The translations under genes and the position numbers were made by a program. From the NCBI RefSeq assembly GCF_900187015.1, contig NZ_LT906479.1, forward strand, positions 1,736,001-1,800,000: a DNA stretch of 64,000 nucleotides, read 5' to 3'. The notes under the pieces are model-generated. The model was not told the origin of the DNA, did no database searches, and saw nothing but the letters and a program-made list of their open reading frames with translations. This DNA is from Serratia ficaria. GTDB lineage: Bacteria > Pseudomonadota > Gammaproteobacteria > Enterobacterales > Enterobacteriaceae. Positions within the stretch are counted from its first letter, which is position 1; every line of letters begins with the position of its first letter. Shown in pieces: positions 1 to 64,000 of the stretch.

Positions 1-1
1 G

Positions 2-1348
<1,347 letters not shown>

Positions 1349-1366
1349 TCCCGCCCGTTGAGCGAT

Positions 1367-1404
1367 AAAAAAAGCCGCCGAGGTTAACGCCCGGCGGCTT
1401 TTTT
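1367..1404. terminator. Bidirectional rho-independent terminator between gnd and hisI
   Basis: Stem GCCGCCG (1374-1380) pairs with CGGCGGC (1392-1398). It is flanked by seven A on the left and six T on the right, so it can end transcription of gnd (+) and of the his operon (-). Confidence 0.85.
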
Positions 1405-1422
1405 ATTGCCTGCAATCCAGGA

Positions 1423-2030
1423 TCACTTCTGATGCCGTTCGCGCAGGCGGCCGATCACCTTGCTCAAGTCCAGATCCTGATCCTGCAGCAGCACCAGCAG
1501 GTGGTAAATCAGGTCCGAGGCTTCGTTGGTCAGCTCTTCGCGGTCGTTGACCGTGGCGGCCAGCGCGGTTTCCACGCCTTCTTCCCCGACCTTCTGCGCG
1601 ATGCGCTTGGTGCCGCTGGCGTACAGGCTGGCGGTGTACGAGCTGTCCGGGCTGGCGGTCTTGCGCTCCGCCAGCAGCTGTTCCAACCGGTACAGGAAGC
1701 CCCAGTCGCTGGCGGCGGGGTGGAAGCAGCTGCTGTTGCCCAGGTGGCAGGTCGGGCCGATCGGATTGACCAGCACCAACAGCGTGTCGTTATCGCAGTC
1801 CGGGGTAATGCTGACCACGTTGAGGAAATGGCCGGAGCTTTCGCCCTTGGTCCACAGCCGCTGTTTGGTGCGCGAGAAGAAGGTGACCTTGCCGCTTTGC
1901 TCGGTTTTCGCCAGCGCCTCCTGATTCATATAGCCCAGCATCAGCACCTCGCCGGAGACGGCGTGTTGCACGATAGCCGGCATCAGGTTGTCGGTTTTTT
2001 CCCAGTCCAGCTGGTTTCTCTGTTGTTCTG

Positions 2031-2037
<7 letters not shown>
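1423..2037 (-). CDS. hisI: Bifunctional phosphoribosyl-AMP cyclohydrolase / phosphoribosyl-ATP pyrophosphatase
   Basis: Catalyses steps 2 and 3 of histidine synthesis. The N-terminal half (about residues 1-115) is the HisI cyclohydrolase, with the metal-binding cysteines in SITPDCDND and GPTCHLG. The C-terminal half is the HisE pyrophosphohydrolase, with [12 protein letters not shown]. At 204 residues the length matches the fused HisIE of enterobacteria. It is the last gene of the operon, and its ATG overlaps the 3' end of hisF by 7 nt, which suggests coupled translation. It is followed by the shared terminator with gnd. Confidence 0.97.
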
Positions 2038-7578
<5,541 letters not shown>

Positions 7579-7582
7579 GGCG

Positions 7583-8482
7583 TTACTCCATCATCTTCTC
7601 AATTGGCAACACCAGGATCGAGCTGGCGCCGAGCGCTTTCAGTTTTTCCATGGTTTCCCAGAACAGGGTTTCGCTGCTGACCATGTGCATCGCCACGCGG
7701 TTCTGCGCGCCGGCCAGCGGCAGAATGGTCGGGCGTTCGGCGCCCGGCAGCAGCGCGACGATTTCGTCCAAACGCTCGCTCGGCGCGTGCAGCATGATGT
7801 ATTTGGATTCACGCGCCTGGATCACGCCCTGAATGCGGGTCATCAGGCGGTCGATCAGCCGTTGCTTGGCTTCCGGCATTTCTCCGTCGCGCTGGATCAG
7901 GCAGGCCTTGGAGCGGTAGATCACTTCCACTTCACGCAGGCCGTTGGCTTCCAGCGTGGCGCCGGTGGAGACCAGGTCGCAGATGGCGTCGGCCAGGCCG
8001 GCGCGCGGCGCCACCTCCACCGAGCCGTTCAGCAGGCAGGATTTGAAGCGCACGCCCTGTTTGTCGAGGTACTGCTTCAGCAGGTGCGGGTAAGAGGTGG
8101 CGATGCGGGCGTCCTGCAGGCTTTGCGGGCCGGCGTATTCGGCGTCGAGCGGGGTGGCCAGCGACAGGCGGCAGCCGCCGAAGTCCAGGCGGCGCAGGGT
8201 GAAGTAGCGCGGGTCTTCGCCCTGAGCGCGGCGGGTGAGCAGCTCTTCTTCCAGCACGTTCTCACCGATGATGCCCAGATCGACCACGCCGTCCATCACC
8301 AGGCCCGGGATATCGTCGTCACGCACGCGCAGGATATCGATCGGCATATTTTCCGCAAAGGCGATCAGGCGTTGCTGTTGCAGGTTGATTTTGATGCCGC
8401 AGCGCGCCAGCAGCTCCTGGGATTCGTCGCTCAGGCGGCCCGATTTCTGCATTGCTATCCGTAAACGTGTTTTGTCCAGCAT
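7583..8482 (-). CDS. hisG: ATP phosphoribosyltransferase (long form)
   Basis: Committed first step of histidine synthesis: ATP + PRPP to phosphoribosyl-ATP, allosterically inhibited by histidine. The 299-residue length is that of the long HisG form with its own C-terminal regulatory domain (about residues 225-299), so no HisZ partner is expected. The N-terminus ([17 protein letters not shown]) and the PRPP-binding region around DLVSTGATL are clear. It is the first structural gene, downstream of the attenuator. Confidence 0.97.
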
Positions 8483-8552
8483 GGTAACCTCTGTTTAATC
8501 TGTAATTTTATGAATTTATTGTAAAAACTTTATTTTCTGTCTGTCCGGAGCC

Positions 8553-8585
8553 AAAAAAAAACCCTCGGAAGAAATCTTCCGAGGG
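8553..8585 (-). terminator. his operon attenuator terminator
   Basis: Read on the minus strand, a 10-bp stem (CCCTCGGAAG paired with CTTCCGAGGG, loop of 4) is followed by nine U. It lies between the leader peptide and hisG, as expected for histidine attenuation. Confidence 0.92.
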
Positions 8586-8654
8586 CTCTCTCTTGCGTTC
8601 TGCGCGCCACTGGAAGATTAAAAAACCGTCTTCCAGCACTCATCGCCTGAAAGA

Positions 8655-8702
8655 CTAGTCAGGGTGATGGTGATGATGGTGGTTGAACTGAACGCTGATC
8701 AT
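8655..8702 (-). CDS. hisL: his operon leader peptide
   Basis: A 15-codon leader encoding MISVQFNHHHHHHPD, with six consecutive histidine codons (CAC/CAT) and a TAG stop. The E. coli peptide has seven His. When histidyl-tRNA is scarce the ribosome stalls on this run and the downstream terminator at 8553-8585 does not form. It was found by reading the minus strand upstream of hisG. Confidence 0.95.
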   Translation of the reverse strand: MISVQFNHHHHHHPD

Positions 8703-8746
8703 GGGTGTTTTCTCTGTAAAGGTCGGTACTAGCCGAATTGCTAATT

Positions 8747-8776
8747 AACCTAAACTATCCGCCGCTCGTCGCGCAA
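8747..8776 (-). promoter_or_regulatory. Probable his operon promoter
   Basis: On the minus strand, a -10 element TAGGTT (8747-8752) lies in the same TTTAGGTTAA context as the E. coli his promoter. A possible -35 TTGCGC (8771-8776) sits 18 nt upstream. The transcript would start about 35 nt before hisL. The -35 choice is tentative. Confidence 0.55.
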
Positions 8777-8932
8777 CCCTTTTTTAACGTCATAAATTTA
8801 ATTTATTGAAACCGGTTGGGTTATTAGCTAAACACGGTTTTACCCAAGCTTAAGCGGCGGCGGATTGTATCGCCGTACGGAGTGGCGTAGCCTTAATGGG
8901 CAGAGCGCTGCGATCTTCAGGAGAGGGAGACG

Positions 8933-9757
8933 ATGAAAAAGGTAGCCATTATTGGTCTGGGCTGGCTGGGCATGCCGCTGGCCCTGTCGTTGATGAGCCG
9001 CGGATATGACGTGGTGGGCAGCAAAACCACGCCGGACGGCGTTGAGGCCGCGCGCATGAGCGGCATTGAATGCTATCGGCTGGAGCTGACGCCGGATCTC
9101 TTGTGCGATCCTGAGGATCTGGAACAGCTGCTGCGGGTGGATGCGCTGGTGGTGACCCTGCCGGCCCGGCGCACCGTCGAAGGCAGCGAAAACTACTTTA
9201 ATGCGGTGCGCATGCTGGTGGACAGCGCGATGGCCTTCGGCGTGCCGCGGGTGTTGTTCACCAGTTCCACCTCGGTGTACGGCGAAACCGCCGGCACGCT
9301 GCGCGAGGACTCGCCGCTGCGGCCGATCACGCCGTCGGGGCGGGTGCTGGCCGAGCTGGAGCGTTGGCTGCACGAGCTGCCGAACACCTCGGTGGACATC
9401 CTGCGGCTGGCGGGGCTGGTGGGCGCCGATCGTCACCCCGGCCGTTTCCTGGCGGGCAAGGTCGACGTCAAGGGCGGCTCGCAGGGGGTCAACCTGGTGC
9501 ATCAGGATGACGTGATCGCGGCGATACAGCTGCTGCTGAAGCTGCCGAAAGGCGGCCATCTCTACAACCTGTGCGCGCCGAGCCACCCCACCAAGCGCGA
9601 GTTCTACCCGGCGCTGGCCGAGCAGCTGCAGCTGGCGCCGCCGCAGTTCGCCGACGAGGCGGAGCAGGACGGGCGGCTGGTCGACGGCAACCGCATCTGC
9701 AACGAGCTGGGGTTCGAATACCAGTACCCCGATCCGGCGCGCATGCCGGTCAATTGA
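8933..9757 (+). CDS. yeeZ: NAD(P)-binding SDR-type epimerase/dehydratase family protein YeeZ
   Basis: Orthologue of E. coli YeeZ, which also lies divergently next to hisG. The N-terminal nucleotide-binding signature is GLGWLGMPL (about residues 8-16), with SSTSVYG and RLAGLVG further on, typical of extended SDR proteins. It has 274 residues. GGAGAGGG-like purines just before the ATG act as ribosome binding site. The substrate is unknown; the active-site Tyr of the SSTSVYG motif is followed by ..GRVLAEL rather than the canonical YxxxK, so catalysis should not be assumed. Confidence 0.9.
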   Translation: MKKVAIIGLGWLGMPLALSLMSRGYDVVGSKTTPDGVEAARMSGIECYRLELTPDLLCDPEDLEQLLRVDALVVTLPARRTVEGSENYFNAVRMLVDSAMAFGVPRVLFTSSTSVYGETAGTLREDSPLRPITPSGRVLAELERWLHELPNTSVDILRLAGLVGADRHPGRFLAGKVDVKGGSQGVNLVHQDDVIAAIQLLLKLPKGGHLYNLCAPSHPTKREFYPALAEQLQLAPPQFADEAEQDGRLVDGNRICNELGFEYQYPDPARMPVN

Positions 9758-10676
9758 TTGCCTGAAGCCCCGCCGCCTGCGGGGCTTTTTTTATCGCCCG
9801 CAGCAGGTCTTCCCGCAGCGCCGTCAGCGCCTCTTTGGGCGGCGCCGGGTGGGTGACCAGGCACAGCGTCGCCCGATAAGACAGCGCCTCGCCGCCCAGC
9901 CGCTTCAACATGCCTTGCTCCACCCAGCGCGCGGCGTAATGGGTGGGCAGGTAGCCGAGATATTCCCCGCTGAGCACCAGATGCGCCACGCTTTCCATGT
10001 GGTGGGCGACGGCGGCCAGGTTGTTCGGCGCGATCGGGCACAGCCGCTGCGCCAGCAGATAACCGCGTTTGACCCAGCGGGCGTTTTCAATCTGCTCGCG
10101 GCCCGGCCGCTCGGCGGCAAACAGCGGATGGTCGGCGCTGCAGTAGATCGCCTGGGTCTCCTCCAGCCACGGCTGATAGCGCAAATCCTCCAGCTGCTGG
10201 CCAAAATAGCCGATGCCCAGATCGAGCTGCTGGTTCAGCAATCCCTGTTCAATTTCCGTCGGCGAGCAAATGCGGCACTGCAACTGCACGTCCTGGTGCC
10301 GGCGTTGGAACCCTTTGATCGCCTGGCTGAAAGGATTGCCCGGCAGCGACACCAGGTTGTCCACCAGGCCAAGCTGCAGATCGCCGGTCAGCAGGCCGTT
10401 CAGCGACTGGCTGATGCGGGTAAAGTCGCGTGCGGCGTTGAACAGCGTGCGGCAGGCGATCAGCATGCGTTCGCCTTTCGGGGTGAGCATGAAACCGGAG
10501 CGGCCGCGCTGGCACAGGCGAAATCCCAACCGGGTCTCCAGCGAGGCGAGATGGGTGCTGATGGTGGACTGATTCATCATCAGCGGCTCCTGAGCGGCGC
10601 TGACGCCCTGCGCCTCCGCCACCGCGACGAACACCCGCAGCAGTTTGAGATCGATATCGCTTAGGTTGGTGAGCAT
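9750..10676 (-). CDS. LysR-family transcriptional regulator, probable regulator of the adjacent ureohydrolase operon
   Basis: A winged helix-turn-helix DNA-binding domain occupies about residues 1-65 (DIDLKLLRVFVAVAEAQGVS followed by NQSTISTHLASLETRLG), with a LysR substrate-binding domain after it. The ATG at 10676 is preferred because a GGAGG lies 5 nt before it; an upstream GTG at 10688 would put that Shine-Dalgarno sequence inside the gene. It is divergently transcribed from the guanidinobutyrase-like gene, the usual arrangement of a LysR activator and its target (compare gbuR-gbuA in Pseudomonas). It is not the orthologue of E. coli yeeY as I remember that sequence. Confidence 0.85.
   Translation of the reverse strand: MLTNLSDIDLKLLRVFVAVAEAQGVSAAQEPLMMNQSTISTHLASLETRLGFRLCQRGRSGFMLTPKGERMLIACRTLFNAARDFTRISQSLNGLLTGDLQLGLVDNLVSLPGNPFSQAIKGFQRRHQDVQLQCRICSPTEIEQGLLNQQLDLGIGYFGQQLEDLRYQPWLEETQAIYCSADHPLFAAERPGREQIENARWVKRGYLLAQRLCPIAPNNLAAVAHHMESVAHLVLSGEYLGYLPTHYAARWVEQGMLKRLGGEALSYRATLCLVTHPAPPKEALTALREDLLRAIKKAPQAAGLQAIN
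9766..9792 (+). terminator. Terminator after yeeZ
   Basis: AGCCCCGC (9766-9773) pairs with GCGGGGCT (9779-9786) and is followed by a T run. It ends yeeZ and overlaps the last codons of the convergent LysR gene. Confidence 0.85.
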
Positions 10677-10929
10677 CTGTCCCTCCACGGAAAGTATCTG
10701 GCCGTTAACCCGTTTTTAACATCGAAGAAGAGGGCGTTGGCGAGTGTGATTTGTCCTTCCTTATGGCATGGATGTCAAATAAAAATCAATAGTTCAACGG
10801 CTTAGTAAACATCGTCTTTTTCAATGCTTACATGCGAAAGCGGGAATGGTAGCCAGACGAAGCCGCGGGGTAGCCTGTGAATGTTATTCAAATGTTGAAA
10901 ATACCGACTCCCCAAAACAAGGAAACGCC

Positions 10930-11862
10930 ATGCTGAATCAACCTCAAAGCGGCAACGACATGCCGCGTTTCGCCGGCATCCCCACCATGATGCGCCTGCC
11001 CGCGGCCGAAGATGCGCGCGGGTTGGATGCGGCCTTCGTCGGCATTCCGCTGGATATCGGCACCTCGAACCGCAGCGGGACCCGCTACGGCCCGCGGCAG
11101 ATCCGTCAGGAGTCGGTGATGATCCGCCCTTACAACATGGGCACCGGCTCGGCGCCCTTCGAACGCCTGCAGGTGGCCGATCTCGGCGACGTCGCCATCA
11201 ATCCCTACAGCCTGGCGGACAGCGTGCGGCGCATCGAACAGGCTTACCACGGCATTCTGGAGCATCGTTGCACTCCGCTGACGCTGGGCGGCGACCACAC
11301 CCTGACGCTGCCGGTGCTGCGCGCCGTCGCCCGCCGGCATGGCCCGGTCGGTCTGATCCACGTCGACGCCCATTCCGATACCAACGAAGAGATGTTCGGG
11401 GAACGGCTGGCGCACGGCACCACCTTCCGCCGCGCTTTTGAGGAGGGGCTGCTGGCGCCGGAAAGGGTGGTGCAGATTGGCCTGCGTGGCAGCGGCTATG
11501 CGGCGGATGATTTCGACTGGTCGCGCCGTCAGGGCTTTCGCGTGGTGCCGGCGGAAGCGTGCTGGCACCGATCGCTGACGCCGCTGATGGCGGAAATTCG
11601 CCAGCAGATGGGCGATGCGCCGGTGTATCTCAGCTTCGACATCGACGGGCTGGATCCGGCCTTCGCGCCGGGCACCGGCACGCCGGAGGTCGGCGGGCTG
11701 TCGGTCTGGCAGGGGCTGGAGATCGTGCGCGGCTGCCGCGGGCTGAACCTGGCCGGCGCCGACGTGGTGGAGGTGTCGCCGCCGTACGATCGCACCGGCA
11801 ACACCGCGTTGTTGGCGGCCAACCTGCTGTTTGAAATGCTGTGCGTGCTGCCGGCCCGCTGA
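10930..11862 (+). CDS. Ureohydrolase, guanidinobutyrase/agmatinase type
   Basis: Binuclear manganese ureohydrolase that releases urea from a guanidino compound. The start at 10930 follows AAGGAAAC and gives 310 residues. Metal ligands are visible in GGDHT (H123), VDAHSD (D146, H148, D150) and SFDIDGLDP (D237, D239). The N-terminal stretch (MPRFAGIPTMMRLP) and the block SVMIRPYNMGTG match Pseudomonas guanidinobutyrase GbuA more closely, from memory, than E. coli SpeB. The likely substrate is 4-guanidinobutyrate, with agmatine or guanidinopropionate as alternatives. The next gene is a transporter, and the gene is divergent from a LysR regulator. Confidence 0.85.
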   Translation: MLNQPQSGNDMPRFAGIPTMMRLPAAEDARGLDAAFVGIPLDIGTSNRSGTRYGPRQIRQESVMIRPYNMGTGSAPFERLQVADLGDVAINPYSLADSVRRIEQAYHGILEHRCTPLTLGGDHTLTLPVLRAVARRHGPVGLIHVDAHSDTNEEMFGERLAHGTTFRRAFEEGLLAPERVVQIGLRGSGYAADDFDWSRRQGFRVVPAEACWHRSLTPLMAEIRQQMGDAPVYLSFDIDGLDPAFAPGTGTPEVGGLSVWQGLEIVRGCRGLNLAGADVVEVSPPYDRTGNTALLAANLLFEMLCVLPAR

Positions 11863-11937
11863 GGGCACGCCAAACCCTGCCGGCGGAGCGGTTGCGTCCG
11901 GCCTCCTGATAACGATAACCAAGGTATGGAGGTGTTT

Positions 11938-13323
11938 ATGAATCTCGATCTGCTGGTCGTGGTGTTTTATTTCCTGGTGATAGGCGCGGTGGGGTGGATG
12001 GGCATACGCCGCGCCAACTCCAAGGAGGCATACCTGGTGGCCGGGCGCAACTTGGGTCCGGGGCTGTATCTGGGCACGCTGTCGGCGGTGGTGCTCGGCG
12101 GCGCCTCGACCATCGGCACCGTCAAACTCGGTTATACCTACGGCATTTCCGGCGTCTGGCTGTGCGGCGCGCTGGGCCTGGGCATCGTGGTGTTGAGCAC
12201 GGTGCTGGCCAAGCCGCTGCTGCAGCTTAAGCTGTATACCGTCAGCCAGGTGCTGTCGCGCCGCTACCATCCGGCGGCCAGGGTGACCAGCGGCGCCATC
12301 ATGCTGGCCTACGACCTGATGGTGGCGGTGACCTCGATCATCGCCATCGGCAGCGTGATGCAGGTGATGTTCGCGCTGTCGTTCCCCACCTCGATCCTGC
12401 TCGGCGGCGGGTTGGTGGTGCTGTATTCGACGCTGGGCGGCATGTGGTCGCTGACGCTGACCGACATCCTCCAGTTCATCATCATGACCGTCGGCATGAT
12501 GCTGGTGCTGATGCCGATGAGCATCGTCAAGGCCGGCGGCTGGGAAGCGTTCGGCAGCCTGTTGCCCGACAGCTACTACCGGCTGTCGTCGATCGGTCTG
12601 GACACCATTCTGGTGTTTTTCCTGATTTACTTCTTCGGCATTCTGATCGGCCAGGATATCTGGCAGCGGGTGTTCACCGCCCGCAGCGTCGACGTGGCGC
12701 GCTATGCCGGGCTGGGCGCGGGCGTTTATTGCGTGCTGTATGGCGTGACCGGCGCGCTGATCGGCATGGCCGGCAAAATCCTGTTGCCGCAGTTGGCCAG
12801 CACCGACGGCGCCTTTGCCGCCATCGCCCAGGCGGTATTGCCGGCCGGCATCAGCGGACTGGTGGCCGCCGCGGCGTTGGCGGCGCTGATGTCCACCGCC
12901 AGCGCCTGCCTGCTGGCGTCGTCGACCATCGCGCTGGAGGACGTGCTGCCGGCGATCCGGCGGCGGCCGTCGGGCGGGCTGGCCGCCGGGCGTTTCACCA
13001 CTCTGATCATGGGCATGATCATGCTGGGGCTGGCGTTTCTGGTGCGCGACGTGCTGGCGGCGCTGACGCTGGCCTATAACCTGCTGGTGGGCGGCATGCT
13101 GATCCCGCTGGTGGGGGCGATTTTCTGGCGGCGCGCCACCAGCCTCGGCGCCATCGCCAGCATGCTGACCGGCAGCCTGTGCGTCGTGGGATTGATGTTC
13201 TGGCAGGGCATCGACGCCAACAGCCCGATCTACGGCGGATTGCTGGGCGGCGGCGCGGCCTTCGTGCTGGGCAGCCTGCTGAGCCGGCCGGCGCCGCAGT
13301 TGCAGACTTTGACCGAGCGCTGA
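11938..13323 (+). CDS. Sodium:solute symporter (SSS family)
   Basis: Inner-membrane protein of 461 residues with about 12-13 hydrophobic segments. The characteristic early block SKEAYLVAGRNLG is followed by a helix with GGASTIGTVKLGYTYG, typical of the SSS family. The ATG at 11938 is chosen because GGAGG lies 5 nt upstream; the ATG at 11926 has no spacing for that site. It follows the ureohydrolase by 75 nt in the same direction, so it probably imports the guanidino substrate. Substrate specificity is inference. Confidence 0.85.
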   Translation: MNLDLLVVVFYFLVIGAVGWMGIRRANSKEAYLVAGRNLGPGLYLGTLSAVVLGGASTIGTVKLGYTYGISGVWLCGALGLGIVVLSTVLAKPLLQLKLYTVSQVLSRRYHPAARVTSGAIMLAYDLMVAVTSIIAIGSVMQVMFALSFPTSILLGGGLVVLYSTLGGMWSLTLTDILQFIIMTVGMMLVLMPMSIVKAGGWEAFGSLLPDSYYRLSSIGLDTILVFFLIYFFGILIGQDIWQRVFTARSVDVARYAGLGAGVYCVLYGVTGALIGMAGKILLPQLASTDGAFAAIAQAVLPAGISGLVAAAALAALMSTASACLLASSTIALEDVLPAIRRRPSGGLAAGRFTTLIMGMIMLGLAFLVRDVLAALTLAYNLLVGGMLIPLVGAIFWRRATSLGAIASMLTGSLCVVGLMFWQGIDANSPIYGGLLGGGAAFVLGSLLSRPAPQLQTLTER

Positions 13324-13382
13324 GCGCCGCGACGCCAGAGGCAACCGCCGCAGGCGCCGTTGATGTCCAGGCGGCGCTGCGC

Positions 13383-14381
13383 CTACAGCCAGCCCGACTT
13401 CTTCAGCTTTTGATACAGCAAGAAGCAGCCGGCGACGGTCACCCCGAGGGTGGCGTGGTAGGCCCAGGGGAACTTCAGCTCCGGCATGTCGGCGAAGTTC
13501 ATCCCGTACAGGCTGAAGATCACCGTCGGAATGGCCAAAATCGCCCCCCAGCCGGCCAACCGCTTCACCACTTCGTTTTGCTTCACCGTCACCAGCGCCA
13601 GATTGACGTGCATGGCGTTGGTGAGCATTTCGCGCATGTCGTCGATGTTACTGGCCACCTGCCGGGCATGGTCCTGCACGTCGCGCACGTAGGCGCGCAG
13701 CTCTTTGGGGATCACCTCTTCGTGCAGGCGGATCAGTTGGGTGCAGATTTCGTCCATCGGCAGCGCGGCGTTGCGCAGCGCCAGCAGGTGGCGGCGCAGG
13801 GTGTAGACGTTTTCGATCGCCGCCTGATCGAACTCGGATTTGAACATGTTGGCTTCGATGCCTTCGATGGTCGCCTCGAATTTGGCCACCACGCTGCGGT
13901 AGTTGTCCACCACGAAGTCCAGCACCGAATAGAGCGCAAAGCCGGGGCCGTGGCACATTTGCTTATGGTTTTCTTCGGCTTTGGCGCGGATCGGCGCGTA
14001 GCTGGGCGAGGCGCCGTGGCGCACCGTCACCAAAAAATTCTTGCCGACGAAGAAGTGGGTTTCTCCGTATTCGACTTCCTCGTTGTCGCCCCATTGCGCG
14101 GTTTTCACCACGATAAACAGCGAATCGCCGTAGCTTTCCAGCTTGGGGCGCTGGTGCGCGCACAGCGCGTCCTCGATCGCCAGATCGTGCAGCCCGAACT
14201 CCTCCTGCACCTTGCGCATAAACGCCGGCTCCGGCTGCCACAGCCCCAGCCAGACGAAAGTGTCCGGTTGTTTGACCACTTCGCTGATATCGTCGATGGT
14301 CACTTCGCCCAGCCGTTTGCCGGCCTTGTAGGCCACGCTGTTCACCACCATGCTTTTGCTGTCCATCGGGCCGCCCGTCAT
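13383..14381 (-). CDS. CorA-family magnesium/cobalt transport protein
   Basis: Pentameric divalent-cation channel family. There is a long cytosolic N-terminal domain, then two C-terminal transmembrane helices; the signature YGMNF ends the first, and the second runs roughly ATLGVTVAGCFLLYQ before a basic tail. The length is 332 residues. The ATG at 14381 overlaps the stop of the upstream GNAT gene as ATGA; a second ATG five codons later (14366) is equally possible. It is a paralogue-type protein, not the canonical enterobacterial corA by context. Confidence 0.88.
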   Translation of the reverse strand: MTGGPMDSKSMVVNSVAYKAGKRLGEVTIDDISEVVKQPDTFVWLGLWQPEPAFMRKVQEEFGLHDLAIEDALCAHQRPKLESYGDSLFIVVKTAQWGDNEEVEYGETHFFVGKNFLVTVRHGASPSYAPIRAKAEENHKQMCHGPGFALYSVLDFVVDNYRSVVAKFEATIEGIEANMFKSEFDQAAIENVYTLRRHLLALRNAALPMDEICTQLIRLHEEVIPKELRAYVRDVQDHARQVASNIDDMREMLTNAMHVNLALVTVKQNEVVKRLAGWGAILAIPTVIFSLYGMNFADMPELKFPWAYHATLGVTVAGCFLLYQKLKKSGWL

Positions 14382-14797
14382 TCAGTCAGAGTTTTGGTCA
14401 TAAAATAACATTCATGTTCAACCGGGTAATCTTTCAGCGTCATTTGCAGCTGATAACCGAGTTTCTCGTAGAACGGCCGCGCCTGAAAGCTGAAGGTATC
14501 CAAACGGGAATAGCGGCAGCCGCGCGCCAGCGCTGCTCGTTCGGCGGCCTGCATCACCTGGCGGCCCAGACCGCTGCCGCGCTGGGGAGCGTCCACCCAC
14601 AGCCAGTCGATGCTCAGCCAGTTGCCCCAGGTGACGGCGGTCAGCCCGGCCACCACTCGCCCGTCGGCGTCCCGCGCATAGGCGTTGAGGGAGCGGCGCA
14701 GGCCGCCGTCAATATAGGGTTGGTTATGGGCGCGCAGGCCCTGGCGGATGGCATCGAGAGTATGTTCGTCCAACGTATCCGCAACGGTAATGTTCAT
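14378..14797 (-). CDS. GNAT-family N-acetyltransferase
   Basis: Small acetyl-CoA-dependent acetyltransferase of 139 residues. The acetyl-CoA pyrophosphate-binding motif A is seen as RGSGLGRQVMQAAE, followed by the C-terminal SFQARPFYEKLGYQ typical of GNAT proteins. The start at 14797 has a strong AGGAGGA 5-6 nt upstream. It overlaps the corA-like gene by 4 nt, so the two are probably co-transcribed. The substrate is unknown. Confidence 0.88.
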   Translation of the reverse strand: MNITVADTLDEHTLDAIRQGLRAHNQPYIDGGLRRSLNAYARDADGRVVAGLTAVTWGNWLSIDWLWVDAPQRGSGLGRQVMQAAERAALARGCRYSRLDTFSFQARPFYEKLGYQLQMTLKDYPVEHECYFMTKTLTE

Positions 14798-14928
14798 CTT
14801 TCCTCCTCGGTTATCCGTTAACTTAAGCACAGCACGGCCAAAAGGCAACCCGTTGAAATTTAATGCAAACGATCGCGCCGGGCGATTGGGCTACACTGAA
14901 TGGGACATTTTACGCTCAGGAGGACGTT

Positions 14929-16029
14929 ATGCCCCGACTTACCCTAATGGCCGGCCTGCTGTTGTGCAGCGGCCTGCTGCAGGCCGCGCCGACGGTCACT
15001 CAGCTGCAGGACGGATTGGAGCACCCCTGGTCGCTGGCCTTTTTGCCGGCGGAACAGGGCGTGCTGATCACCGAACGGCCCGGCAGGCTGCGGTTGTGGC
15101 AGCAGGATCGGGGGCTGTCGGCGCCGATAGCCGGCGTGCCCAAGGTCTATGCCGAGGGGCAGGGCGGGCTGTTGGAAGTGCTGCCTGCGCCGGATTTCGC
15201 CGCCAGCCGCCGGGTTTATCTCAGCTTCGCCGAACCGGGGGATGACGGCAAGGCGGGCACCGCGGTGGGCTATGGGCGCCTGAGCGACGACGGCGGGCGG
15301 CTGGATAATTTCAAGGTGATCTTCCGCCAGCAGCCCAAGCTGTCGGTCGGCAACCACTTCGGCGGCAAGCTGGCGTTCGACCGGCAGGGGTATCTGTTTA
15401 TCGCGCTGGGGGAAAACAACCAGCGGCCGACGGCGCAGGACGCCGATAAGCTGCAGGGCAAGCTGGTGCGGCTGACCGCCGACGGCGCGGTGCCGCCGGA
15501 TAATCCCTGGGTCGGCCAGGCCGGCAAGCGGCCGGAAGTGTGGTCTTATGGCCATCGCAACCCGCAGGGGCTGGCGTTGAATCCGTGGAGCGGGGTTATC
15601 TGGGAACACGAACACGGGCCGCGCGGCGGCGACGAGATCAACATCCCGCAGGCGGGCAAAAACTACGGCTGGCCGCTGGCCACCCACGGCATCAACTATT
15701 CCGGCCAGCCGATCCCGGAGGCCAAAGGCCAACGGGCGGCGGGCACCGAACCGCCGCTGCATTACTGGCAGGTATCGCCCGGCATCAGCGGCATGGCGTT
15801 TTATGATGCGCAACGCTTCCCGGCCTGGCGGCATTCGCTGTTTATCGGCGCGCTGGCGCAGAAAGAGCTGATCCGCCTGACGCTGGACGGAGACAAGGTG
15901 GTGGCGGAGGAGCGGCTGCTGGGCGATCGCGGCGAACGCATCCGCGAAGTGCGCAGCGGGCCGGACGGCTATCTTTATCTGCTGACCGATGAAAGCGACG
16001 GCAAGCTGCTGAAGGTGGGGGCGTCGTGA
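14929..16029 (+). CDS. yliI: Soluble aldose sugar dehydrogenase, PQQ-dependent (YliI type)
   Basis: Periplasmic six-bladed beta-propeller sugar dehydrogenase. The start at 14929 follows AGGAGGACGTT and begins with a signal peptide ending near GLLQAAP. The product is 366 residues. Blocks such as LPKLS/VGNHFGGKLAFD, GENNQRPTAQD, NEHGPRGGDEIN and KNYGWPLATHG match E. coli YliI nearly residue for residue. As in E. coli it lies next to gstB, here convergent. The genome would need a source of PQQ; no PQQ genes are in this window. Confidence 0.93.
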   Translation: MPRLTLMAGLLLCSGLLQAAPTVTQLQDGLEHPWSLAFLPAEQGVLITERPGRLRLWQQDRGLSAPIAGVPKVYAEGQGGLLEVLPAPDFAASRRVYLSFAEPGDDGKAGTAVGYGRLSDDGGRLDNFKVIFRQQPKLSVGNHFGGKLAFDRQGYLFIALGENNQRPTAQDADKLQGKLVRLTADGAVPPDNPWVGQAGKRPEVWSYGHRNPQGLALNPWSGVIWEHEHGPRGGDEINIPQAGKNYGWPLATHGINYSGQPIPEAKGQRAAGTEPPLHYWQVSPGISGMAFYDAQRFPAWRHSLFIGALAQKELIRLTLDGDKVVAEERLLGDRGERIREVRSGPDGYLYLLTDESDGKLLKVGAS

Positions 16030-16043
16030 CGCCCCGGGGAAAA

Positions 16044-16664
16044 TCAGGTCAGTTCGCTCATCACGCCGCGCTGATAGGCCGGGCGGGCGCGCAGCTGCTG
16101 GTACCAGCGTTCCAGATTCGGGCGCGGGCGGCGGGCGATCGGCATTTCGAACCAGGCGTAGATAAAGCTGCCGAGCGGGATATCGCCGAAGCCGAATGAC
16201 TCGCCGGAAAGATAGGGCTGGCGTTCCAGCGTTTGTTCCACGATGTCGAAGTGTTTTTCCAGCGTGGCGATCGCCGCCGTGATCTTGTCCATGTCGCGCT
16301 GTTCCGGCGGGGTGCGCACCAGGCCCCAAAATACGATGGAGAAGGGGGCGACCAGGGTCGATGTGGTCCAGTCCATCCATTTTTCGGCGCTGGCGCGCGC
16401 CTGCAGATCCTGCGGATAAAACGACGCGTCGCCAAACTTGGCCGCCAGATAGCGCACGATGGCGTTGGACTCCCACAGCGTGAAGTCGTCGTCCTGCAGC
16501 AGCGGCACCAGGCCGTTGGGGTTCAGTGAACGGTAGCGTTCCTCGTTCACCTTGCCGAATGCGCCGCCGGCGTTGATGTGGGTGTAGTTCAGATCCAGCT
16601 CTGCGGCGCACCACAGCACTTTCCTGACGTTGTTCGAGTTTTCACGGCCCCAGATGGTCAGCAT
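16044..16664 (-). CDS. gstB: Glutathione S-transferase GstB-like
   Basis: Cytosolic GST of 206 residues. The N-terminal thioredoxin-like domain contains SNNVRKVLW, NPNGLVPLLQDDD and the glutathione-binding WESNAIVRYLA; the C-terminal all-helical domain contains EKWMDWTTSTL and RPRPNLERWYQQL. Like E. coli GstB (YliJ), it neighbours yliI. Confidence 0.92.
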   Translation of the reverse strand: MLTIWGRENSNNVRKVLWCAAELDLNYTHINAGGAFGKVNEERYRSLNPNGLVPLLQDDDFTLWESNAIVRYLAAKFGDASFYPQDLQARASAEKWMDWTTSTLVAPFSIVFWGLVRTPPEQRDMDKITAAIATLEKHFDIVEQTLERQPYLSGESFGFGDIPLGSFIYAWFEMPIARRPRPNLERWYQQLRARPAYQRGVMSELT

Positions 16665-16760
16665 GTCATGCCTCTATTTAGCGGGTTAACGAACCTAAGC
16701 CTTTATTCCTACGCCATAAAATGATGTTTGTCACACCGAAAGGCATTTTTTGCCGGCCGC

Positions 16761-17417
16761 TCAGCGTTCCCAGCGGCACACTTCCCAACCCCGTTCCGCC
16801 GCCAGCGCGCTCAGATCGCTGTCGGGGTTGATCACCGTCGCGCTGTCGACGTAGTGCAGCATCGGTGCGTCGTTGAGCGAGTCGCTGTAGCCGTGGCTGT
16901 GTTCGAACTTCAGCTCCGGGCGCTGCGCCAGCCACTGCTGCAGGCGGATGACCTTGCCCTGCTGATAGGTCATGGTGCCGTAGGTGTTGCCGGTAAAGCG
17001 GTCATCGACCACTTCGACGCCGATCGCCAGCGCGCCGTCGGCGCCGAGCTGTTCGGCGATCGGCGCCACCAGGTGTTCGCCGGTGGCGGAGATCACCAGG
17101 ATGCAGTCGCCGCGCTCGCGGTGCCACTGCAGGCGTTCACGGGCGGCGGGGTATACGCGCGGCAGGATATCGCGGCGAATATAGCGCTGCACCCAGCCGG
17201 CCACCGTTCGGGTGCTCAGGCCGGCCAGCGGCGCCAGCGTGGCCTGCATGTAATCCTCCATCGACAGCTTGCCCTGATAGTAAAGCTGCATCAGCTGCTG
17301 TTCCTGCAGTTCCAGCTCCGCCGGCGCGAACCCCTGAGCGACCAGCCAGCGGATCCACAGGCTGGCGCTATCATCATCAATCAGGGTTTCATCCAGGTCG
17401 AATAAGGCTAAATCCAT
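16761..17417 (-). CDS. HAD-IB family phosphatase
   Basis: Haloacid-dehalogenase-type phosphatase of subclass IB (SerB-like). Motif I is FDLDETLIDDD (nucleophile D7, acid D9), motif II is the serine in ILVISATGEH, and the C-terminal acidic motif IV is GYSDSLNDAPML. The ATG at 17417 has GGAG about 8 nt upstream and gives 218 residues; upstream codons in the same frame lack homology. The substrate is unknown; phosphoserine-like or lipid phosphates are usual for this subclass. Confidence 0.88.
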   Translation of the reverse strand: MDLALFDLDETLIDDDSASLWIRWLVAQGFAPAELELQEQQLMQLYYQGKLSMEDYMQATLAPLAGLSTRTVAGWVQRYIRRDILPRVYPAARERLQWHRERGDCILVISATGEHLVAPIAEQLGADGALAIGVEVVDDRFTGNTYGTMTYQQGKVIRLQQWLAQRPELKFEHSHGYSDSLNDAPMLHYVDSATVINPDSDLSALAAERGWEVCRWER

Positions 17418-17701
17418 CAGTATTTCTCCGGCAGGCAGGGAATGGGGGCGCATGAATAATAGCGGATACCGTACGCCGCCAGCCAGCGGCGTCGGTGAAA
17501 TTGCGCAGAGCATAAGAAACATTGATGACAGTTCTGCGACACTTTGTTGAAGCTTTGCATAACTTAGAACGCAACAATATTGGCTCGCCCGGCGGCGGCA
17601 GTGATAACTATGGGGCAACGAGCGCAGCCCTCTGGAGCAGACGATGTTGATAATTCGCCTTTATAGCGGCCCGATCCTGATCGGGGAAGATGAGGAACCG
17701 G

Positions 17702-18733
17702 ATGATGACCACACCACTGACGCTGAAGACGCTGCCGCTGCTGGATCTTTCGCGGCTTGACGGCGAAGCGCGGCAACGGCGGGCGTTTCTCGACGGCCTG
17801 CGGGCGGCGGCGCGCGACGTCGGATTCTTCTATCTGCGCGGACACGGCGTCGATCCGGCGCTGAACGCCGGGCTGCAGCAGTGCGCGCGGCGGTTTTTCG
17901 CGCTGCCGGAGGCCGACAAGCTGGCGGTGCAGATGGTGCATTCGCCGCATTTTCGCGGCTATAACCGCGCGGCGGCGGAGCTGACCCGCGGCCAGCCGGA
18001 CTGGCGCGAACAGTTTGACATCGGCGCCGAACGGCCGGCGCTGTCATTGAACGAGGACAGCCCGCGCTGGGCGCGGCTGCAGGGCCCGAATCAGTGGCCT
18101 AGCGCGCTGCCGGAGCTGAAGCCGCTGCTGCTGCAGTGGCAACGGGCGATGACCGCCATGTCGCTGCGGCTGCTGCGGGCTTTCGCCCTGGCGCTGGCGC
18201 TGCCGGAACGGGCGTTTGATCCGCTGTACGGCGACAAGCCGAACGAACACATCAAGCTGATCCGCTATCCGGGGCGTGAAGCCACGGGAAGCGGGCAGGG
18301 CGTCGGGGCGCACAAGGATTCCGGCTTTCTCAGCTTCCTGCTGCAGGACCGGCAGAAAGGCCTGCAGGTGGAGGTGAGCGAAGGGCGCTGGATCGATGCC
18401 GAACCGCGCGAGGACACGTTCGTGGTGAACATCGGCGAGCTGCTGGAGCTGGCGAGCAACGGCTATCTGCGCGCCACGATGCATCGGGTGGAGACGCCGC
18501 CGGCGGGCAGCGAGCGGCTGTCGATCGCCTTTTTCCTCGGTGCGCGGCTGGACGCGGTGGTACCGCTGTATCGGCTGCCGGCGCATCTGGCGGCCGAGGC
18601 CCGGGGCCCGGCCAGCGATCCGCACAATCCGCTGTTTCGCGACGTCGGCTACAACTACCTGAAAGGGCGCATCCGCTCCCATCCGGACGTCGCGCAGCGC
18701 TACTATCGGGACGTTATCGGCGCCCAGAGATAA
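17702..18733 (+). CDS. Isopenicillin N synthase-like 2-oxoglutarate/Fe(II)-dependent oxygenase
   Basis: Non-haem iron oxygenase of the IPNS superfamily, 343 residues. The N-terminal DIOX_N region contains GFFYLRGHGVDP; the iron-binding facial triad is seen as H and D in GAHKDSGF and the distal H in TMHRVE, followed by the cosubstrate Arg in SERLSIAFF. GAGGA lies 5 nt before the ATG at 17702. Such proteins act on amino acids, lipids or small metabolites; the substrate cannot be told from the sequence. Confidence 0.88.
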   Translation: MMTTPLTLKTLPLLDLSRLDGEARQRRAFLDGLRAAARDVGFFYLRGHGVDPALNAGLQQCARRFFALPEADKLAVQMVHSPHFRGYNRAAAELTRGQPDWREQFDIGAERPALSLNEDSPRWARLQGPNQWPSALPELKPLLLQWQRAMTAMSLRLLRAFALALALPERAFDPLYGDKPNEHIKLIRYPGREATGSGQGVGAHKDSGFLSFLLQDRQKGLQVEVSEGRWIDAEPREDTFVVNIGELLELASNGYLRATMHRVETPPAGSERLSIAFFLGARLDAVVPLYRLPAHLAAEARGPASDPHNPLFRDVGYNYLKGRIRSHPDVAQRYYRDVIGAQR

Positions 18734-18736
18734 CAG

Positions 18737-18758
18737 AGCCCGGCACTGCGCCGGGCTT
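18737..18758. terminator. Hairpin between convergent genes
   Basis: AGCCCGGC (18737-18744) pairs with GCCGGGCT (18750-18757). There is only a weak T run, so termination is plausible but not certain. Confidence 0.5.
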
Positions 18759-18778
18759 GCGCATCTTTCGCCTGCGGG

Positions 18779-19924
18779 TTACTCCGCCAGCGCCTGTTGC
18801 AAATCGGCAATCAGGTCTTCCGCATCCTCGATCCCCACCGACAGCCGCAGCAGCTGCGGGGTAATGCCGGTCTTCAGCCGCTGCTCCAGCGGGATCGAGG
18901 CATGGGTCATGCTGAACGGCTGGCCGATCAGGCTCTCCACGCCGCCCAGGCTCTCCGCCAGGGTGAACAGCTTCGAACGTTTAATCACCCGGCGCGCATA
19001 GGCGTCGTCGCCTTGCAAGCGCACCGAGATCATGCCGCCGAAGCGGCTCATCTGCCGCGCCGCCAGCGCATGCTGCGGATGGCTCGGCAGGCCCGGGTAG
19101 TAAACGTTTTCCACCTGCGGCTGGCTTTCCAGCCACTGGGCGATGCGCAGCGCGCTGTTGCTGTGGCGCTCCATGCGCAGCGCCAGCGTGCGCATGCCGC
19201 GCAGCGTCAGGAAGCTGCTGAACGGATCGAGGATGCCGCCCACCGCGTTCTGCAGGAAGCCAAGCTGCTCCGCCAGCGCCGGGTTGTCGCCCACCGCCGC
19301 CACCCCGGCCACCACGTCGGAATGGCCGTTGAGGTATTTGGTGGCGGAGTGCACCACCAGGTCAAAACCGAGCTCCAGCGGGCGCTGAATATACGGCGAG
19401 GCGAAGGTGTTGTCCGCTACGCTGATCAGCCCGCGCCGTTTGGCGATCGCCGCGATGGCGCGCAGATCGGCCAGCTTGAGCAGCGGGTTGGTGGGGGTTT
19501 CCACCCAGATCATTTTGGTGTCCGGCTCGATCGCCTGCTCCAGCGCGGCGATGTCCGCCGGCGCAACGTAGGTGACGCGCAGGCCGGCGGTGCGGCTGCG
19601 CACCTTTTCCAGCAGGCGATAGGTACCGCCGTACAGATCGTCGACCGCCACCAGATGGCTGCCCTGATCGAGCAGCTCCAGCACCGTCGAGCAGGCCGCC
19701 AGGCCAGAGGCGAAGGCGTAGCCGCGGCTGCCGCCCTCCAGTGCGGCGATGGCGCTTTCCAGCGCGGTGCGCGTCGGGTTGGCGCTGCGCGAATATTCAT
19801 AGCCGGTATGCTCGCCCGGCGCCGGTTGGGCGTAGGTGGAGGTGGCGTAAATCGCCGGCATCACGGCGCCGGTGGCGTCGGGGGTGTAACCTGCGTGAAC
19901 GGTCAACGTATCAAACTTGGCCAT
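18779..19924 (-). CDS. PLP-dependent trans-sulfuration enzyme (cystathionine gamma-lyase / gamma-synthase type)
   Basis: Cys/Met metabolism PLP-enzyme family, 381 residues. The PLP-lysine region is HSATKYLNGHSD, and the family blocks ASGLAACSTVLELL, VETPTNPLLKL, DNTFASPYIQRP and SLGGVESLIGQP are all present. It lies 12 nt downstream of cystathionine beta-synthase, so its likely role is cystathionine gamma-lyase (cystathionine to cysteine + 2-oxobutyrate) in reverse trans-sulfuration. Sequence alone does not separate lyase from gamma-synthase. Confidence 0.85.
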   Translation of the reverse strand: MAKFDTLTVHAGYTPDATGAVMPAIYATSTYAQPAPGEHTGYEYSRSANPTRTALESAIAALEGGSRGYAFASGLAACSTVLELLDQGSHLVAVDDLYGGTYRLLEKVRSRTAGLRVTYVAPADIAALEQAIEPDTKMIWVETPTNPLLKLADLRAIAAIAKRRGLISVADNTFASPYIQRPLELGFDLVVHSATKYLNGHSDVVAGVAAVGDNPALAEQLGFLQNAVGGILDPFSSFLTLRGMRTLALRMERHSNSALRIAQWLESQPQVENVYYPGLPSHPQHALAARQMSRFGGMISVRLQGDDAYARRVIKRSKLFTLAESLGGVESLIGQPFSMTHASIPLEQRLKTGITPQLLRLSVGIEDAEDLIADLQQALAE

Positions 19925-19936
19925 AACGGATCCTTA

Positions 19937-21304
19937 TTAACGTAATTTTTGGCGCCAGGCGTTAAGCACGTCTGTGCGGGTGATCAGGCCGAGGAAGCGC
20001 TCGCCGTCGAGCACTACCGCGACATGGCCGTGGTTGAAAGTGGCCTGCAGGTCCCGATAGCCGGCCTCTTTTTGCAGCGTGTCGACCTGTTGGGTCATGG
20101 CGCTGCTGGCAGGCAGGCTGAAGTGGGCGGCGTCCGCCTGCACGGCGTTCAGCAGATCCCATTCGTCGATCAGGCCGACCACCCGGTCGCCCTCCAGCAC
20201 CGGCAGCTGCGAGATGTCGTACAGCCGCATGCGGGCGTGCACGATCGCCAGCGTGTCTTCCGGCGAGACGGATACCGCGGCGCCTTCGTCGTGGCGGTAG
20301 GCGATCAGATCGCGCAGATCGCCGTGCTGCGGCTTGCTCAGCAGCCCCTGCTCCAACATCCAGTGGTCGTTATACATTTTAGACAGGTATTTGTTGCCGC
20401 TGTCGCAGACGAAGGTCACCACCCGCTTGGGTTCGGTCTGCGCGCGGCAATAGCGCAGCGCGGCGGCCAGCAGGGTGCCGGTGGAAGAACCCGCCAATAC
20501 GCCTTCCTTGCGCAGCAGGTCGCGCGCGGTGGTGAAGGCTTCAGCGTCGCCGATGCGGTAAGCGTTACGCACCTGGCCGAAGTCGCTCAGCGGCGGGACG
20601 AAGTCCTCACCGATGCCTTCCACCAACCAACTGCCGGCTTCGCCAATCTGGCCGTTGTCCAGGTAGTCCGCCAGGATCGAGCCGGCGGGATCGGCCAGCA
20701 CGAACTCGGTTTGCGGGGAAACCTCGGCGAAATACTGGCTCAGCCCGCCCAGCGTGCCGCCGGAGCCGACGCCGACCGCGATGGCGTCCACCCGATGGTC
20801 CATCTGCCGCCACAGTTCCGGTGCGGTGGTGTTGGCATGGGCCGCCGGGTTGGCCGGGTTGTTGAACTGGTCGATATAAAAGGCGCCGGGGATCTCATCC
20901 GCCAGGCGTTTGGCGTAATCCTGATAATAGGCCGGATGGCCCTTGCCGACGTCCGAACGGGTCAGCAGCACCTCCACGCCCAGCGCGCGCAGGTGGAAGA
21001 TCTTCTCGCGGCTCATTTTGTCCGGCACCACCAGCAGCAGCTTGTAGCCTTTCAGCGCCGCCACCAGCGCCAACCCCAGGCCGGTGTTGCCGGCGGTGGC
21101 CTCAATGATGGTGCCGCCCGGTTGCAGGCGGCCGTCGCGTTCGGCCTGCTCGATCATCGACAGCGCCACGCGATCCTTGATCGAACCGCCGGGATTCTGG
21201 TTTTCCAGTTTGACGAACAGCCGGCACGGGCCGGTATCGAACTGGGTCAGCTCCAGCATCGGGGTGTTGCCGATCATATCGATGACGGAAAGGGGGATTG
21301 CCAT
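19937..21304 (-). CDS. Cystathionine beta-synthase (PLP domain plus CBS-domain pair)
   Basis: Condenses serine and homocysteine to cystathionine. The N-terminal fold-type II PLP domain (about residues 1-325) has the PLP lysine K43 in PGGSIKDRV and the glycine loop ATAGNTGLG; the C-terminal ~120 residues form two CBS domains (around SPEDTLAIVHARM and VDTLQKEAGYRDL). At 455 residues it is the long, regulatory CBS form rather than CysK/CysM. It is the first gene of a two-gene operon with the gamma-lyase type enzyme. Confidence 0.88.
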   Translation of the reverse strand: MAIPLSVIDMIGNTPMLELTQFDTGPCRLFVKLENQNPGGSIKDRVALSMIEQAERDGRLQPGGTIIEATAGNTGLGLALVAALKGYKLLLVVPDKMSREKIFHLRALGVEVLLTRSDVGKGHPAYYQDYAKRLADEIPGAFYIDQFNNPANPAAHANTTAPELWRQMDHRVDAIAVGVGSGGTLGGLSQYFAEVSPQTEFVLADPAGSILADYLDNGQIGEAGSWLVEGIGEDFVPPLSDFGQVRNAYRIGDAEAFTTARDLLRKEGVLAGSSTGTLLAAALRYCRAQTEPKRVVTFVCDSGNKYLSKMYNDHWMLEQGLLSKPQHGDLRDLIAYRHDEGAAVSVSPEDTLAIVHARMRLYDISQLPVLEGDRVVGLIDEWDLLNAVQADAAHFSLPASSAMTQQVDTLQKEAGYRDLQATFNHGHVAVVLDGERFLGLITRTDVLNAWRQKLR

Positions 21305-21770
21305 GACTCATCTCCAGGATAATTCGGTTTAAAAACCGTTGTATGGATGATAACTCTGTGAATGAGCGCATCAAAAAGAACAAATAACCGTCATATATGC
21401 ATTTTTGGAATATATTAAGCTGGTTTGGACGTAAAGAAGCATGGATGTTTGGCGGTGCGGAAGTGTGGCCGTTTAGCCGTGAGCGGTATAAGAAATGTCC
21501 GTTAAGGCGCTTTTTTAAGCCAGATCTGGGAGCCAGCGTACAGTTATGTAAAAATGCTGAAAATTCACGCTAAACCCTGCAAAAATAAGATAAATCACAT
21601 AAACTCACAGCAAGGGCATTTTCGGTGCGCTGTTCACCCGTTACGGGCGCCGCAGGGAATTCGCGGTGGGCACAAGCGCATCGGGCCACTCTCGCTGGTT
21701 GGCTGAAAACGTGAACATGTTTGAAAGTTAACGCTATTTCAATGATTTGAATGGACACTCTGGCGACGTC
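21305..21770. other. Intergenic region between divergent CBS-type gene and dacC
   Basis: About 466 bases without a credible gene. It must hold the divergent promoters of the trans-sulfuration operon and of dacC. It is AT-rich around 21380-21420 and 21540-21600. I see no clear operator, riboswitch or terminator. Confidence 0.5.
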
Positions 21771-22976
21771 ATGATGAAAAAAAACTTATCCACCTCCCTT
21801 AAAAAACTGACCTTCAGCGTTGGCATCCTGTTGTTGGCCGCACCCGCCGTACGCGCGGCGGAACCGCCGGCACCGCCGCAGGTAGACGCCAAAGCCTTTG
21901 TGCTGATGGACTACAACAGCGGCAAGATCCTGACCGAAGGCAATCCGGACACCCGTCTCGATCCCGCCAGCCTGACCAAGATCATGTCCAGCTACGTGAT
22001 CGGCCAGGCGATCAAGGCCGGCAAGATCAAACCGGAAGATTTGGTGACCGTCGGCAAAGACGCCTGGGCGCCCGGCAATCCGGCGCTGCGCGGCTCCTCG
22101 CTGATGTTTGTCAAGCCGGGCGATCAGGTGCCGGTGCTGGAGCTGAATAAGGGCATCGTGATCCAATCGGGCAACGACGCCAGCATCGCGTTGGCGGACT
22201 ACGTGGCGGGCAGCCAGGATTCGTTCGTCGGCCTGATGAACAACTACGCCAAATCGCTGGGGCTGCAGAACACGCATTTCCTGACGGTGCACGGTCTGGA
22301 TGCCGAAGGGCAATACAGCACCGCGCGCGACATGGCGCTGCTGAGCCAGGCGCTGATCCGCGACGTGCCGGAAGAATACGCACTGCATAAAGAGAAAGAG
22401 TTCACCTTCAACAAGATCCGCCAGGTGAACCGCAACCGCCTGCTGTGGAGCTCGAACCTCAACGTCGACGGCATCAAAACCGGCTACACCAGCGGCGCCG
22501 GGCATAACTTGGTGGCTTCGGCCACCGATGGCCCGATGCGCCTGATTTCGGTGGTGCTGGGCGCGCCGAGCGACCGCATCCGCTTTAGCGAAAGCGAAAA
22601 GCTGCTGACCTGGGGTTTCCGCTTCTATGAAACCGCCACGCCAATCAAGGCCGACAAGCCGTTCGTCACCCAGAAGGTGTGGTTCGGCGACGTCGGTGAA
22701 GTGCCGCTGGGCGTCGCCAAAGACGCCTCGGTCACCATTCCGAAAGGGCAGATGAAAAACCTGAAGGCCAGCTACAAGCTGAACCAACCGGCGCTGGAGG
22801 CGCCGCTGGCCAAGAATCAGGTGGTCGGCACCATCGATTTCCAGCTGGATGGCAAAACCATCGAACAGCACCCGCTGGTGGTGATGCAGGAAGTGAAAGA
22901 GGGTAACTTCTTCAGCCGCATTTGGGACATGGTGATGATGAAGCTGACCCAGTGGTTCGGCGGCATCTTCGGTTAA
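21771..22976 (+). CDS. dacC: D-alanyl-D-alanine carboxypeptidase (penicillin-binding protein 6 type)
   Basis: Low-molecular-mass PBP that trims pentapeptides in peptidoglycan. The order is signal peptide (about residues 1-29, ending AVRAA), peptidase S11 domain with SLTK (S67-K70), SGN (133-135) and KTG (236-238), then a PBP5/6 C-terminal domain and an amphipathic membrane anchor ([12 protein letters not shown]). It has 401 residues. The ATG at 21771 and the one at 21774 are both possible. The C-terminal anchor and gene neighbourhood (yliI-gstB-dacC-deoR-ybjG in E. coli) favour dacC over dacA. Confidence 0.93.
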
Positions 22977-23000
22977 CCACTCGGTTAATGCAGAATGAAA

Positions 23001-23026
23001 AGGGCGCCCCGCGGCGCCCTTGTTGT
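23001..23026 (+). terminator. Terminator after dacC
   Basis: AGGGCGCC (23001-23008) pairs with GGCGCCCT (23013-23020), followed by TGTTGT. It lies between the convergent dacC and sdaB. Confidence 0.7.
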
Positions 23027-24393
23027 CAGTTGCAGGCCACCACCTTGATCGCCAGCCCGCCCTGCGAGGTCTCGCGGTATTTGGCGTTCATGTCCTTGCC
23101 GGTCTCGTACATGGTTTCGATCACCTTATCCAGACACACCCGCGGCTCGCTGGTGCGGCGCAGCGCCATGCGCGCGGCATTGACCGCCTTCACGGCGGAA
23201 ATCGCGTTGCGTTCGATACAGGGCACCTGAACCTGGCCGGCCAGCGGATCGCAGGTCAACCCCAGATGGTGCTCCATGGCGATCTCCGCCGCGATGCACA
23301 CCTGCGCCGGGCTGCCGCCCATCAGCTCCGCCAGGCCGGCGGCCGCCATCGAACAGGCGACGCCCACCTCGCCCTGGCAGCCCACTTCGGCGCCGGAAAT
23401 GGAGGCGTTCATCTTGTACAGCGCGCCGATCACCCCGGACGCCAGGAAATAGCGGCTGTAAGAGTTGGGGTTAACCGGGCGGATAAACTGGTCGTAGTAG
23501 GCCAGCACCGCCGGGATGATGCCGCAGGCGCCGTTGGTGGGCGCGGTCACCACGCGGCCGCCGGCGGCGTTCTCTTCGTTGACCGCGAAGGCGAACATGT
23601 TGATCCAGTCGACCACGTTCATCGGATCGATGTTGTTCTTGTCGCCGGTCACCAGAATGCGCCGCAGGGCCGCGGCGCGGCGCTGCACCTTCATCGGGCC
23701 GGGCAGCAGGCCCTCGGTATTCATGCCGCGTTCGATGCCGGCGCGCATCACCTGCCAGACGTCGGCGAAGTGGGCGTCTATCTCGGCCTTGCTGCGCAGC
23801 GCCAGCTCGTTTTGCATCACCAGGCCGGACAACGACAGGCCGGCGTCCTTGCAGTGCTGCTGCAGATCGCGAGCCGATGCGAACGGATAGGGCACCGGCT
23901 TCGCATTGCCGGCGGTCTGGCCGAAATGCTCTTCATCGACGATGAAGCCGCCGCCGGTGGAATAATAGGTCTTGCTGTGCAGCAGGCGTTCGCCGGCGAA
24001 GGCGCGGATGCGCATGCCGTTTTCATGCAGCGGCAGATTGTCGCGGTGGAAATTCATGCCGCCCTGCGGCGGGAAATCCACTTCGTGGCAGCCGTTGGCC
24101 AGCGGCAGGCGGCCGCGCTGTTCAACGTCGCGGATAAAGCCCGGGATGCTGTCGATGTCCACGTCGTGCGGCAGGTTGCCCGCCAGGCCCATGATAATGG
24201 CGATATCGGTGTGGTGGCCCTTGCCGGTCAGCGACAGCGAGCCGTAGACGTCGACCACCACGCGGGTGGCGTCCATCAGCTGTTGGTGAGCGATCAAATC
24301 GTCGATGAACTGTTTGCCGGCTTTCATCGGGCCGACGGTGTGGGAACTGGATGGGCCGATGCCAATTTTGAAAATATCGAAAACGCTGACCAT
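23026..24393 (-). CDS. sdaB: L-serine dehydratase (L-serine ammonia-lyase)
   Basis: 4Fe-4S enzyme that deaminates L-serine to pyruvate and ammonia. It is 455 residues, with the single-chain arrangement of a beta-type N-terminal part (MVSVFDIFKIGIGPSSSHTV) and an alpha-type C-terminal part. Iron-sulfur cysteines are expected in TNGACGIIPA, AEVGCQGEVGVAC and LTCDPLAG, all visible. It follows the serine transporter sdaC by about 90 nt on the same strand, as in the E. coli sdaCB operon. Confidence 0.94.
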   Translation of the reverse strand: MVSVFDIFKIGIGPSSSHTVGPMKAGKQFIDDLIAHQQLMDATRVVVDVYGSLSLTGKGHHTDIAIIMGLAGNLPHDVDIDSIPGFIRDVEQRGRLPLANGCHEVDFPPQGGMNFHRDNLPLHENGMRIRAFAGERLLHSKTYYSTGGGFIVDEEHFGQTAGNAKPVPYPFASARDLQQHCKDAGLSLSGLVMQNELALRSKAEIDAHFADVWQVMRAGIERGMNTEGLLPGPMKVQRRAAALRRILVTGDKNNIDPMNVVDWINMFAFAVNEENAAGGRVVTAPTNGACGIIPAVLAYYDQFIRPVNPNSYSRYFLASGVIGALYKMNASISGAEVGCQGEVGVACSMAAAGLAELMGGSPAQVCIAAEIAMEHHLGLTCDPLAGQVQVPCIERNAISAVKAVNAARMALRRTSEPRVCLDKVIETMYETGKDMNAKYRETSQGGLAIKVVACN

Positions 24394-24485
24394 AGTCTCG
24401 CCTCCTTCTTCAGGTGTCAGGCGGTTAATACGGGAAATGGGGCGGTGCGGGAGGGCCGGCGCACGGGGGCGCCGGCCGGGCGCGA

Positions 24486-25784
24486 TTAGCCGATCAGGCT
24501 GAACACGATAGCGGAGATGGCGATCAGGCCCATCACCACCACGAACAGGTTGCTGATGTGGCCGCTGTACTTGCGCATGGCGGGCACTTTACGGATGGCG
24601 TACATCGGCATCAGGAACAGCAGCATGGCGATGATTGGGCCGCCCAGGGTTTCGATCATGCCCAGGATGCTTGGGTTCAGGGTGGCGACGATCCAGGTGG
24701 TCACCAGCATGAAGATGGCGGTCATGCGGTTCAGCTTGTCGGTGCTGACGGTTTTGCCGCGGCTCTTCATCGACTTGGCCACCAGGCCGTTGAAGCCTTC
24801 ACGGGCGCCCAGGTAGTGGCCCAGGAAGGATTTGGTGATGGCGACGAAGGCGATGACCGGCGCGATGTACTCGATCATCGGGTTGTTAAAGTGGTTGGCC
24901 AGGTAAGACAGGATCGAGATGTTCTGCGCCTTGGCTTCCGCCAGGTTTTCCGGCGACAGGCTCAGCACGCAGCTGAACACGAAGAACATCACGGTCAGCA
25001 CCATCATGATGTGGGCGTAAGCCAGAATGCGCGAACATTTCTTCTCGGCGTCCGGGCCGTATTCTTCACGCTTGGCGACGGCGAAGGCGGAGATGATCGG
25101 CGAGTGGTTGAAGGAGAACACCATGACCGGGATCGCCAGCCACAGGGTCATGATCAGGCCATGGCCCATGCCGGTGCCGGAACCTGACAGGGAGACGTTT
25201 TCGAAGATGGCGCCGGTCCAGTTCGGGATCAGGTACAGGGCCAGCAGCATCAGCACCGCGACGAACGGGAACACCAGGATGCTCATGGTCTTCACGATGG
25301 CTTGCTCGCCGAAGCGCACGATGGTCATCAGGCCGACGATCAGGATCAGCGACAGGATGGCGCGCGGCGGTGAGGTCATGCCCAACTGGTGGGTAATGAA
25401 GCTGTCGACGGTGTTGGTGATCGCCACGCTGTACACCAGCAAAATCGGGTAGATGGCGAAGAAGTACAACAGGGTAATCAGTTTGCCGGCGCTGATGCCG
25501 AAATGTTCTTCCACGACTTCGGTGATGTCTTCGCCGGGATTTTTGCCGGACAGAACGAAGCGGCACAGGCCGCGGTGGGCGAAGAAGGTCATCGGGAAGG
25601 CGATGATGGCCATGATGATCAGGGGAATCAAACCGCCGATGCCGGCGTTGATCGGCAGGAACAGCACGCCAGCGCCGATGGCGGTGCCGTACAGGCCCAG
25701 CATCCACATGGTGTCCGTTTTACGCCAGGTACTGGTGGAGCCAGAAGCCGCAGAGGCAATAGTGCCGGTCTGTGTAGTGTCCAT
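24486..25784 (-). CDS. sdaC: Serine:H+ symporter (HAAAP family)
   Basis: Inner-membrane hydroxy/aromatic amino acid permease with about 11 membrane segments, 432 residues. Typical blocks are [20 protein letters not shown] near the start and [12 protein letters not shown]. The ATG at 25784 has CGGAG 6 nt upstream and is preferred over a start seven codons earlier. It feeds serine to SdaB, encoded downstream. Confidence 0.94.
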
Positions 25785-26741
25785 AAATATCTCCGAAGTG
25801 AACACGATAATTTAAAATAAAAACAAAGCTTAAGGTTAAAACCGCCCAACGCGATATTCAGAAGGCGTCCAGCGGTAAGAATCGGGTGTTGCTTGCGGGG
25901 ATAGTTGGCGTCCCCCTGGTTGTTTGGCGTGGGTCATCCTTGGCACAGCGCCGGATAACGCACTAAAAAGACCTTTGCGAAAAAGTCGTTACTGCTGCCG
26001 ATGGGTCTTTGCCCGCCGATTTTTGTTGGCGGCAAGATAACGATTTACAGTAGAAACAACCGTGATCCTGCTCTCAAATGCGTAATCTGTGCAGTTATCT
26101 GCTTTTTTATCGATTTTCCACGCATATGTTGCGCATTTGTGTAAGATTTTGTGCTGAAATCGCTCTGGCGACGGCTATTGGGTTTATCCGGCGTGTTCAA
26201 TAAATAACCAGACAAAACGCTATGCTCAGCAACAAGCCGAGCAATATATTTTATGCGTGGTTTGGGATCTAGCTAAAAACCCGGATTAAGCAGTTTTAGT
26301 GATGTAGATCACATTGTTGTTTTAACTCAAATAATATCTAATGTTATGTTTTTTAATGGTTTTATTTTAAATCTCGCTTAATAACGCAGGTAAACTAATT
26401 CGTACTTAAGCGGATAAAAATGCTTAACCATTCATCATATGAATAAGATGATTTGGCGCTATTTGATGCCGGCAGGTTAAACCTCTGTTGAGATTAACCC
26501 CGCGCCGCTCGGCGCCATTGATCATATAACAGCCGGCCGCAGCGGTTAATTCAGGCAAATAAACGCCGGTTTGCCCGCAGTGCGAATAATAACCTGGGGA
26601 AGCTGTTGCATTTTATTAACCTGATGTTGCGTGCGGATAAACCAAAACGGCGAACCGACTGCGCATTATTTGCACAATATTGCCGGGTACTGAGGGGGAA
26701 AAGGTGGGGGCATCGCCGTCGAACGCCGACGGCGGCGGGAG
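25785..26741. other. Long AT-rich intergenic region upstream of sdaC
   Basis: About 957 bases without a credible gene; the only open frame (65 codons at 26680) is not supported. It holds the sdaC promoter region and a CRP-like site (26298-26313). The part 26040-26460 is notably AT-rich. I see no tRNA, sRNA or terminator that I can name. Confidence 0.5.
26298..26313. promoter_or_regulatory. CRP-like binding site upstream of sdaCB
   Basis: AGTGA-TGTAGA-TCACA matches the CRP consensus TGTGA-N6-TCACA except at the first base. Catabolite control of sdaC is known in E. coli. Here the site is about 510 nt upstream of sdaC, further than a simple activation site, so its target is uncertain. Confidence 0.55.
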
Positions 26742-27506
26742 TCAGAATCGAATGGCGATGGCGTTTTCGCTGAAAAACGCCGCGAATTCGGCATCCGGTT
26801 GGCGATCGGTAATCACCCGATCGAACCGAGTCAGCGGGCCGATGCAGGCCGGCTTGGTTTTGCCGAACTTGCTGTGATCGGCCACCAGGATCTTTTGCTG
26901 CGCCATCGCCATGGCGCGGTGCTTCATCTCCAGCTCGTCGAAGTTAAAGCAGGTGGCGCCGTGCTGCAGGCTGAGGCCGGCGGCGGAGATAAAGGCGATG
27001 TTCGGGCAGATGTGGTCCAGCTCGTTGTGCTGGCCGACGCCGGTGAAGATATAGTTGTTCGGCTTGAACTCGCCGCCGCACAGGATCACCTTGCAGTTGG
27101 GTTTGTCCTGCAGCGCCAGAAAGGTATTCAGCGAGTGGCATACCGCGGTGAAGGACAGCTCGTCGGCGATGGCGTCGATGATCGCCGGGGTGGTGGTGCC
27201 GCAGTCGAAAAACACCGTGTCGTTTTCGTTGATCAACGGGGCGGCCAGCAGGCCGATGCGGCGTTTTTCCGTGACCTGTTTGGCCTTCTGATCGGAGACG
27301 AAGTAGTTGGTTACCCCATTGCTGCGCGGGTCGGTCACCACATAGCCGCCGAGCAGCACCACGGCCGCCGGCTCGGCGCTGAGATCGCGGCGGATGGTCA
27401 TTTCCGATACGCCCAACAACGCGGCGGCTTCCTTGAGGTGGATCTTGTCGGCGCGTTTTAACGCCTGCACTAACCGGTTGATACGTTCTTCGCGCCGCGT
27501 TTCCAT
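26742..27506 (-). CDS. deoR: DeoR-family repressor of deoxyribose/deoxynucleoside genes
   Basis: N-terminal HTH (METRREERINRLVQALKRAD then HLKEAAALLGVSEMTIRRDL) and a C-terminal sugar-phosphate-binding DeoRC domain with FFDCGTTTP and VADHSKFGK. The ATG at 27506 gives 254 residues and an N-terminus matching E. coli DeoR. Position between dacC and ybjG agrees with E. coli deoR. Here, unlike in E. coli, it sits beside deoC and faces deoKPX, so it may combine the roles of DeoR and Salmonella DeoQ. The inducer would be deoxyribose 5-phosphate. Confidence 0.88.
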   Translation of the reverse strand: METRREERINRLVQALKRADKIHLKEAAALLGVSEMTIRRDLSAEPAAVVLLGGYVVTDPRSNGVTNYFVSDQKAKQVTEKRRIGLLAAPLINENDTVFFDCGTTTPAIIDAIADELSFTAVCHSLNTFLALQDKPNCKVILCGGEFKPNNYIFTGVGQHNELDHICPNIAFISAAGLSLQHGATCFNFDELEMKHRAMAMAQQKILVADHSKFGKTKPACIGPLTRFDRVITDRQPDAEFAAFFSENAIAIRF

Positions 27507-27651
27507 CTGTCCGTCTTCCCACAGGTTTAAGAGATAAAAAGAGTGCGTGCTGCCGTTATTCGGGGCTATATGCAACGATGCGGGGCAATATCGGGCCGCC
27601 TGCGCCGCCCGTATTGTCCCGCATCAGATTATCTCGGCGCGCTTCAGGCTA

Positions 27652-28332
27652 TCAGTAGCTGCCTGCCGCCGCCCGGTCGCCAGAAACGATGGCCACGCCT
27701 GAGCTGGTGCCGATACGCGTGGCGCCCGCGTTGATCATCTTCTCGGCGGTCGCGCGATCGCGCACGGCGCCGGAGGCTTTCACGCCCATCTCGCTGCCCA
27801 CGGTGGCGCGCATCAGTTTGACGTGCTCTTCACGAGCGCCGCCGGTGCTGAAGCCGGTAGAGGTTTTGACGAAGGCCACATCGAGTTCGCGACACATTTC
27901 ACAAACCTGAACGATCTGCGCATCGCTGAGCAGGCAGGTTTCCAATATTACCTTCAACGGGATCGCCGCGCAAACCTCACGCACTGCGGCGATGTCGGCT
28001 TTCACTTCGTCCAGCAGGCCGCTTTTCAGCCAGCCGACGTTGATCACCATGTCGATTTCCTGCGCGCCTGCGGCGATCGCCGCCTTGGCTTCGAACGCCT
28101 TGGCGACGGTCAGGCCGGCACCCAGCGGGAAGCCGATCACCGAGCACACTTTCACCGCGCTTTCCTGCAGCAGGTGCGCCGCCAGCGGCACATAGCCGGA
28201 GTTGACGCATACCGCATAGAAATTGTGCTGCTGCGCTTCTTCACACAGCTTGGCGATTTGCGTTTCGGTGGCGTCCATCGCCAGCAGGGTGTGATCGACA
28301 TAGCTTGCGTAATCAATGTTTTCGGTAGTCAT
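27652..28332 (-). CDS. deoC: Deoxyribose-phosphate aldolase, short form
   Basis: Class I aldolase that cleaves 2-deoxyribose 5-phosphate to glyceraldehyde 3-phosphate and acetaldehyde. The Schiff-base lysine is K156 in FVKTSTGF, with K185 ([10 protein letters not shown]) and the Asp of EIDMVINVG completing the site. At 226 residues it is the short DeoC class, clearly different from the 259-residue enzyme of the E. coli deoCABD operon, so it is probably a dedicated catabolic copy. It shares a divergent regulatory region with deoK. Confidence 0.92.
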
Positions 28333-28453
28333 CTCGGTTCCTTAGTGAGGTGTAGACCCATCAGGTTGTGATTGATGTGAGAATAATAACATTCATCGTC
28401 GCGCAAACATAGCTTGTTTTACCGTGCAACGGCGTGGGCATTGTTGGGATCGA

Positions 28454-28469
28454 TGTCACAGCTATCACA
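28454..28469. promoter_or_regulatory. CRP-like site between deoC and deoK
   Basis: TGTCA-CAGCTA-TCACA differs from the consensus TGTGA-N6-TCACA at one base. It lies centrally in the divergent region, 66 nt before the deoK start, a good activation position. Confidence 0.65.
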
Positions 28470-28481
28470 TGCGGCGGTTGA

Positions 28482-28503
28482 TAATGTTATTTAACTAACA
28501 TTA
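28482..28503. promoter_or_regulatory. Palindromic operator, probable DeoR/DeoQ site
   Basis: Perfect inverted repeat TAATGTTA-TTTAAC-TAACATTA placed 31 nt before the deoK start. The core TGTTA/TAACA half-sites resemble the E. coli DeoR operator (TGTTAGAA/TTCTAACA). Repressor assignment is inferred from the neighbouring deoR. Confidence 0.65.
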
Positions 28504-28534
28504 GATGTTCAAAAAGACAACAGGGGAAAGCAGC

Positions 28535-29464
28535 ATGGATATCGCAGTAATCGGCTCGAACATGGTGGATTTGATTACCTACATTGACCGGATGCCGAAC
28601 GCCGGCGAAACGCTGGAGGCGCCGGCGTTTGAAATCGGCTGCGGCGGCAAGGGCGCCAACCAGGCGGTGGCCGCCGCCAAACTCGGCGCCAGCGTAATGA
28701 TGGTGACCTGCGTAGGGGACGATGTGTTCGCCGACAACACCGTGCGCAATCTGCAGCAGGCCGGCGTGGATACCCGCCATGTGAAAAAAGTGACGGGCGT
28801 TTCCAGCGGCGTGGCGCCGATCTTCGTCGACAGCGCCTCGCAAAACCGCATTCTGATCGTCAAAGGCGCCAACGACCGGCTGCTGCCGGCGGATATCGAA
28901 CGTGCCGCCCCGGCGTTGCAGGCGTGCCGCTTGATGATCCTGCAGCTCGAGATCCCGCTGGAAACGGTGTATGCGGCGATCGACTTCGCCCGCCGGCAGC
29001 GCATTGCGGTGATCCTTAACCCGGCGCCGGCGTCGCGCGAGCTGGATATCGCCTATGCCTGCCAGTGCGACTTCTTTATACCGAACGAAACCGAGCTGGA
29101 GATCCTGACCGGCATGCCGGTGGACAGCGAAGAAAATATCCTGCGCGCCGGCCGCACGCTGCTGGAGAAAGGGCTGCGCAACCTGATCGTCACCCTCGGC
29201 CAGCGCGGCGCGCTGTGGCTGACCGGCGATCGGGTGGAGCATGTTGCGTCGCTGCCGGTGAAGGCGGTGGATACCAGCGGCGCCGGCGACGCCTTCATCG
29301 GCTGTTTCGCCCACGAATACGTGCGCCACGGCGAGGTGCTGCAGGCGATGCGCCAGGCTTCGGCCTATGCCGCCTACAGCGTTACCGGCAAGGGGACCCA
29401 GCGTTCCTATCCCGATGCATCGCAGTTTCTCGATTTTATAACCGCCCAGCAGCAAGGAAAATGA
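28535..29464 (+). CDS. deoK: Deoxyribokinase
   Basis: PfkB-family sugar kinase, 309 residues, that phosphorylates 2-deoxyribose to deoxyribose 5-phosphate, the substrate of the adjacent deoC. The family signature near the N-terminus is GCGGKGANQAVAAAKLG and the C-terminal catalytic signature is DTSGAGDAFIG. The first 20 residues (MDIAVIGSNMVDLITY) match Salmonella DeoK. Start at 28535 with AGGGGAAAG upstream. First gene of a deoKPX operon. Confidence 0.92.
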   Translation: MDIAVIGSNMVDLITYIDRMPNAGETLEAPAFEIGCGGKGANQAVAAAKLGASVMMVTCVGDDVFADNTVRNLQQAGVDTRHVKKVTGVSSGVAPIFVDSASQNRILIVKGANDRLLPADIERAAPALQACRLMILQLEIPLETVYAAIDFARRQRIAVILNPAPASRELDIAYACQCDFFIPNETELEILTGMPVDSEENILRAGRTLLEKGLRNLIVTLGQRGALWLTGDRVEHVASLPVKAVDTSGAGDAFIGCFAHEYVRHGEVLQAMRQASAYAAYSVTGKGTQRSYPDASQFLDFITAQQQGK

Positions 29465-29465
29465 C

Positions 29466-30809
29466 ATGCGCCATCATACCGTTCAGCAATCCGACGGCTA
29501 TCTCGACAGAACGCCGCTGTTTCAGTTTATTTTGCTTTCCTGCCTGTTCCCGCTGTGGGGGTGCGCCGCCAGCCTGAACGACATTCTGATCACCCAGTTC
29601 AAAAGCGTGTTCGAACTGAGCGACTTCGCCAGCGCGTTGGTGCAGAGCGCGTTTTACGGCGGCTACTTCCTGATCGCCATTCCGGCTTCGCTGGTGATCA
29701 AGAAAAGCAGCTACAAGGCGGCGATCCTGATCGGCCTGACGCTGTATATCGTCGGTTGCATGCTGTTTTATCCGGCGTCGCATATGGCGACCTACACCAT
29801 GTTCCTGGCGGCGATCTTCGCCATCGCCATCGGCCTGAGCTTCCTCGAAACCGCCGCCAACACCTACAGCTCGATGATCGGCCATCGCGACTACGCCACG
29901 CTGCGGCTTAACGTCAGCCAGACCTTCTACCCGGTGGGCGCGCTGATGGGCATCGTGCTGGGCAAATACCTGGTGTTTCAGGAGGGGGACAGCCTGCAGG
30001 CGCAGATGGCGGGCATGTCGCCGGAGCAAATTCACCAGTTCCGTTTGACGATGCTGGAGCATACGCTGGAACCGTACAAGTACCTGATCATGGTGCTGCT
30101 GTTGGTGATGCTGCTGTTTCTGCTCACCCGCTACCCGCACTGCAAACCGCAGAACGAGCGCGGCGAGCGGGCGGCGGGGCCGGCGCTGGGTGAAACCCTC
30201 AGATACCTGGCCGGCAACGCGCGCTTTCGCAAGGGCATCGCCGCGCAGTTTCTGTATGTCGGCATGCAGGTGGCGGTGTGGTCCTTCACCATCCGGCTGG
30301 CGCTCAACCTGGGCGCATCCAACGAGCGCGATGCCGCCAACTTTATGATCTACAGCTTCATCTGCTTCTTTATCGGCAAGTTCGTCGCCAATTTCCTGAT
30401 GACGCGGTTTCGCGCGGAAAAGGTGCTTATCGCCTATTCGCTGCTTGGCGTAGCGACGCTGGCCTACGTGGTGCTGGTGCCGAGCTTCACCGCCGTTTAC
30501 GCCGCGGTGTTCGTCAGCGTGCTGTTCGGGCCCTGCTGGGCCACCATCTACGCCGGCACGCTGGACACGGTGGACAACAAATACACCGAGGTGGCCGGGG
30601 CGATCATCGTGATGTCGATCGTCGGCGCGGCCTTCGTGCCGGCGCTGCAGGGCTATGTCTCCGATCACCTGGGCTCGATGCAGCGGGCGTTCGGCGTGTC
30701 GCTGCTGTGCTTCGCCTACGTCGGCTTCTATTTCTGGGGAGAGCTGCGGCATAAACGGCGCGATGCGCGCCAGCCGCTGGCCGACAGCGAATCGATGGGG
30801 GGGCTGTGA
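29466..30809 (+). CDS. deoP: Deoxyribose permease, fucose:H+ symporter type (MFS)
   Basis: Twelve-helix major facilitator protein of the FucP subfamily, 447 residues, with the helix-1 block LSCLFPLWGCAASLNDILI and the ETAANTYSSMIG loop typical of that group. The gene order deoK-deoP-deoX is the same as in Salmonella, where DeoP imports deoxyribose. It starts 1 nt after the deoK stop and overlaps deoX by 1 nt. Confidence 0.9.
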   Translation: MRHHTVQQSDGYLDRTPLFQFILLSCLFPLWGCAASLNDILITQFKSVFELSDFASALVQSAFYGGYFLIAIPASLVIKKSSYKAAILIGLTLYIVGCMLFYPASHMATYTMFLAAIFAIAIGLSFLETAANTYSSMIGHRDYATLRLNVSQTFYPVGALMGIVLGKYLVFQEGDSLQAQMAGMSPEQIHQFRLTMLEHTLEPYKYLIMVLLLVMLLFLLTRYPHCKPQNERGERAAGPALGETLRYLAGNARFRKGIAAQFLYVGMQVAVWSFTIRLALNLGASNERDAANFMIYSFICFFIGKFVANFLMTRFRAEKVLIAYSLLGVATLAYVVLVPSFTAVYAAVFVSVLFGPCWATIYAGTLDTVDNKYTEVAGAIIVMSIVGAAFVPALQGYVSDHLGSMQRAFGVSLLCFAYVGFYFWGELRHKRRDARQPLADSESMGGL

Positions 30810-31822
30810 TGAAAGCGATTATCGCCCTGATCCCCGAGCAGTTCGGCGCACAGCCGCGCGAGCTGTACCGCTGCGGCGAGTTTCGCGTGACCGCGTTTCG
30901 CTATGACAGCGGCATCGCCGCGCTGAAGCTGGCCAACGGCCGCGGGCATCTGACGGTGCTGCCCTATTACGGCCAGATGGTGTGGGACGCCGAGTTCGAC
31001 GGCCATCAACTGAAGATGGAAAACATGTTCAGCCAGCCGCGCCGGGGGGAGAGCATCATCGACAGCTACGGCTGCTTCGCCTTCCATTCCGGGTTGCGGC
31101 GCAACGGCTGCCCGGCGCCGGATGACGATCACCCGCTGCACGGCGAGATGCCCTGCGCGGCGATGGACCGCGCCTGGCTGGAGGTAGAGGGCGATACGCT
31201 GGCGATCGGCGGCAGCGTGGAGTATGTGAAAGGCTTCGGCGACCATTATCTGGCGCAGCCGCGGGTGCGGCTGACGGCGGGCAGCGGGCAGTTCGGCATC
31301 GAGATGCGGGTAACCAACCTGGCCAGCGTGGCGATGCCGCTGCAGTACATGTGCCATATGAACTATGCCTATGTGCCGGGCGCCACCTTTCGGCAGAACC
31401 TGCCGGGATCGGCGCTGCAGCTGCGGGAAAGCGTGCCGGCGCACGTGCAGCCGACGCCGCAGTGGCTGGCGTACACCCGGAAGCTGGCGGAGCGGGGCCA
31501 CGGCCTGTGCGAACTGAACGAGCCGGAATGTTACGATCCGGAGATCGTGTTTTTCGCCGACGAGCTGTCGCAGTACGTCGATCAGGCGGAGTTCTTTATG
31601 CTGGCGCCGCAGGGCCACCGTTTCGTGACGCGTTTTTCCACCGCGCAGTTCAACTACGGCACGCGCTGGATATTGCACAACGGCGATCAGAAAGTGGCGG
31701 CTTTTATCTTGCCGGCAACCTGCCGGCCGGAAGGGTATCTGGCGGCGAAACGTGCGGGAAGCCTGCTGATGCTGGCGGCGGGGGAAACGCGAGAGTTTTG
31801 CGTCACCACCGGCGTGGTGTGA
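30809..31822 (+). CDS. deoX: Aldose 1-epimerase-like protein DeoX (DUF4432 type)
   Basis: Galactose-mutarotase-like beta-sandwich protein of 337 residues, the length of Salmonella DeoX. Conserved His-containing stretches FHSGLRRNGC, DDDHPLHGEMPC and YMCHMNYAY resemble mutarotase active-site regions. The ATG at 30809 overlaps the deoP stop as TGATG. The role is not established; a mutarotase acting on deoxyribose fits the operon. Confidence 0.87.
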   Translation: MKAIIALIPEQFGAQPRELYRCGEFRVTAFRYDSGIAALKLANGRGHLTVLPYYGQMVWDAEFDGHQLKMENMFSQPRRGESIIDSYGCFAFHSGLRRNGCPAPDDDHPLHGEMPCAAMDRAWLEVEGDTLAIGGSVEYVKGFGDHYLAQPRVRLTAGSGQFGIEMRVTNLASVAMPLQYMCHMNYAYVPGATFRQNLPGSALQLRESVPAHVQPTPQWLAYTRKLAERGHGLCELNEPECYDPEIVFFADELSQYVDQAEFFMLAPQGHRFVTRFSTAQFNYGTRWILHNGDQKVAAFILPATCRPEGYLAAKRAGSLLMLAAGETREFCVTTGVV

Positions 31823-31824
31823 AG

Positions 31825-31848
31825 CACAGGGGCGGCAACGCCCCTGTG
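31825..31848. terminator. Hairpin between convergent deoX and ybjG
   Basis: Perfect 10-bp stem CACAGGGGCG / CGCCCCTGTG with a GCAA tetraloop, 2 nt after the deoX stop. There is no U run, so it may act as an RNA-stabilising or weak terminator structure. Confidence 0.55.
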
Positions 31849-31859
31849 GCCTGCGAGGG

Positions 31860-32465
31860 TTATTCTTTTACCCAGCCTTTGCGGATGGCGAAGGCGAACA
31901 GGAAACGGTACAGGCGCGCCAGCCGTTCGGCGATGGCATCGCCGAACAGGTTCCATACCAGCTGGGCGAACAGGCAGCCGACCAGGCCGAGCAGGAAACC
32001 GCCGACCATGTCCAGCGGCCAGTGCACCCCGAGATAGACGCGTGACCAGGCGATGCCCGCCGCGACGATCATCAGCAACACGCCGGACCATACCCGGTGC
32101 CAGAACAGGAACGCCAGCGCAAAGGTAAAGATGGCGGTGCCGTGATCGCTGGGAAAGGAGCTGTCCGGCGCGTGCGCCAGGAAGGTATAGCCGACGCCGG
32201 CGACGAACGGCCGCTCGTGCGGCAGCAGCATGCCGATCGTGGAGGAGGCCAGCATGGCGAACAGCAGAGCGATTGTCGTCTTGGCCACCACTTCGCGTTG
32301 CGAAACCAGCTGGCTTTGCGGCCCCCACAGCCACAGGCCGACGATCAACAGCGGCACGATGGCGATCAGATCGCGCGCCAGAAAGGTGGCGAAGTCGATC
32401 AACCACTCGGGGGACGCCGGGGTCGCATTGATCCAGGCGAAAAGAAGATAATTCAACTGCTCCAT
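31860..32465 (-). CDS. ybjG: Undecaprenyl-diphosphatase, PAP2 family
   Basis: Integral membrane phosphatase that recycles undecaprenyl pyrophosphate, 201 residues with about five membrane segments. The three-part PAP2 signature is visible: PHERPF (motif 1 region), SFPSDHG (motif 2) and SRVYLGVHWPLD (motif 3). It is very close to E. coli YbjG over the whole length and occupies the same place after deoR. A second PAP2 gene lies 5 nt upstream. Confidence 0.93.
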   Translation of the reverse strand: MEQLNYLLFAWINATPASPEWLIDFATFLARDLIAIVPLLIVGLWLWGPQSQLVSQREVVAKTTIALLFAMLASSTIGMLLPHERPFVAGVGYTFLAHAPDSSFPSDHGTAIFTFALAFLFWHRVWSGVLLMIVAAGIAWSRVYLGVHWPLDMVGGFLLGLVGCLFAQLVWNLFGDAIAERLARLYRFLFAFAIRKGWVKE

Positions 32466-32470
32466 AACCG

Positions 32471-33205
32471 TTACCTCGTCTTGCGGTGGAAATAGCCGCT
32501 AACCGTCCAATAAATAGCCAACTGGCTCAACCAAACCCACCAACCCGCCCACAGGTTATGGGTAAGAAAATGTGCCCCGCGCATCACCTGGCCAAAGCCC
32601 ATCAGCATGCCGAGCGCGACGCCGCCGAACCAGCACCAGTAAGCCAGGCGCGGGCGCTGCGGATAAAACAGGAAGAACAGCGCCATCACCGCAAAACCGC
32701 TGGAGGCGTGGCCGCCGGGGAAGCAGCGGCCGGGCCCCGGCATTGCCGGCACCGTGCCGAACAGCGGGTAAGACATCGCTTTGCCGCCGTATTCGATCAG
32801 ATCCCAGGGGCACGAATGCGCGCTGGTGGCCTTGAGAATGCCGACCACCAGCGGGCCGATGCCGATCAGCAGCATGCTGACGATCAGCCGCGGGCTGCGA
32901 CGGTAGATGCCCCACAGCAGCGCCGGCACCGCGCCGGCGATCACCAGCTGCTTCAGCAGGCGGTGGTTGATCAGATCCAGCCAATAATTGTTCTGCCAGG
33001 GAAAATGCCCGCTGGCGGGGTCAAACCAGTCATTGCTGATAGCCCAGTCCAACTGCTCGCTGCGCGACAGCCAGAGGAACAGCAACCCGCTGACCAACAG
33101 GCCGAAAACGTGCCAACGGTAAAAGGATGCCGGTAAGGAGTAAAGGGCAGTTGTCTTAATTTGCGGTGTCGTTGAGGATTGATTTAATGAAGGTTTTGGA
33201 TCCAC
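32471..33205 (-). CDS. PAP2-family membrane phosphatase, unassigned substrate
   Basis: Second membrane phosphatase, 244 residues. It has an unusual PAP2 signature: KATSAHSCPWD where the family has KxxxxxRP, then CFPGGHASSG (motif 2) and RGAHFLTHNLWAG (motif 3). About six hydrophobic segments follow a ~28-residue polar N-terminus. The start is a GTG at 33205; no ATG is available before the first helix. It resembles lipid A or phospholipid phosphatases of the LpxE/PgpB kind, but I cannot assign it. It is probably co-transcribed with ybjG. Confidence 0.8.
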   Translation of the reverse strand: MDPKPSLNQSSTTPQIKTTALYSLPASFYRWHVFGLLVSGLLFLWLSRSEQLDWAISNDWFDPASGHFPWQNNYWLDLINHRLLKQLVIAGAVPALLWGIYRRSPRLIVSMLLIGIGPLVVGILKATSAHSCPWDLIEYGGKAMSYPLFGTVPAMPGPGRCFPGGHASSGFAVMALFFLFYPQRPRLAYWCWFGGVALGMLMGFGQVMRGAHFLTHNLWAGWWVWLSQLAIYWTVSGYFHRKTR

Positions 33206-33360
33206 GTGCGGGCTCGCTGGCAGAGTTGAATCCGGCTACTGTAATCATTGCGCCTTAAGAAAACCTTAATCCGCCGCCGCCGTCGGCCAGAGAAAGGCAT
33301 ATCCGCGGCAGCGGCTTTCGGCTAAGGTAATCGTTTGCTTTTTATCGGGATGATGTGGTG

Positions 33361-34206
33361 ATGAAGAATAAAACGATCGTTTTGCTGTTGGCCGCCAGCG
33401 GCGCCGTCTTTTCTCCCCTGAGCTTTGGGCAGCAGCGGGCCGCCGGGCCGATTGTGGTGCAGGGGGCGATGCCGGTCGAGGCCGAACGTTTCGCCCAACG
33501 GTTGGAAAATCCGCGCGAAGAGCAAGTTGGCGGCTGGCGCTTCTGGCATGGCACCGTCGACGGCTACCCGGTGGTGGTTTCCGAAACCCTGAAGGGCATG
33601 TCTAACGCGGCGGCGGCTACGGCGATCGCCGCCACCCGCTTTCACCCGGTGGCGATCATCAACCAGGGCACCGCCGGTGGCCACGATCCGGCGCTGAAGG
33701 TTTACGACATCGTGCTGGGCAAGTACTCGGTTAACCTGGGGGCGTTTAAAACCCCGGCCAAGGCGCAGGGAGAGGGCAGCGATTCGCGCCAGTGGCGGCC
33801 GATGGACCTGCTGGCCTCTAAAGGCAGCGCCGGCGAGGACAAGAACGCCCACAGCATTCGCCAGTTCCCGGCGGACGGGCCGTTGCTGGCGATCGCGGAA
33901 AGCGTGAAGGGCCGCTATAAGCAGGGCCGGGTGGTGGAAGGGGTGATCGGCTCGGCAGACGTGTGGAACAGCGAACTGGACCGCATTCGCTACTTCCGCG
34001 ACAGCTACCATACCTCGGTTGAAGAGATGGAGACCGCCTCCGCAGCGCAGATCGCCGCCGCGTTCAATATTCCGTTCGTCGGCATTCGCGTGCTGTCGAA
34101 TAACATCACCAACCAGGGCAAATACGATCCGCAGACCGGGCTGGCGTGCCAGGATTATGTCTATCAGGTAGTGAAGGCTTATGTCGCCCGCGCGGCCGCC
34201 AAATAA
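33361..34206 (+). CDS. Secreted nucleosidase-like protein (MTA/SAH nucleosidase, PNP_UDP_1 fold)
   Basis: 281 residues beginning with a clear signal peptide (about residues 1-25, ending SFGQQ). The rest has the Pfs/MTAN fold pattern: a glycine-rich INQGTAGG, a long insertion around KTPAKAQGEGSDSRQW, and the purine/ribose-binding VEEMETASAAQ followed by VGIRVLSNN. Cytosolic MTAN enzymes are ~230 residues and lack a signal sequence, so this looks like a periplasmic or secreted nucleosidase. Substrate uncertain. Confidence 0.8.
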   Translation: MKNKTIVLLLAASGAVFSPLSFGQQRAAGPIVVQGAMPVEAERFAQRLENPREEQVGGWRFWHGTVDGYPVVVSETLKGMSNAAAATAIAATRFHPVAIINQGTAGGHDPALKVYDIVLGKYSVNLGAFKTPAKAQGEGSDSRQWRPMDLLASKGSAGEDKNAHSIRQFPADGPLLAIAESVKGRYKQGRVVEGVIGSADVWNSELDRIRYFRDSYHTSVEEMETASAAQIAAAFNIPFVGIRVLSNNITNQGKYDPQTGLACQDYVYQVVKAYVARAAAK

Positions 34207-34346
34207 CCCATTGCTCCAGCCAATCGGCAATATCAGGCGATTGTCACTGATTATAGCCAATTGTAAAGAAGATTAAACCTATGGCAGGGCTGGCTGTAGT
34301 GTATTAGTTTATAGGCGGATTATTTGATAAATCGTAGGGATAAAAC

Positions 34347-34859
34347 ATGAACAAGGCATCCGTTGTATTTTCCGGCCTGCTGATGGCCGTTTCCGCCAGC
34401 GCCATTGCGGCTACCTCTGCAGACGACGCCGACATCAGCAAACAACCGCTGGAAAAGGTCGCGCCTTACCCGAAAGCCGAGAAGGGCATGAATCGCCAGG
34501 TGATCTACCTGCCGAAGCAAGACAACGAAGAAAACTACCAGGTTGAGCTGCTGATCGGCAAAACCCTGGAAGTGGACTGCAACCGCCACATGATCGGCGG
34601 CACGCTGGAAAGCAAAACTCTCTCCGGCTGGGGCTACGACTATCTGGTGCTGGAGAAGCTGTCTGAACCGGCTTCCACCATGATGGCCTGCCCGGACAAC
34701 ACCAAAACGCAGAAATTCATCGCCGCCAACCTGGGCGACGCCGCCATGCAGCGCTACAACAGCCGCCTGCCGATCGTGGTTTACGCGCCGAAAGACGTGG
34801 AAGTGAAATACCGCGTGTGGAAAGCGGAAGACACCATCAAGCAGGCAGAGCAGAAGTAA
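34347..34859 (+). CDS. eco: Ecotin, periplasmic serine protease inhibitor
   Basis: Dimeric inhibitor of trypsin-fold proteases. Signal peptide of about 22 residues (cleavage near SAIAA), then the mature protein with [12 protein letters not shown], the primary-site loop STMMACPD (P1 methionine at about M112) and the disulfide partners C78 and C115. With 170 residues it is slightly longer than E. coli ecotin (162). It lies between the secreted nucleosidase and a small membrane gene. Confidence 0.95.
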
Positions 34860-34980
34860 ACCTCCGGTGAGGCCGGGGATCGCCCGGCTTCACAATACGC
34901 CTTCCTTATCCGTTTCCGCGGTTGCAACAGCGGCGTTTTCAGTTTTTTATAGGTCTCGGGATCCACCAGAGAGCCAGTAG

Positions 34981-35373
34981 ATGGAACTGTTATTCACAAA
35001 AGCCTTTGTGGCGCTTGGCATCGTATTTATCCTGCTGTTTTTAGCCTGCATCATGATGTTTATTAAGCATGAAATTTGCTACCGGCAGATTGTCGAACGC
35101 TATCTTGACGCCGGGCTGTTTATGCCGGGCTACCTCCAATTTCTTACTCGCACCGGTTTTTTCGGCAGCTTTCCCGTGGTGTTCTTTTTTAGACAAATTA
35201 TGGCGGAGAAGAACGTTAAAACGGCGCCGGGTGAATATTTACCTGAGGCCTGCTATGCGTTCTTCCGCAGTCAACCTGCTGAAGCGTTAGGATGGATGAG
35301 GGTGTACAGCGCCGGATATGGGGGGTTGATCGCGGTATTTCTGGCGTTGGTCGGGATGTCTTTTGTGGCATAA
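34981..35373 (+). CDS. Small membrane protein of unknown function
   Basis: 130 residues with an N-terminal membrane helix (about residues 7-27), a central amphipathic part containing FFGSFPVVFFF, and a C-terminal helix (about 110-128). I do not recognise the family. It is the last gene before the prophage remnant, and I cannot tell whether it belongs to the chromosome or to the inserted DNA. Confidence 0.6.
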   Translation: MELLFTKAFVALGIVFILLFLACIMMFIKHEICYRQIVERYLDAGLFMPGYLQFLTRTGFFGSFPVVFFFRQIMAEKNVKTAPGEYLPEACYAFFRSQPAEALGWMRVYSAGYGGLIAVFLALVGMSFVA

Positions 35374-35726
35374 GGGGGGGCGTTGCGGGAACAGCTAATT
35401 ATCTATAGTTTTCAGTATGGTATAACGAGCTCGTGGCTGCGGATAACCGGCTTGCTTTAATGATTAGTCATTAATACTTTGTGTTGCTCTGTCCTCATGC
35501 ATTAGGTGCATGAATTTGCATGATGATCCGGTGCGAGTTTCACCCTTGCACGGATCGCGCCGGATCATGTACCTGCATGAAAAGCGACACATGAAGCGGG
35601 CAGGCGAGGCAGGGATAGCATTGCGCGCAAACTGGGTAGATCGATTGTTTTTGTTCGATTACTATGTATCTTTGACGATCACTCTTAAAAGTGGATCTTG
35701 AAATTCAGCCGTAGAGAGGTAGGTAA
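35374..35726. other. Intergenic region carrying the phage cos segment
   Basis: About 350 bases between the small membrane gene and the HEPN-like gene. It contains repeated TGCATG/TGCAT elements (35498-35580), imperfect inverted repeats built on GATCCGG, and the cos overhang sequence. The promoter of the downstream operon must lie in 35620-35720. The 63-codon open frame at 35510 runs through cos and is not accepted as a gene. Confidence 0.6.
35603..35621. other. P2-type cohesive end site (cos)
   Basis: GGCGAGGCAGGGATAGCAT, preceded by ACATGAAGCGGGCA and followed by TGCGCGC. It differs at three positions from the 19-base cohesive end I remember for phage P2 (GGCGAGGCGGGGAAAGCAC), and its last base agrees with phage 186. 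Phage terminase cuts here to package DNA. The neighbouring Q and ogr genes support the call. Confidence 0.8.
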
Positions 35727-36104
35727 ATGGAAGACTATGCCAGCGCTGCAATTAGGCATTATATAGATGCCGAAAAGTTAAAGGGTAGTGGCTCAATTGA
35801 TAATGCAGGGCACCTTGTCGGATTTGCTGCAGAATGCGCTTTAAAATATAAAATAAGCACTATCTCTCCAGATATGGATAGACCACGAGGACATTTTCCT
35901 GATTTTGTTAATATTGCGAAAAAAAGATTGAATTCTAGAGCACATATGTCTGTCTTTAAGCTTCTTTCCAATCCGATTTTAGCTGGGTGGGATGTTAATT
36001 ATAGATACTATGTTGATGGTACAGTTAACTCGGCTGTTCTAGATTCTTGGATTAGAGATACAGTTAGATTAATTTCTGCTGCGGGGTTAAAAGTAAGAAA
36101 ATGA
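35727..36104 (+). CDS. HEPN-like small protein, first gene of putative defence operon
   Basis: 125 residues, AT-rich unlike the flanking chromosome. The helix AGHLVGFAAECALK (27-40) followed by GHFPDF (55-60) resembles HEPN-domain proteins (AE-x-ALK then GH-x-L). The RNase motif R-x4-6-H of active HEPN toxins is not clearly present (the nearest are R10-H11 and R52-x3-H56), so it may be a non-catalytic partner. Its TGA overlaps the next ATG (ATGA), so the operon is translationally coupled. Function unknown; the domain call is tentative. Confidence 0.65.
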   Translation: MEDYASAAIRHYIDAEKLKGSGSIDNAGHLVGFAAECALKYKISTISPDMDRPRGHFPDFVNIAKKRLNSRAHMSVFKLLSNPILAGWDVNYRYYVDGTVNSAVLDSWIRDTVRLISAAGLKVRK

Positions 36105-37477
36105 ATAAGAAAATATATTTTGATGACTCGCTGCCTATTTTTGCAAAGTTTGTAAGTGAGGAGCTGGGCGTTGCAGCTCTCGAAAATAATTATTTTTTGC
36201 GTGATGCGGAAGGTCGACTCTCCGTAATTGTTTTAGATGATAAAATTGACAAGGAAAATAGAACGCGACTTGCAACTAAAGCTAAAGATTACTTGGGTGA
36301 TTATGTCGATGATAATGATTTTGTCTTCTCTACTCCTGATGAGCTCTTTGATGAGTCGTTAAAAGATATTGGCATTGCTTCTAAAATAACCTTGTCCTCT
36401 AGCTTTTATAGCGGGAATGTATTTTTATTTGAAAGGCGAATAATAGGTTCTGATTGGTTGAAAAAAACAAAACAAGAAACTAACAATCCAGTGAGAATTG
36501 TTTTTTCAAGTATTAAGGGGGGGGTGGGTCGTTCGACAGCCTTGTGTGTTGTTGCTAGTGCGTTAGCCCAAGAAGGAAAAAGAGTATTAGCAATAGACAT
36601 GGATTTAGAAGCTCCTGGGCTTGGCAACATGCTTTTAACTGAAAAAACTTTGCCAAAATATGGTCTTTTAGACTTTTTTGTTGAAAAAAATGTCAGTAAA
36701 GTTAATGGTTCTAGTTATATTGACATGGTCAGCTCTTCATGGATTTCATCAGGGAAGGGGCGTGTTGATGTAATTCCTGCTCTTGGTGAAAGTTCATTCA
36801 ATAATCCAGAAAATGTCTTAGGGAAGATTGCTCGATCTTATCTTTCTACAACTGATTGTGCTGGTAATAACTTCTCTTTCATTGATTATATGGATATCTT
36901 GGTAGATAAATTTTCTGATCCCACTAGATATGATGTTATTTTAATTGATGCTCGTTCCGGTTTGCATGAAACGACAGCGTCTGCAATGGTCGGCTTGGGG
37001 GCAAATATATTTTGTTTCGGTGTGGATCAGCCTCAAACTTTTGCTGGGTATGATCTGTTGTTTTCACATTTATCTATATTCAATAATATTGATCCTTCAT
37101 GGTTAAATAGATTTAATTTTGTTCAGGCTAAAGCTTCTGACGGACAAGATAAACGAGATCTTTTTGCCCAAAAAATGGAAGCTAAAATAGCTTCATATTT
37201 CTCAAAAAAAGAGGCTGATGATGATATTAATGTGGCATCCCTTAAGGACACATTTGAAGTAGAATGGGATGATACTGAATCAGTAGAGCTTATAACCGAA
37301 GAGATTGATGTTATTAATCCGATAATAAGTATTTTAGATGATAGCAGGTTCAGTGATTTTGATCCTATTTCGAATAGGGATATACTAACAAGTAATTTTT
37401 ATGATGTTACATTTAAACTTCTTTTGGAGAGGGTGAGATCAATCCTAGAGGAGTCTTTGGAGGGGGAGGAGATATGA
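36101..37477 (+). CDS. ParA/MinD-like ATPase with KGGVGRST loop, putative defence operon
   Basis: 458 residues. A unique ~125-residue N-terminal region precedes a SIMIBI-class NTPase: deviant Walker A KGGVGRST (139-146), where usual ParA/MinD has KGGxGKT/S, then DMDLEAPGLG (167-176) and YDVILIDARSGLHE (277-290, with an Asp at the Walker B/switch position). Replacement of the second lysine by arginine is unusual for ParA. An acidic segment (373-408) and a short C-terminal helix follow. It is not next to a ParB or plasmid partition site. It overlaps both neighbours by 4 nt. Confidence 0.75.
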   Translation: MNKKIYFDDSLPIFAKFVSEELGVAALENNYFLRDAEGRLSVIVLDDKIDKENRTRLATKAKDYLGDYVDDNDFVFSTPDELFDESLKDIGIASKITLSSSFYSGNVFLFERRIIGSDWLKKTKQETNNPVRIVFSSIKGGVGRSTALCVVASALAQEGKRVLAIDMDLEAPGLGNMLLTEKTLPKYGLLDFFVEKNVSKVNGSSYIDMVSSSWISSGKGRVDVIPALGESSFNNPENVLGKIARSYLSTTDCAGNNFSFIDYMDILVDKFSDPTRYDVILIDARSGLHETTASAMVGLGANIFCFGVDQPQTFAGYDLLFSHLSIFNNIDPSWLNRFNFVQAKASDGQDKRDLFAQKMEAKIASYFSKKEADDDINVASLKDTFEVEWDDTESVELITEEIDVINPIISILDDSRFSDFDPISNRDILTSNFYDVTFKLLLERVRSILEESLEGEEI

Positions 37478-38946
37478 ATACCATTAATTACTCCAAAATA
37501 TCAGAGGCCTTAGCTTCGTTGCCTTCTGATCATGATGCTAGTGGAGAGTATAAACCAACAGTAGATGAGATATTTGCGCCACAGCAACATGCTAATGCCT
37601 TAGATCCTTATACGACAATAGTTGTAGGTGCTAGAGGTACAGGGAAGAGCTTTTGGGCTGGTGTACTAGCGCAAAAGGATACTCGAGATGTTGCGGCTCA
37701 GTCGTATCCTAATTTAGGCCTTGAAAAGCTATTGGTTGCGGAAGGTTATAATGGTTTTCTATCGACAAGAATACTGCAGGAGTTAGTGCCTGAGGGACAG
37801 GAGAGTAAAAAATCTTACGAATTTTGGCAAGCGTCCATAATAATGGCTATCGATCGGATGATTGCTGAAGAAAGGGGCGTTAAATTTAAAGAAAAATTAT
37901 CTGACTATATAAAGAGATACTCAGATCCTGAAGATGCAGATCTATATCTTTCTGATCTTGATGATAAGCTTGAAGAGGATGAAACGACAGTTTTAATAAC
38001 ATTTGATGCCTTGGATAAGTTGTCTAAAGACTGGAGCCGTTCAAATTTATTACTGGATTCTTTGTTTGAAGTTGTATGGGACTTGAGAATCAGAAAGCGT
38101 ATTCGTGCAAAAATATTTATACGTCCTGAGCAATTCAATGATGATTCTTTAAAGTTTGTAGAAATACCAAAATTGAGAAGTTCTCGAGTTGAACTAGAGT
38201 GGACACAGATCGAGCTTTATGGGCTTTTGTTTTCTCGCTTAGGTTATGATCCGTCTAAAAATGCAGATGAATTTCTTAAAGTTGCAAAGTCGATAGGCGC
38301 TCCATTTAAGCCTTTACCTCATAAGCAAAGAAGAAATTGGAATCTTGTTAGTGATAAAAAAATTCAAAAAGACATGATGACTGCTCTTGCTGGCCCTTAT
38401 ATGGGGAAGAACTTTAAAAAAGGTGGAACATATGATTGGCCTTATAAACATTTGGCTGACGCTAATGGGGATGTTACACCTCGGAGCTTCTTGAAGCTAT
38501 TTTCAGAAGCTGGTAAGTTTGGATCCTTATTACAAGATAGGGCTATCTCCGCGGAAGGTATTCGACATGGTTTACGTGAGGCTTCAAAAGTAAGGGTTGA
38601 ACAGTTAGTTGTTGAATATCAATGGGTTAAGAGGGCTTTGGCACCTTTGGCTGGATTGCGTGTGCCATGTACGGAAGAGGATATACTTTCCCGTTGGGAA
38701 GATAGTAATACCATAGAAGTTATTATGAATGCTTCTCAGTCTGATAGTGGTGGTTTCTTGCCACCATACCCCTATCCCCTCTACAAGAAGTTGAAGGGTG
38801 AGGCAAAATTATCAGCATTAGCCGACTCAATGGCTAAGATTGGCTTGTTTGAAATTAGAGCTGATGGCCGCTTTGATATCCCTGATTTATTCAGGGTTGC
38901 AGCTAAGATGTTGAAAAAAGGCGGTATAACACCAACCGCAAAATAA
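37474..38946 (+). CDS. P-loop ATPase, STAND/AAA-like, third gene of putative defence operon
   Basis: 490 residues. Walker A is GARGTGKS (52-59), Walker B VLITFDALD (173-181), and IRPEQF (216-221) follows on the next strand as a sensor-like element. The FDALDKL arrangement resembles STAND or ORC-type ATPases. The C-terminal ~230 residues (from about 260) lack motifs I recognise and contain a probable winged-helix near the end (LADSMAKIGLFEIRADGRFDI, positions ~440-465). The family is unassigned. Starts by ATGA overlap and is followed by its own terminator. Confidence 0.75.
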   Translation: MNTINYSKISEALASLPSDHDASGEYKPTVDEIFAPQQHANALDPYTTIVVGARGTGKSFWAGVLAQKDTRDVAAQSYPNLGLEKLLVAEGYNGFLSTRILQELVPEGQESKKSYEFWQASIIMAIDRMIAEERGVKFKEKLSDYIKRYSDPEDADLYLSDLDDKLEEDETTVLITFDALDKLSKDWSRSNLLLDSLFEVVWDLRIRKRIRAKIFIRPEQFNDDSLKFVEIPKLRSSRVELEWTQIELYGLLFSRLGYDPSKNADEFLKVAKSIGAPFKPLPHKQRRNWNLVSDKKIQKDMMTALAGPYMGKNFKKGGTYDWPYKHLADANGDVTPRSFLKLFSEAGKFGSLLQDRAISAEGIRHGLREASKVRVEQLVVEYQWVKRALAPLAGLRVPCTEEDILSRWEDSNTIEVIMNASQSDSGGFLPPYPYPLYKKLKGEAKLSALADSMAKIGLFEIRADGRFDIPDLFRVAAKMLKKGGITPTAK

Positions 38947-38952
38947 TTTGGT

Positions 38953-38980
38953 AAGGCTGCTATTGTTGCAGCCTTAATTT
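38953..38980 (+). terminator. Terminator of the three-gene operon
   Basis: AAGGCTGC (38953-38960) pairs with GCAGCCTT (38968-38975), loop of 7, followed by AATTTT. It separates the operon from the convergent phage Q fragment. Confidence 0.8.
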
Positions 38981-38990
38981 TAAAATTATT

Positions 38991-39689
38991 TTATAGTGTA
39001 TATTTTTTAAAATTAATCACGTTGCAATTGAAATGCGAGTTTATTGCTTGCATTCTTTCTTGTAGTGGTATCAATTCATTCCTCACAAACACCTGACTAG
39101 CTTTCTCTACATCCCCAAACCCCCCAGTATTATTCGGAACGATCCCCATCATCTGAGGTGGCACGCGATGAGCACTCAACAAATCATCCCGGGTAGCATT
39201 CTTAATATTGAAGAAATCATCTTTGGTAGCGACTTCACTCAGAGGCAGTATTTTTATGCCGTCCGGGGCGTACATGAACAAATTGCGGAATTTCCCCAAG
39301 CCCTTGGTATCACACATGGCTTGACGCATTCTATCAACGTCACTGGTACTCTGTGCTGCGTCGGTCATATATAAGATGTAACCGGCGTGCGCCCCATTTT
39401 GATAATACTTCCGGCGGAACAAGGTCGCTGTCTCGTTCAGCCATGCTGAATTAAGCGCGCTCAGGTATTCCGGCAGCCCGTACAGCTCTTGGTTAATATC
39501 CGGCTCAATCAAATGAAACACGCTACCCGGAATGAACTGGTGCGGCACTTTCCAGTCCTGCACAAACCAATACGTATCAGGATCAACACCTCGGCGGGTG
39601 TATTTCGCCGGTGAACACTTTAGTCGTAACGGTTCTCCAAGTCGGTTTTTCCTGACCTCTAAAAAGGCGTTACCAAATACCAGATAATC
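38991..39689 (-). pseudogene. Phage P2 gpQ-like portal protein, C-terminal fragment
   Basis: About 232 codons remain of a ~344-residue portal protein. Stretches such as SVFHLIEPDINQELYGLPEY, FRRKYYQNGAHAGY, NLFMYAPDGIK and RVPPQMMGIVPNN are those of P2-family portal proteins. The phage reading frame ends exactly at the IS left end (39689/39690); the ATG at 39716 and the first nine codons lie inside the IS, so a fusion protein of 241 residues could be made but would not be functional as a portal. It points toward cos as in P2. Confidence 0.9.
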
Positions 39690-39768
39690 TGTAAGCATCC
39701 CGGTAAACCGGACCATTCACTTTCAGAGATCTTCCGGCATACTGACTATGTCCCCGGAGGAGATCGCC

Positions 39769-40035
39769 ATGCGCAAAGCACGATTCACCGAACACCAGAT
39801 CATCGCCGTTCTGAAGTCCGTCGAAGCCGGACGCACCGTTAAGGATGTCTGCCGCGAGGCCGGGATCTCTGAGGCCTCGTACTACAACTGGAAAGCGAAG
39901 TTCGGCGGCATGGAATCCTCTGATATCAAAAAGATGAAGGACCTTGAGGATGAAAACCGCCGGCTGAAACAGATGTTTGCGGACCTGAGTCTCGAGTGCC
40001 GCGCCCTGAAAGACGTTATTGAAAAAAAGCTTTAA
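39769..40035 (+). CDS. IS3-family OrfA (helix-turn-helix transposase subunit)
   Basis: 88 residues with an HTH_Tnp_1 domain (KARFTEHQIIAVLKSVEAG, then EAGISEASYYNWKAKFGGM) and a leucine-zipper-like C-terminus (DLEDENRRLKQMFADLSLE). The ATG at 39769 is preferred because GGAGGA sits before it; an earlier ATG at 39748 would include that site. The A-rich heptamer A AAA AAG at 40023-40029 is a standard slippery site for -1 frameshifting into orfB. Confidence 0.88.
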   Translation: MRKARFTEHQIIAVLKSVEAGRTVKDVCREAGISEASYYNWKAKFGGMESSDIKKMKDLEDENRRLKQMFADLSLECRALKDVIEKKL

Positions 40036-40085
40036 AACCAGCGATAAAGCGTGAGCTGGTCAGCTATCTGACCGCGCAGTTTGCC

Positions 40086-40880
40086 ATGAGCTTACATCAG
40101 GCATGCAGGGCATTGTCGCTGAGCAGGACGGTATTTCGTTATCAGCCGGATACGCGACGTGATGAGCCGGTGATTATGGCGCTGACCGTGGCGGCTGAAC
40201 GCTATTCGCGATACGGATTTAAAAAGCTTTTTCAGGTGCTGCGCAGGCAGGGCAATACCTGGAACCATAAAAGAGTTCACCGTATTTACTGCCTGCTGAA
40301 ACTGAATTTTCGCCGCAAGGGAAAACAGCGCCTGCCTGTGCGTTATCCGGCTCCGCTGGCGACGCCAGAGGTGATGAACCAGAGCTGGTCCATCGATTTT
40401 ATGCACTATGCGCTGGTGTGCGGCAGGCGCTTCCGGACCTTCAACGTGGTGGATGATTTTAACCGCGAAGCACTGGCGATCGAAATTGACCTGAATATCC
40501 CCGCGCAGCGGGTCGTGAGAGTGCTGGACAGGATCGTGGCAAACCGCGGATATCCGCTGAAAATGCGGATGGATAACGGTCCGGAGCTGATCTCGCTGAC
40601 GCTGGCACAATGGGCAGAAGAGCATGGTGTGATGCTGGAATTTATTAGGCCCGGCAAGCCCACGTAGAATGCCTTTATCGAACGGTTCAACCGGACGTAC
40701 AGGACAGAAATACTGGATTTTTATCTGTTCAGAACGCTGAATGAAGCACGGGAAATTACAAAGCGCTGGCTGGCAGAATATAACAGCGAGCGCCCTCATG
40801 AATCCCTGAATAACCTGACGCCGGAAGAATACCGGCTGATGGCTGAAACCCCGGAAATCTCAAAAAGTGCGTGGAACTAA
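40086..40880 (+). pseudogene. IS3-family OrfB transposase, interrupted by an amber codon
   Basis: DDE integrase-type transposase in the -1 frame relative to orfA. HTH_21 region near the start, then the first catalytic Asp in SWSIDFMHY and the second in RMDNGPEL. A TAG at 40665-40667 stops the frame where related elements have PGKPTQNAF; the frame then continues without further stops (FIERFNRTYR with the catalytic Glu) to TAA at 40878-40880. A single C-to-T change (CAG to TAG) explains it. The element should be unable to move by itself. Confidence 0.88.
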
Positions 40881-40896
40881 AACGGGTGTACTTACA

Positions 40897-41086
40897 GGAA
40901 AAGCTTCAGAGCGGTGTGGCTGAGTTCTCACTGTCGCTCGCGATGGGTCGGGCCAACATCATCCCGGAAACGCCGGTACGCGTCAGCGGGTTTAAAGCGG
41001 CGATCGATGCGCAAGACTGGATAGTGAGCAAAGTCACGCACAATTTGAGTAACGGAGGTTTTACGAAGGTGCTGGAGTTTGAAGTT
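40897..41086 (+). pseudogene. Phage P2 gpD-like late control/tail protein, 3' fragment
   Basis: About 62 codons (EKLQSGVAEFSLSLAMGRAN, PETPVRVSGFK, IDAQDWIVSKVTH, FTKVLEFEV) match the C-terminal part of the ~387-residue gpD tail protein of P2. The 5' part has been removed with the neighbouring DNA by the IS event. The last ~10 residues of gpD are also missing: after LEFEV the frame runs into unrelated sequence. Confidence 0.85.
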
Positions 41087-41116
41087 TTTTTTCCAATCGG
41101 AATTATGATTTATCTT

Positions 41117-41154
41117 TCATGTAGAAAATCTGCAAATGCAGATTTTCTACATGA
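41117..41154. repeat. Perfect 18-bp inverted repeat
   Basis: TCATGTAGAAAATCTGCA and its exact reverse complement separated by two bases (AA). It sits at the point where D homology has ended and before the 3' end of the orphan gene. It may end transcription of that gene on the minus strand, though no U run follows. Other possibilities are a recombination or protein-binding site. Confidence 0.8.
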
Positions 41155-41167
41155 GACAGACTAACGC

Positions 41168-41890
41168 TTACTTAGGGAATGAGAATGGTAATACTTCGTA
41201 TCCATGTACATGGGTTGATGCTTGCTCAGTGTGTTCGAATAAACTAAGGAAAGCTTCTGCTTCGATAGAATCTTCAAGGGGAGATACATGCGAATTGATA
41301 TACGGGAAAAGAGTAATCGCAGCATTCATAGATAGGGGTATATAGTTTATAAATATATCTGCTTTGGTAAATCCGCGGCTAACAGCTTCAGCCTCAAATT
41401 TATCTGCATTTAAATAATCCCTAACACGATTTCTAGCTTCGGGTTTCAACCTTGATTCTTGCCTTGGTAAAGAAAGCATTAAATCAAGATCGCTCCATGA
41501 AATAGGAACGTTGAAAAAGCCGTGCCCTTCGCTCTCCGAAAAACTAGGGAATTTTACGTAGAAATAATTTTTAGAATGTGTAGGGTTAGCTATTAGTTGT
41601 CTGTGGCAGTTATAAAGCGTCCTGATTCTATTGGCTTTATTGTGGTGTCTTGCATTCCTAATTATTAATATCGTTAGTAGTTGAGGAATAAGATACCAAT
41701 CAGGGGGTATCTGATTGTGAGACATGTTGTCATATAGATTGTGGAATGCGTTAAGTTGTGTATTTAAACCCGATTCTAAATTGCCAATAGCCTCAGCACG
41801 GTCAATATTCAATAATCTACGAAAAGACCATTCCGATTCCATGAGTACTCGAAATGCTTGAGCTAGGTCCTCGAAAGAGTGTGAAAGCAT
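41168..41890 (-). CDS. Orphan protein in the D-ogr accessory site, possible HEPN-type
   Basis: 240 residues, AT-rich, on the strand opposite to D and ogr. I do not recognise the family. The segment LTILIIRNARHHNKAN (72-87) has the RN-x3-H pattern (R78, N79, H83) seen in catalytic HEPN ribonucleases, in a largely helical protein. The neighbourhood, a non-phage gene inserted between D and ogr in a P2-like genome, is typical of lysogenic-conversion or anti-phage cargo. Function is not established. Confidence 0.6.
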   Translation of the reverse strand: MLSHSFEDLAQAFRVLMESEWSFRRLLNIDRAEAIGNLESGLNTQLNAFHNLYDNMSHNQIPPDWYLIPQLLTILIIRNARHHNKANRIRTLYNCHRQLIANPTHSKNYFYVKFPSFSESEGHGFFNVPISWSDLDLMLSLPRQESRLKPEARNRVRDYLNADKFEAEAVSRGFTKADIFINYIPLSMNAAITLFPYINSHVSPLEDSIEAEAFLSLFEHTEQASTHVHGYEVLPFSFPK

Positions 41891-42104
41891 CTAAGTTTCC
41901 TTGTTAATGAGTAAAACTCCCCCAATTTTACTCTAAAATAATAGGATCTCTATTGTTCTTTTACTTATGTATGAATATCCACTGCGTAGTGTTATTCTTG
42001 ATTATCGTAATGTGAATTTTTTGTAAACTCACTTAAAGGTGGTTTTGTTCTCGATCGGGCAGAGTATTATCGCGACAATGAGAGATTGAGAAGGGAATAT
42101 CAAC

Positions 42105-42323
42105 ATGATGCATTGCCCGCTTTGCCGAACTGCCGCCCATGCCCGCACAAGCCGCTATCTTAGTGAGAACACTAAGGAGCGTTATCATCAATGTCAAAAC
42201 ATAAACTGCAGTTGTACTTTTGTGACGCTGGAATCTATTCAGCGGCAGATCGTATCACCGGGCAAAGTTGATATCGCTCCGCCACACCCAACGCGAAGCA
42301 ATCAGGGAACACTTTGGATTTAA
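42105..42323 (+). CDS. ogr: Ogr/Delta-family late transcription activator
   Basis: 72 residues. Zinc-finger cysteines C4, C7, C30 and C35 (CPLC...CQNINC) and the block ARTSRYLSENTKERYHQCQN match P2 Ogr. In P2, Ogr activates the late promoters together with host RNA polymerase alpha subunit. The ATG at 42105 matches the P2 start; AGAAGGGA lies upstream. It appears intact although its late genes are gone. It is next to the right end of the prophage, as expected. Confidence 0.93.
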   Translation: MMHCPLCRTAAHARTSRYLSENTKERYHQCQNINCSCTFVTLESIQRQIVSPGKVDIAPPHPTRSNQGTLWI

Positions 42324-42328
42324 CAAGA

Positions 42329-42351
42329 AGCCTGCGAAAGCAGGTTTTTTT
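42329..42351 (+). terminator. Terminator of ogr
   Basis: AGCCTGC-GAAA-GCAGG hairpin followed by seven T, 5 nt after the ogr stop. Confidence 0.85.
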
Positions 42352-42444
42352 ATGCCTGTAAAATGGCTGTCGCCACTTTGTCGCCATAGAGTGATTTTAC
42401 TGTTTTTAATTCATTGTTTCATAATGATATTTTTTCATGGCAAC

Positions 42445-42523
42445 AAAAAACCCGATAATCTTGAACCTAAAAGGCGGGATTATCGGGCTCCACAAATTGG
42501 GGACATCAAAGAAAAGCAGTGGC
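42445..42523 (-). ncRNA. rybB: RybB, sigma-E-dependent Hfq-binding sRNA
   Basis: Read on the minus strand, the 5' end GCCACTGCTTTTCTTTGATG is the RybB seed that represses outer-membrane porin mRNAs. The middle (TCCCCAATTTGTGGAG) is nearly identical to E. coli RybB. The 3' part is a terminator hairpin (CCCGATAATC / GATTATCGGG) with six U. The length of 79 nt equals the E. coli RNA. It lies next to ybjL, as in E. coli. Confidence 0.94.
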
Positions 42524-42529
42524 ACTAAT

Positions 42530-42556
42530 TCAGACTGCCCCCGACAACGAAAGTTC
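42530..42556 (-). promoter_or_regulatory. Sigma-E promoter of rybB
   Basis: On the minus strand GAACTT (-35, 42551-42556) and TCTGA (-10, 42530-42534) are 16 nt apart, with the RNA start 7 nt downstream. This fits the RpoE consensus and the known control of rybB. Confidence 0.85.
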
Positions 42557-42616
42557 TCGGCGGCGACAAAAAAATCAAAATATTTTTAGCGCCAAATCAT
42601 CGCCGCTGCTTATCGG

Positions 42617-44305
42617 TTATCCCGCTATCCCCGGCCACAGCACCACGATCAGCGAACCCGCGAGGGTTAACAATACGTTAGCGATGGCATAGGTGCCGGC
42701 GTAGCCCAGCGCCGGGATGTTGCTGCGCGCGGTGTCGCTGATGATCTCCATCGCCGGCGCGCAGGTGCGGGCGCCCATGATGGCGCCGAACAGCAGGGCG
42801 CGGTTCATGCGCAGCACGTAGGCGCCGAACAGGAAACAGATGATCACCGGCACCAGGCTGACGATCAGCCCGGCGATCAGCATCTGGCCGCCGACCGCAC
42901 CCAGGCTGTGGCCGATGCCGGCGCCGGCGCTCAGGCCTACCCCGGCCATAAACACCATCAGGCCGAATTCTTTCACCATGTTCAGCGCGCCCTGCGGGAT
43001 ATAGCCGAAGGTCGGGTGGTTGGCGCGCAGGAAGCCGAGCATGATGCCGGCCATCAGCAGGCCGGCGGCGTTGCCGATGCCGAACGAAAAGTTGCTGAAC
43101 TGAATGGTGATCTGGCCAATCAGCAGGCCGATGATGAAGAAGGCGCAGAACGCCAGCAGGTCGGTGACCTGGCTGTGGATCGAGATAAAGCCGATCTTCT
43201 CCGCCACGCTCTTCACTCGGCGCGCGTCGCCGCTCACCTGCAGCACGTCGCCCTTGTTGAGCACGATGCTGTCGTCGATGGGCATTTCAATCTGGCTGCG
43301 GATCACCCGGTTGAGGAAGCAGCCGTGGTCGGTCAGCTTCAGCTGGCTCAGGCGTTTGTTCACCGCGTTGCTGTTCTTTACCACGATCTCTTCGGTGACG
43401 ATGCGCATGTCGAGCAGGTCGCGGTCGAACACTTCCTTGCCGTTGCGGAAGCTCGGATCCAGGCGGGCATGGGCATCCGGGTAGCCGACCAGCGAGATCT
43501 CGTCGCCCACCTGCAGCACCGCGTCGCCGTCGGGGTTGGCCAGAATGCCGTTGCGGCGGATGCGTTCAATGTAGCAGCCGGTCTGGCGATAGATACCCAG
43601 CTCGCGCAGGTTCTTGCCGTCGGCCCAGGCCACCAGCTCCGGGCCGACGCGATAGGCGCGGATCACCGGCAGGTATACCTTGCGCTGGCTGTCGGTGTCC
43701 AGGCCTCGTTCGCGGGCGATTTGCTGGGCGGAGGTCGACAGGTCCTGGTGCTGCAGCTTCGGCAGATAGCGCGCGCCGAAGATCAGGCTGACCAGGCCAA
43801 TCAGATAGGTGAGGGCGTAACCGAGGCTCAGATGGTCCTGGGCCGCCAGCAGCGCCGGGCCGTTGACGATGGTATTGCGCAGCGTATCGCCGGCGCCCAC
43901 CAATACCGGGGTCGAGGTCATCGAACCGGCCAGCATGCCGGCGGTCAGGCCGATGTCCCAGTGGAACAGTTTGCCGAGGCCGATGGCGATCACCATCGCC
44001 GAGCCGACCATCACCAGCGCCAGCATCAAATAATTTTTGCCGTCGCGGAAGAAAATAGAGAAAAAGTTAGGGCCGGCTTCCACCCCTACGCAGAAAATAA
44101 ACAGCATAAAGCCGAGATTCAGCGCTTCGGTGTTAATGGCGAAGTGTTGCTGGCCGAGCAGCAGCGAAACCACCAAAACGCCAATGGAATTACCGAGTTG
44201 AACGGAACCCAGACGGACCTTACCGAGGCACAGCCCCAGTGCGAGTACCACGAACAGTAACAGAATGTAGTTACCGTTTAACAAACTAGCGACGTTTATG
44301 TTCAC
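42617..44305 (-). CDS. ybjL: Putative transporter YbjL (aspartate:alanine exchanger family)
   Basis: 562 residues: an N-terminal half and a C-terminal half of membrane helices (AspT/YidE-YbjL duplication) separated by two cytosolic TrkA-C (RCK_C) domains at about residues 200-375. The membrane signature [20 protein letters not shown] and its counterpart [16 protein letters not shown] are visible. Length and sequence match E. coli YbjL; the substrate is unknown. Confidence 0.93.
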
Positions 44306-44621
44306 GGAGGATAACTTATTGTTTACCAGTAAGTGCTTGATTTGGATAACTATAAGATATAAATTCAGCCATAAAATGACTTCATAAATAACTCACCAGC
44401 GGAAGGCGATTCGAACCATCGATCGGCGGCGTTTATTCTAGTCGCTCTGACGCGTGACAGCCAGCATATAAAGCTGATTTCCTGCGCCGTCGGCCGCATT
44501 TAACTCTCTTTTGACCAAGGAAAAAGTTCAGTTCAGCGTTGCCGGTGGACGGCGAGGCGTCACTCATGGTGACAAGGCTGATTTCTATTGATGTGGTGAT
44601 TTGGCAAGGGGGAGATTTCGC
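44306..44621. other. Intergenic region between divergent ybjL and ybjM
   Basis: About 316 bases with no gene I can support. It holds the two divergent promoters. A 10-base GATTCGAACC at 44408-44417 looks like a tRNA T-loop on the minus strand, but no tRNA can be folded around it. Confidence 0.5.
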
Positions 44622-45011
44622 ATGGCGGGTTATCGATATTGGCTGGGCATTTCAAGCTGTTTTCTGCTGTTCAGCCTGGTGTTCCTCGGCCAGCAGAGCG
44701 GCATGTTCGGCAGCACCGATCATGAGCATCACGGCGATCCCGGGCTGCTGCTGTTCGTCATTCCCGGCGCCATCGCCAGCTACCTGTCTAGCCGCAAACG
44801 CCTGCTGTGCCCGCTGCTGGGCGCGCTGTACGCGCTGCCGCTGTGCCTGGTGATCCGTCATTTCTGGCTGACGCCGTCCTCTTCGTTCTGGCAGGAACTG
44901 GCCTACGCCACCAGCGCGGTGTTCTGGTGCGTATTCGGCGCGATGCTGATGCTGTGCGCCCACGCGTTGCTGCAGGCGCTGCAGCAGCTGCACCGCGGCG
45001 AGCGGCCATAA
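44622..45011 (+). CDS. ybjM: Inner membrane protein YbjM
   Basis: 129 residues with about four membrane segments (near 8-24, 42-52, 60-75 and 95-115). The ATG at 44622 follows GGGGGAGA. Length and position between ybjL and grxA match E. coli YbjM (125 residues). Function unknown. Confidence 0.82.
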   Translation: MAGYRYWLGISSCFLLFSLVFLGQQSGMFGSTDHEHHGDPGLLLFVIPGAIASYLSSRKRLLCPLLGALYALPLCLVIRHFWLTPSSSFWQELAYATSAVFWCVFGAMLMLCAHALLQALQQLHRGERP

Positions 45012-45035
45012 AAAAAGGCGCCCTAAGCGCCTGTT
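45010..45035. terminator. Terminator between convergent ybjM and grxA
   Basis: AGGCGC / GCGCCT stem with a run of seven A on the left, giving a U-tract for grxA on the minus strand; it overlaps the ybjM stop. Confidence 0.8.
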
Positions 45036-45053
45036 TGTCGTTCAGCCTGCGGC

Positions 45054-45317
45054 TTACTGGAACAGATTCAGATTTTCTTTGGCGTAGGCTTCGAAATCAG
45101 TGCAGCCGCCAATGTGTTTCTCATCCAGGAAGATCTGCGGCACGGTTTCCACCGGCTTGCCGACGGTTTTTTCCAGGTCGGCCTTGGTGATGCCTTCGGC
45201 GTGGATATCCACATAGCGGAAGTTGAAATCGTCGCGCTCTGCAGTCAATTTTTCCGCCAACTCTTTAGCACGGACACAATAAGGACAACCCGGACGCCCG
45301 AAGATTACTGCAAACAT
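45054..45317 (-). CDS. grxA: Glutaredoxin 1
   Basis: 87-residue dithiol glutaredoxin, reduces ribonucleotide reductase and other disulfides with glutathione in the cytosol. The active site CPYC is at residues 11-14, and the glutathione-binding TVPQIFLDEKHIGG segment is present. Same length class as E. coli Grx1 (85). Position beside ybjM and ybjC is conserved. Confidence 0.96.
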   Translation of the reverse strand: MFAVIFGRPGCPYCVRAKELAEKLTAERDDFNFRYVDIHAEGITKADLEKTVGKPVETVPQIFLDEKHIGGCTDFEAYAKENLNLFQ

Positions 45318-45559
45318 GCAACGCTCCTTAATTTGATATTCGATGAATTACTCGCAATTGCAACGACATTCTGTCAGCCCCAAAAGACCCGAACCTGCCC
45401 ATCGCCTGCGTTAATGCCGTTTACTATGCCCGTTGAGCTGATGAAAAAAAAGCAGGAATTACCTGTTAATCTGATTCATATAACCAATTAGCCTGCTGGG
45501 GCTGTCGTGGCCGGCGGGAATTCACTACACTGGGGGCAGAGCCTCTGGAGAAGAAAAAT

Positions 45560-45874
45560 ATGCGTTCATTCGGTGACTTACCGCGCACGGTACTGGTGTT
45601 GGAAGGGCTGGGCATGGTGCTGCTGGTGCTGGCCTATCTCAGCATTCACGGCCACCTGCAGCTGCCGGGCTGGCTGGCGTCGCAGCAGGCGGCGGTCGGC
45701 ATGATCTTCCTCGGCGTGGCGATGATGGTGCCGGCGGCGGCGTTTCTGGTGTGGCGCGTGGTGCAGGGGTTTGGCCCGCTGATGCGCGGCGGCCTGCCGC
45801 CGGAGCACGATCGCCATAAGCCGCAGGACGGCGACAAATCGAACCATCATCGGGACCGCGATCCGCGCGCCTGA
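45560..45874 (+). CDS. ybjC: Membrane protein YbjC (DUF1418)
   Basis: 104 residues with two membrane helices (about 12-28 and 45-67) and a charged C-terminal tail rich in His/Asp/Arg. The N-terminus (MRSFGDLPRTVLVLEGLGMV) and FLGVAMMVPAA correspond to E. coli YbjC. In E. coli nfsA follows; here rimK follows directly. Confidence 0.85.
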   Translation: MRSFGDLPRTVLVLEGLGMVLLVLAYLSIHGHLQLPGWLASQQAAVGMIFLGVAMMVPAAAFLVWRVVQGFGPLMRGGLPPEHDRHKPQDGDKSNHHRDRDPRA

Positions 45875-45929
45875 GCGCCGCGGCCGTTAACCCGCCTGCC
45901 CGGCAGGCGTCGGCTTTTTGGGGTGACGA

Positions 45930-46832
45930 GTGAAAATTGCCATTCTTTCGCGCGACGGAACGCTGTACTCATGCAAGCGGCTGCGGGAAGCGGCGGAGGA
46001 TCGCGGGCACAGCATCGATGTCATCGATCCGCTTTCCTGCTATATGAACATCAACCCGGCGGCGCCGACCATCCACTATCGCGGCCGCCAGCTGGACCGT
46101 TACGACGCGGTGATCCCGCGCATCGGCTCCGCCATCACCTTTTACGGCACCGCGGTGCTGCGTCAGTTCGAGCTGCTCGGCAGCTATCCGCTGAACGAAT
46201 CGGTCTCCATCACCCGGGCGCGCGACAAGCTGCGTTCGCTGCAGCTGCTGGCGCGGCAGGGCATCGATCTGCCGATCACCGGCTTCGCCCATTCGCCGGA
46301 CGACACCGGCGACCTGATTGAGCTGGTCGGCGGTGCGCCGCTGGTGGTCAAGCTGGTGGAGGGCACCCAGGGCATCGGCGTGGTGCTGGCGGAAACCCGC
46401 CAGGCGGCGGAGAGCGTGATCGACGCCTTTCGCGGCCTGAACGCGCACATTCTGGTGCAGGAATACATCCGCGAGGCGCAGGGCAGCGACGTGCGCTGCC
46501 TGGTGGTGGGCGGCCGGGTGGTGGCGGCCATCGAGCGCCAGGCCAAGGCCGGGGAGTTTCGTTCCAACCTGCACCGCGGCGGCACCGCCCGCAAGGTGAG
46601 CATCACCGCCCGGGAGCGGGCGATCGCGGCGAAAGCGGCCGCCACGCTGGGGCTGGACATCGCCGGGGTCGACATCCTGCGCGCGGCGCGCGGCCCGCTG
46701 GTGATGGAGGTCAACGCCTCGCCGGGGCTGGAGGGGGTGGAAACCACTACCGGGCTGGATATCGCCGGCATGATGATCGAATACATCGAGCAGCGGGCGC
46801 GGCCGGGATTCAGGTTGAAGTCGGGCGGATAA
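45930..46832 (+). CDS. rimK: Ribosomal protein S6 glutamate ligase (ATP-grasp)
   Basis: Adds glutamate residues to the C-terminus of ribosomal protein S6. 300 residues with the ATP-grasp fold: the [12 protein letters not shown] glycine-rich loop, the [20 protein letters not shown] region and the metal-binding [12 protein letters not shown] near the C-terminus. Start GTG/ATG choice: translation from GTG at 45930 gives the E. coli N-terminus [18 protein letters not shown]. Confidence 0.95.
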
Positions 46833-46968
46833 GCCGCCCGGCGGCGCGACTTTTTCTCGCCGATAATTATCCTTTTAGTGAATTAAGCCGTATTGATCGT
46901 GGCGCATCGGGTGAATATTCCGTAAGCTATGCGCCTTTTCGCGTTTTGAATATTGTGAGGCTGGTTAT

Positions 46969-47448
46969 ATGGATTCACTCATTGTCCCTGATTTGGCGCT
47001 GTTGCGGCGCTGGCTGGATCAATCGGGCATTTCTTTCTTTGAGTGCGATTCTTGTCAGGCGCTGCACCTGCCGCACATGCAAAATTTCGACGGCGTGTTC
47101 GACGCCAAGATTGACCTGGTGGACAACGTGATCCTGTTCTCGGCGCTGGCCGAGGTGAAACCGACCGCGCTGATCCCGCTGGTGGCCGATCTGAGCCAGA
47201 TCAACGCCAGCTCGCTGACCATCAAGGCGTTTGTCGACATTCAGGACGACAACCTGCCGAAGCTGATCGTCTGCCAGTCGCTGAGCATCGCCGTTGGCGT
47301 GACGCTGGAGCAGTTCGTTCACTTCATGCAGCAGGGCGAAGAGCAGATCTCGATGGTGATCCTCGAGGCGCGGGCGAACGATCTGCTGTTTATGGGTGAC
47401 GAAGAAGAGAACCCCGCTGGCGCCGAGCGTCAGCCAATGCTGCACTGA
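46969..47448 (+). CDS. ybjN: YbjN domain-containing protein
   Basis: 159 residues, cytosolic, T3SS-chaperone-like fold in the family. The N-terminus MDSLIVPDLALLRRWLDQ and the acidic C-terminus (GDEEENPAG) match E. coli YbjN, a multicopy modulator of motility and stress phenotypes of unknown mechanism. Conserved position between rimK and potF. Confidence 0.92.
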   Translation: MDSLIVPDLALLRRWLDQSGISFFECDSCQALHLPHMQNFDGVFDAKIDLVDNVILFSALAEVKPTALIPLVADLSQINASSLTIKAFVDIQDDNLPKLIVCQSLSIAVGVTLEQFVHFMQQGEEQISMVILEARANDLLFMGDEEENPAGAERQPMLH

Positions 47449-47855
47449 TCCCCGCTGTACATGATGCATGCCGCTGCGCCGGCGGCATGCCGCCGTTATT
47501 CCCCTCCGCAATAATATATTCTGCACTTTGCCCTCTGTTGCCAGATATTTCTCGTCTTTTGCGCCGTTAATGGCGTATCACATAGAGAAAAACTGCATAA
47601 AAAATCGATAAAAGGCGTTTTTTACCCTGGAGGCTGGCGGGTTTCGGCCGCAGCGGTTATGCTGCTGATTCTGCTAAGGGCTTGCGATTCCCCTTGTGAC
47701 CACGCGGGCTGGGCAGCTGAAAAAGGCGTATGCAATCAACTGCATAGCCATTCAATCCGCGGTTGCAACGATTGCGCTCAATCAGGAAAGGTTTTGTATC
47801 ATTTCGGATACAAGTTCAATTCTATGATTCACCCCTGTTTTGGAGGAAGTTACGG
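47449..47855. other. Intergenic region upstream of potFGHI
   Basis: About 407 bases. It contains a GC-rich inverted stretch around GCCGGCGGCATGCCGCC (47470-47495), which may end ybjN, and the presumed potF promoter and leader. An 82-codon open frame at 47659 is not supported. No operator can be named with confidence. Confidence 0.5.
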
Positions 47856-48965
47856 ATGGTCACCCAACGTAAAAAGTGGTTATCGGGTGTTGTTGCCGGC
47901 CTGCTGATGGCCGCGTCCGTCACAGCGTCAGCCGAGGAAAAAACGCTGCACGTCTATAACTGGTCCGACTATATCGCGCCGGACACCTTAGCCAAATTCC
48001 AGAAAGAAACCGGCATTAAAGTGGTGTACGACGTCTTTGACTCCAACGAAGTGCTGGAAGGCAAACTGATGGCGGGCAGTACCGGTTATGATCTGGTGGT
48101 GCCTTCATCCAACTTCCTCGAGCGCCAGTCCAGGGCGGGCATCTTCGAACCGCTCGACAAGAGCAAAATGCCGAACTACAAAAACCTCGATCCGGAAATG
48201 CTGCAGCTGGTGGCGCACAACGACAAGGACAACAAGTACGGCATCCCTTACCTGATGGTGACCACCGGCATCGGCTACAACGTCGACAAGGTGAAGGCGG
48301 CGCTGGGCAAAGACGCGCCGGTCGACAGCTGGGATCTGATCCTCAAGCCGGAAAATCTCGAAAAGCTGAAGAGCTGCGGCGTTTCGTTCCTCGACGCGCC
48401 CAGCGAGGTTTACGCCACCGTGCTGCATTATCTCGGCAAAGATCCCAACAGCACCAACGCGGCGGATTACACCGGCGCGGCCAACGATCTGCTGCTGAAG
48501 CTGCGGCCGAACATCCGTTACTTCCATTCTTCCCAGTACATCAACGATCTGGCGAACGGCGACATCTGCGTGGCGATCGGCTGGTCCGGCGACGTGATGC
48601 AGGCGGCCAACCGCGCCAAAGAGGCGAAGAACGGCGTGAACGTGGCCTATGCGATCCCGAAAGAAGGGGCGTTGACCTACTTTGACATGTTCGCCATGCC
48701 GGCGGACGCCAAAAACAAAGACGCCGCTTACCAGTTCCTGAACTTCCTGATGAAGCCGGACGTGATGGCGGGCATCAGCAACTACGTGTATTACGCCAAC
48801 GCGGTGAAGGATTCTACGCCGCTGGTGAATGCCGAAGTGCGCAACAACCCGAACGTCTATCCGCCGGCCGATCTGCGCGCCAAGCTGTTCACGCTCAACG
48901 TGCAGTCGCCGAAGCTGGACCGTGTGATTACCCGCGCCTGGACTAAAGTTAAAAGCGGAAGGTAA
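47856..48965 (+). CDS. potF: Putrescine ABC transporter, periplasmic binding protein
   Basis: 369 residues with a signal peptide (cleavage near VTASAEE) and a type II periplasmic binding fold. The ligand-site stretches VYNWSDYIAPD, FDSNEVLEGKLMAG and CVAIGWSGDVMQA match E. coli PotF. The ATG at 47856 has GGAGGA upstream. First gene of potFGHI. Confidence 0.96.
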   Translation: MVTQRKKWLSGVVAGLLMAASVTASAEEKTLHVYNWSDYIAPDTLAKFQKETGIKVVYDVFDSNEVLEGKLMAGSTGYDLVVPSSNFLERQSRAGIFEPLDKSKMPNYKNLDPEMLQLVAHNDKDNKYGIPYLMVTTGIGYNVDKVKAALGKDAPVDSWDLILKPENLEKLKSCGVSFLDAPSEVYATVLHYLGKDPNSTNAADYTGAANDLLLKLRPNIRYFHSSQYINDLANGDICVAIGWSGDVMQAANRAKEAKNGVNVAYAIPKEGALTYFDMFAMPADAKNKDAAYQFLNFLMKPDVMAGISNYVYYANAVKDSTPLVNAEVRNNPNVYPPADLRAKLFTLNVQSPKLDRVITRAWTKVKSGR

Positions 48966-49105
48966 TGCGCAGGGGCCCGGCGCGCCGGGCCCGCTTATCG
49001 CTGTCGATTTGACCGGCAGGCGGGCGCTCCCCGCCTGCATTGCCATTTTGGGCCATGGCAATCGCCGTGGTTTTTTGTACTGCTTTACGCCGGAGAGCAC
49101 CCCGA

Positions 49106-50239
49106 TTGAACGACGCCATCCCTCGTCCTCAAGCCAAGTCGCAGAAGGTTTTCACCCCTCTGCTGGAAATCCGTAACCTCACTAAAACCTTCGATGGCCA
49201 GAACGCGGTCGAAGACGTCAGCCTGACGATTTACAAGGGCGAGATCTTCGCGCTGCTGGGGCCGTCCGGCTGCGGCAAGTCGACGCTGTTGCGCATGCTG
49301 GCCGGCTTCGAACAGCCGACGGAGGGCCAGATCGTGCTCGACGGGCAGGACATGTCGCATGTGCCGCCCTATCAGCGGCCGATCAACATGATGTTCCAGT
49401 CCTACGCGCTGTTCCCGCACATGACGGTGGAGCAAAACATCGCCTTCGGACTGAAGCAGGACAAAATGCCGCGGGCGGAAATCGCCGCCCGGGTGGCCGA
49501 AATGCTGGCGCTGGTGCACATGCAGGAGTACGCCAAACGCAAGCCGCACCAGCTGTCCGGCGGCCAGCGGCAGCGGGTGGCGCTGGCGCGCAGCCTGGCC
49601 AAGCGGCCCAAGCTGCTGCTGCTGGACGAACCGATGGGCGCGTTGGATAAAAAGCTGCGCGACCGCATGCAGCTGGAGGTCACCGACATTCTGGAGCGCG
49701 TCGGCGTGACCTGCGTGATGGTGACCCACGATCAGGAAGAGGCGATGACCATGGCGGGGCGTATCGCCATCATGAACCGCGGCAAGTTCGTGCAGATCGG
49801 TGAGCCGGAAGAGATCTACGAACACCCGAACAGCCGCTTCAGCGCCGAGTTCATCGGCTCGGTCAACGTGTTTGACTGCGTGCTGCAGGCGCGCCACGAC
49901 GATGCGCTGATCCTGCAAAGCCCTGGCCTGCGCCATGCGATCAAGGTCGATCCCGACGCCTCGGTGGTGGACGGCGTGCCGATCCAGGTGGCGCTGCGGC
50001 CGGAAAAAATCATGTTGTGTGAGGATGTGCCGGCGGACGGCTGCAACTTCGCGGTGGGCGAGGTGGCGCATATCGCCTACCTGGGCGACCTGTCCATCTA
50101 CCACGTGAAGCTGCACAGCGGGCAGATCATCAGCGCCCAGCTGCAAAACGGCCATCGTTTCCGCAAGGGCATGCCGACCTGGGGCGACGAAGTGCGTCTG
50201 TGCTGGGAAACCGACAGCTGCGTTGTGTTGACGGTGTAG
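49106..50239 (+). CDS. potG: Putrescine ABC transporter, ATP-binding subunit
   Basis: 377 residues. Walker A GPSGCGKST, signature LSGGQRQRVALARSLA, Walker B LLLLDEPMGALD, followed by a TOBE/regulatory domain. The start is a TTG at 49106 (LNDAIPRPQAK aligns with E. coli MNDAIPRPQAK, also 377 residues), with CGGAG upstream; in-frame codons before it are not conserved. Confidence 0.95.
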   Translation: MNDAIPRPQAKSQKVFTPLLEIRNLTKTFDGQNAVEDVSLTIYKGEIFALLGPSGCGKSTLLRMLAGFEQPTEGQIVLDGQDMSHVPPYQRPINMMFQSYALFPHMTVEQNIAFGLKQDKMPRAEIAARVAEMLALVHMQEYAKRKPHQLSGGQRQRVALARSLAKRPKLLLLDEPMGALDKKLRDRMQLEVTDILERVGVTCVMVTHDQEEAMTMAGRIAIMNRGKFVQIGEPEEIYEHPNSRFSAEFIGSVNVFDCVLQARHDDALILQSPGLRHAIKVDPDASVVDGVPIQVALRPEKIMLCEDVPADGCNFAVGEVAHIAYLGDLSIYHVKLHSGQIISAQLQNGHRFRKGMPTWGDEVRLCWETDSCVVLTV

Positions 50240-50263
50240 TTGAGAGGCTGAGGAGCAACCCGA

Positions 50264-51220
50264 ATGACAATGCTTTCCGAACGCACGCCGCCGGCCAAAA
50301 CGCCCGGCGCGCTCAAGGCGCTGTTCCATCGCCTGCAGATGGCCCACGGCCGCAAGCTGGTGATCGCGCTGCCCTACCTGTGGCTGATGCTGCTGTTTAT
50401 GCTGCCGTTCCTGATCGTGTTCAAGATCAGCCTGGCGGAGCTGGCGCTGGCGGTGCCGCCTTATACCGACCTGATGAGCTGGGCCGACGGCAAGTTGGAC
50501 ATCGCGCTCAACTTCGCCAACTACCTGCAGTTGACCGACGATCCGCTGTATATCGACGCTTACCTGCAGTCGCTGCGCGTGGCGGCGGTGTCGACGCTGT
50601 GCTGCCTGATCATCGGCTATCCGCTGGCCTGGGCGGTGGCGCACAGCAAGGCCTCGACCCGCAATATTCTGCTGCTGCTGGTGATCCTGCCGTCCTGGAC
50701 CTCGTTCCTGATCCGCGTGTACGCCTGGATGGGGATCCTGAAAAACAACGGCATCCTGAACAACTTTTTACTGTGGCTGGGGGTTATCGATCAGCCGCTG
50801 GTGATCCTGCATACCAACCTGGCGGTGTATATCGGCATCGTTTACTCCTACCTGCCGTTTATGGTGCTGCCGATTTACACCGCGCTGATCCGGTTGGATT
50901 ACTCGCTGGTGGAGGCGTCGCTGGATCTGGGCGCCCGGCCGCTGAAAACCTTCTTCAGCGTGATCGTGCCGCTGACGCGCGGCGGCATCATCGCCGGTTC
51001 GATGCTGGTGTTTATTCCGGCGGTGGGCGAATTCGTGATCCCGGAACTGCTGGGCGGGCCGGACAGCATCATGATCGGCCGCGTGCTGTGGCAGGAATTC
51101 TTTAACAACCGCGACTGGCCGGTGGCCTCGGCGGTCGCCACCATCATGCTGCTGTTGCTGATCGTGCCGATCCTGTGGTTCCACAAGCACCAGAACAAGG
51201 AAATGGGGGGGCAGGGATGA
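50264..51220 (+). CDS. potH: Putrescine ABC transporter, permease subunit PotH
   Basis: 318 residues, six membrane helices, with a C-terminal EAA loop (EASLDLGARPLKTFFSVIVP) that contacts PotG. The ATG at 50264 follows GAGGAG. Its stop overlaps the potI start by 4 nt. Confidence 0.95.
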   Translation: MTMLSERTPPAKTPGALKALFHRLQMAHGRKLVIALPYLWLMLLFMLPFLIVFKISLAELALAVPPYTDLMSWADGKLDIALNFANYLQLTDDPLYIDAYLQSLRVAAVSTLCCLIIGYPLAWAVAHSKASTRNILLLLVILPSWTSFLIRVYAWMGILKNNGILNNFLLWLGVIDQPLVILHTNLAVYIGIVYSYLPFMVLPIYTALIRLDYSLVEASLDLGARPLKTFFSVIVPLTRGGIIAGSMLVFIPAVGEFVIPELLGGPDSIMIGRVLWQEFFNNRDWPVASAVATIMLLLLIVPILWFHKHQNKEMGGQG

Positions 51221-52062
51221 ACAACTTGCCGGTAGTGCGCTCGCCGTGGCGCATCGCGATTCTGGTGATGGGCTTCACCTTCCTGTATGCGCCAATGCTG
51301 ATGCTGGTGATTTATTCGTTCAACAGCTCCAAGCTGGTGACGGTGTGGGCCGGCTGGTCCACCCGCTGGTATACCGAACTGTTCCACGATTCGGCGATGA
51401 TCGGTGCGGTTGGCCTCAGCCTGACCATCGCCGCCGCTTCGGCTACCGCCGCGGTGGTGCTCGGCGCCATTGCCGCCGTGGTGATGGTGCGTTTCGGCCG
51501 TTTCCGCGGCTCGACCGGCTTCGCCTTTATGCTGACCGCGCCGCTGGTCATGCCGGACGTCATTACCGGCCTGTCGCTGCTGCTGCTGTTCGTGGCGATG
51601 GGCCACGCCTTCGGCTGGCCGGCGGAGCGCGGCATGTTCACCATCTGGCTGGCGCACGTCACCTTCTGTACCGCTTACGTGGCGGTGGTGATCGCTTCGC
51701 GCCTGCGCGAAGTGGACCGCTCGATCGAAGAGGCGGCGATGGATCTGGGGGCGACGCCGCTGAAAGTGTTCTTTGTCATCACCTTGCCGATGATCGCGCC
51801 GGCGCTGATCTCCGGCTGGATGCTGGCGTTTACGCTGTCGCTGGACGACCTGGTGATCGCCAGCTTCGTCTCCGGCCCGGGGGCGACCACGCTGCCGATG
51901 CTGGTCTTCTCCAGCGTGCGCATGGGGGTGAACCCGGAAATCAACGCCCTGGCCAGTCTGATCCTGCTGGTGGTGGGCCTGCTCGGTCTGATCGCCTGGT
52001 GGTTTATGGCGCGCTCGGAAAAGCAACGATCGCGTGAATTACAAAGAGCCGCCCGTAGCTGA
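51217..52062 (+). CDS. potI: Putrescine ABC transporter, permease subunit PotI
   Basis: 281 residues, six membrane helices, EAA loop EEAAMDLGATPLKVFFVITLP. The ATG at 51217 overlaps the potH TGA (ATGA); the longer open frame upstream is potH sequence. Length equals E. coli PotI. Confidence 0.95.
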   Translation: MNNLPVVRSPWRIAILVMGFTFLYAPMLMLVIYSFNSSKLVTVWAGWSTRWYTELFHDSAMIGAVGLSLTIAAASATAAVVLGAIAAVVMVRFGRFRGSTGFAFMLTAPLVMPDVITGLSLLLLFVAMGHAFGWPAERGMFTIWLAHVTFCTAYVAVVIASRLREVDRSIEEAAMDLGATPLKVFFVITLPMIAPALISGWMLAFTLSLDDLVIASFVSGPGATTLPMLVFSSVRMGVNPEINALASLILLVVGLLGLIAWWFMARSEKQRSRELQRAARS

Positions 52063-52165
52063 TCGGCAACAAACCTGCTATTTTTGAAATCATTGGTATT
52101 GCAACTAGTTAGCTGATTTTATATGTGCCACCTGAATTGGTGGCGCTTTGTTGCGGAACACGGAT

Positions 52166-52645
52166 ATGTCAGACATGCTGAAAAGCAGGCAGGGAATGGG
52201 ATCGACTTCGGATGCGCCGGTGCCGGTGATGGTGGCCGGTACGGCTATGGTGGCTATCAAATGCGTCAGCGTGCTGTTGCTGCTGGGGGAACTGGGCGTC
52301 GACGGCGCGCAGGAATTCGTCAGCACCAGCGCTCAGGCCTGGGATTCCACCTTTATTTTCCTGGCCGGTTTGCTGCTGCTGTGCCTGCAAATCAGCTGCG
52401 GCTTCGCGGTGATGCGCGGCCGCAACTGGGGGCGTTGGGGCTACGTTGCCTGCCAGTGCGTGGTGGTGGGCTATCTGTTGCTGGCCACCATCGGCAGCGT
52501 GCTGCCGGAGGTGTTCACCGTGGAAGGGGAAACCAGCAGCCAGATCCTGCACGTGCTGATCCTGCAAAAGATCCCCGACGTGGTCATCCTGGCGCTGTTA
52601 TTCGTTCCCGCCGCCAGCCGCCGATTCTTCGCCGCGCGCCACTGA
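52166..52645 (+). CDS. ybjO: Inner membrane protein YbjO (DUF2593)
   Basis: 159 residues with four membrane helices. Position between potI and rlmC and the sequence pattern (GRNWGRWGYVACQ, EVFTVEGET) correspond to E. coli YbjO. The ATG at 52166 (MSDMLKSRQGMG) is taken; a TTG six codons earlier is possible. Function unknown. Confidence 0.85.
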   Translation: MSDMLKSRQGMGSTSDAPVPVMVAGTAMVAIKCVSVLLLLGELGVDGAQEFVSTSAQAWDSTFIFLAGLLLLCLQISCGFAVMRGRNWGRWGYVACQCVVVGYLLLATIGSVLPEVFTVEGETSSQILHVLILQKIPDVVILALLFVPAASRRFFAARH

Positions 52646-52803
52646 GGCTTATATCGCCGCCGCGCCGTCGGCGGCGCTCGCTCATCCCGGCCACTCGCCC
52701 GCGCAAGCTCATCCGTTGGCAAGGTGAAAGCTATAGGGTATAGCGGCGCAGGGTGCTAGAATCTGCGCCCTTAATTCTTCATCCTGAACTCAGAGTATTC
52801 TTC

Positions 52804-53931
52804 ATGCATTGCGCTTTGTATACGGCGGGCACCTGCCGTTCCTGTCAGTGGCTGGACAAGCCGTACCCGCAGCAACTGACTGACAAACAGCAACATCTGC
52901 AATCGCTGCTGGCCGAGCGCGACGTCGCGCAATGGCGGGCGCCGGTGGCGGGGGAGCAAAGCGCGTTTCGCAATAAAGCCAAGATGGTGGTCAGCGGCAG
53001 CGTTGAACGCCCGCTGCTCGGTATGCTGCACCGCGACGGCACGCCGGCCGATCTCAGCGCCTGCCCGCTGTATCCCGCCAGCTTCGCGCCGATGTTTGCG
53101 GCGCTGAAAAGCTTTATCGCCCGCGCCGGCCTGACGCCCTATAACGTGGCGCGCAAACGCGGCGAGCTGAAATACCTGCTGTTGACCGAAAGCACCCATG
53201 GCGGCGGCGTGATGCTGCGTTTCGTGCTGCGTTCGGAAACCAAGCTGGCGCAGCTGCGCGCCGCGCTGCCGTGGCTGCAGCAGCAATTGCCGCAGCTCCG
53301 GGTGATCTCCGCCAATATTCAGCCGGTGCACATGGCCATCATGGAAGGGGAGCGCGAGATCGCGCTGACCGACCGGCAGGCGCTGGAGGAACGGTTTAAT
53401 CAGGTGCCGCTGTATATCCGCCCGCAGAGCTTTTTCCAGACCAACCCGCAGGTGGCCGCCAGCCTGTACGCTACCGCCCGTGATTGGGTGCGGGCGCTGG
53501 GCATCGACAGCATGTGGGATCTGTTCTGCGGCGTCGGCGGTTTTGGCCTGCACTGCGCGCAGCCGCAAACCCGCCTTACCGGCATCGAAATCAGCGCCGA
53601 GGCGATTGCCTGCGCGCGCCAGTCGGCGCAGCGGCTGGGCCTGCGGCAGGTCGATTTTCAGGCGCTGGACTCGACGCGTTTCGCCACCGCCGAAGGCCAT
53701 GTGCCGCAGCTGGTGCTGGTCAATCCGCCGCGCCGCGGCATCGGCCAGGCGCTGTGCGATTATCTGAATCGGATGGCGCCGGGCTACATCCTGTATTCCA
53801 GCTGCAACGCCGAGAGCATGGCGAAAGACATCGCAATGCTGCCGGATTACCGCATCGAGCGGGTACAGCTGTTCGACATGTTCCCGCATACCGCGCACTA
53901 TGAAGTGCTGACGCTGCTGGTGCGAAACTGA
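52804..53931 (+). CDS. rlmC: 23S rRNA (uracil-747-C5)-methyltransferase
   Basis: SAM-dependent RNA m5U methyltransferase with a 4Fe-4S cluster. Cluster cysteines C3, C11, C14 (start of the protein) and the Cys in [11 protein letters not shown]-binding [13 protein letters not shown]; catalytic Cys in [11 protein letters not shown]. The ATG at 52804 gives 375 residues, the same as E. coli RlmC. Confidence 0.96.
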
Positions 53932-53939
53932 GTGAAATA

Positions 53940-53959
53940 AGGCCCGCTTGAACGGGCCT
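53940..53959. terminator. Hairpin between convergent rlmC and artJ
   Basis: AGGCCCG pairs with CGGGCCT, loop of 6. No clear U run in either direction, so a weak terminator at best. Confidence 0.4.
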
Positions 53960-53974
53960 GATGATTTGCGAGAC

Positions 53975-54709
53975 TTACTGCGGGAACCACTTGTCGTTGA
54001 TGGCTTTGTAGGTGCCGTCGGCCTTGATGGCGTCCAGCGCGGCGTTCAGCCTGGCCAGCAACGCCTGGTTGTCCGGGCGCACCGCGATGCCCAGGCCGGT
54101 GCCGAAGTACTGGGCGTCGGTGACGTGTTCGCCGACCGGCGCCAGGCCGGGGTTGCTCTTCAGCCACTCATTCACCACCGCGGTATCGCCGAACACGCCG
54201 TCGATACGGCCGTTTTTCAGCTCCAGAATGGCGTTCTGGTAGCTGTCGTAGGAAACGGTGTTAATTTCCGGATGCTTGTCCTGCATGTATTTCTGGTGGG
54301 TAGTGCCGTTTTCCATGCCGACTTTCTTGCCCTTCAGGTCCGCCAGCGAACTGAACTTGCCTTTCTGAGCGATGACGATCGCCGAGTTGGCGTAATACGG
54401 CTGGGTGAAGGAAACCTGCTTGCTGCGCTCCGGCGTGATGTCCATACCCGAGATCACCGCATCGTATTTTTTGAATTTCAGCGCGGCGATCAGGCTGTCG
54501 AACGCCTGATTGGTGAAGGTGCACTCTGCCTTCATCTGTTTGCACAGCGCATTGGCCAGGTCGATATCAAAGCCGACGATCTGGTTGCCGGCGTCCAGCG
54601 ATTCGAACGGCGGATAGGTGGCGGAAGAGGCGAAGCGAATGGTGTCGGCGGCGCCGGCGTTAAAGGCGATCCCCGCCAATACCGTCGCGGCCAGCAGTAA
54701 TTTTTTCAT
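53975..54709 (-). CDS. artJ: Arginine ABC transporter, periplasmic binding protein ArtJ
   Basis: 244 residues with a signal peptide of about 20 residues (cleavage after NAGAA-type end) and the class 3 solute-binding fold: TIRFASSATYPPFESLDAGN, GFDIDLANALCKQMK, FDSLIAALKFKKYDAVISGM, and FGDTAVVNEWL. Separately transcribed from artPIQM, as in E. coli. Two ArgR-type boxes lie about 110-150 nt upstream. Confidence 0.94.
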   Translation of the reverse strand: MKKLLLAATVLAGIAFNAGAADTIRFASSATYPPFESLDAGNQIVGFDIDLANALCKQMKAECTFTNQAFDSLIAALKFKKYDAVISGMDITPERSKQVSFTQPYYANSAIVIAQKGKFSSLADLKGKKVGMENGTTHQKYMQDKHPEINTVSYDSYQNAILELKNGRIDGVFGDTAVVNEWLKSNPGLAPVGEHVTDAQYFGTGLGIAVRPDNQALLARLNAALDAIKADGTYKAINDKWFPQ

Positions 54710-54819
54710 GCGTAGTGCTCCTGTCTGAATTCAGAATGTCGTTATCTCGCCATCGCTTGATTTTACTGATAATAACCAGAGGGTTTTCGCGAATGTGCCG
54801 GAAGATAACCATGCCATCG

Positions 54820-54858
54820 AGTGAATTGATATGCAATGTAAATGATTAAAAATTGCGG
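54820..54858. promoter_or_regulatory. Tandem ARG boxes upstream of artJ
   Basis: Box 1 (54820-54837) reads TGAAT-TGAT-ATGCA in its core and box 2 (54841-54858) TGATT-AAAA-ATTGC. Each approximates TGAAT-wwww-ATTCA, and the 3-bp spacing between 18-bp boxes is the usual ArgR arrangement. ArgR repression of artJ is known in E. coli. Confidence 0.75.
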
Positions 54859-54866
54859 TCGAGCAT

Positions 54867-54894
54867 AAAAAAGCCCCGTGCTGAGACGGGGCTT
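54867..54894 (-). terminator. Terminator of artPIQM
   Basis: On the minus strand, GCCCCGT / ACGGGGC stem followed by six U, 20 nt after the artM stop. Confidence 0.88.
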
Positions 54895-54913
54895 CGACAG
54901 GCGCGTTTGGCCG

Positions 54914-55582
54914 TCAGTTGCGGTGTTCGAACGCCAGCGCGCGGCGCTCGACCAGCCGCATCAGCAGCGTCAGCAGGCCGTTGACGCACAGGTACACCAG
55001 GCCGGCGGCGCCAAACACCATCACGTCGTAGGTGCGGCCGTACATCAGCTGGCTGTAACCCATTACCTCCATCAGCGTAATGGTGTAGGCCAGCGAGGTG
55101 CTTTTGAACACCAGCACCACTTCGTTGGAATAGGACGACAGCGCGCGTTTGAAGGCGAACGGCAGCAGGATGCGCAGCGTCTGGCGGCGGGACATGCCCA
55201 GCGCCTCGCAGGACTGCCATTGCCCGGCGGGGATCGCCCGCACCGCGCCATAGAACAGCTGGGTGGTGTAAGCCGCGCTGTTCAGCGCCAGTGCGATCAT
55301 CGCGCACAGCCACGGCTGCGACAGCAGGTTCCACAGCCACGGATAGTCGCGGATCGCCGGGAACTGGCCGGGGCCGTAGTAGATCAGGAAGATCTGCACC
55401 AGCAGTGGCGTGCCGGTAAACAGCGTGATGTAGATTTTCACCAGCGGCGTCAGGATCGGCGTTTTCAGCGTCAGGATCACCGTCAGCAGCAGCGACAGCA
55501 CCAGCGCCACGATCAGCGCGGTCACGGTCAGCGTCAGGCTGGTATGCAGCCCTTTGATGATTTCCGGCAAGTATTCAAGCAT
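54914..55582 (-). CDS. artM: Arginine ABC transporter, permease ArtM
   Basis: 222 residues, about five membrane helices, of the His/Glu/Gln/Arg permease class. N-terminus [20 protein letters not shown] and EAA loop CEALGMSRRQTLRILLPFA. Its ATG shares one base with the artQ stop (55582). Last gene of the operon. Confidence 0.95.
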   Translation of the reverse strand: MLEYLPEIIKGLHTSLTLTVTALIVALVLSLLLTVILTLKTPILTPLVKIYITLFTGTPLLVQIFLIYYGPGQFPAIRDYPWLWNLLSQPWLCAMIALALNSAAYTTQLFYGAVRAIPAGQWQSCEALGMSRRQTLRILLPFAFKRALSSYSNEVVLVFKSTSLAYTITLMEVMGYSQLMYGRTYDVMVFGAAGLVYLCVNGLLTLLMRLVERRALAFEHRN

Positions 55583-56298
55583 CAGGCCGGCCCTCGTTCA
55601 AAGCGCGTGGTACGCAGCTCGATGCGTTTGATGACGTACTGGCTGAGCAGGGTGACCAGCAGGTAGATCGCCGCGGCAATCACGTACCAGGTAAAAGGTT
55701 CCTGGGTGCGGGTGGCGATGCTCTTGGTCTGCAGCATCAGGTCGTTCACGCTGATCAACGACACCAGCGCGGTGTCTTTCAACAACACCAGCCACTGGTT
55801 GCCGAGGCCGGGCAGCGCATGGCGCCACATCTGCGGCATGATCAGGCGGAAGAAGATCGCCGCCTTGCCCATCCCCAGCGCCTGGCCGGATTCCCACTGC
55901 CCCTGCGGCACCGCTTTCAGCGCGCCGCGCAGCGTTTGCGAGGCGTAGGCGGAGTAGAGCAGGGCCAGGGCTATCACGCCGCACAGGAACGGGCTGACTT
56001 CGAAGTTATCGATCGCCAGCTGGATCGGCAGCTGGAACAGGCCCAGATTGAGGGTAAAGCCGTCCGACAGCATCAGCAGCAGCTGCGACGAACCGAAATA
56101 GATAAACAGCACCACCAGAATTTCCGGCAGGCCGCGCAGCAGGGTCACCCAGGCGGTGCCCAGCCAGCTAACCAGTTTCCAGCGGGATGATTCCCATACG
56201 GCGAACAGCATCGCCAGGATCAACCCGAGGATCAGGGCGCAAACGGCAAGGCCGACGGTCATGCCGGCGGCGCTTGCGAGAGGTTGAAATTCATTCAT
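55582..56298 (-). CDS. artQ: Arginine ABC transporter, permease ArtQ
   Basis: 238 residues, polar amino acid permease with EAA loop [20 protein letters not shown]. Pairs with ArtM to form the channel. Starts 9 nt after artI ends and overlaps artM by 1 nt. Confidence 0.95.
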
Positions 56299-56307
56299 CG
56301 GGGCGTA

Positions 56308-57039
56308 TTACTGCTGGAACCATTTTTTGTAGATGGTCTCATAGGTCCCATCCTGCTTGATCTTGTCCAGAGCGGCGTTGAATTTGCCCTGCAGCTCGGT
56401 ATTTTTCTGACGCACCGCAATGCCCAGGCCGGTGCCGAAGTAGTCTTTATCGGTAACCTTGTCGCCCACCGTCGCCAGCGCGGCATTTTGTTTCAGCCAT
56501 TCGTTGACCACCGCGGTGTCGCCGAATACCGCATCCACGCGGCCGTTTTTCAGATCCAGAATGGCGTTCTGGTAGCTGTCATAAGGCACGGTGGTGATTT
56601 CCGGGTGCTTGTCGGTCAGGTATTTCTGGTGAGTGGTGCCGTTCTGCACGCCCACTTTCTTGCCTTTCAGCGCCGCCGCGTCGGCCACTTTGCCTTTCTG
56701 GGCGACAAACAGCGCCGAATTGTCATAGTACGGCTTGGTGAACAATACCTGTTTTTCACGCTCTGGCGTGATGTCCATGCCGGCCATCACCGCATCGAAG
56801 CGCTTGAACTTCAGGCTGGGGATCAGGCTGTCGAACGCCTGGTTGGTGAAGGTGCACTCGGCCTGCATTTCTTTGCACAGCGCGTTGGCCAAATCGACGT
56901 CAAACCCCTGGATCTTGTTGCCGGCGTCAATAAATTCAAACGGAGGATAGGAGGCTTCGGTAGCGAAACGGATAGTTTCGGCTGCGGAGGCGGAAACGCT
57001 GATGCCAGCCAGAACGGCGGCGATTATTAGTTTTTTCAT
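56308..57039 (-). CDS. artI: Arginine ABC transporter, periplasmic binding protein ArtI
   Basis: 243 residues, signal peptide cleaved near SVSASAAE, then the same solute-binding fold as ArtJ (about three quarters of residues identical by eye), e.g. TIRFATEASYPPFEFIDAGN and FGDTAVVNEWLKQN. The artI/artJ pair reflects an old duplication that is also present in E. coli. Confidence 0.95.
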   Translation of the reverse strand: MKKLIIAAVLAGISVSASAAETIRFATEASYPPFEFIDAGNKIQGFDVDLANALCKEMQAECTFTNQAFDSLIPSLKFKRFDAVMAGMDITPEREKQVLFTKPYYDNSALFVAQKGKVADAAALKGKKVGVQNGTTHQKYLTDKHPEITTVPYDSYQNAILDLKNGRVDAVFGDTAVVNEWLKQNAALATVGDKVTDKDYFGTGLGIAVRQKNTELQGKFNAALDKIKQDGTYETIYKKWFQQ

Positions 57040-57072
57040 CGCAAACTCCCCAAATTACAGCAAGTTAAATTT

Positions 57073-57801
57073 TTAGTGTGATAAGTAATTGGCAAACTCG
57101 GTGGTCCGCGGCTGGGTGAAGTGGCTGTTGTCGCCCTGTTCCACCACGCGGCCGTTTTCCATATACACCACGCGGCTGGCGGTTTTGCGCGCCACTTCCA
57201 CTTCGTGGGTCACGATCACCTGGGTGATGCCGGTGCCGGCCAGTTCGCGAATGATGCTGACGATCTGAGCGGTGATTTCCGGATCCAGCGCCGCCGTCGG
57301 TTCGTCAAACAGCAGCACCTGCGGTTCCATCATCAGCGCACGGGCGATCGCCACGCGCTGCTGCTGGCCGCCGGACAGGTGCAGCGGGAAACGGTCGGCG
57401 AAGTCGGTGAGGCGCAAACGCTTCAGCAGCTTGTCGGCGCGCTCCATCGCCTGGGCCTTGGTCAGGCCCAGCACGCGGCAGGGGGCCTCGATCAGGTTTT
57501 GCACCACGGTGAGGTGGGGCCACAGGTTATATTGCTGGAACACCATGCCGACGTTCTGGCGCAGTTCGCGGATGGATTTTTCACCCGGCGCCTGCTTGAA
57601 GTCGAACCGGTTGCCGGCGATCTGCAGCTGGCCCGAACGCGGCATTTCCAGCAGGTTCAGCACCCGCAGCAATGAGCTTTTCCCGGCGCCGCTTGGACCG
57701 AGCAGCACCAGGGTTTCCCCCGCTGGGCAATCCAGCGTGATGTCAAACAGCGCCTGATGCGCGCCGTAATAGCAGTTGATACCGTTAAGTTGAATACTCA
57801 T
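57073..57801 (-). CDS. artP: Arginine ABC transporter, ATP-binding protein ArtP
   Basis: 242 residues. Walker [10 protein letters not shown], signature [16 protein letters not shown], Walker [13 protein letters not shown], and the H-loop VTHEVEVA. The start at 57801 is chosen by match with E. coli ([19 protein letters not shown]). A second ATG seven codons upstream (57822) reads [12 protein letters not shown], so the true start is not settled. First gene of artPIQM. Confidence 0.94.
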
Positions 57802-57845
57802 GCGCCAGAATTGAATAGACATTGATGCCGCGAATGTTAACTTCC

Positions 57846-57884
57846 ACAGAATACTTATGCAATCTTTGTGCGTTAAAATTTATG
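57846..57884. promoter_or_regulatory. Tandem ARG boxes upstream of artP
   Basis: Box 1 (57846-57863) core AGAAT-ACTT-ATGCA; box 2 (57867-57884) core TGCGT-TAAA-ATTTA; 3 bp between them. They are weaker matches than at artJ but have the right spacing, 45-83 nt before the artP start. Confidence 0.6.
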
Positions 57885-58023
57885 ACTGTGCGGCGGGACA
57901 GTAAAAGAATAGCACAAGATACCGCGACTCAGAGCGGAAGGGGGGATTTGTGGCGCAGGCTGTGAGATGCGTAGCGAAATTTCTCAAACAGAGCAAACTT
58001 TGAGCGCAATCAAGGCGTTTGAC

Positions 58024-58050
58024 GAAAACCGGCGCCAGAGCGGCGCCGGT
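58024..58050 (-). terminator. Terminator of ybjP
   Basis: On the minus strand, ACCGGCGCC / GGCGCCGGT hairpin with a short U run, 14 nt after the ybjP stop. Confidence 0.7.
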
Positions 58051-58063
58051 ATGCGCAGTGGAA

Positions 58064-58612
58064 TTACTGGTTTTCCAGCACCTGGCGCAGGCTGCCGCTG
58101 GCGGCGTGCGGCGGCACGTTCAGGTAACGGACGTCGTCCACCACCCAGCAGGTGCCTTCGCGCACCATCAAGACTTCATCCTGCCAGTTGACCGCGCTGC
58201 CGCCGTCTTTCTGGTAGCTCAGCGCCACCCGCAGAGGGATGTTTTTCGCATCGGTATTGGGAATGGTAGAGGCGCTGGCGACGGATGCGCTGGTCGGCCC
58301 CTGGGCATTGCCGGAGAACAGGTCGCCGGTCACCTGATGTTTAGCCGGATTCTGGCCGGCGCTGACCAGATCCTGATACAGCACCTGGCTCAGGTAAGGC
58401 TGCAGCTGCGCCAGGCGGTTGCTGTCCGGCAGGCTGGTGGCGGAACCCTGCTGAATGCGCAGGTCATAGAACTTCTGTGCGACCGCATCCGGGCCGCCTT
58501 CCACACAGCTGCCGCTGCGGGTGCCAATATCCTTGAATGCCGGCTCTACGGTGGTGCAGGCACTCAGCAACAGCGCTAAAGGAAAAACAGCCGCAATAGT
58601 TTTTGTTTTCAT
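58064..58612 (-). CDS. ybjP: Lipoprotein YbjP (DUF3828)
   Basis: 182 residues. Lipoprotein signal with lipobox LLSAC (lipid-modified C19). The body (KFYDLRIQQG, WQDEVLMVREGTCWVVDDVRY) corresponds to E. coli YbjP (171 residues). Function unknown; conserved next to the art genes. Confidence 0.88.
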   Translation of the reverse strand: MKTKTIAAVFPLALLLSACTTVEPAFKDIGTRSGSCVEGGPDAVAQKFYDLRIQQGSATSLPDSNRLAQLQPYLSQVLYQDLVSAGQNPAKHQVTGDLFSGNAQGPTSASVASASTIPNTDAKNIPLRVALSYQKDGGSAVNWQDEVLMVREGTCWVVDDVRYLNVPPHAASGSLRQVLENQ

Positions 58613-58771
58613 CTTATTACCTTATGTGAAAGTCTCTACCATGAAGACCGATAGCTTACAGTATAAATGCGTTTTTTGGCCTTGCATTCGTACTGCGTGC
58701 CATTGTTGCACCGAACATAATGCCAAATTGCTGGTCATAGATGTGTTGAATTAATCAAACAAGGACCCCTG

Positions 58772-59095
58772 ATGCAGCTTTCAACCACCCCGACCCTGGA
58801 AGGGTTTACCATTACCGAATACTGCGGCGTTGTCACCGGCGAAGCGATCCTCGGCGCCAATATTTTTCGCGATTTCTTCGCCGGCGTGCGCGACATCGTC
58901 GGCGGCCGTTCCGGCGCCTATGAGAAAGAGCTGCGCAAGGCGCGCCTGATCGCCTTCAAGGAGTTGGAAGAGCAGGCGAAGGAGCTGGGCGCCAACGCGG
59001 TGGTCGGCATCGATATCGACTACGAAACCGTCGGTAAAGACGGCAGCATGCTGATGGTGACCGTCAGCGGCACCGCGGTGAAAGTCAGCCGCTAA
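58772..59095 (+). CDS. ybjQ: YbjQ family protein (DUF74/UPF0145)
   Basis: 107 residues, small cytosolic protein expected to form pentamers like other YbjQ-fold proteins. Signature [20 protein letters not shown] and [14 protein letters not shown]. Start at 58772 with AAGGACC upstream. Divergent from ybjP as in E. coli. Confidence 0.94.
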
Positions 59096-59103
59096 CCCCG
59101 CCC

Positions 59104-59138
59104 AAAACGCCCCGGCCCGCGCCGGGGCGTTTTGTTTT
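59104..59138 (+). terminator. Terminator of ybjQ
   Basis: 13-bp perfect stem AAAACGCCCCGGC / GCCGGGGCGTTTT with a 4-nt loop, followed by GTTTTG. Confidence 0.92.
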
Positions 59139-59217
59139 GTGCCGCCGTCGATGGCGTCCGCGACGATTATTGATTAACGTTAGCGCTATGTCGGGCCGTC
59201 AAACCACAGGGGGATAA

Positions 59218-60054
59218 GTGAAAATTTGGCCAGGGATATTCGCCGCCGCGCTGCTGGCGGGATGCCAACATCCTCAGCAGGGCACCACCGTCGACCGCGG
59301 CAATTACCGGTTGGAAACCCTGCATCAGGCGCAGGGCGCCGATCGGCGCATTCGCTTTCTGGTGATGCACTATACCGCGGAAGATTTCCATTCTTCGCTG
59401 AAGACGCTGACCGACGAACACGTCAGCGCGCACTATCTGTTGCCGGCGCACCCGCAGCTTGAGCACGGCAAGCCGACGGCCTTTCAACTGGTGCCGGAGG
59501 AGATGCGCGCCTGGCACGCCGGGGCCAGCGGCTGGCGCGGCCGCAGCAACCTGAACGACACCTCGATAGGCATCGAGATAGTCAACCGCGGGTTCACCCG
59601 CAGCATGCTGTACACCCGTTGGCAGCCCTATACGGCGGAGCAAATTGCGCTGCTGATCCCGCTGAGCCGCGACATTATCAACCGTTACGGCATTCAGCCG
59701 CAGGACGTGGTGGGGCACAGCGATATCGCGCCGCAGCGCAAGCAGGATCCCGGCCCTTTGTTCCCCTGGCACGCCCTGGCCGAGGCCGGCGTCGGCGCCT
59801 GGCCGAACGAACGCGACGTGCAGCGCCTGCTGGCCGGGCGCGACCGGCAGGCGCCGGTGCCGATGGCGCCGCTGCTCGCCAGGCTGGCGCGCTACGGTTA
59901 TGCGATAGATCCGACATGGAACGCCCGCCAGCAGCGCAACGTGCTGGCGGCGTTTCAAATGCATTTCCGGCCCGGCGATTTTCGCGGCGAGCCGGATGCG
60001 GAGAGTGAGGCGATCGTGGATGCGCTGTTGCTGAAGTATGGCGCGGCGCGCTGA
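59218..60054 (+). CDS. amiD: N-acetylmuramoyl-L-alanine amidase AmiD, lipoprotein
   Basis: Zinc amidase of the amidase_2 type that cleaves MurNAc-L-Ala bonds, anchored in the outer membrane. 278 residues from a GTG at 59218 with GGGGGA upstream. Lipobox LLAGC (C16). Zinc-site residues in LVMHYTAEDF (H51) and GHSDIAPQRKQDPG; a C-terminal peptidoglycan-binding-like domain follows from about residue 210. Confidence 0.95.
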   Translation: MKIWPGIFAAALLAGCQHPQQGTTVDRGNYRLETLHQAQGADRRIRFLVMHYTAEDFHSSLKTLTDEHVSAHYLLPAHPQLEHGKPTAFQLVPEEMRAWHAGASGWRGRSNLNDTSIGIEIVNRGFTRSMLYTRWQPYTAEQIALLIPLSRDIINRYGIQPQDVVGHSDIAPQRKQDPGPLFPWHALAEAGVGAWPNERDVQRLLAGRDRQAPVPMAPLLARLARYGYAIDPTWNARQQRNVLAAFQMHFRPGDFRGEPDAESEAIVDALLLKYGAAR

Positions 60055-61065
60055 TTACAGGCCGTGCAGCTTGCCGTGTTCTTTCAGCCAGCGGGCGGTG
60101 CGGGCGATGCCTTCATCCAGCGAAACGATGGGGTGATAGCCCAGTTCCTGCCGAGCGCGGGTGGTGTCGAGCGTCAGATCGAAATTGAGCTTGGCGACGC
60201 CGTAGTGGGTCAGCACCGGCTCCTTTTCGCTTTTGCTGCCCAGCCGTTCCATGCCGCGCGCCATCATGTCGAGCATCGGGTAAGGCACTGAACGTATGCG
60301 GCACTTCATGCCCAGATCGTCGATCAGTCGCTGCACCACGCTGCGCAGCTGGCGCGGCTCCTGGTTGGTGATGTTATAGGCGCGGCCGGACGGCGTGTCT
60401 TCTTTTTGCGTCGCCAGCCACATGGCGTGCACCGCATTTTCCAGATAGGTCATGTCGACCAGCGCCGCGCCGCCGCGCGGCAGCAGCAGGTTGCCGTAGC
60501 TTTTGATCATCTGCAGCAGCCGCGGCAGCATCACCTTGTCGTGCGGTCCGAACAGCCCCTGCGGGCGCAGGATGGTGAAGTGGGTCTGCGGGTTGGACAG
60601 CGCCAGCTGTTGGATCACCTGCTCGCCGGCCGCCTTGCTGCGCGCAAACTCATTGGCGTAGCGCGCCGGGCGAAAATCCTCGTTGACGTTGCGGTGATGG
60701 TGGTAGTCGAAGTAAATCGCCGGTGAAGAGATGTGGATAAACTGCGCGACGCCGTAGGCGGCCGCCCATTCGCCCAGGCGACGCGTAGCGCGCACGTTGG
60801 CCAGCTCGAAAGCCTCTTCGGTGCCCCACGGCGAGGTAAAGCTGGAACAGTGCCACAGCACGTCGACATCCGTCAGCATCGCTTTGGCCTGAGAAGAGAT
60901 CAGGTTGGTGAGGTCGGCATGAATGAACTCCGCGCCCATTTTTTCCAGCAGGCTGCCCATCGCCCGGTTGCGGCCGGTGGCGCGCACTTTTATGCCCTGG
61001 CGGCGGAGATATTCAACGGCGTTACGGCCTAACCCACTGGTTGCACCGGTGACCAATACCTTCAT
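60055..61065 (-). CDS. ybjS: NAD(P)-dependent epimerase/dehydratase YbjS
   Basis: 336 residues, extended SDR fold: [15 protein letters not shown] (nucleotide binding), [16 protein letters not shown] (the SDR active-site Tyr region) and [11 protein letters not shown]. The ATG at 61065 matches E. coli YbjS; an ATG-less extension upstream is not conserved. Convergent with amiD with no space between the stops. Substrate unknown. Confidence 0.92.
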
Positions 61066-61222
61066 AACGGACTCTATTCTCACCAAAAATTAGAATGCCG
61101 GGGGCCGTTGGCGACGCCCCAGCAAATAAGATGCCATTCTTCCGTGATTTCGTGCGCTATGCAATCGGAAAGGGACTAACCACAGCGGCAAACTGTGCGG
61201 TTGATCGACAAATGACCGGCGG

Positions 61223-62662
61223 TTACGGCTGATGGCGATCCTGCCGCTCCGCCAGCCGGGCGATGCGTTTCGCCATGCCGCGGAAAATGAACAGGTGCGC
61301 CGGCATCATGGCGAACCAGTACAGCAAGCCGCTGAAGCCGGCCGGATGCCACCAGGCGCGGACGTCCAGGCTGCGGCGGTCGCCGTGATCCTTGATGGTG
61401 AAGCTCAGACGCCCCAGCCCCGGGGCCTTCATGCCGAACAGCAGCGCCAGTTGGCGTTGGGGAACGAGTGTGATCACCTGCCAGCCGTCGACCCGATCGC
61501 CCAGCGCCAGCGCATCGCGCGCCGGGCGGCCGTAGACCACGCCGTTGCCGATCATGTCGTCCATGCGGGCGCGGATCTTCCACAGGATGTTGGCGTAAAA
61601 ATAGCCTTCCTCGCCGCCCAGCCGTTGCACCACCTGCCACAGCGCCTCGCTGGAGGCCTGAGTTTCCAGCGTGCAGCCGGCCTGTTTGGGGTAGTAGCCG
61701 TAGCCGGGCCGCCAACGGGCGCGCGCCGCCGGATCGTAACCCCAGTCGGCCGAGTCGACCACCTCGCGTTCGCGTTGCAGCGTCGCGGCCACCGCCTGAT
61801 CGAAGGTCTGCAGCCGCTGCGGGATCAGCGTCTGCAGCGGCCGGCCGTCGGCGGGCAGATCGTGTTTCAGCCCCTGGATCAGCGCGCGGGCGATGGAGGT
61901 GGGCACCGAAGTGATCAGGCTGATGAACCACACCGAGATCAGGCGCGTCGGCAGCGGGAGCGGGATCAGCCAGCGCCGTTTGCCGCTGATGGCGATGAAG
62001 CGTTCGAACATCGTCTGGTAGCTGATGTATTCCGGCCCGGCGACGTCGAAAATGCGGTTCTCCTGCGCCGGGTGTTCCAGCAAATCGGCCAGATAAACCA
62101 GCAGATTCGCCAGCGCCACCGGCGAGGATTTGGACCGCACCCAGCGCGGCGGCGTCAGCACCGGCAGGTTATAGACCATATCGCGCATCACTTCGAACGC
62201 CGCCGAGCCGGGCCCGATGACGATGCCGGCGCGCAGTTCGGTCACCGGAACGCCGCTCTGGCGCAAAATTTCGCCGGTCAGCCTGCGCGCCACCAAGTGC
62301 GGCGAGCTGTCGTCGGCCGGCTGCAGCGCGCCGAGAAACACCACCTGCCTGACGCCGGCGCCGCGCAGCGCATCGCGCAGGTTTTCCGCCGCCTGGCGCT
62401 CTTTCTCGACAAAGTCATCGCCGTCGCCCATCGCGTGCACCAGATAGTAAAGCGTATCGATGTCCCACAGCGCCGCGCTCAGGGTTTCCGGCCGGTAAAG
62501 GTCGGCGTACAGGCAGCGGACCTGCGGCCAGTTCTGCTCCTGCAGCCAGTCGATACGCCGCGCGGCGGCGGTGATTTGATGCCCTTGCGCGATCAAATGG
62601 GGGATCAGGTTTTGGCCGATATAGCCGCTGGCTCCGAGAACCAGCACGCGTTGAGGTGTCAT
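61223..62662 (-). CDS. ybjT: NAD(P)-binding protein YbjT (SDR plus DUF2867)
   Basis: 479 residues. N-terminal atypical SDR domain with [15 protein letters not shown] (about residues 8-22) and [14 protein letters not shown]-terminal DUF2867 (SRPBCC-like) domain from about residue 330 ([19 protein letters not shown]) and a C-terminal membrane-associated segment ([16 protein letters not shown]). Matches E. coli YbjT. Function unknown. Confidence 0.92.
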
Positions 62663-62819
62663 CAGCGCCGCCTTATGCGGTGAAAGTCAGTATGGGCATC
62701 GCCACAGGATGCCAAATCGACGATTTAAATGCACTGTTTGTATGGATATATCTCGGTTGCATCACAGGTGACGCAAGGTCACACTACGCGCCCTTTTTAT
62801 CGTTCGAAAACCGGATGCC

Positions 62820-63167
62820 ATGAAACTCAATGTGTTTTGTTACGCTCTGCTGGGCCTGGCGTTGGTCGCCAGCCTGTTTTTCCTGCATCCGGTCTGGATG
62901 TGGCTGCTGTTGATCAACCTGTTGACCCTGATGATTTACGCCGGGGATAAACTGGCGGCGCGCAAGGGGTGGCGGCGGGTACCCGAGGCCACGCTGTTGC
63001 TGTTCGGCGTGCTGGGCGGCTGGTTGGGCGCGCTGGCGGCGCAGCAGTTGTTTCGCCATAAAACCCGGAAACAGCCGTTCAAGACCTGGTTTATCCTCAG
63101 CGTGGCGCTCAATCTGGCGGCGACGCTGGGGCTGTGGTACTGGATGTATGGCCGCTGGATAGTCTGA
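62820..63167 (+). CDS. DUF1294 family membrane protein
   Basis: 115 residues, four membrane segments separated by a conserved loop with YAGDKLAARKGWRRVPE and FRHKTRKQPF, the pattern of DUF1294 (a YdzA/cold-shock-associated membrane domain). Function unknown. Its stop lies 1 nt from the stop of the convergent regulator gene. Confidence 0.85.
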   Translation: MKLNVFCYALLGLALVASLFFLHPVWMWLLLINLLTLMIYAGDKLAARKGWRRVPEATLLLFGVLGGWLGALAAQQLFRHKTRKQPFKTWFILSVALNLAATLGLWYWMYGRWIV

Positions 63168-63168
63168 T

Positions 63169-63993
63169 TCACAACAACAGCGGCAGGGTGGCGCTTGCGG
63201 TGTCCTGCACCGCCTGCACATAGGCGGGATCGCGCAGGATCAGCTCGGCCACCATCAGCTCCACCAGCAGCATCGCGCCGACCTTGGCGGGCAGGGCGCC
63301 GGCGTTCAGCGGGCCTTCCGGCTTGGCCGCCACCAACAGGACATCGGCCAATTTGGCCAGCGGACTGCGCTGCGTATTGCTGAGAGCGATGATGCGCGCG
63401 CCGCGCTGTTTGGCCAACGCGACCGCGTGCAGCACGTCTTTGGTCGAGCCTGAACTGGAGATGACGATCAGCAGGTCGTGCGCTCCCAGGGCGGCGGCGT
63501 TCATCGCCGCCAGGTGCATATCGCTGAACAGCTGCGCCGGTTTGCCGAGACGCAGCAGCTTGTAGTGCAGGAAGTCGCCGATGATGGCGCTGGCGGCCAC
63601 GCCGTAAATTTGCGCCGACGCGCACTGATGCAGGCTTTCCGCCGCCAGCTGCAGCGCCCGGCGGTCCAACAGCGCGCCGGTGTCCCGCAGCGCCTGCACG
63701 CTGTCTTCCAGCACTGTTTCGCCGGCGCTGTGGCGAGCCGCCGTTTCCGGCTGGTTCTGTTGCAGGCTCAGCGCCAGCGCCATTTTAAACTCGGTATAAC
63801 CTTTGCAGCCCAGATGGCGGCACAGCCGGGTGACGCTGGCTTCGCTGGTGCCGCTCTCGCGGGCCAGTTCGGTGATGGTAAAGTAAACGGCTCTGGAGGG
63901 CGCTTCGAGGACATAGCCGCCGAGTTTTTGCAGCGTCGGGCTATAACCCGTCAGATCCTGCCGCAGCCGCAATAACAAGTTTCCAGTATTCAT
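63169..63993 (-). CDS. MurR/RpiR-family transcriptional regulator
   Basis: 274 residues. N-terminal HTH_6 domain (about residues 1-78: ITELARESGTSEASVTRLCRHLG) and a C-terminal SIS sugar-phosphate-binding domain (about 120-250: DLLIVISSSGSTKDV). Such regulators sense sugar phosphates and control adjacent sugar genes, but the upstream neighbour lies outside the window. ATG at 63993 is taken; the frame is still open at the window edge, so a start further upstream is not excluded. Confidence 0.88.
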   Translation of the reverse strand: MNTGNLLLRLRQDLTGYSPTLQKLGGYVLEAPSRAVYFTITELARESGTSEASVTRLCRHLGCKGYTEFKMALALSLQQNQPETAARHSAGETVLEDSVQALRDTGALLDRRALQLAAESLHQCASAQIYGVAASAIIGDFLHYKLLRLGKPAQLFSDMHLAAMNAAALGAHDLLIVISSSGSTKDVLHAVALAKQRGARIIALSNTQRSPLAKLADVLLVAAKPEGPLNAGALPAKVGAMLLVELMVAELILRDPAYVQAVQDTASATLPLLL

Positions 63994-64000
63994 CACGTTA

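Follow-up and report, generated by a model that had tools for sequence, protein, structure and literature searches.

A PDC-M28-type gene trio, probably anti-phage cargo, between a cos-like site and the truncated portal gene of a P2-type remnant in Serratia ficaria

Three overlapping genes, here called A, B and C, are located on the forward strand of a 64,000-nucleotide stretch of Serratia ficaria DNA (the window) amid the remains of a P2-type phage element. The features of the locus are as follows.

35603–35621, forward strand: cos-like site of a P2-type element, an exact match to an 18-letter ambiguity-code pattern
35727–36104, forward strand: gene A, 125 aa, PDC-M28A, protein with a predicted HEPN fold
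36101–37477, forward strand: gene B, 458 aa, PDC-M28B, SIMIBI (MinD/ParA-like) ATPase with the motif KGGVGRST
37474–38946, forward strand: gene C, 490 aa, PDC-M28C, predicted STAND/ORC-type ATPase core with the Walker A motif GARGTGKS
38953–38975, forward strand: hairpin 3' of C, AAGGCTGC-TATTGTT-GCAGCCTT, read from the sequence
38991–39716, reverse strand: C-terminal part of a truncated portal gene Q (phrog_68, E 4e-120; Phage_portal, E 1.1e-19)
39748–40667, forward strand: IS3-like transposase ORFs (rve, E 6.3e-22 for 40086–40667; 39748–40035 is called IS3-like by look only)
40871–41164, forward strand: C-terminal fragment of a phage tail protein (phrog_12925, E 1.2e-29)

The initial annotation of this DNA described three AT-rich genes, each overlapping the next by ATGA, and both points are borne out by the coordinates and by the GC content, which is 0.37 in A, 0.36 in B and 0.40 in C against 0.59 for the whole window. 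It also assigned a private terminator to the genes. A hairpin does follow C, and behind the hairpin comes a T run that is interrupted. The hairpin is missing from the list of the terminator scan; judged from its sequence, it is probably a terminator.

Compared by eye with the right end of P2 continued into its left end, the DNA from position 35593 is identical at 32 of 36 bases. The cos pattern with up to three mismatches is expected 0.46 times in shuffled sequences, and the pattern count alone is thus weak. A single inverted repeat is present upstream of cos, at 35523–35568. Downstream of the trio, Q is placed tail to tail with it, and the order of the element is cos, trio, truncated Q, IS3-like element and tail fragment, with no gpA seen in the 64-kb window. 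The P2-like element is a remnant and not a complete prophage. The trio therefore does lie between cos and Q, as had been claimed, whereas the prophage to which these were assigned survives only in part. A longer element is present in Serratia marcescens 106R (locus L004), where 21 of 22 bases of the cos-like site agree and where more of Q and P is retained together with a gpA fragment (a weak Phage_GPA match, E 1.1e-7, 31.7 bits against a cut-off of 31.4). Window positions 35496–39689 align with this element at 95.8% identity, and the chromosomal flanks of the locus are about 90% identical to Serratia.

Because neighbouring phage genes are truncated or gone, the trio might itself be part of a decaying relic that no longer functions in this strain. 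However, none of the three frames is interrupted or shortened, and relative to L004 the synonymous changes (15 in B, 13 in C) outnumber the non-synonymous ones (4 and 4). The corresponding dN/dS values, which are based on few changes, are 0.28 for A (4 changes), 0.07 for B (19) and 0.08 for C (17). We regard the relic explanation as highly improbable.

The trio had been taken for an undescribed system matching no named one, which is wrong. A, B and C all match the PADLOC candidate system PDC-M28 (E 1.1e-19, 3.3e-90 and 9.5e-120, respectively), nearly over their full length, in order and in one operon. These matches, together with the NCBIfam names of B ("KGGVGR-motif variant AAA ATPase") and C (Sll1717-family P-loop ATPase), rule out an undescribed system. 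Many relatives match the models of A and B better than the proteins of the window do. PDC systems are described as unpublished candidates in the available part of PMC11811056, and the accessible text of PMC12988326 traces them to a guilt-by-embedding approach and treats most of the systems it discusses as still awaiting validation. No published study on PDC-M28, KGGVGR or Sll1717 was found in a search that had preprints and most subscription papers outside its scope; the one paper that PubMed Central listed for KGGVGR deals with mushroom lectins and is unrelated. The trio is thus a member of a candidate system that is already catalogued and apparently unstudied.

Analysis of relatives indicates that the three genes form a real, conserved module. 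At loci found through B, A and C are in place in 74 of 80 genome loci; five of the six exceptions are without a recognised A and one is without C, three of the six being at a contig end. Searching with C alone in 369 class-level and 398 phylum-level genomes gave 29 strong loci (E <= 5e-98), 25 of which show the order A-B-C; counted among these 25 are the window, a B-C fusion and two loci whose frame is broken (L138, L170). The four exceptions are one locus whose contig ends before A (L158), one with a truncated B (L142) and two without A or B nearby (L135, L137). The three genes thus do co-occur across genomes, as the initial reading required, and their order is conserved beyond chance. Clustering of ORFs, obtained by simple ORF calling, at 99 loci (L004–L102, some duplicated between collections) gave, apart from the trio itself, only clusters limited to at most 4 of the 99, and hence no fourth gene. 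The module is sparsely distributed. Strong C matches occur in 8 of the 369 class genomes (11 of 369 at E <= 0.001), and C is matched at E <= 0.001 in 27 of the 398 phylum genomes. B has no match in 50,697 phage records and the trio DNA has none in 5,426 E. coli genomes, so that the trio is uncommon among those P2-like phages that have been studied best.

The predicted fold of A is that of HEPN proteins, in agreement with the HEPN-like reading of the first gene, and by fold A is placed in the HEPN superfamily. A search of solved structures with its sequence gave no HEPN match, the best hit being SAP30 (E 0.04). The conserved residues of A are E36, K40, H56, R93 and Y94. A has its fold in common with HEPN-MNT, Csm6 and AbiV, but differs from these proteins in that the ribonuclease motif Rx4-6H is not conserved: it is found at H56 in 28 of 86 proteins, and anywhere in the sequence in 67 of 86, compared with a shuffle mean of 60. 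Unlike HEPN-MNT, the trio has no nucleotidyltransferase partner for A. Since the motif is not conserved, a role of A as a nuclease effector, one form of the effector role suggested earlier for the small protein, is doubtful, and no recognisable catalytic effector is seen in the trio.

B carries, at about residues 130–324, the same domain as the ParA/MinD SIMIBI ATPases (NF047398, 177 bits against a cut-off of 90, spanning residues 130–324). In its KGGVGRST motif the signature lysine of the deviant Walker A (KGG) is present, while the P-loop lysine is replaced by arginine (R144). This arginine is invariant in 37 aligned B proteins, which are close relatives (the B of the window and 36 of 120 relatives among the matches listed). 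It is also found in 125 of 128 strong B frames, duplicates included, the other three being without a readable motif; this B-anchored set is biased toward KGGVGR because the scan used that motif. At the loci found through C, B has KGGVGR in 24 cases, RGGVGR in one and the lysine form in none. One further match to the motif pattern at these loci falls in an unrelated frame. Among 17 weak B matches, the lysine form is present in three and the motif is absent in four. The description of B as a ParA/MinD-type ATPase with arginine in place of the usual lysine is supported. B further differs from the ParA/MinD ATPases in having an extra N-terminal region and fixed HEPN and STAND-like partners. Residues 1–125 have no match among solved structures, all 25 matches of B starting at or after about residue 124. 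MinD/ParA-like domains that are predicted to be inactive occur in other conflict systems, according to the part of PMC7159879 that is accessible.

The predicted fold of C resembles the core of STAND/NLR (NB-ARC/NACHT-type) and ORC ATPases, with ORC/Cdc6 structures scoring almost as high as NLR, and its Walker A motif is canonical. A search of solved structures with the C sequence gave nothing significant. On the basis of the fold prediction C is a STAND/ORC-type ATPase core, which supports the STAND/AAA-like assignment; its C-terminal half, which had been left unassigned, can be aligned to NB-ARC/ORC proteins over their helical and winged-helix region. In contrast to NLR/STAND NTPases, C stops after the core, without a repeat sensor domain, and depends on B and A, which are encoded separately. 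The BREX ATPase BrxC is close to C in fold, though it is not the nearest fold, and other BREX components are absent among 120 neighbouring ORFs examined at trio loci.

Fusions of these proteins are informative. B and C are joined in one frame at L097–L100, L112, L139 and L140. Directly upstream of the fusion, a HEPN gene is recognised by profile at L139 (122 bits) and L140 (24.5 bits) and marginally at L100, L097 and L098 (16.6–14.1 bits, E 0.003–0.019), where the upstream proteins keep by eye the pattern G-x3-E-x3-K ... H ... W-x4-RY; L099 and L112 carry no upstream sequence. These B-C fusions with upstream HEPN genes suggest a stable B-C pair with A as its regular partner. At L147, B is matched without a C match, and a HEPN-like gene is absent upstream. 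In a second kind of fusion (L132–L136; five loci in four genomes of one genus), C is prolonged by a part that resembles metallophosphoesterases and by a Walker A of the NACHT type. At L132 the fusion begins as PDC-M28C (E 1.8e-153). The Pfam matches (Metallophos, E 1.2e-11; NACHT, E about 5.5e-11) come from L083 and L132, which share the same frame, L083, a Magnetococcales bin, probably being the same genome as L132; the fusion in L133–L136 was read by eye. Because relatives are fused to this immune-receptor-like protein, an antiviral role of the trio is likely.

The genomic surroundings of the trio vary. Among 30 Serratia genomes it is present in three, of which one seems to be S. marcescens 106R once more. 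The second Serratia (L175) has a distant trio, with C 28% identical, which stands alone between housekeeping genes: it starts 18 bases behind a gene that we presume to be dedD and ends 170 bases before cvpA. A housekeeping role is not apparent even for this copy outside a mobile element, and the presence of the trio in Serratia is sporadic. In two P2-like viral contigs (L087 and L093), whose B proteins are 36–37% identical to that of the window, the trio is directly 3' of Q and tail to tail with it; cos was not recognised in either contig and the likeness concerns adjacency to Q only. At L101, homologues of P and Q are followed by a related two-ATPase frame; by profile, neither the A match (8.6 bits) nor the marginal match of the C part (12.9 bits) is significant there. 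In the Klebsiella phage ST15-OXA48phi14.1, a TIR-domain gene is located after Q and is followed by a weak match to cos (16 of 22 bases, where the best background matches reach 13–15).

A role in partition or maintenance is conceivable for the trio, with B serving as its ParA, C binding DNA as an ORC-like partner and A being accessory. B matches a ParA-like partition protein in PHROGs (E 1.9e-13), C resembles ORC/Cdc6, and about one quarter of E. coli P2-like phages have a putative plasmid-partition system in the cos-gpQ region, as stated in the available part of PMC9122126. A ParB partner is not recognised in the trio by the libraries searched. However, the P-loop lysine is replaced by arginine throughout, and direct repeats are absent beside the trio (35374–36200 and 38900–39100). 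B is matched by just 24 of 72,556 plasmid records, 4 of them over at least 80% of its length, and a HEPN partner and NACHT fusions fit such a module poorly. The copy between chromosomal housekeeping genes in L175 also counts against partition, since the trio is alone there and the three genes seem to be sufficient. We consider partition improbable.

The position of the trio points elsewhere. In P2-like phages the cos-proximal gpA-gpQ region is a hotspot of validated defence systems, as described in the available text of PMC9122126 and PMC9519451, and this position of the trio supports its initial reading as likely defence cargo. The accessory region is common to the trio and the cos-proximal cargo of P2 (old, tin and others). 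However, old and tin are on the gpA side of cos in P2, where fewer than 200 bases separate cosL from Q, while the trio lies between cos and Q; and by the libraries searched, old, tin and other hotspot cargo belong to protein families unrelated to those of the trio. We conclude that the trio is probably anti-phage cargo.

A regulatory or stress module that acts on the host and has no antiviral function would agree with the L175 insertion between housekeeping genes and with flanking genes that belong mostly to metabolic or transport families, as seen among the 25 of 123 Pfam families listed. PADLOC matches in the flanks are also few, with seven models at E <= 1e-10 among 120 flanking ORFs: mad2 in three members, and QueC, MzaA, three ThsB models and PDC-M50B in one each. 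These counts, which come without a background rate, show no clear enrichment of defence genes nearby. The 120 ORFs (L004–L047) were taken from the 280 nearest ORFs at 80 loci; the remainder comprises 13 longer than 900 aa, 28 others from the first batch, from which short ones were removed manually, and 119 in a second batch. On the other hand, sporadic presence, repeated location beside gpQ and the NACHT fusion are not what a host module would lead us to expect, and we judge it rather unlikely. Somewhat less unlikely, yet still a minority view, is a conflict module directed not at phages in general but at other targets, for example plasmids, phage satellites or superinfecting phages related to its own. 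The occurrence of the trio in both phage and chromosomal locations (L087, L093 and L175) is consistent with this, as is the part taken by hotspot cargo in phage-phage competition, so far as the available text of the sources describes it.

The explanation that we favour, with reasonable though far from full confidence, is a complete PDC-M28-type anti-phage module that was carried as cos-hotspot cargo by a P2-like phage and was kept while the phage decayed. In its favour are the PADLOC match of all three genes, the place beside cos and Q here and beside Q in L087 and L093, the conserved gene order, both kinds of fusion, the sporadic distribution, the lack of a recurring fourth gene, the lone trio of L175, the likeness of C to NLR and BrxC folds and the low dN/dS of B and C. 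Against it stand the lack of clear defence-gene enrichment in the flanks, the missing matches in phage records and E. coli genomes, the lack of a recognisable catalytic effector, the ParA-like PHROGs match of B and the two strong C loci with neither A nor B. In such a module, B and C would form one obligate complex, as their fusion in relatives suggests, and this complex may act as a nucleotide-dependent switch. C would be the active NTPase, in which a phage trigger causes a change of state or oligomerisation, whereas B may bind nucleotide, probably hydrolyse it poorly and set the assembly. A might dock through E36, K40, H56, R93 and Y94 and serve as an adaptor or provide an RNA-directed output. 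Infection would then be arrested, most likely through shutdown of the cell. In a single lineage, the metallophosphoesterase-NACHT part looks like an output joined directly to C. More tentatively, and with doubt outweighing confidence, PDC-M28 may represent a distinct form of NLR-like immunity in bacteria, in which a sensorless STAND core in permanent partnership with an arginine-fixed SIMIBI ATPase, and a HEPN adaptor, make up a switch with exchangeable outputs, the metallophosphoesterase-NACHT fusions being an example.

With a length of about 3.3 kb and its own ends, the trio is a compact, native test object in a hotspot that harbours validated systems. The fixed Walker A arginine and the B-C and NACHT fusions make the proposal testable in its parts, namely a two-ATPase switch, a HEPN adaptor and an output that may be detachable.

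The first of the genes listed below lies near the left edge of the remnant of the P2-like prophage, and the second lies at its far end.

34347-34859 of the window: ecotin gene (Pfam E 5.1e-51)
41168-41890 of the window, minus strand: AT-rich open reading frame (ORF) of 240 aa

Searches of the 240-aa ORF against PADLOC and PHROGs returned no match, and its single Pfam match, RPM2, is sub-threshold (E 4.8e-4). This ORF is possibly a second cargo gene. In a P2-like phage of Yersinia, the region between gpA and gpQ contains a gene that may be a different defence gene.

7348-9966 of OM046624.1 (L152): gene annotated Smc

To the left of the longer form of the element in Serratia marcescens 106R (L004), three look-alike lipoprotein-type genes are arranged in tandem behind a 496-aa gene (2068-4474), an arrangement reminiscent of effector-immunity arrays.

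A distant trio is present in a second Serratia (G755), where it stands alone between two genes that we take, by their look, to be dedD and cvpA; no integrase is visible near it within the 16 kb shown.

6180-9317 of L175: distant trio

Pseudomonas lopnurensis (L060) carries two divergent trio copies separated by about 1.5 kb.

The KGGVGR family extends past the A-B-C trio: the domain is also carried by other frames of 586-947 aa (L145, L146 and L147), with a TPR-like PADLOC match in L145 and a mad8-like one in L147. Gene C is fused to metallophosphoesterase and NACHT domains at L132-L136 and L083, all from one genus, with multiple copies per genome. These fusions might constitute a defence system of their own.
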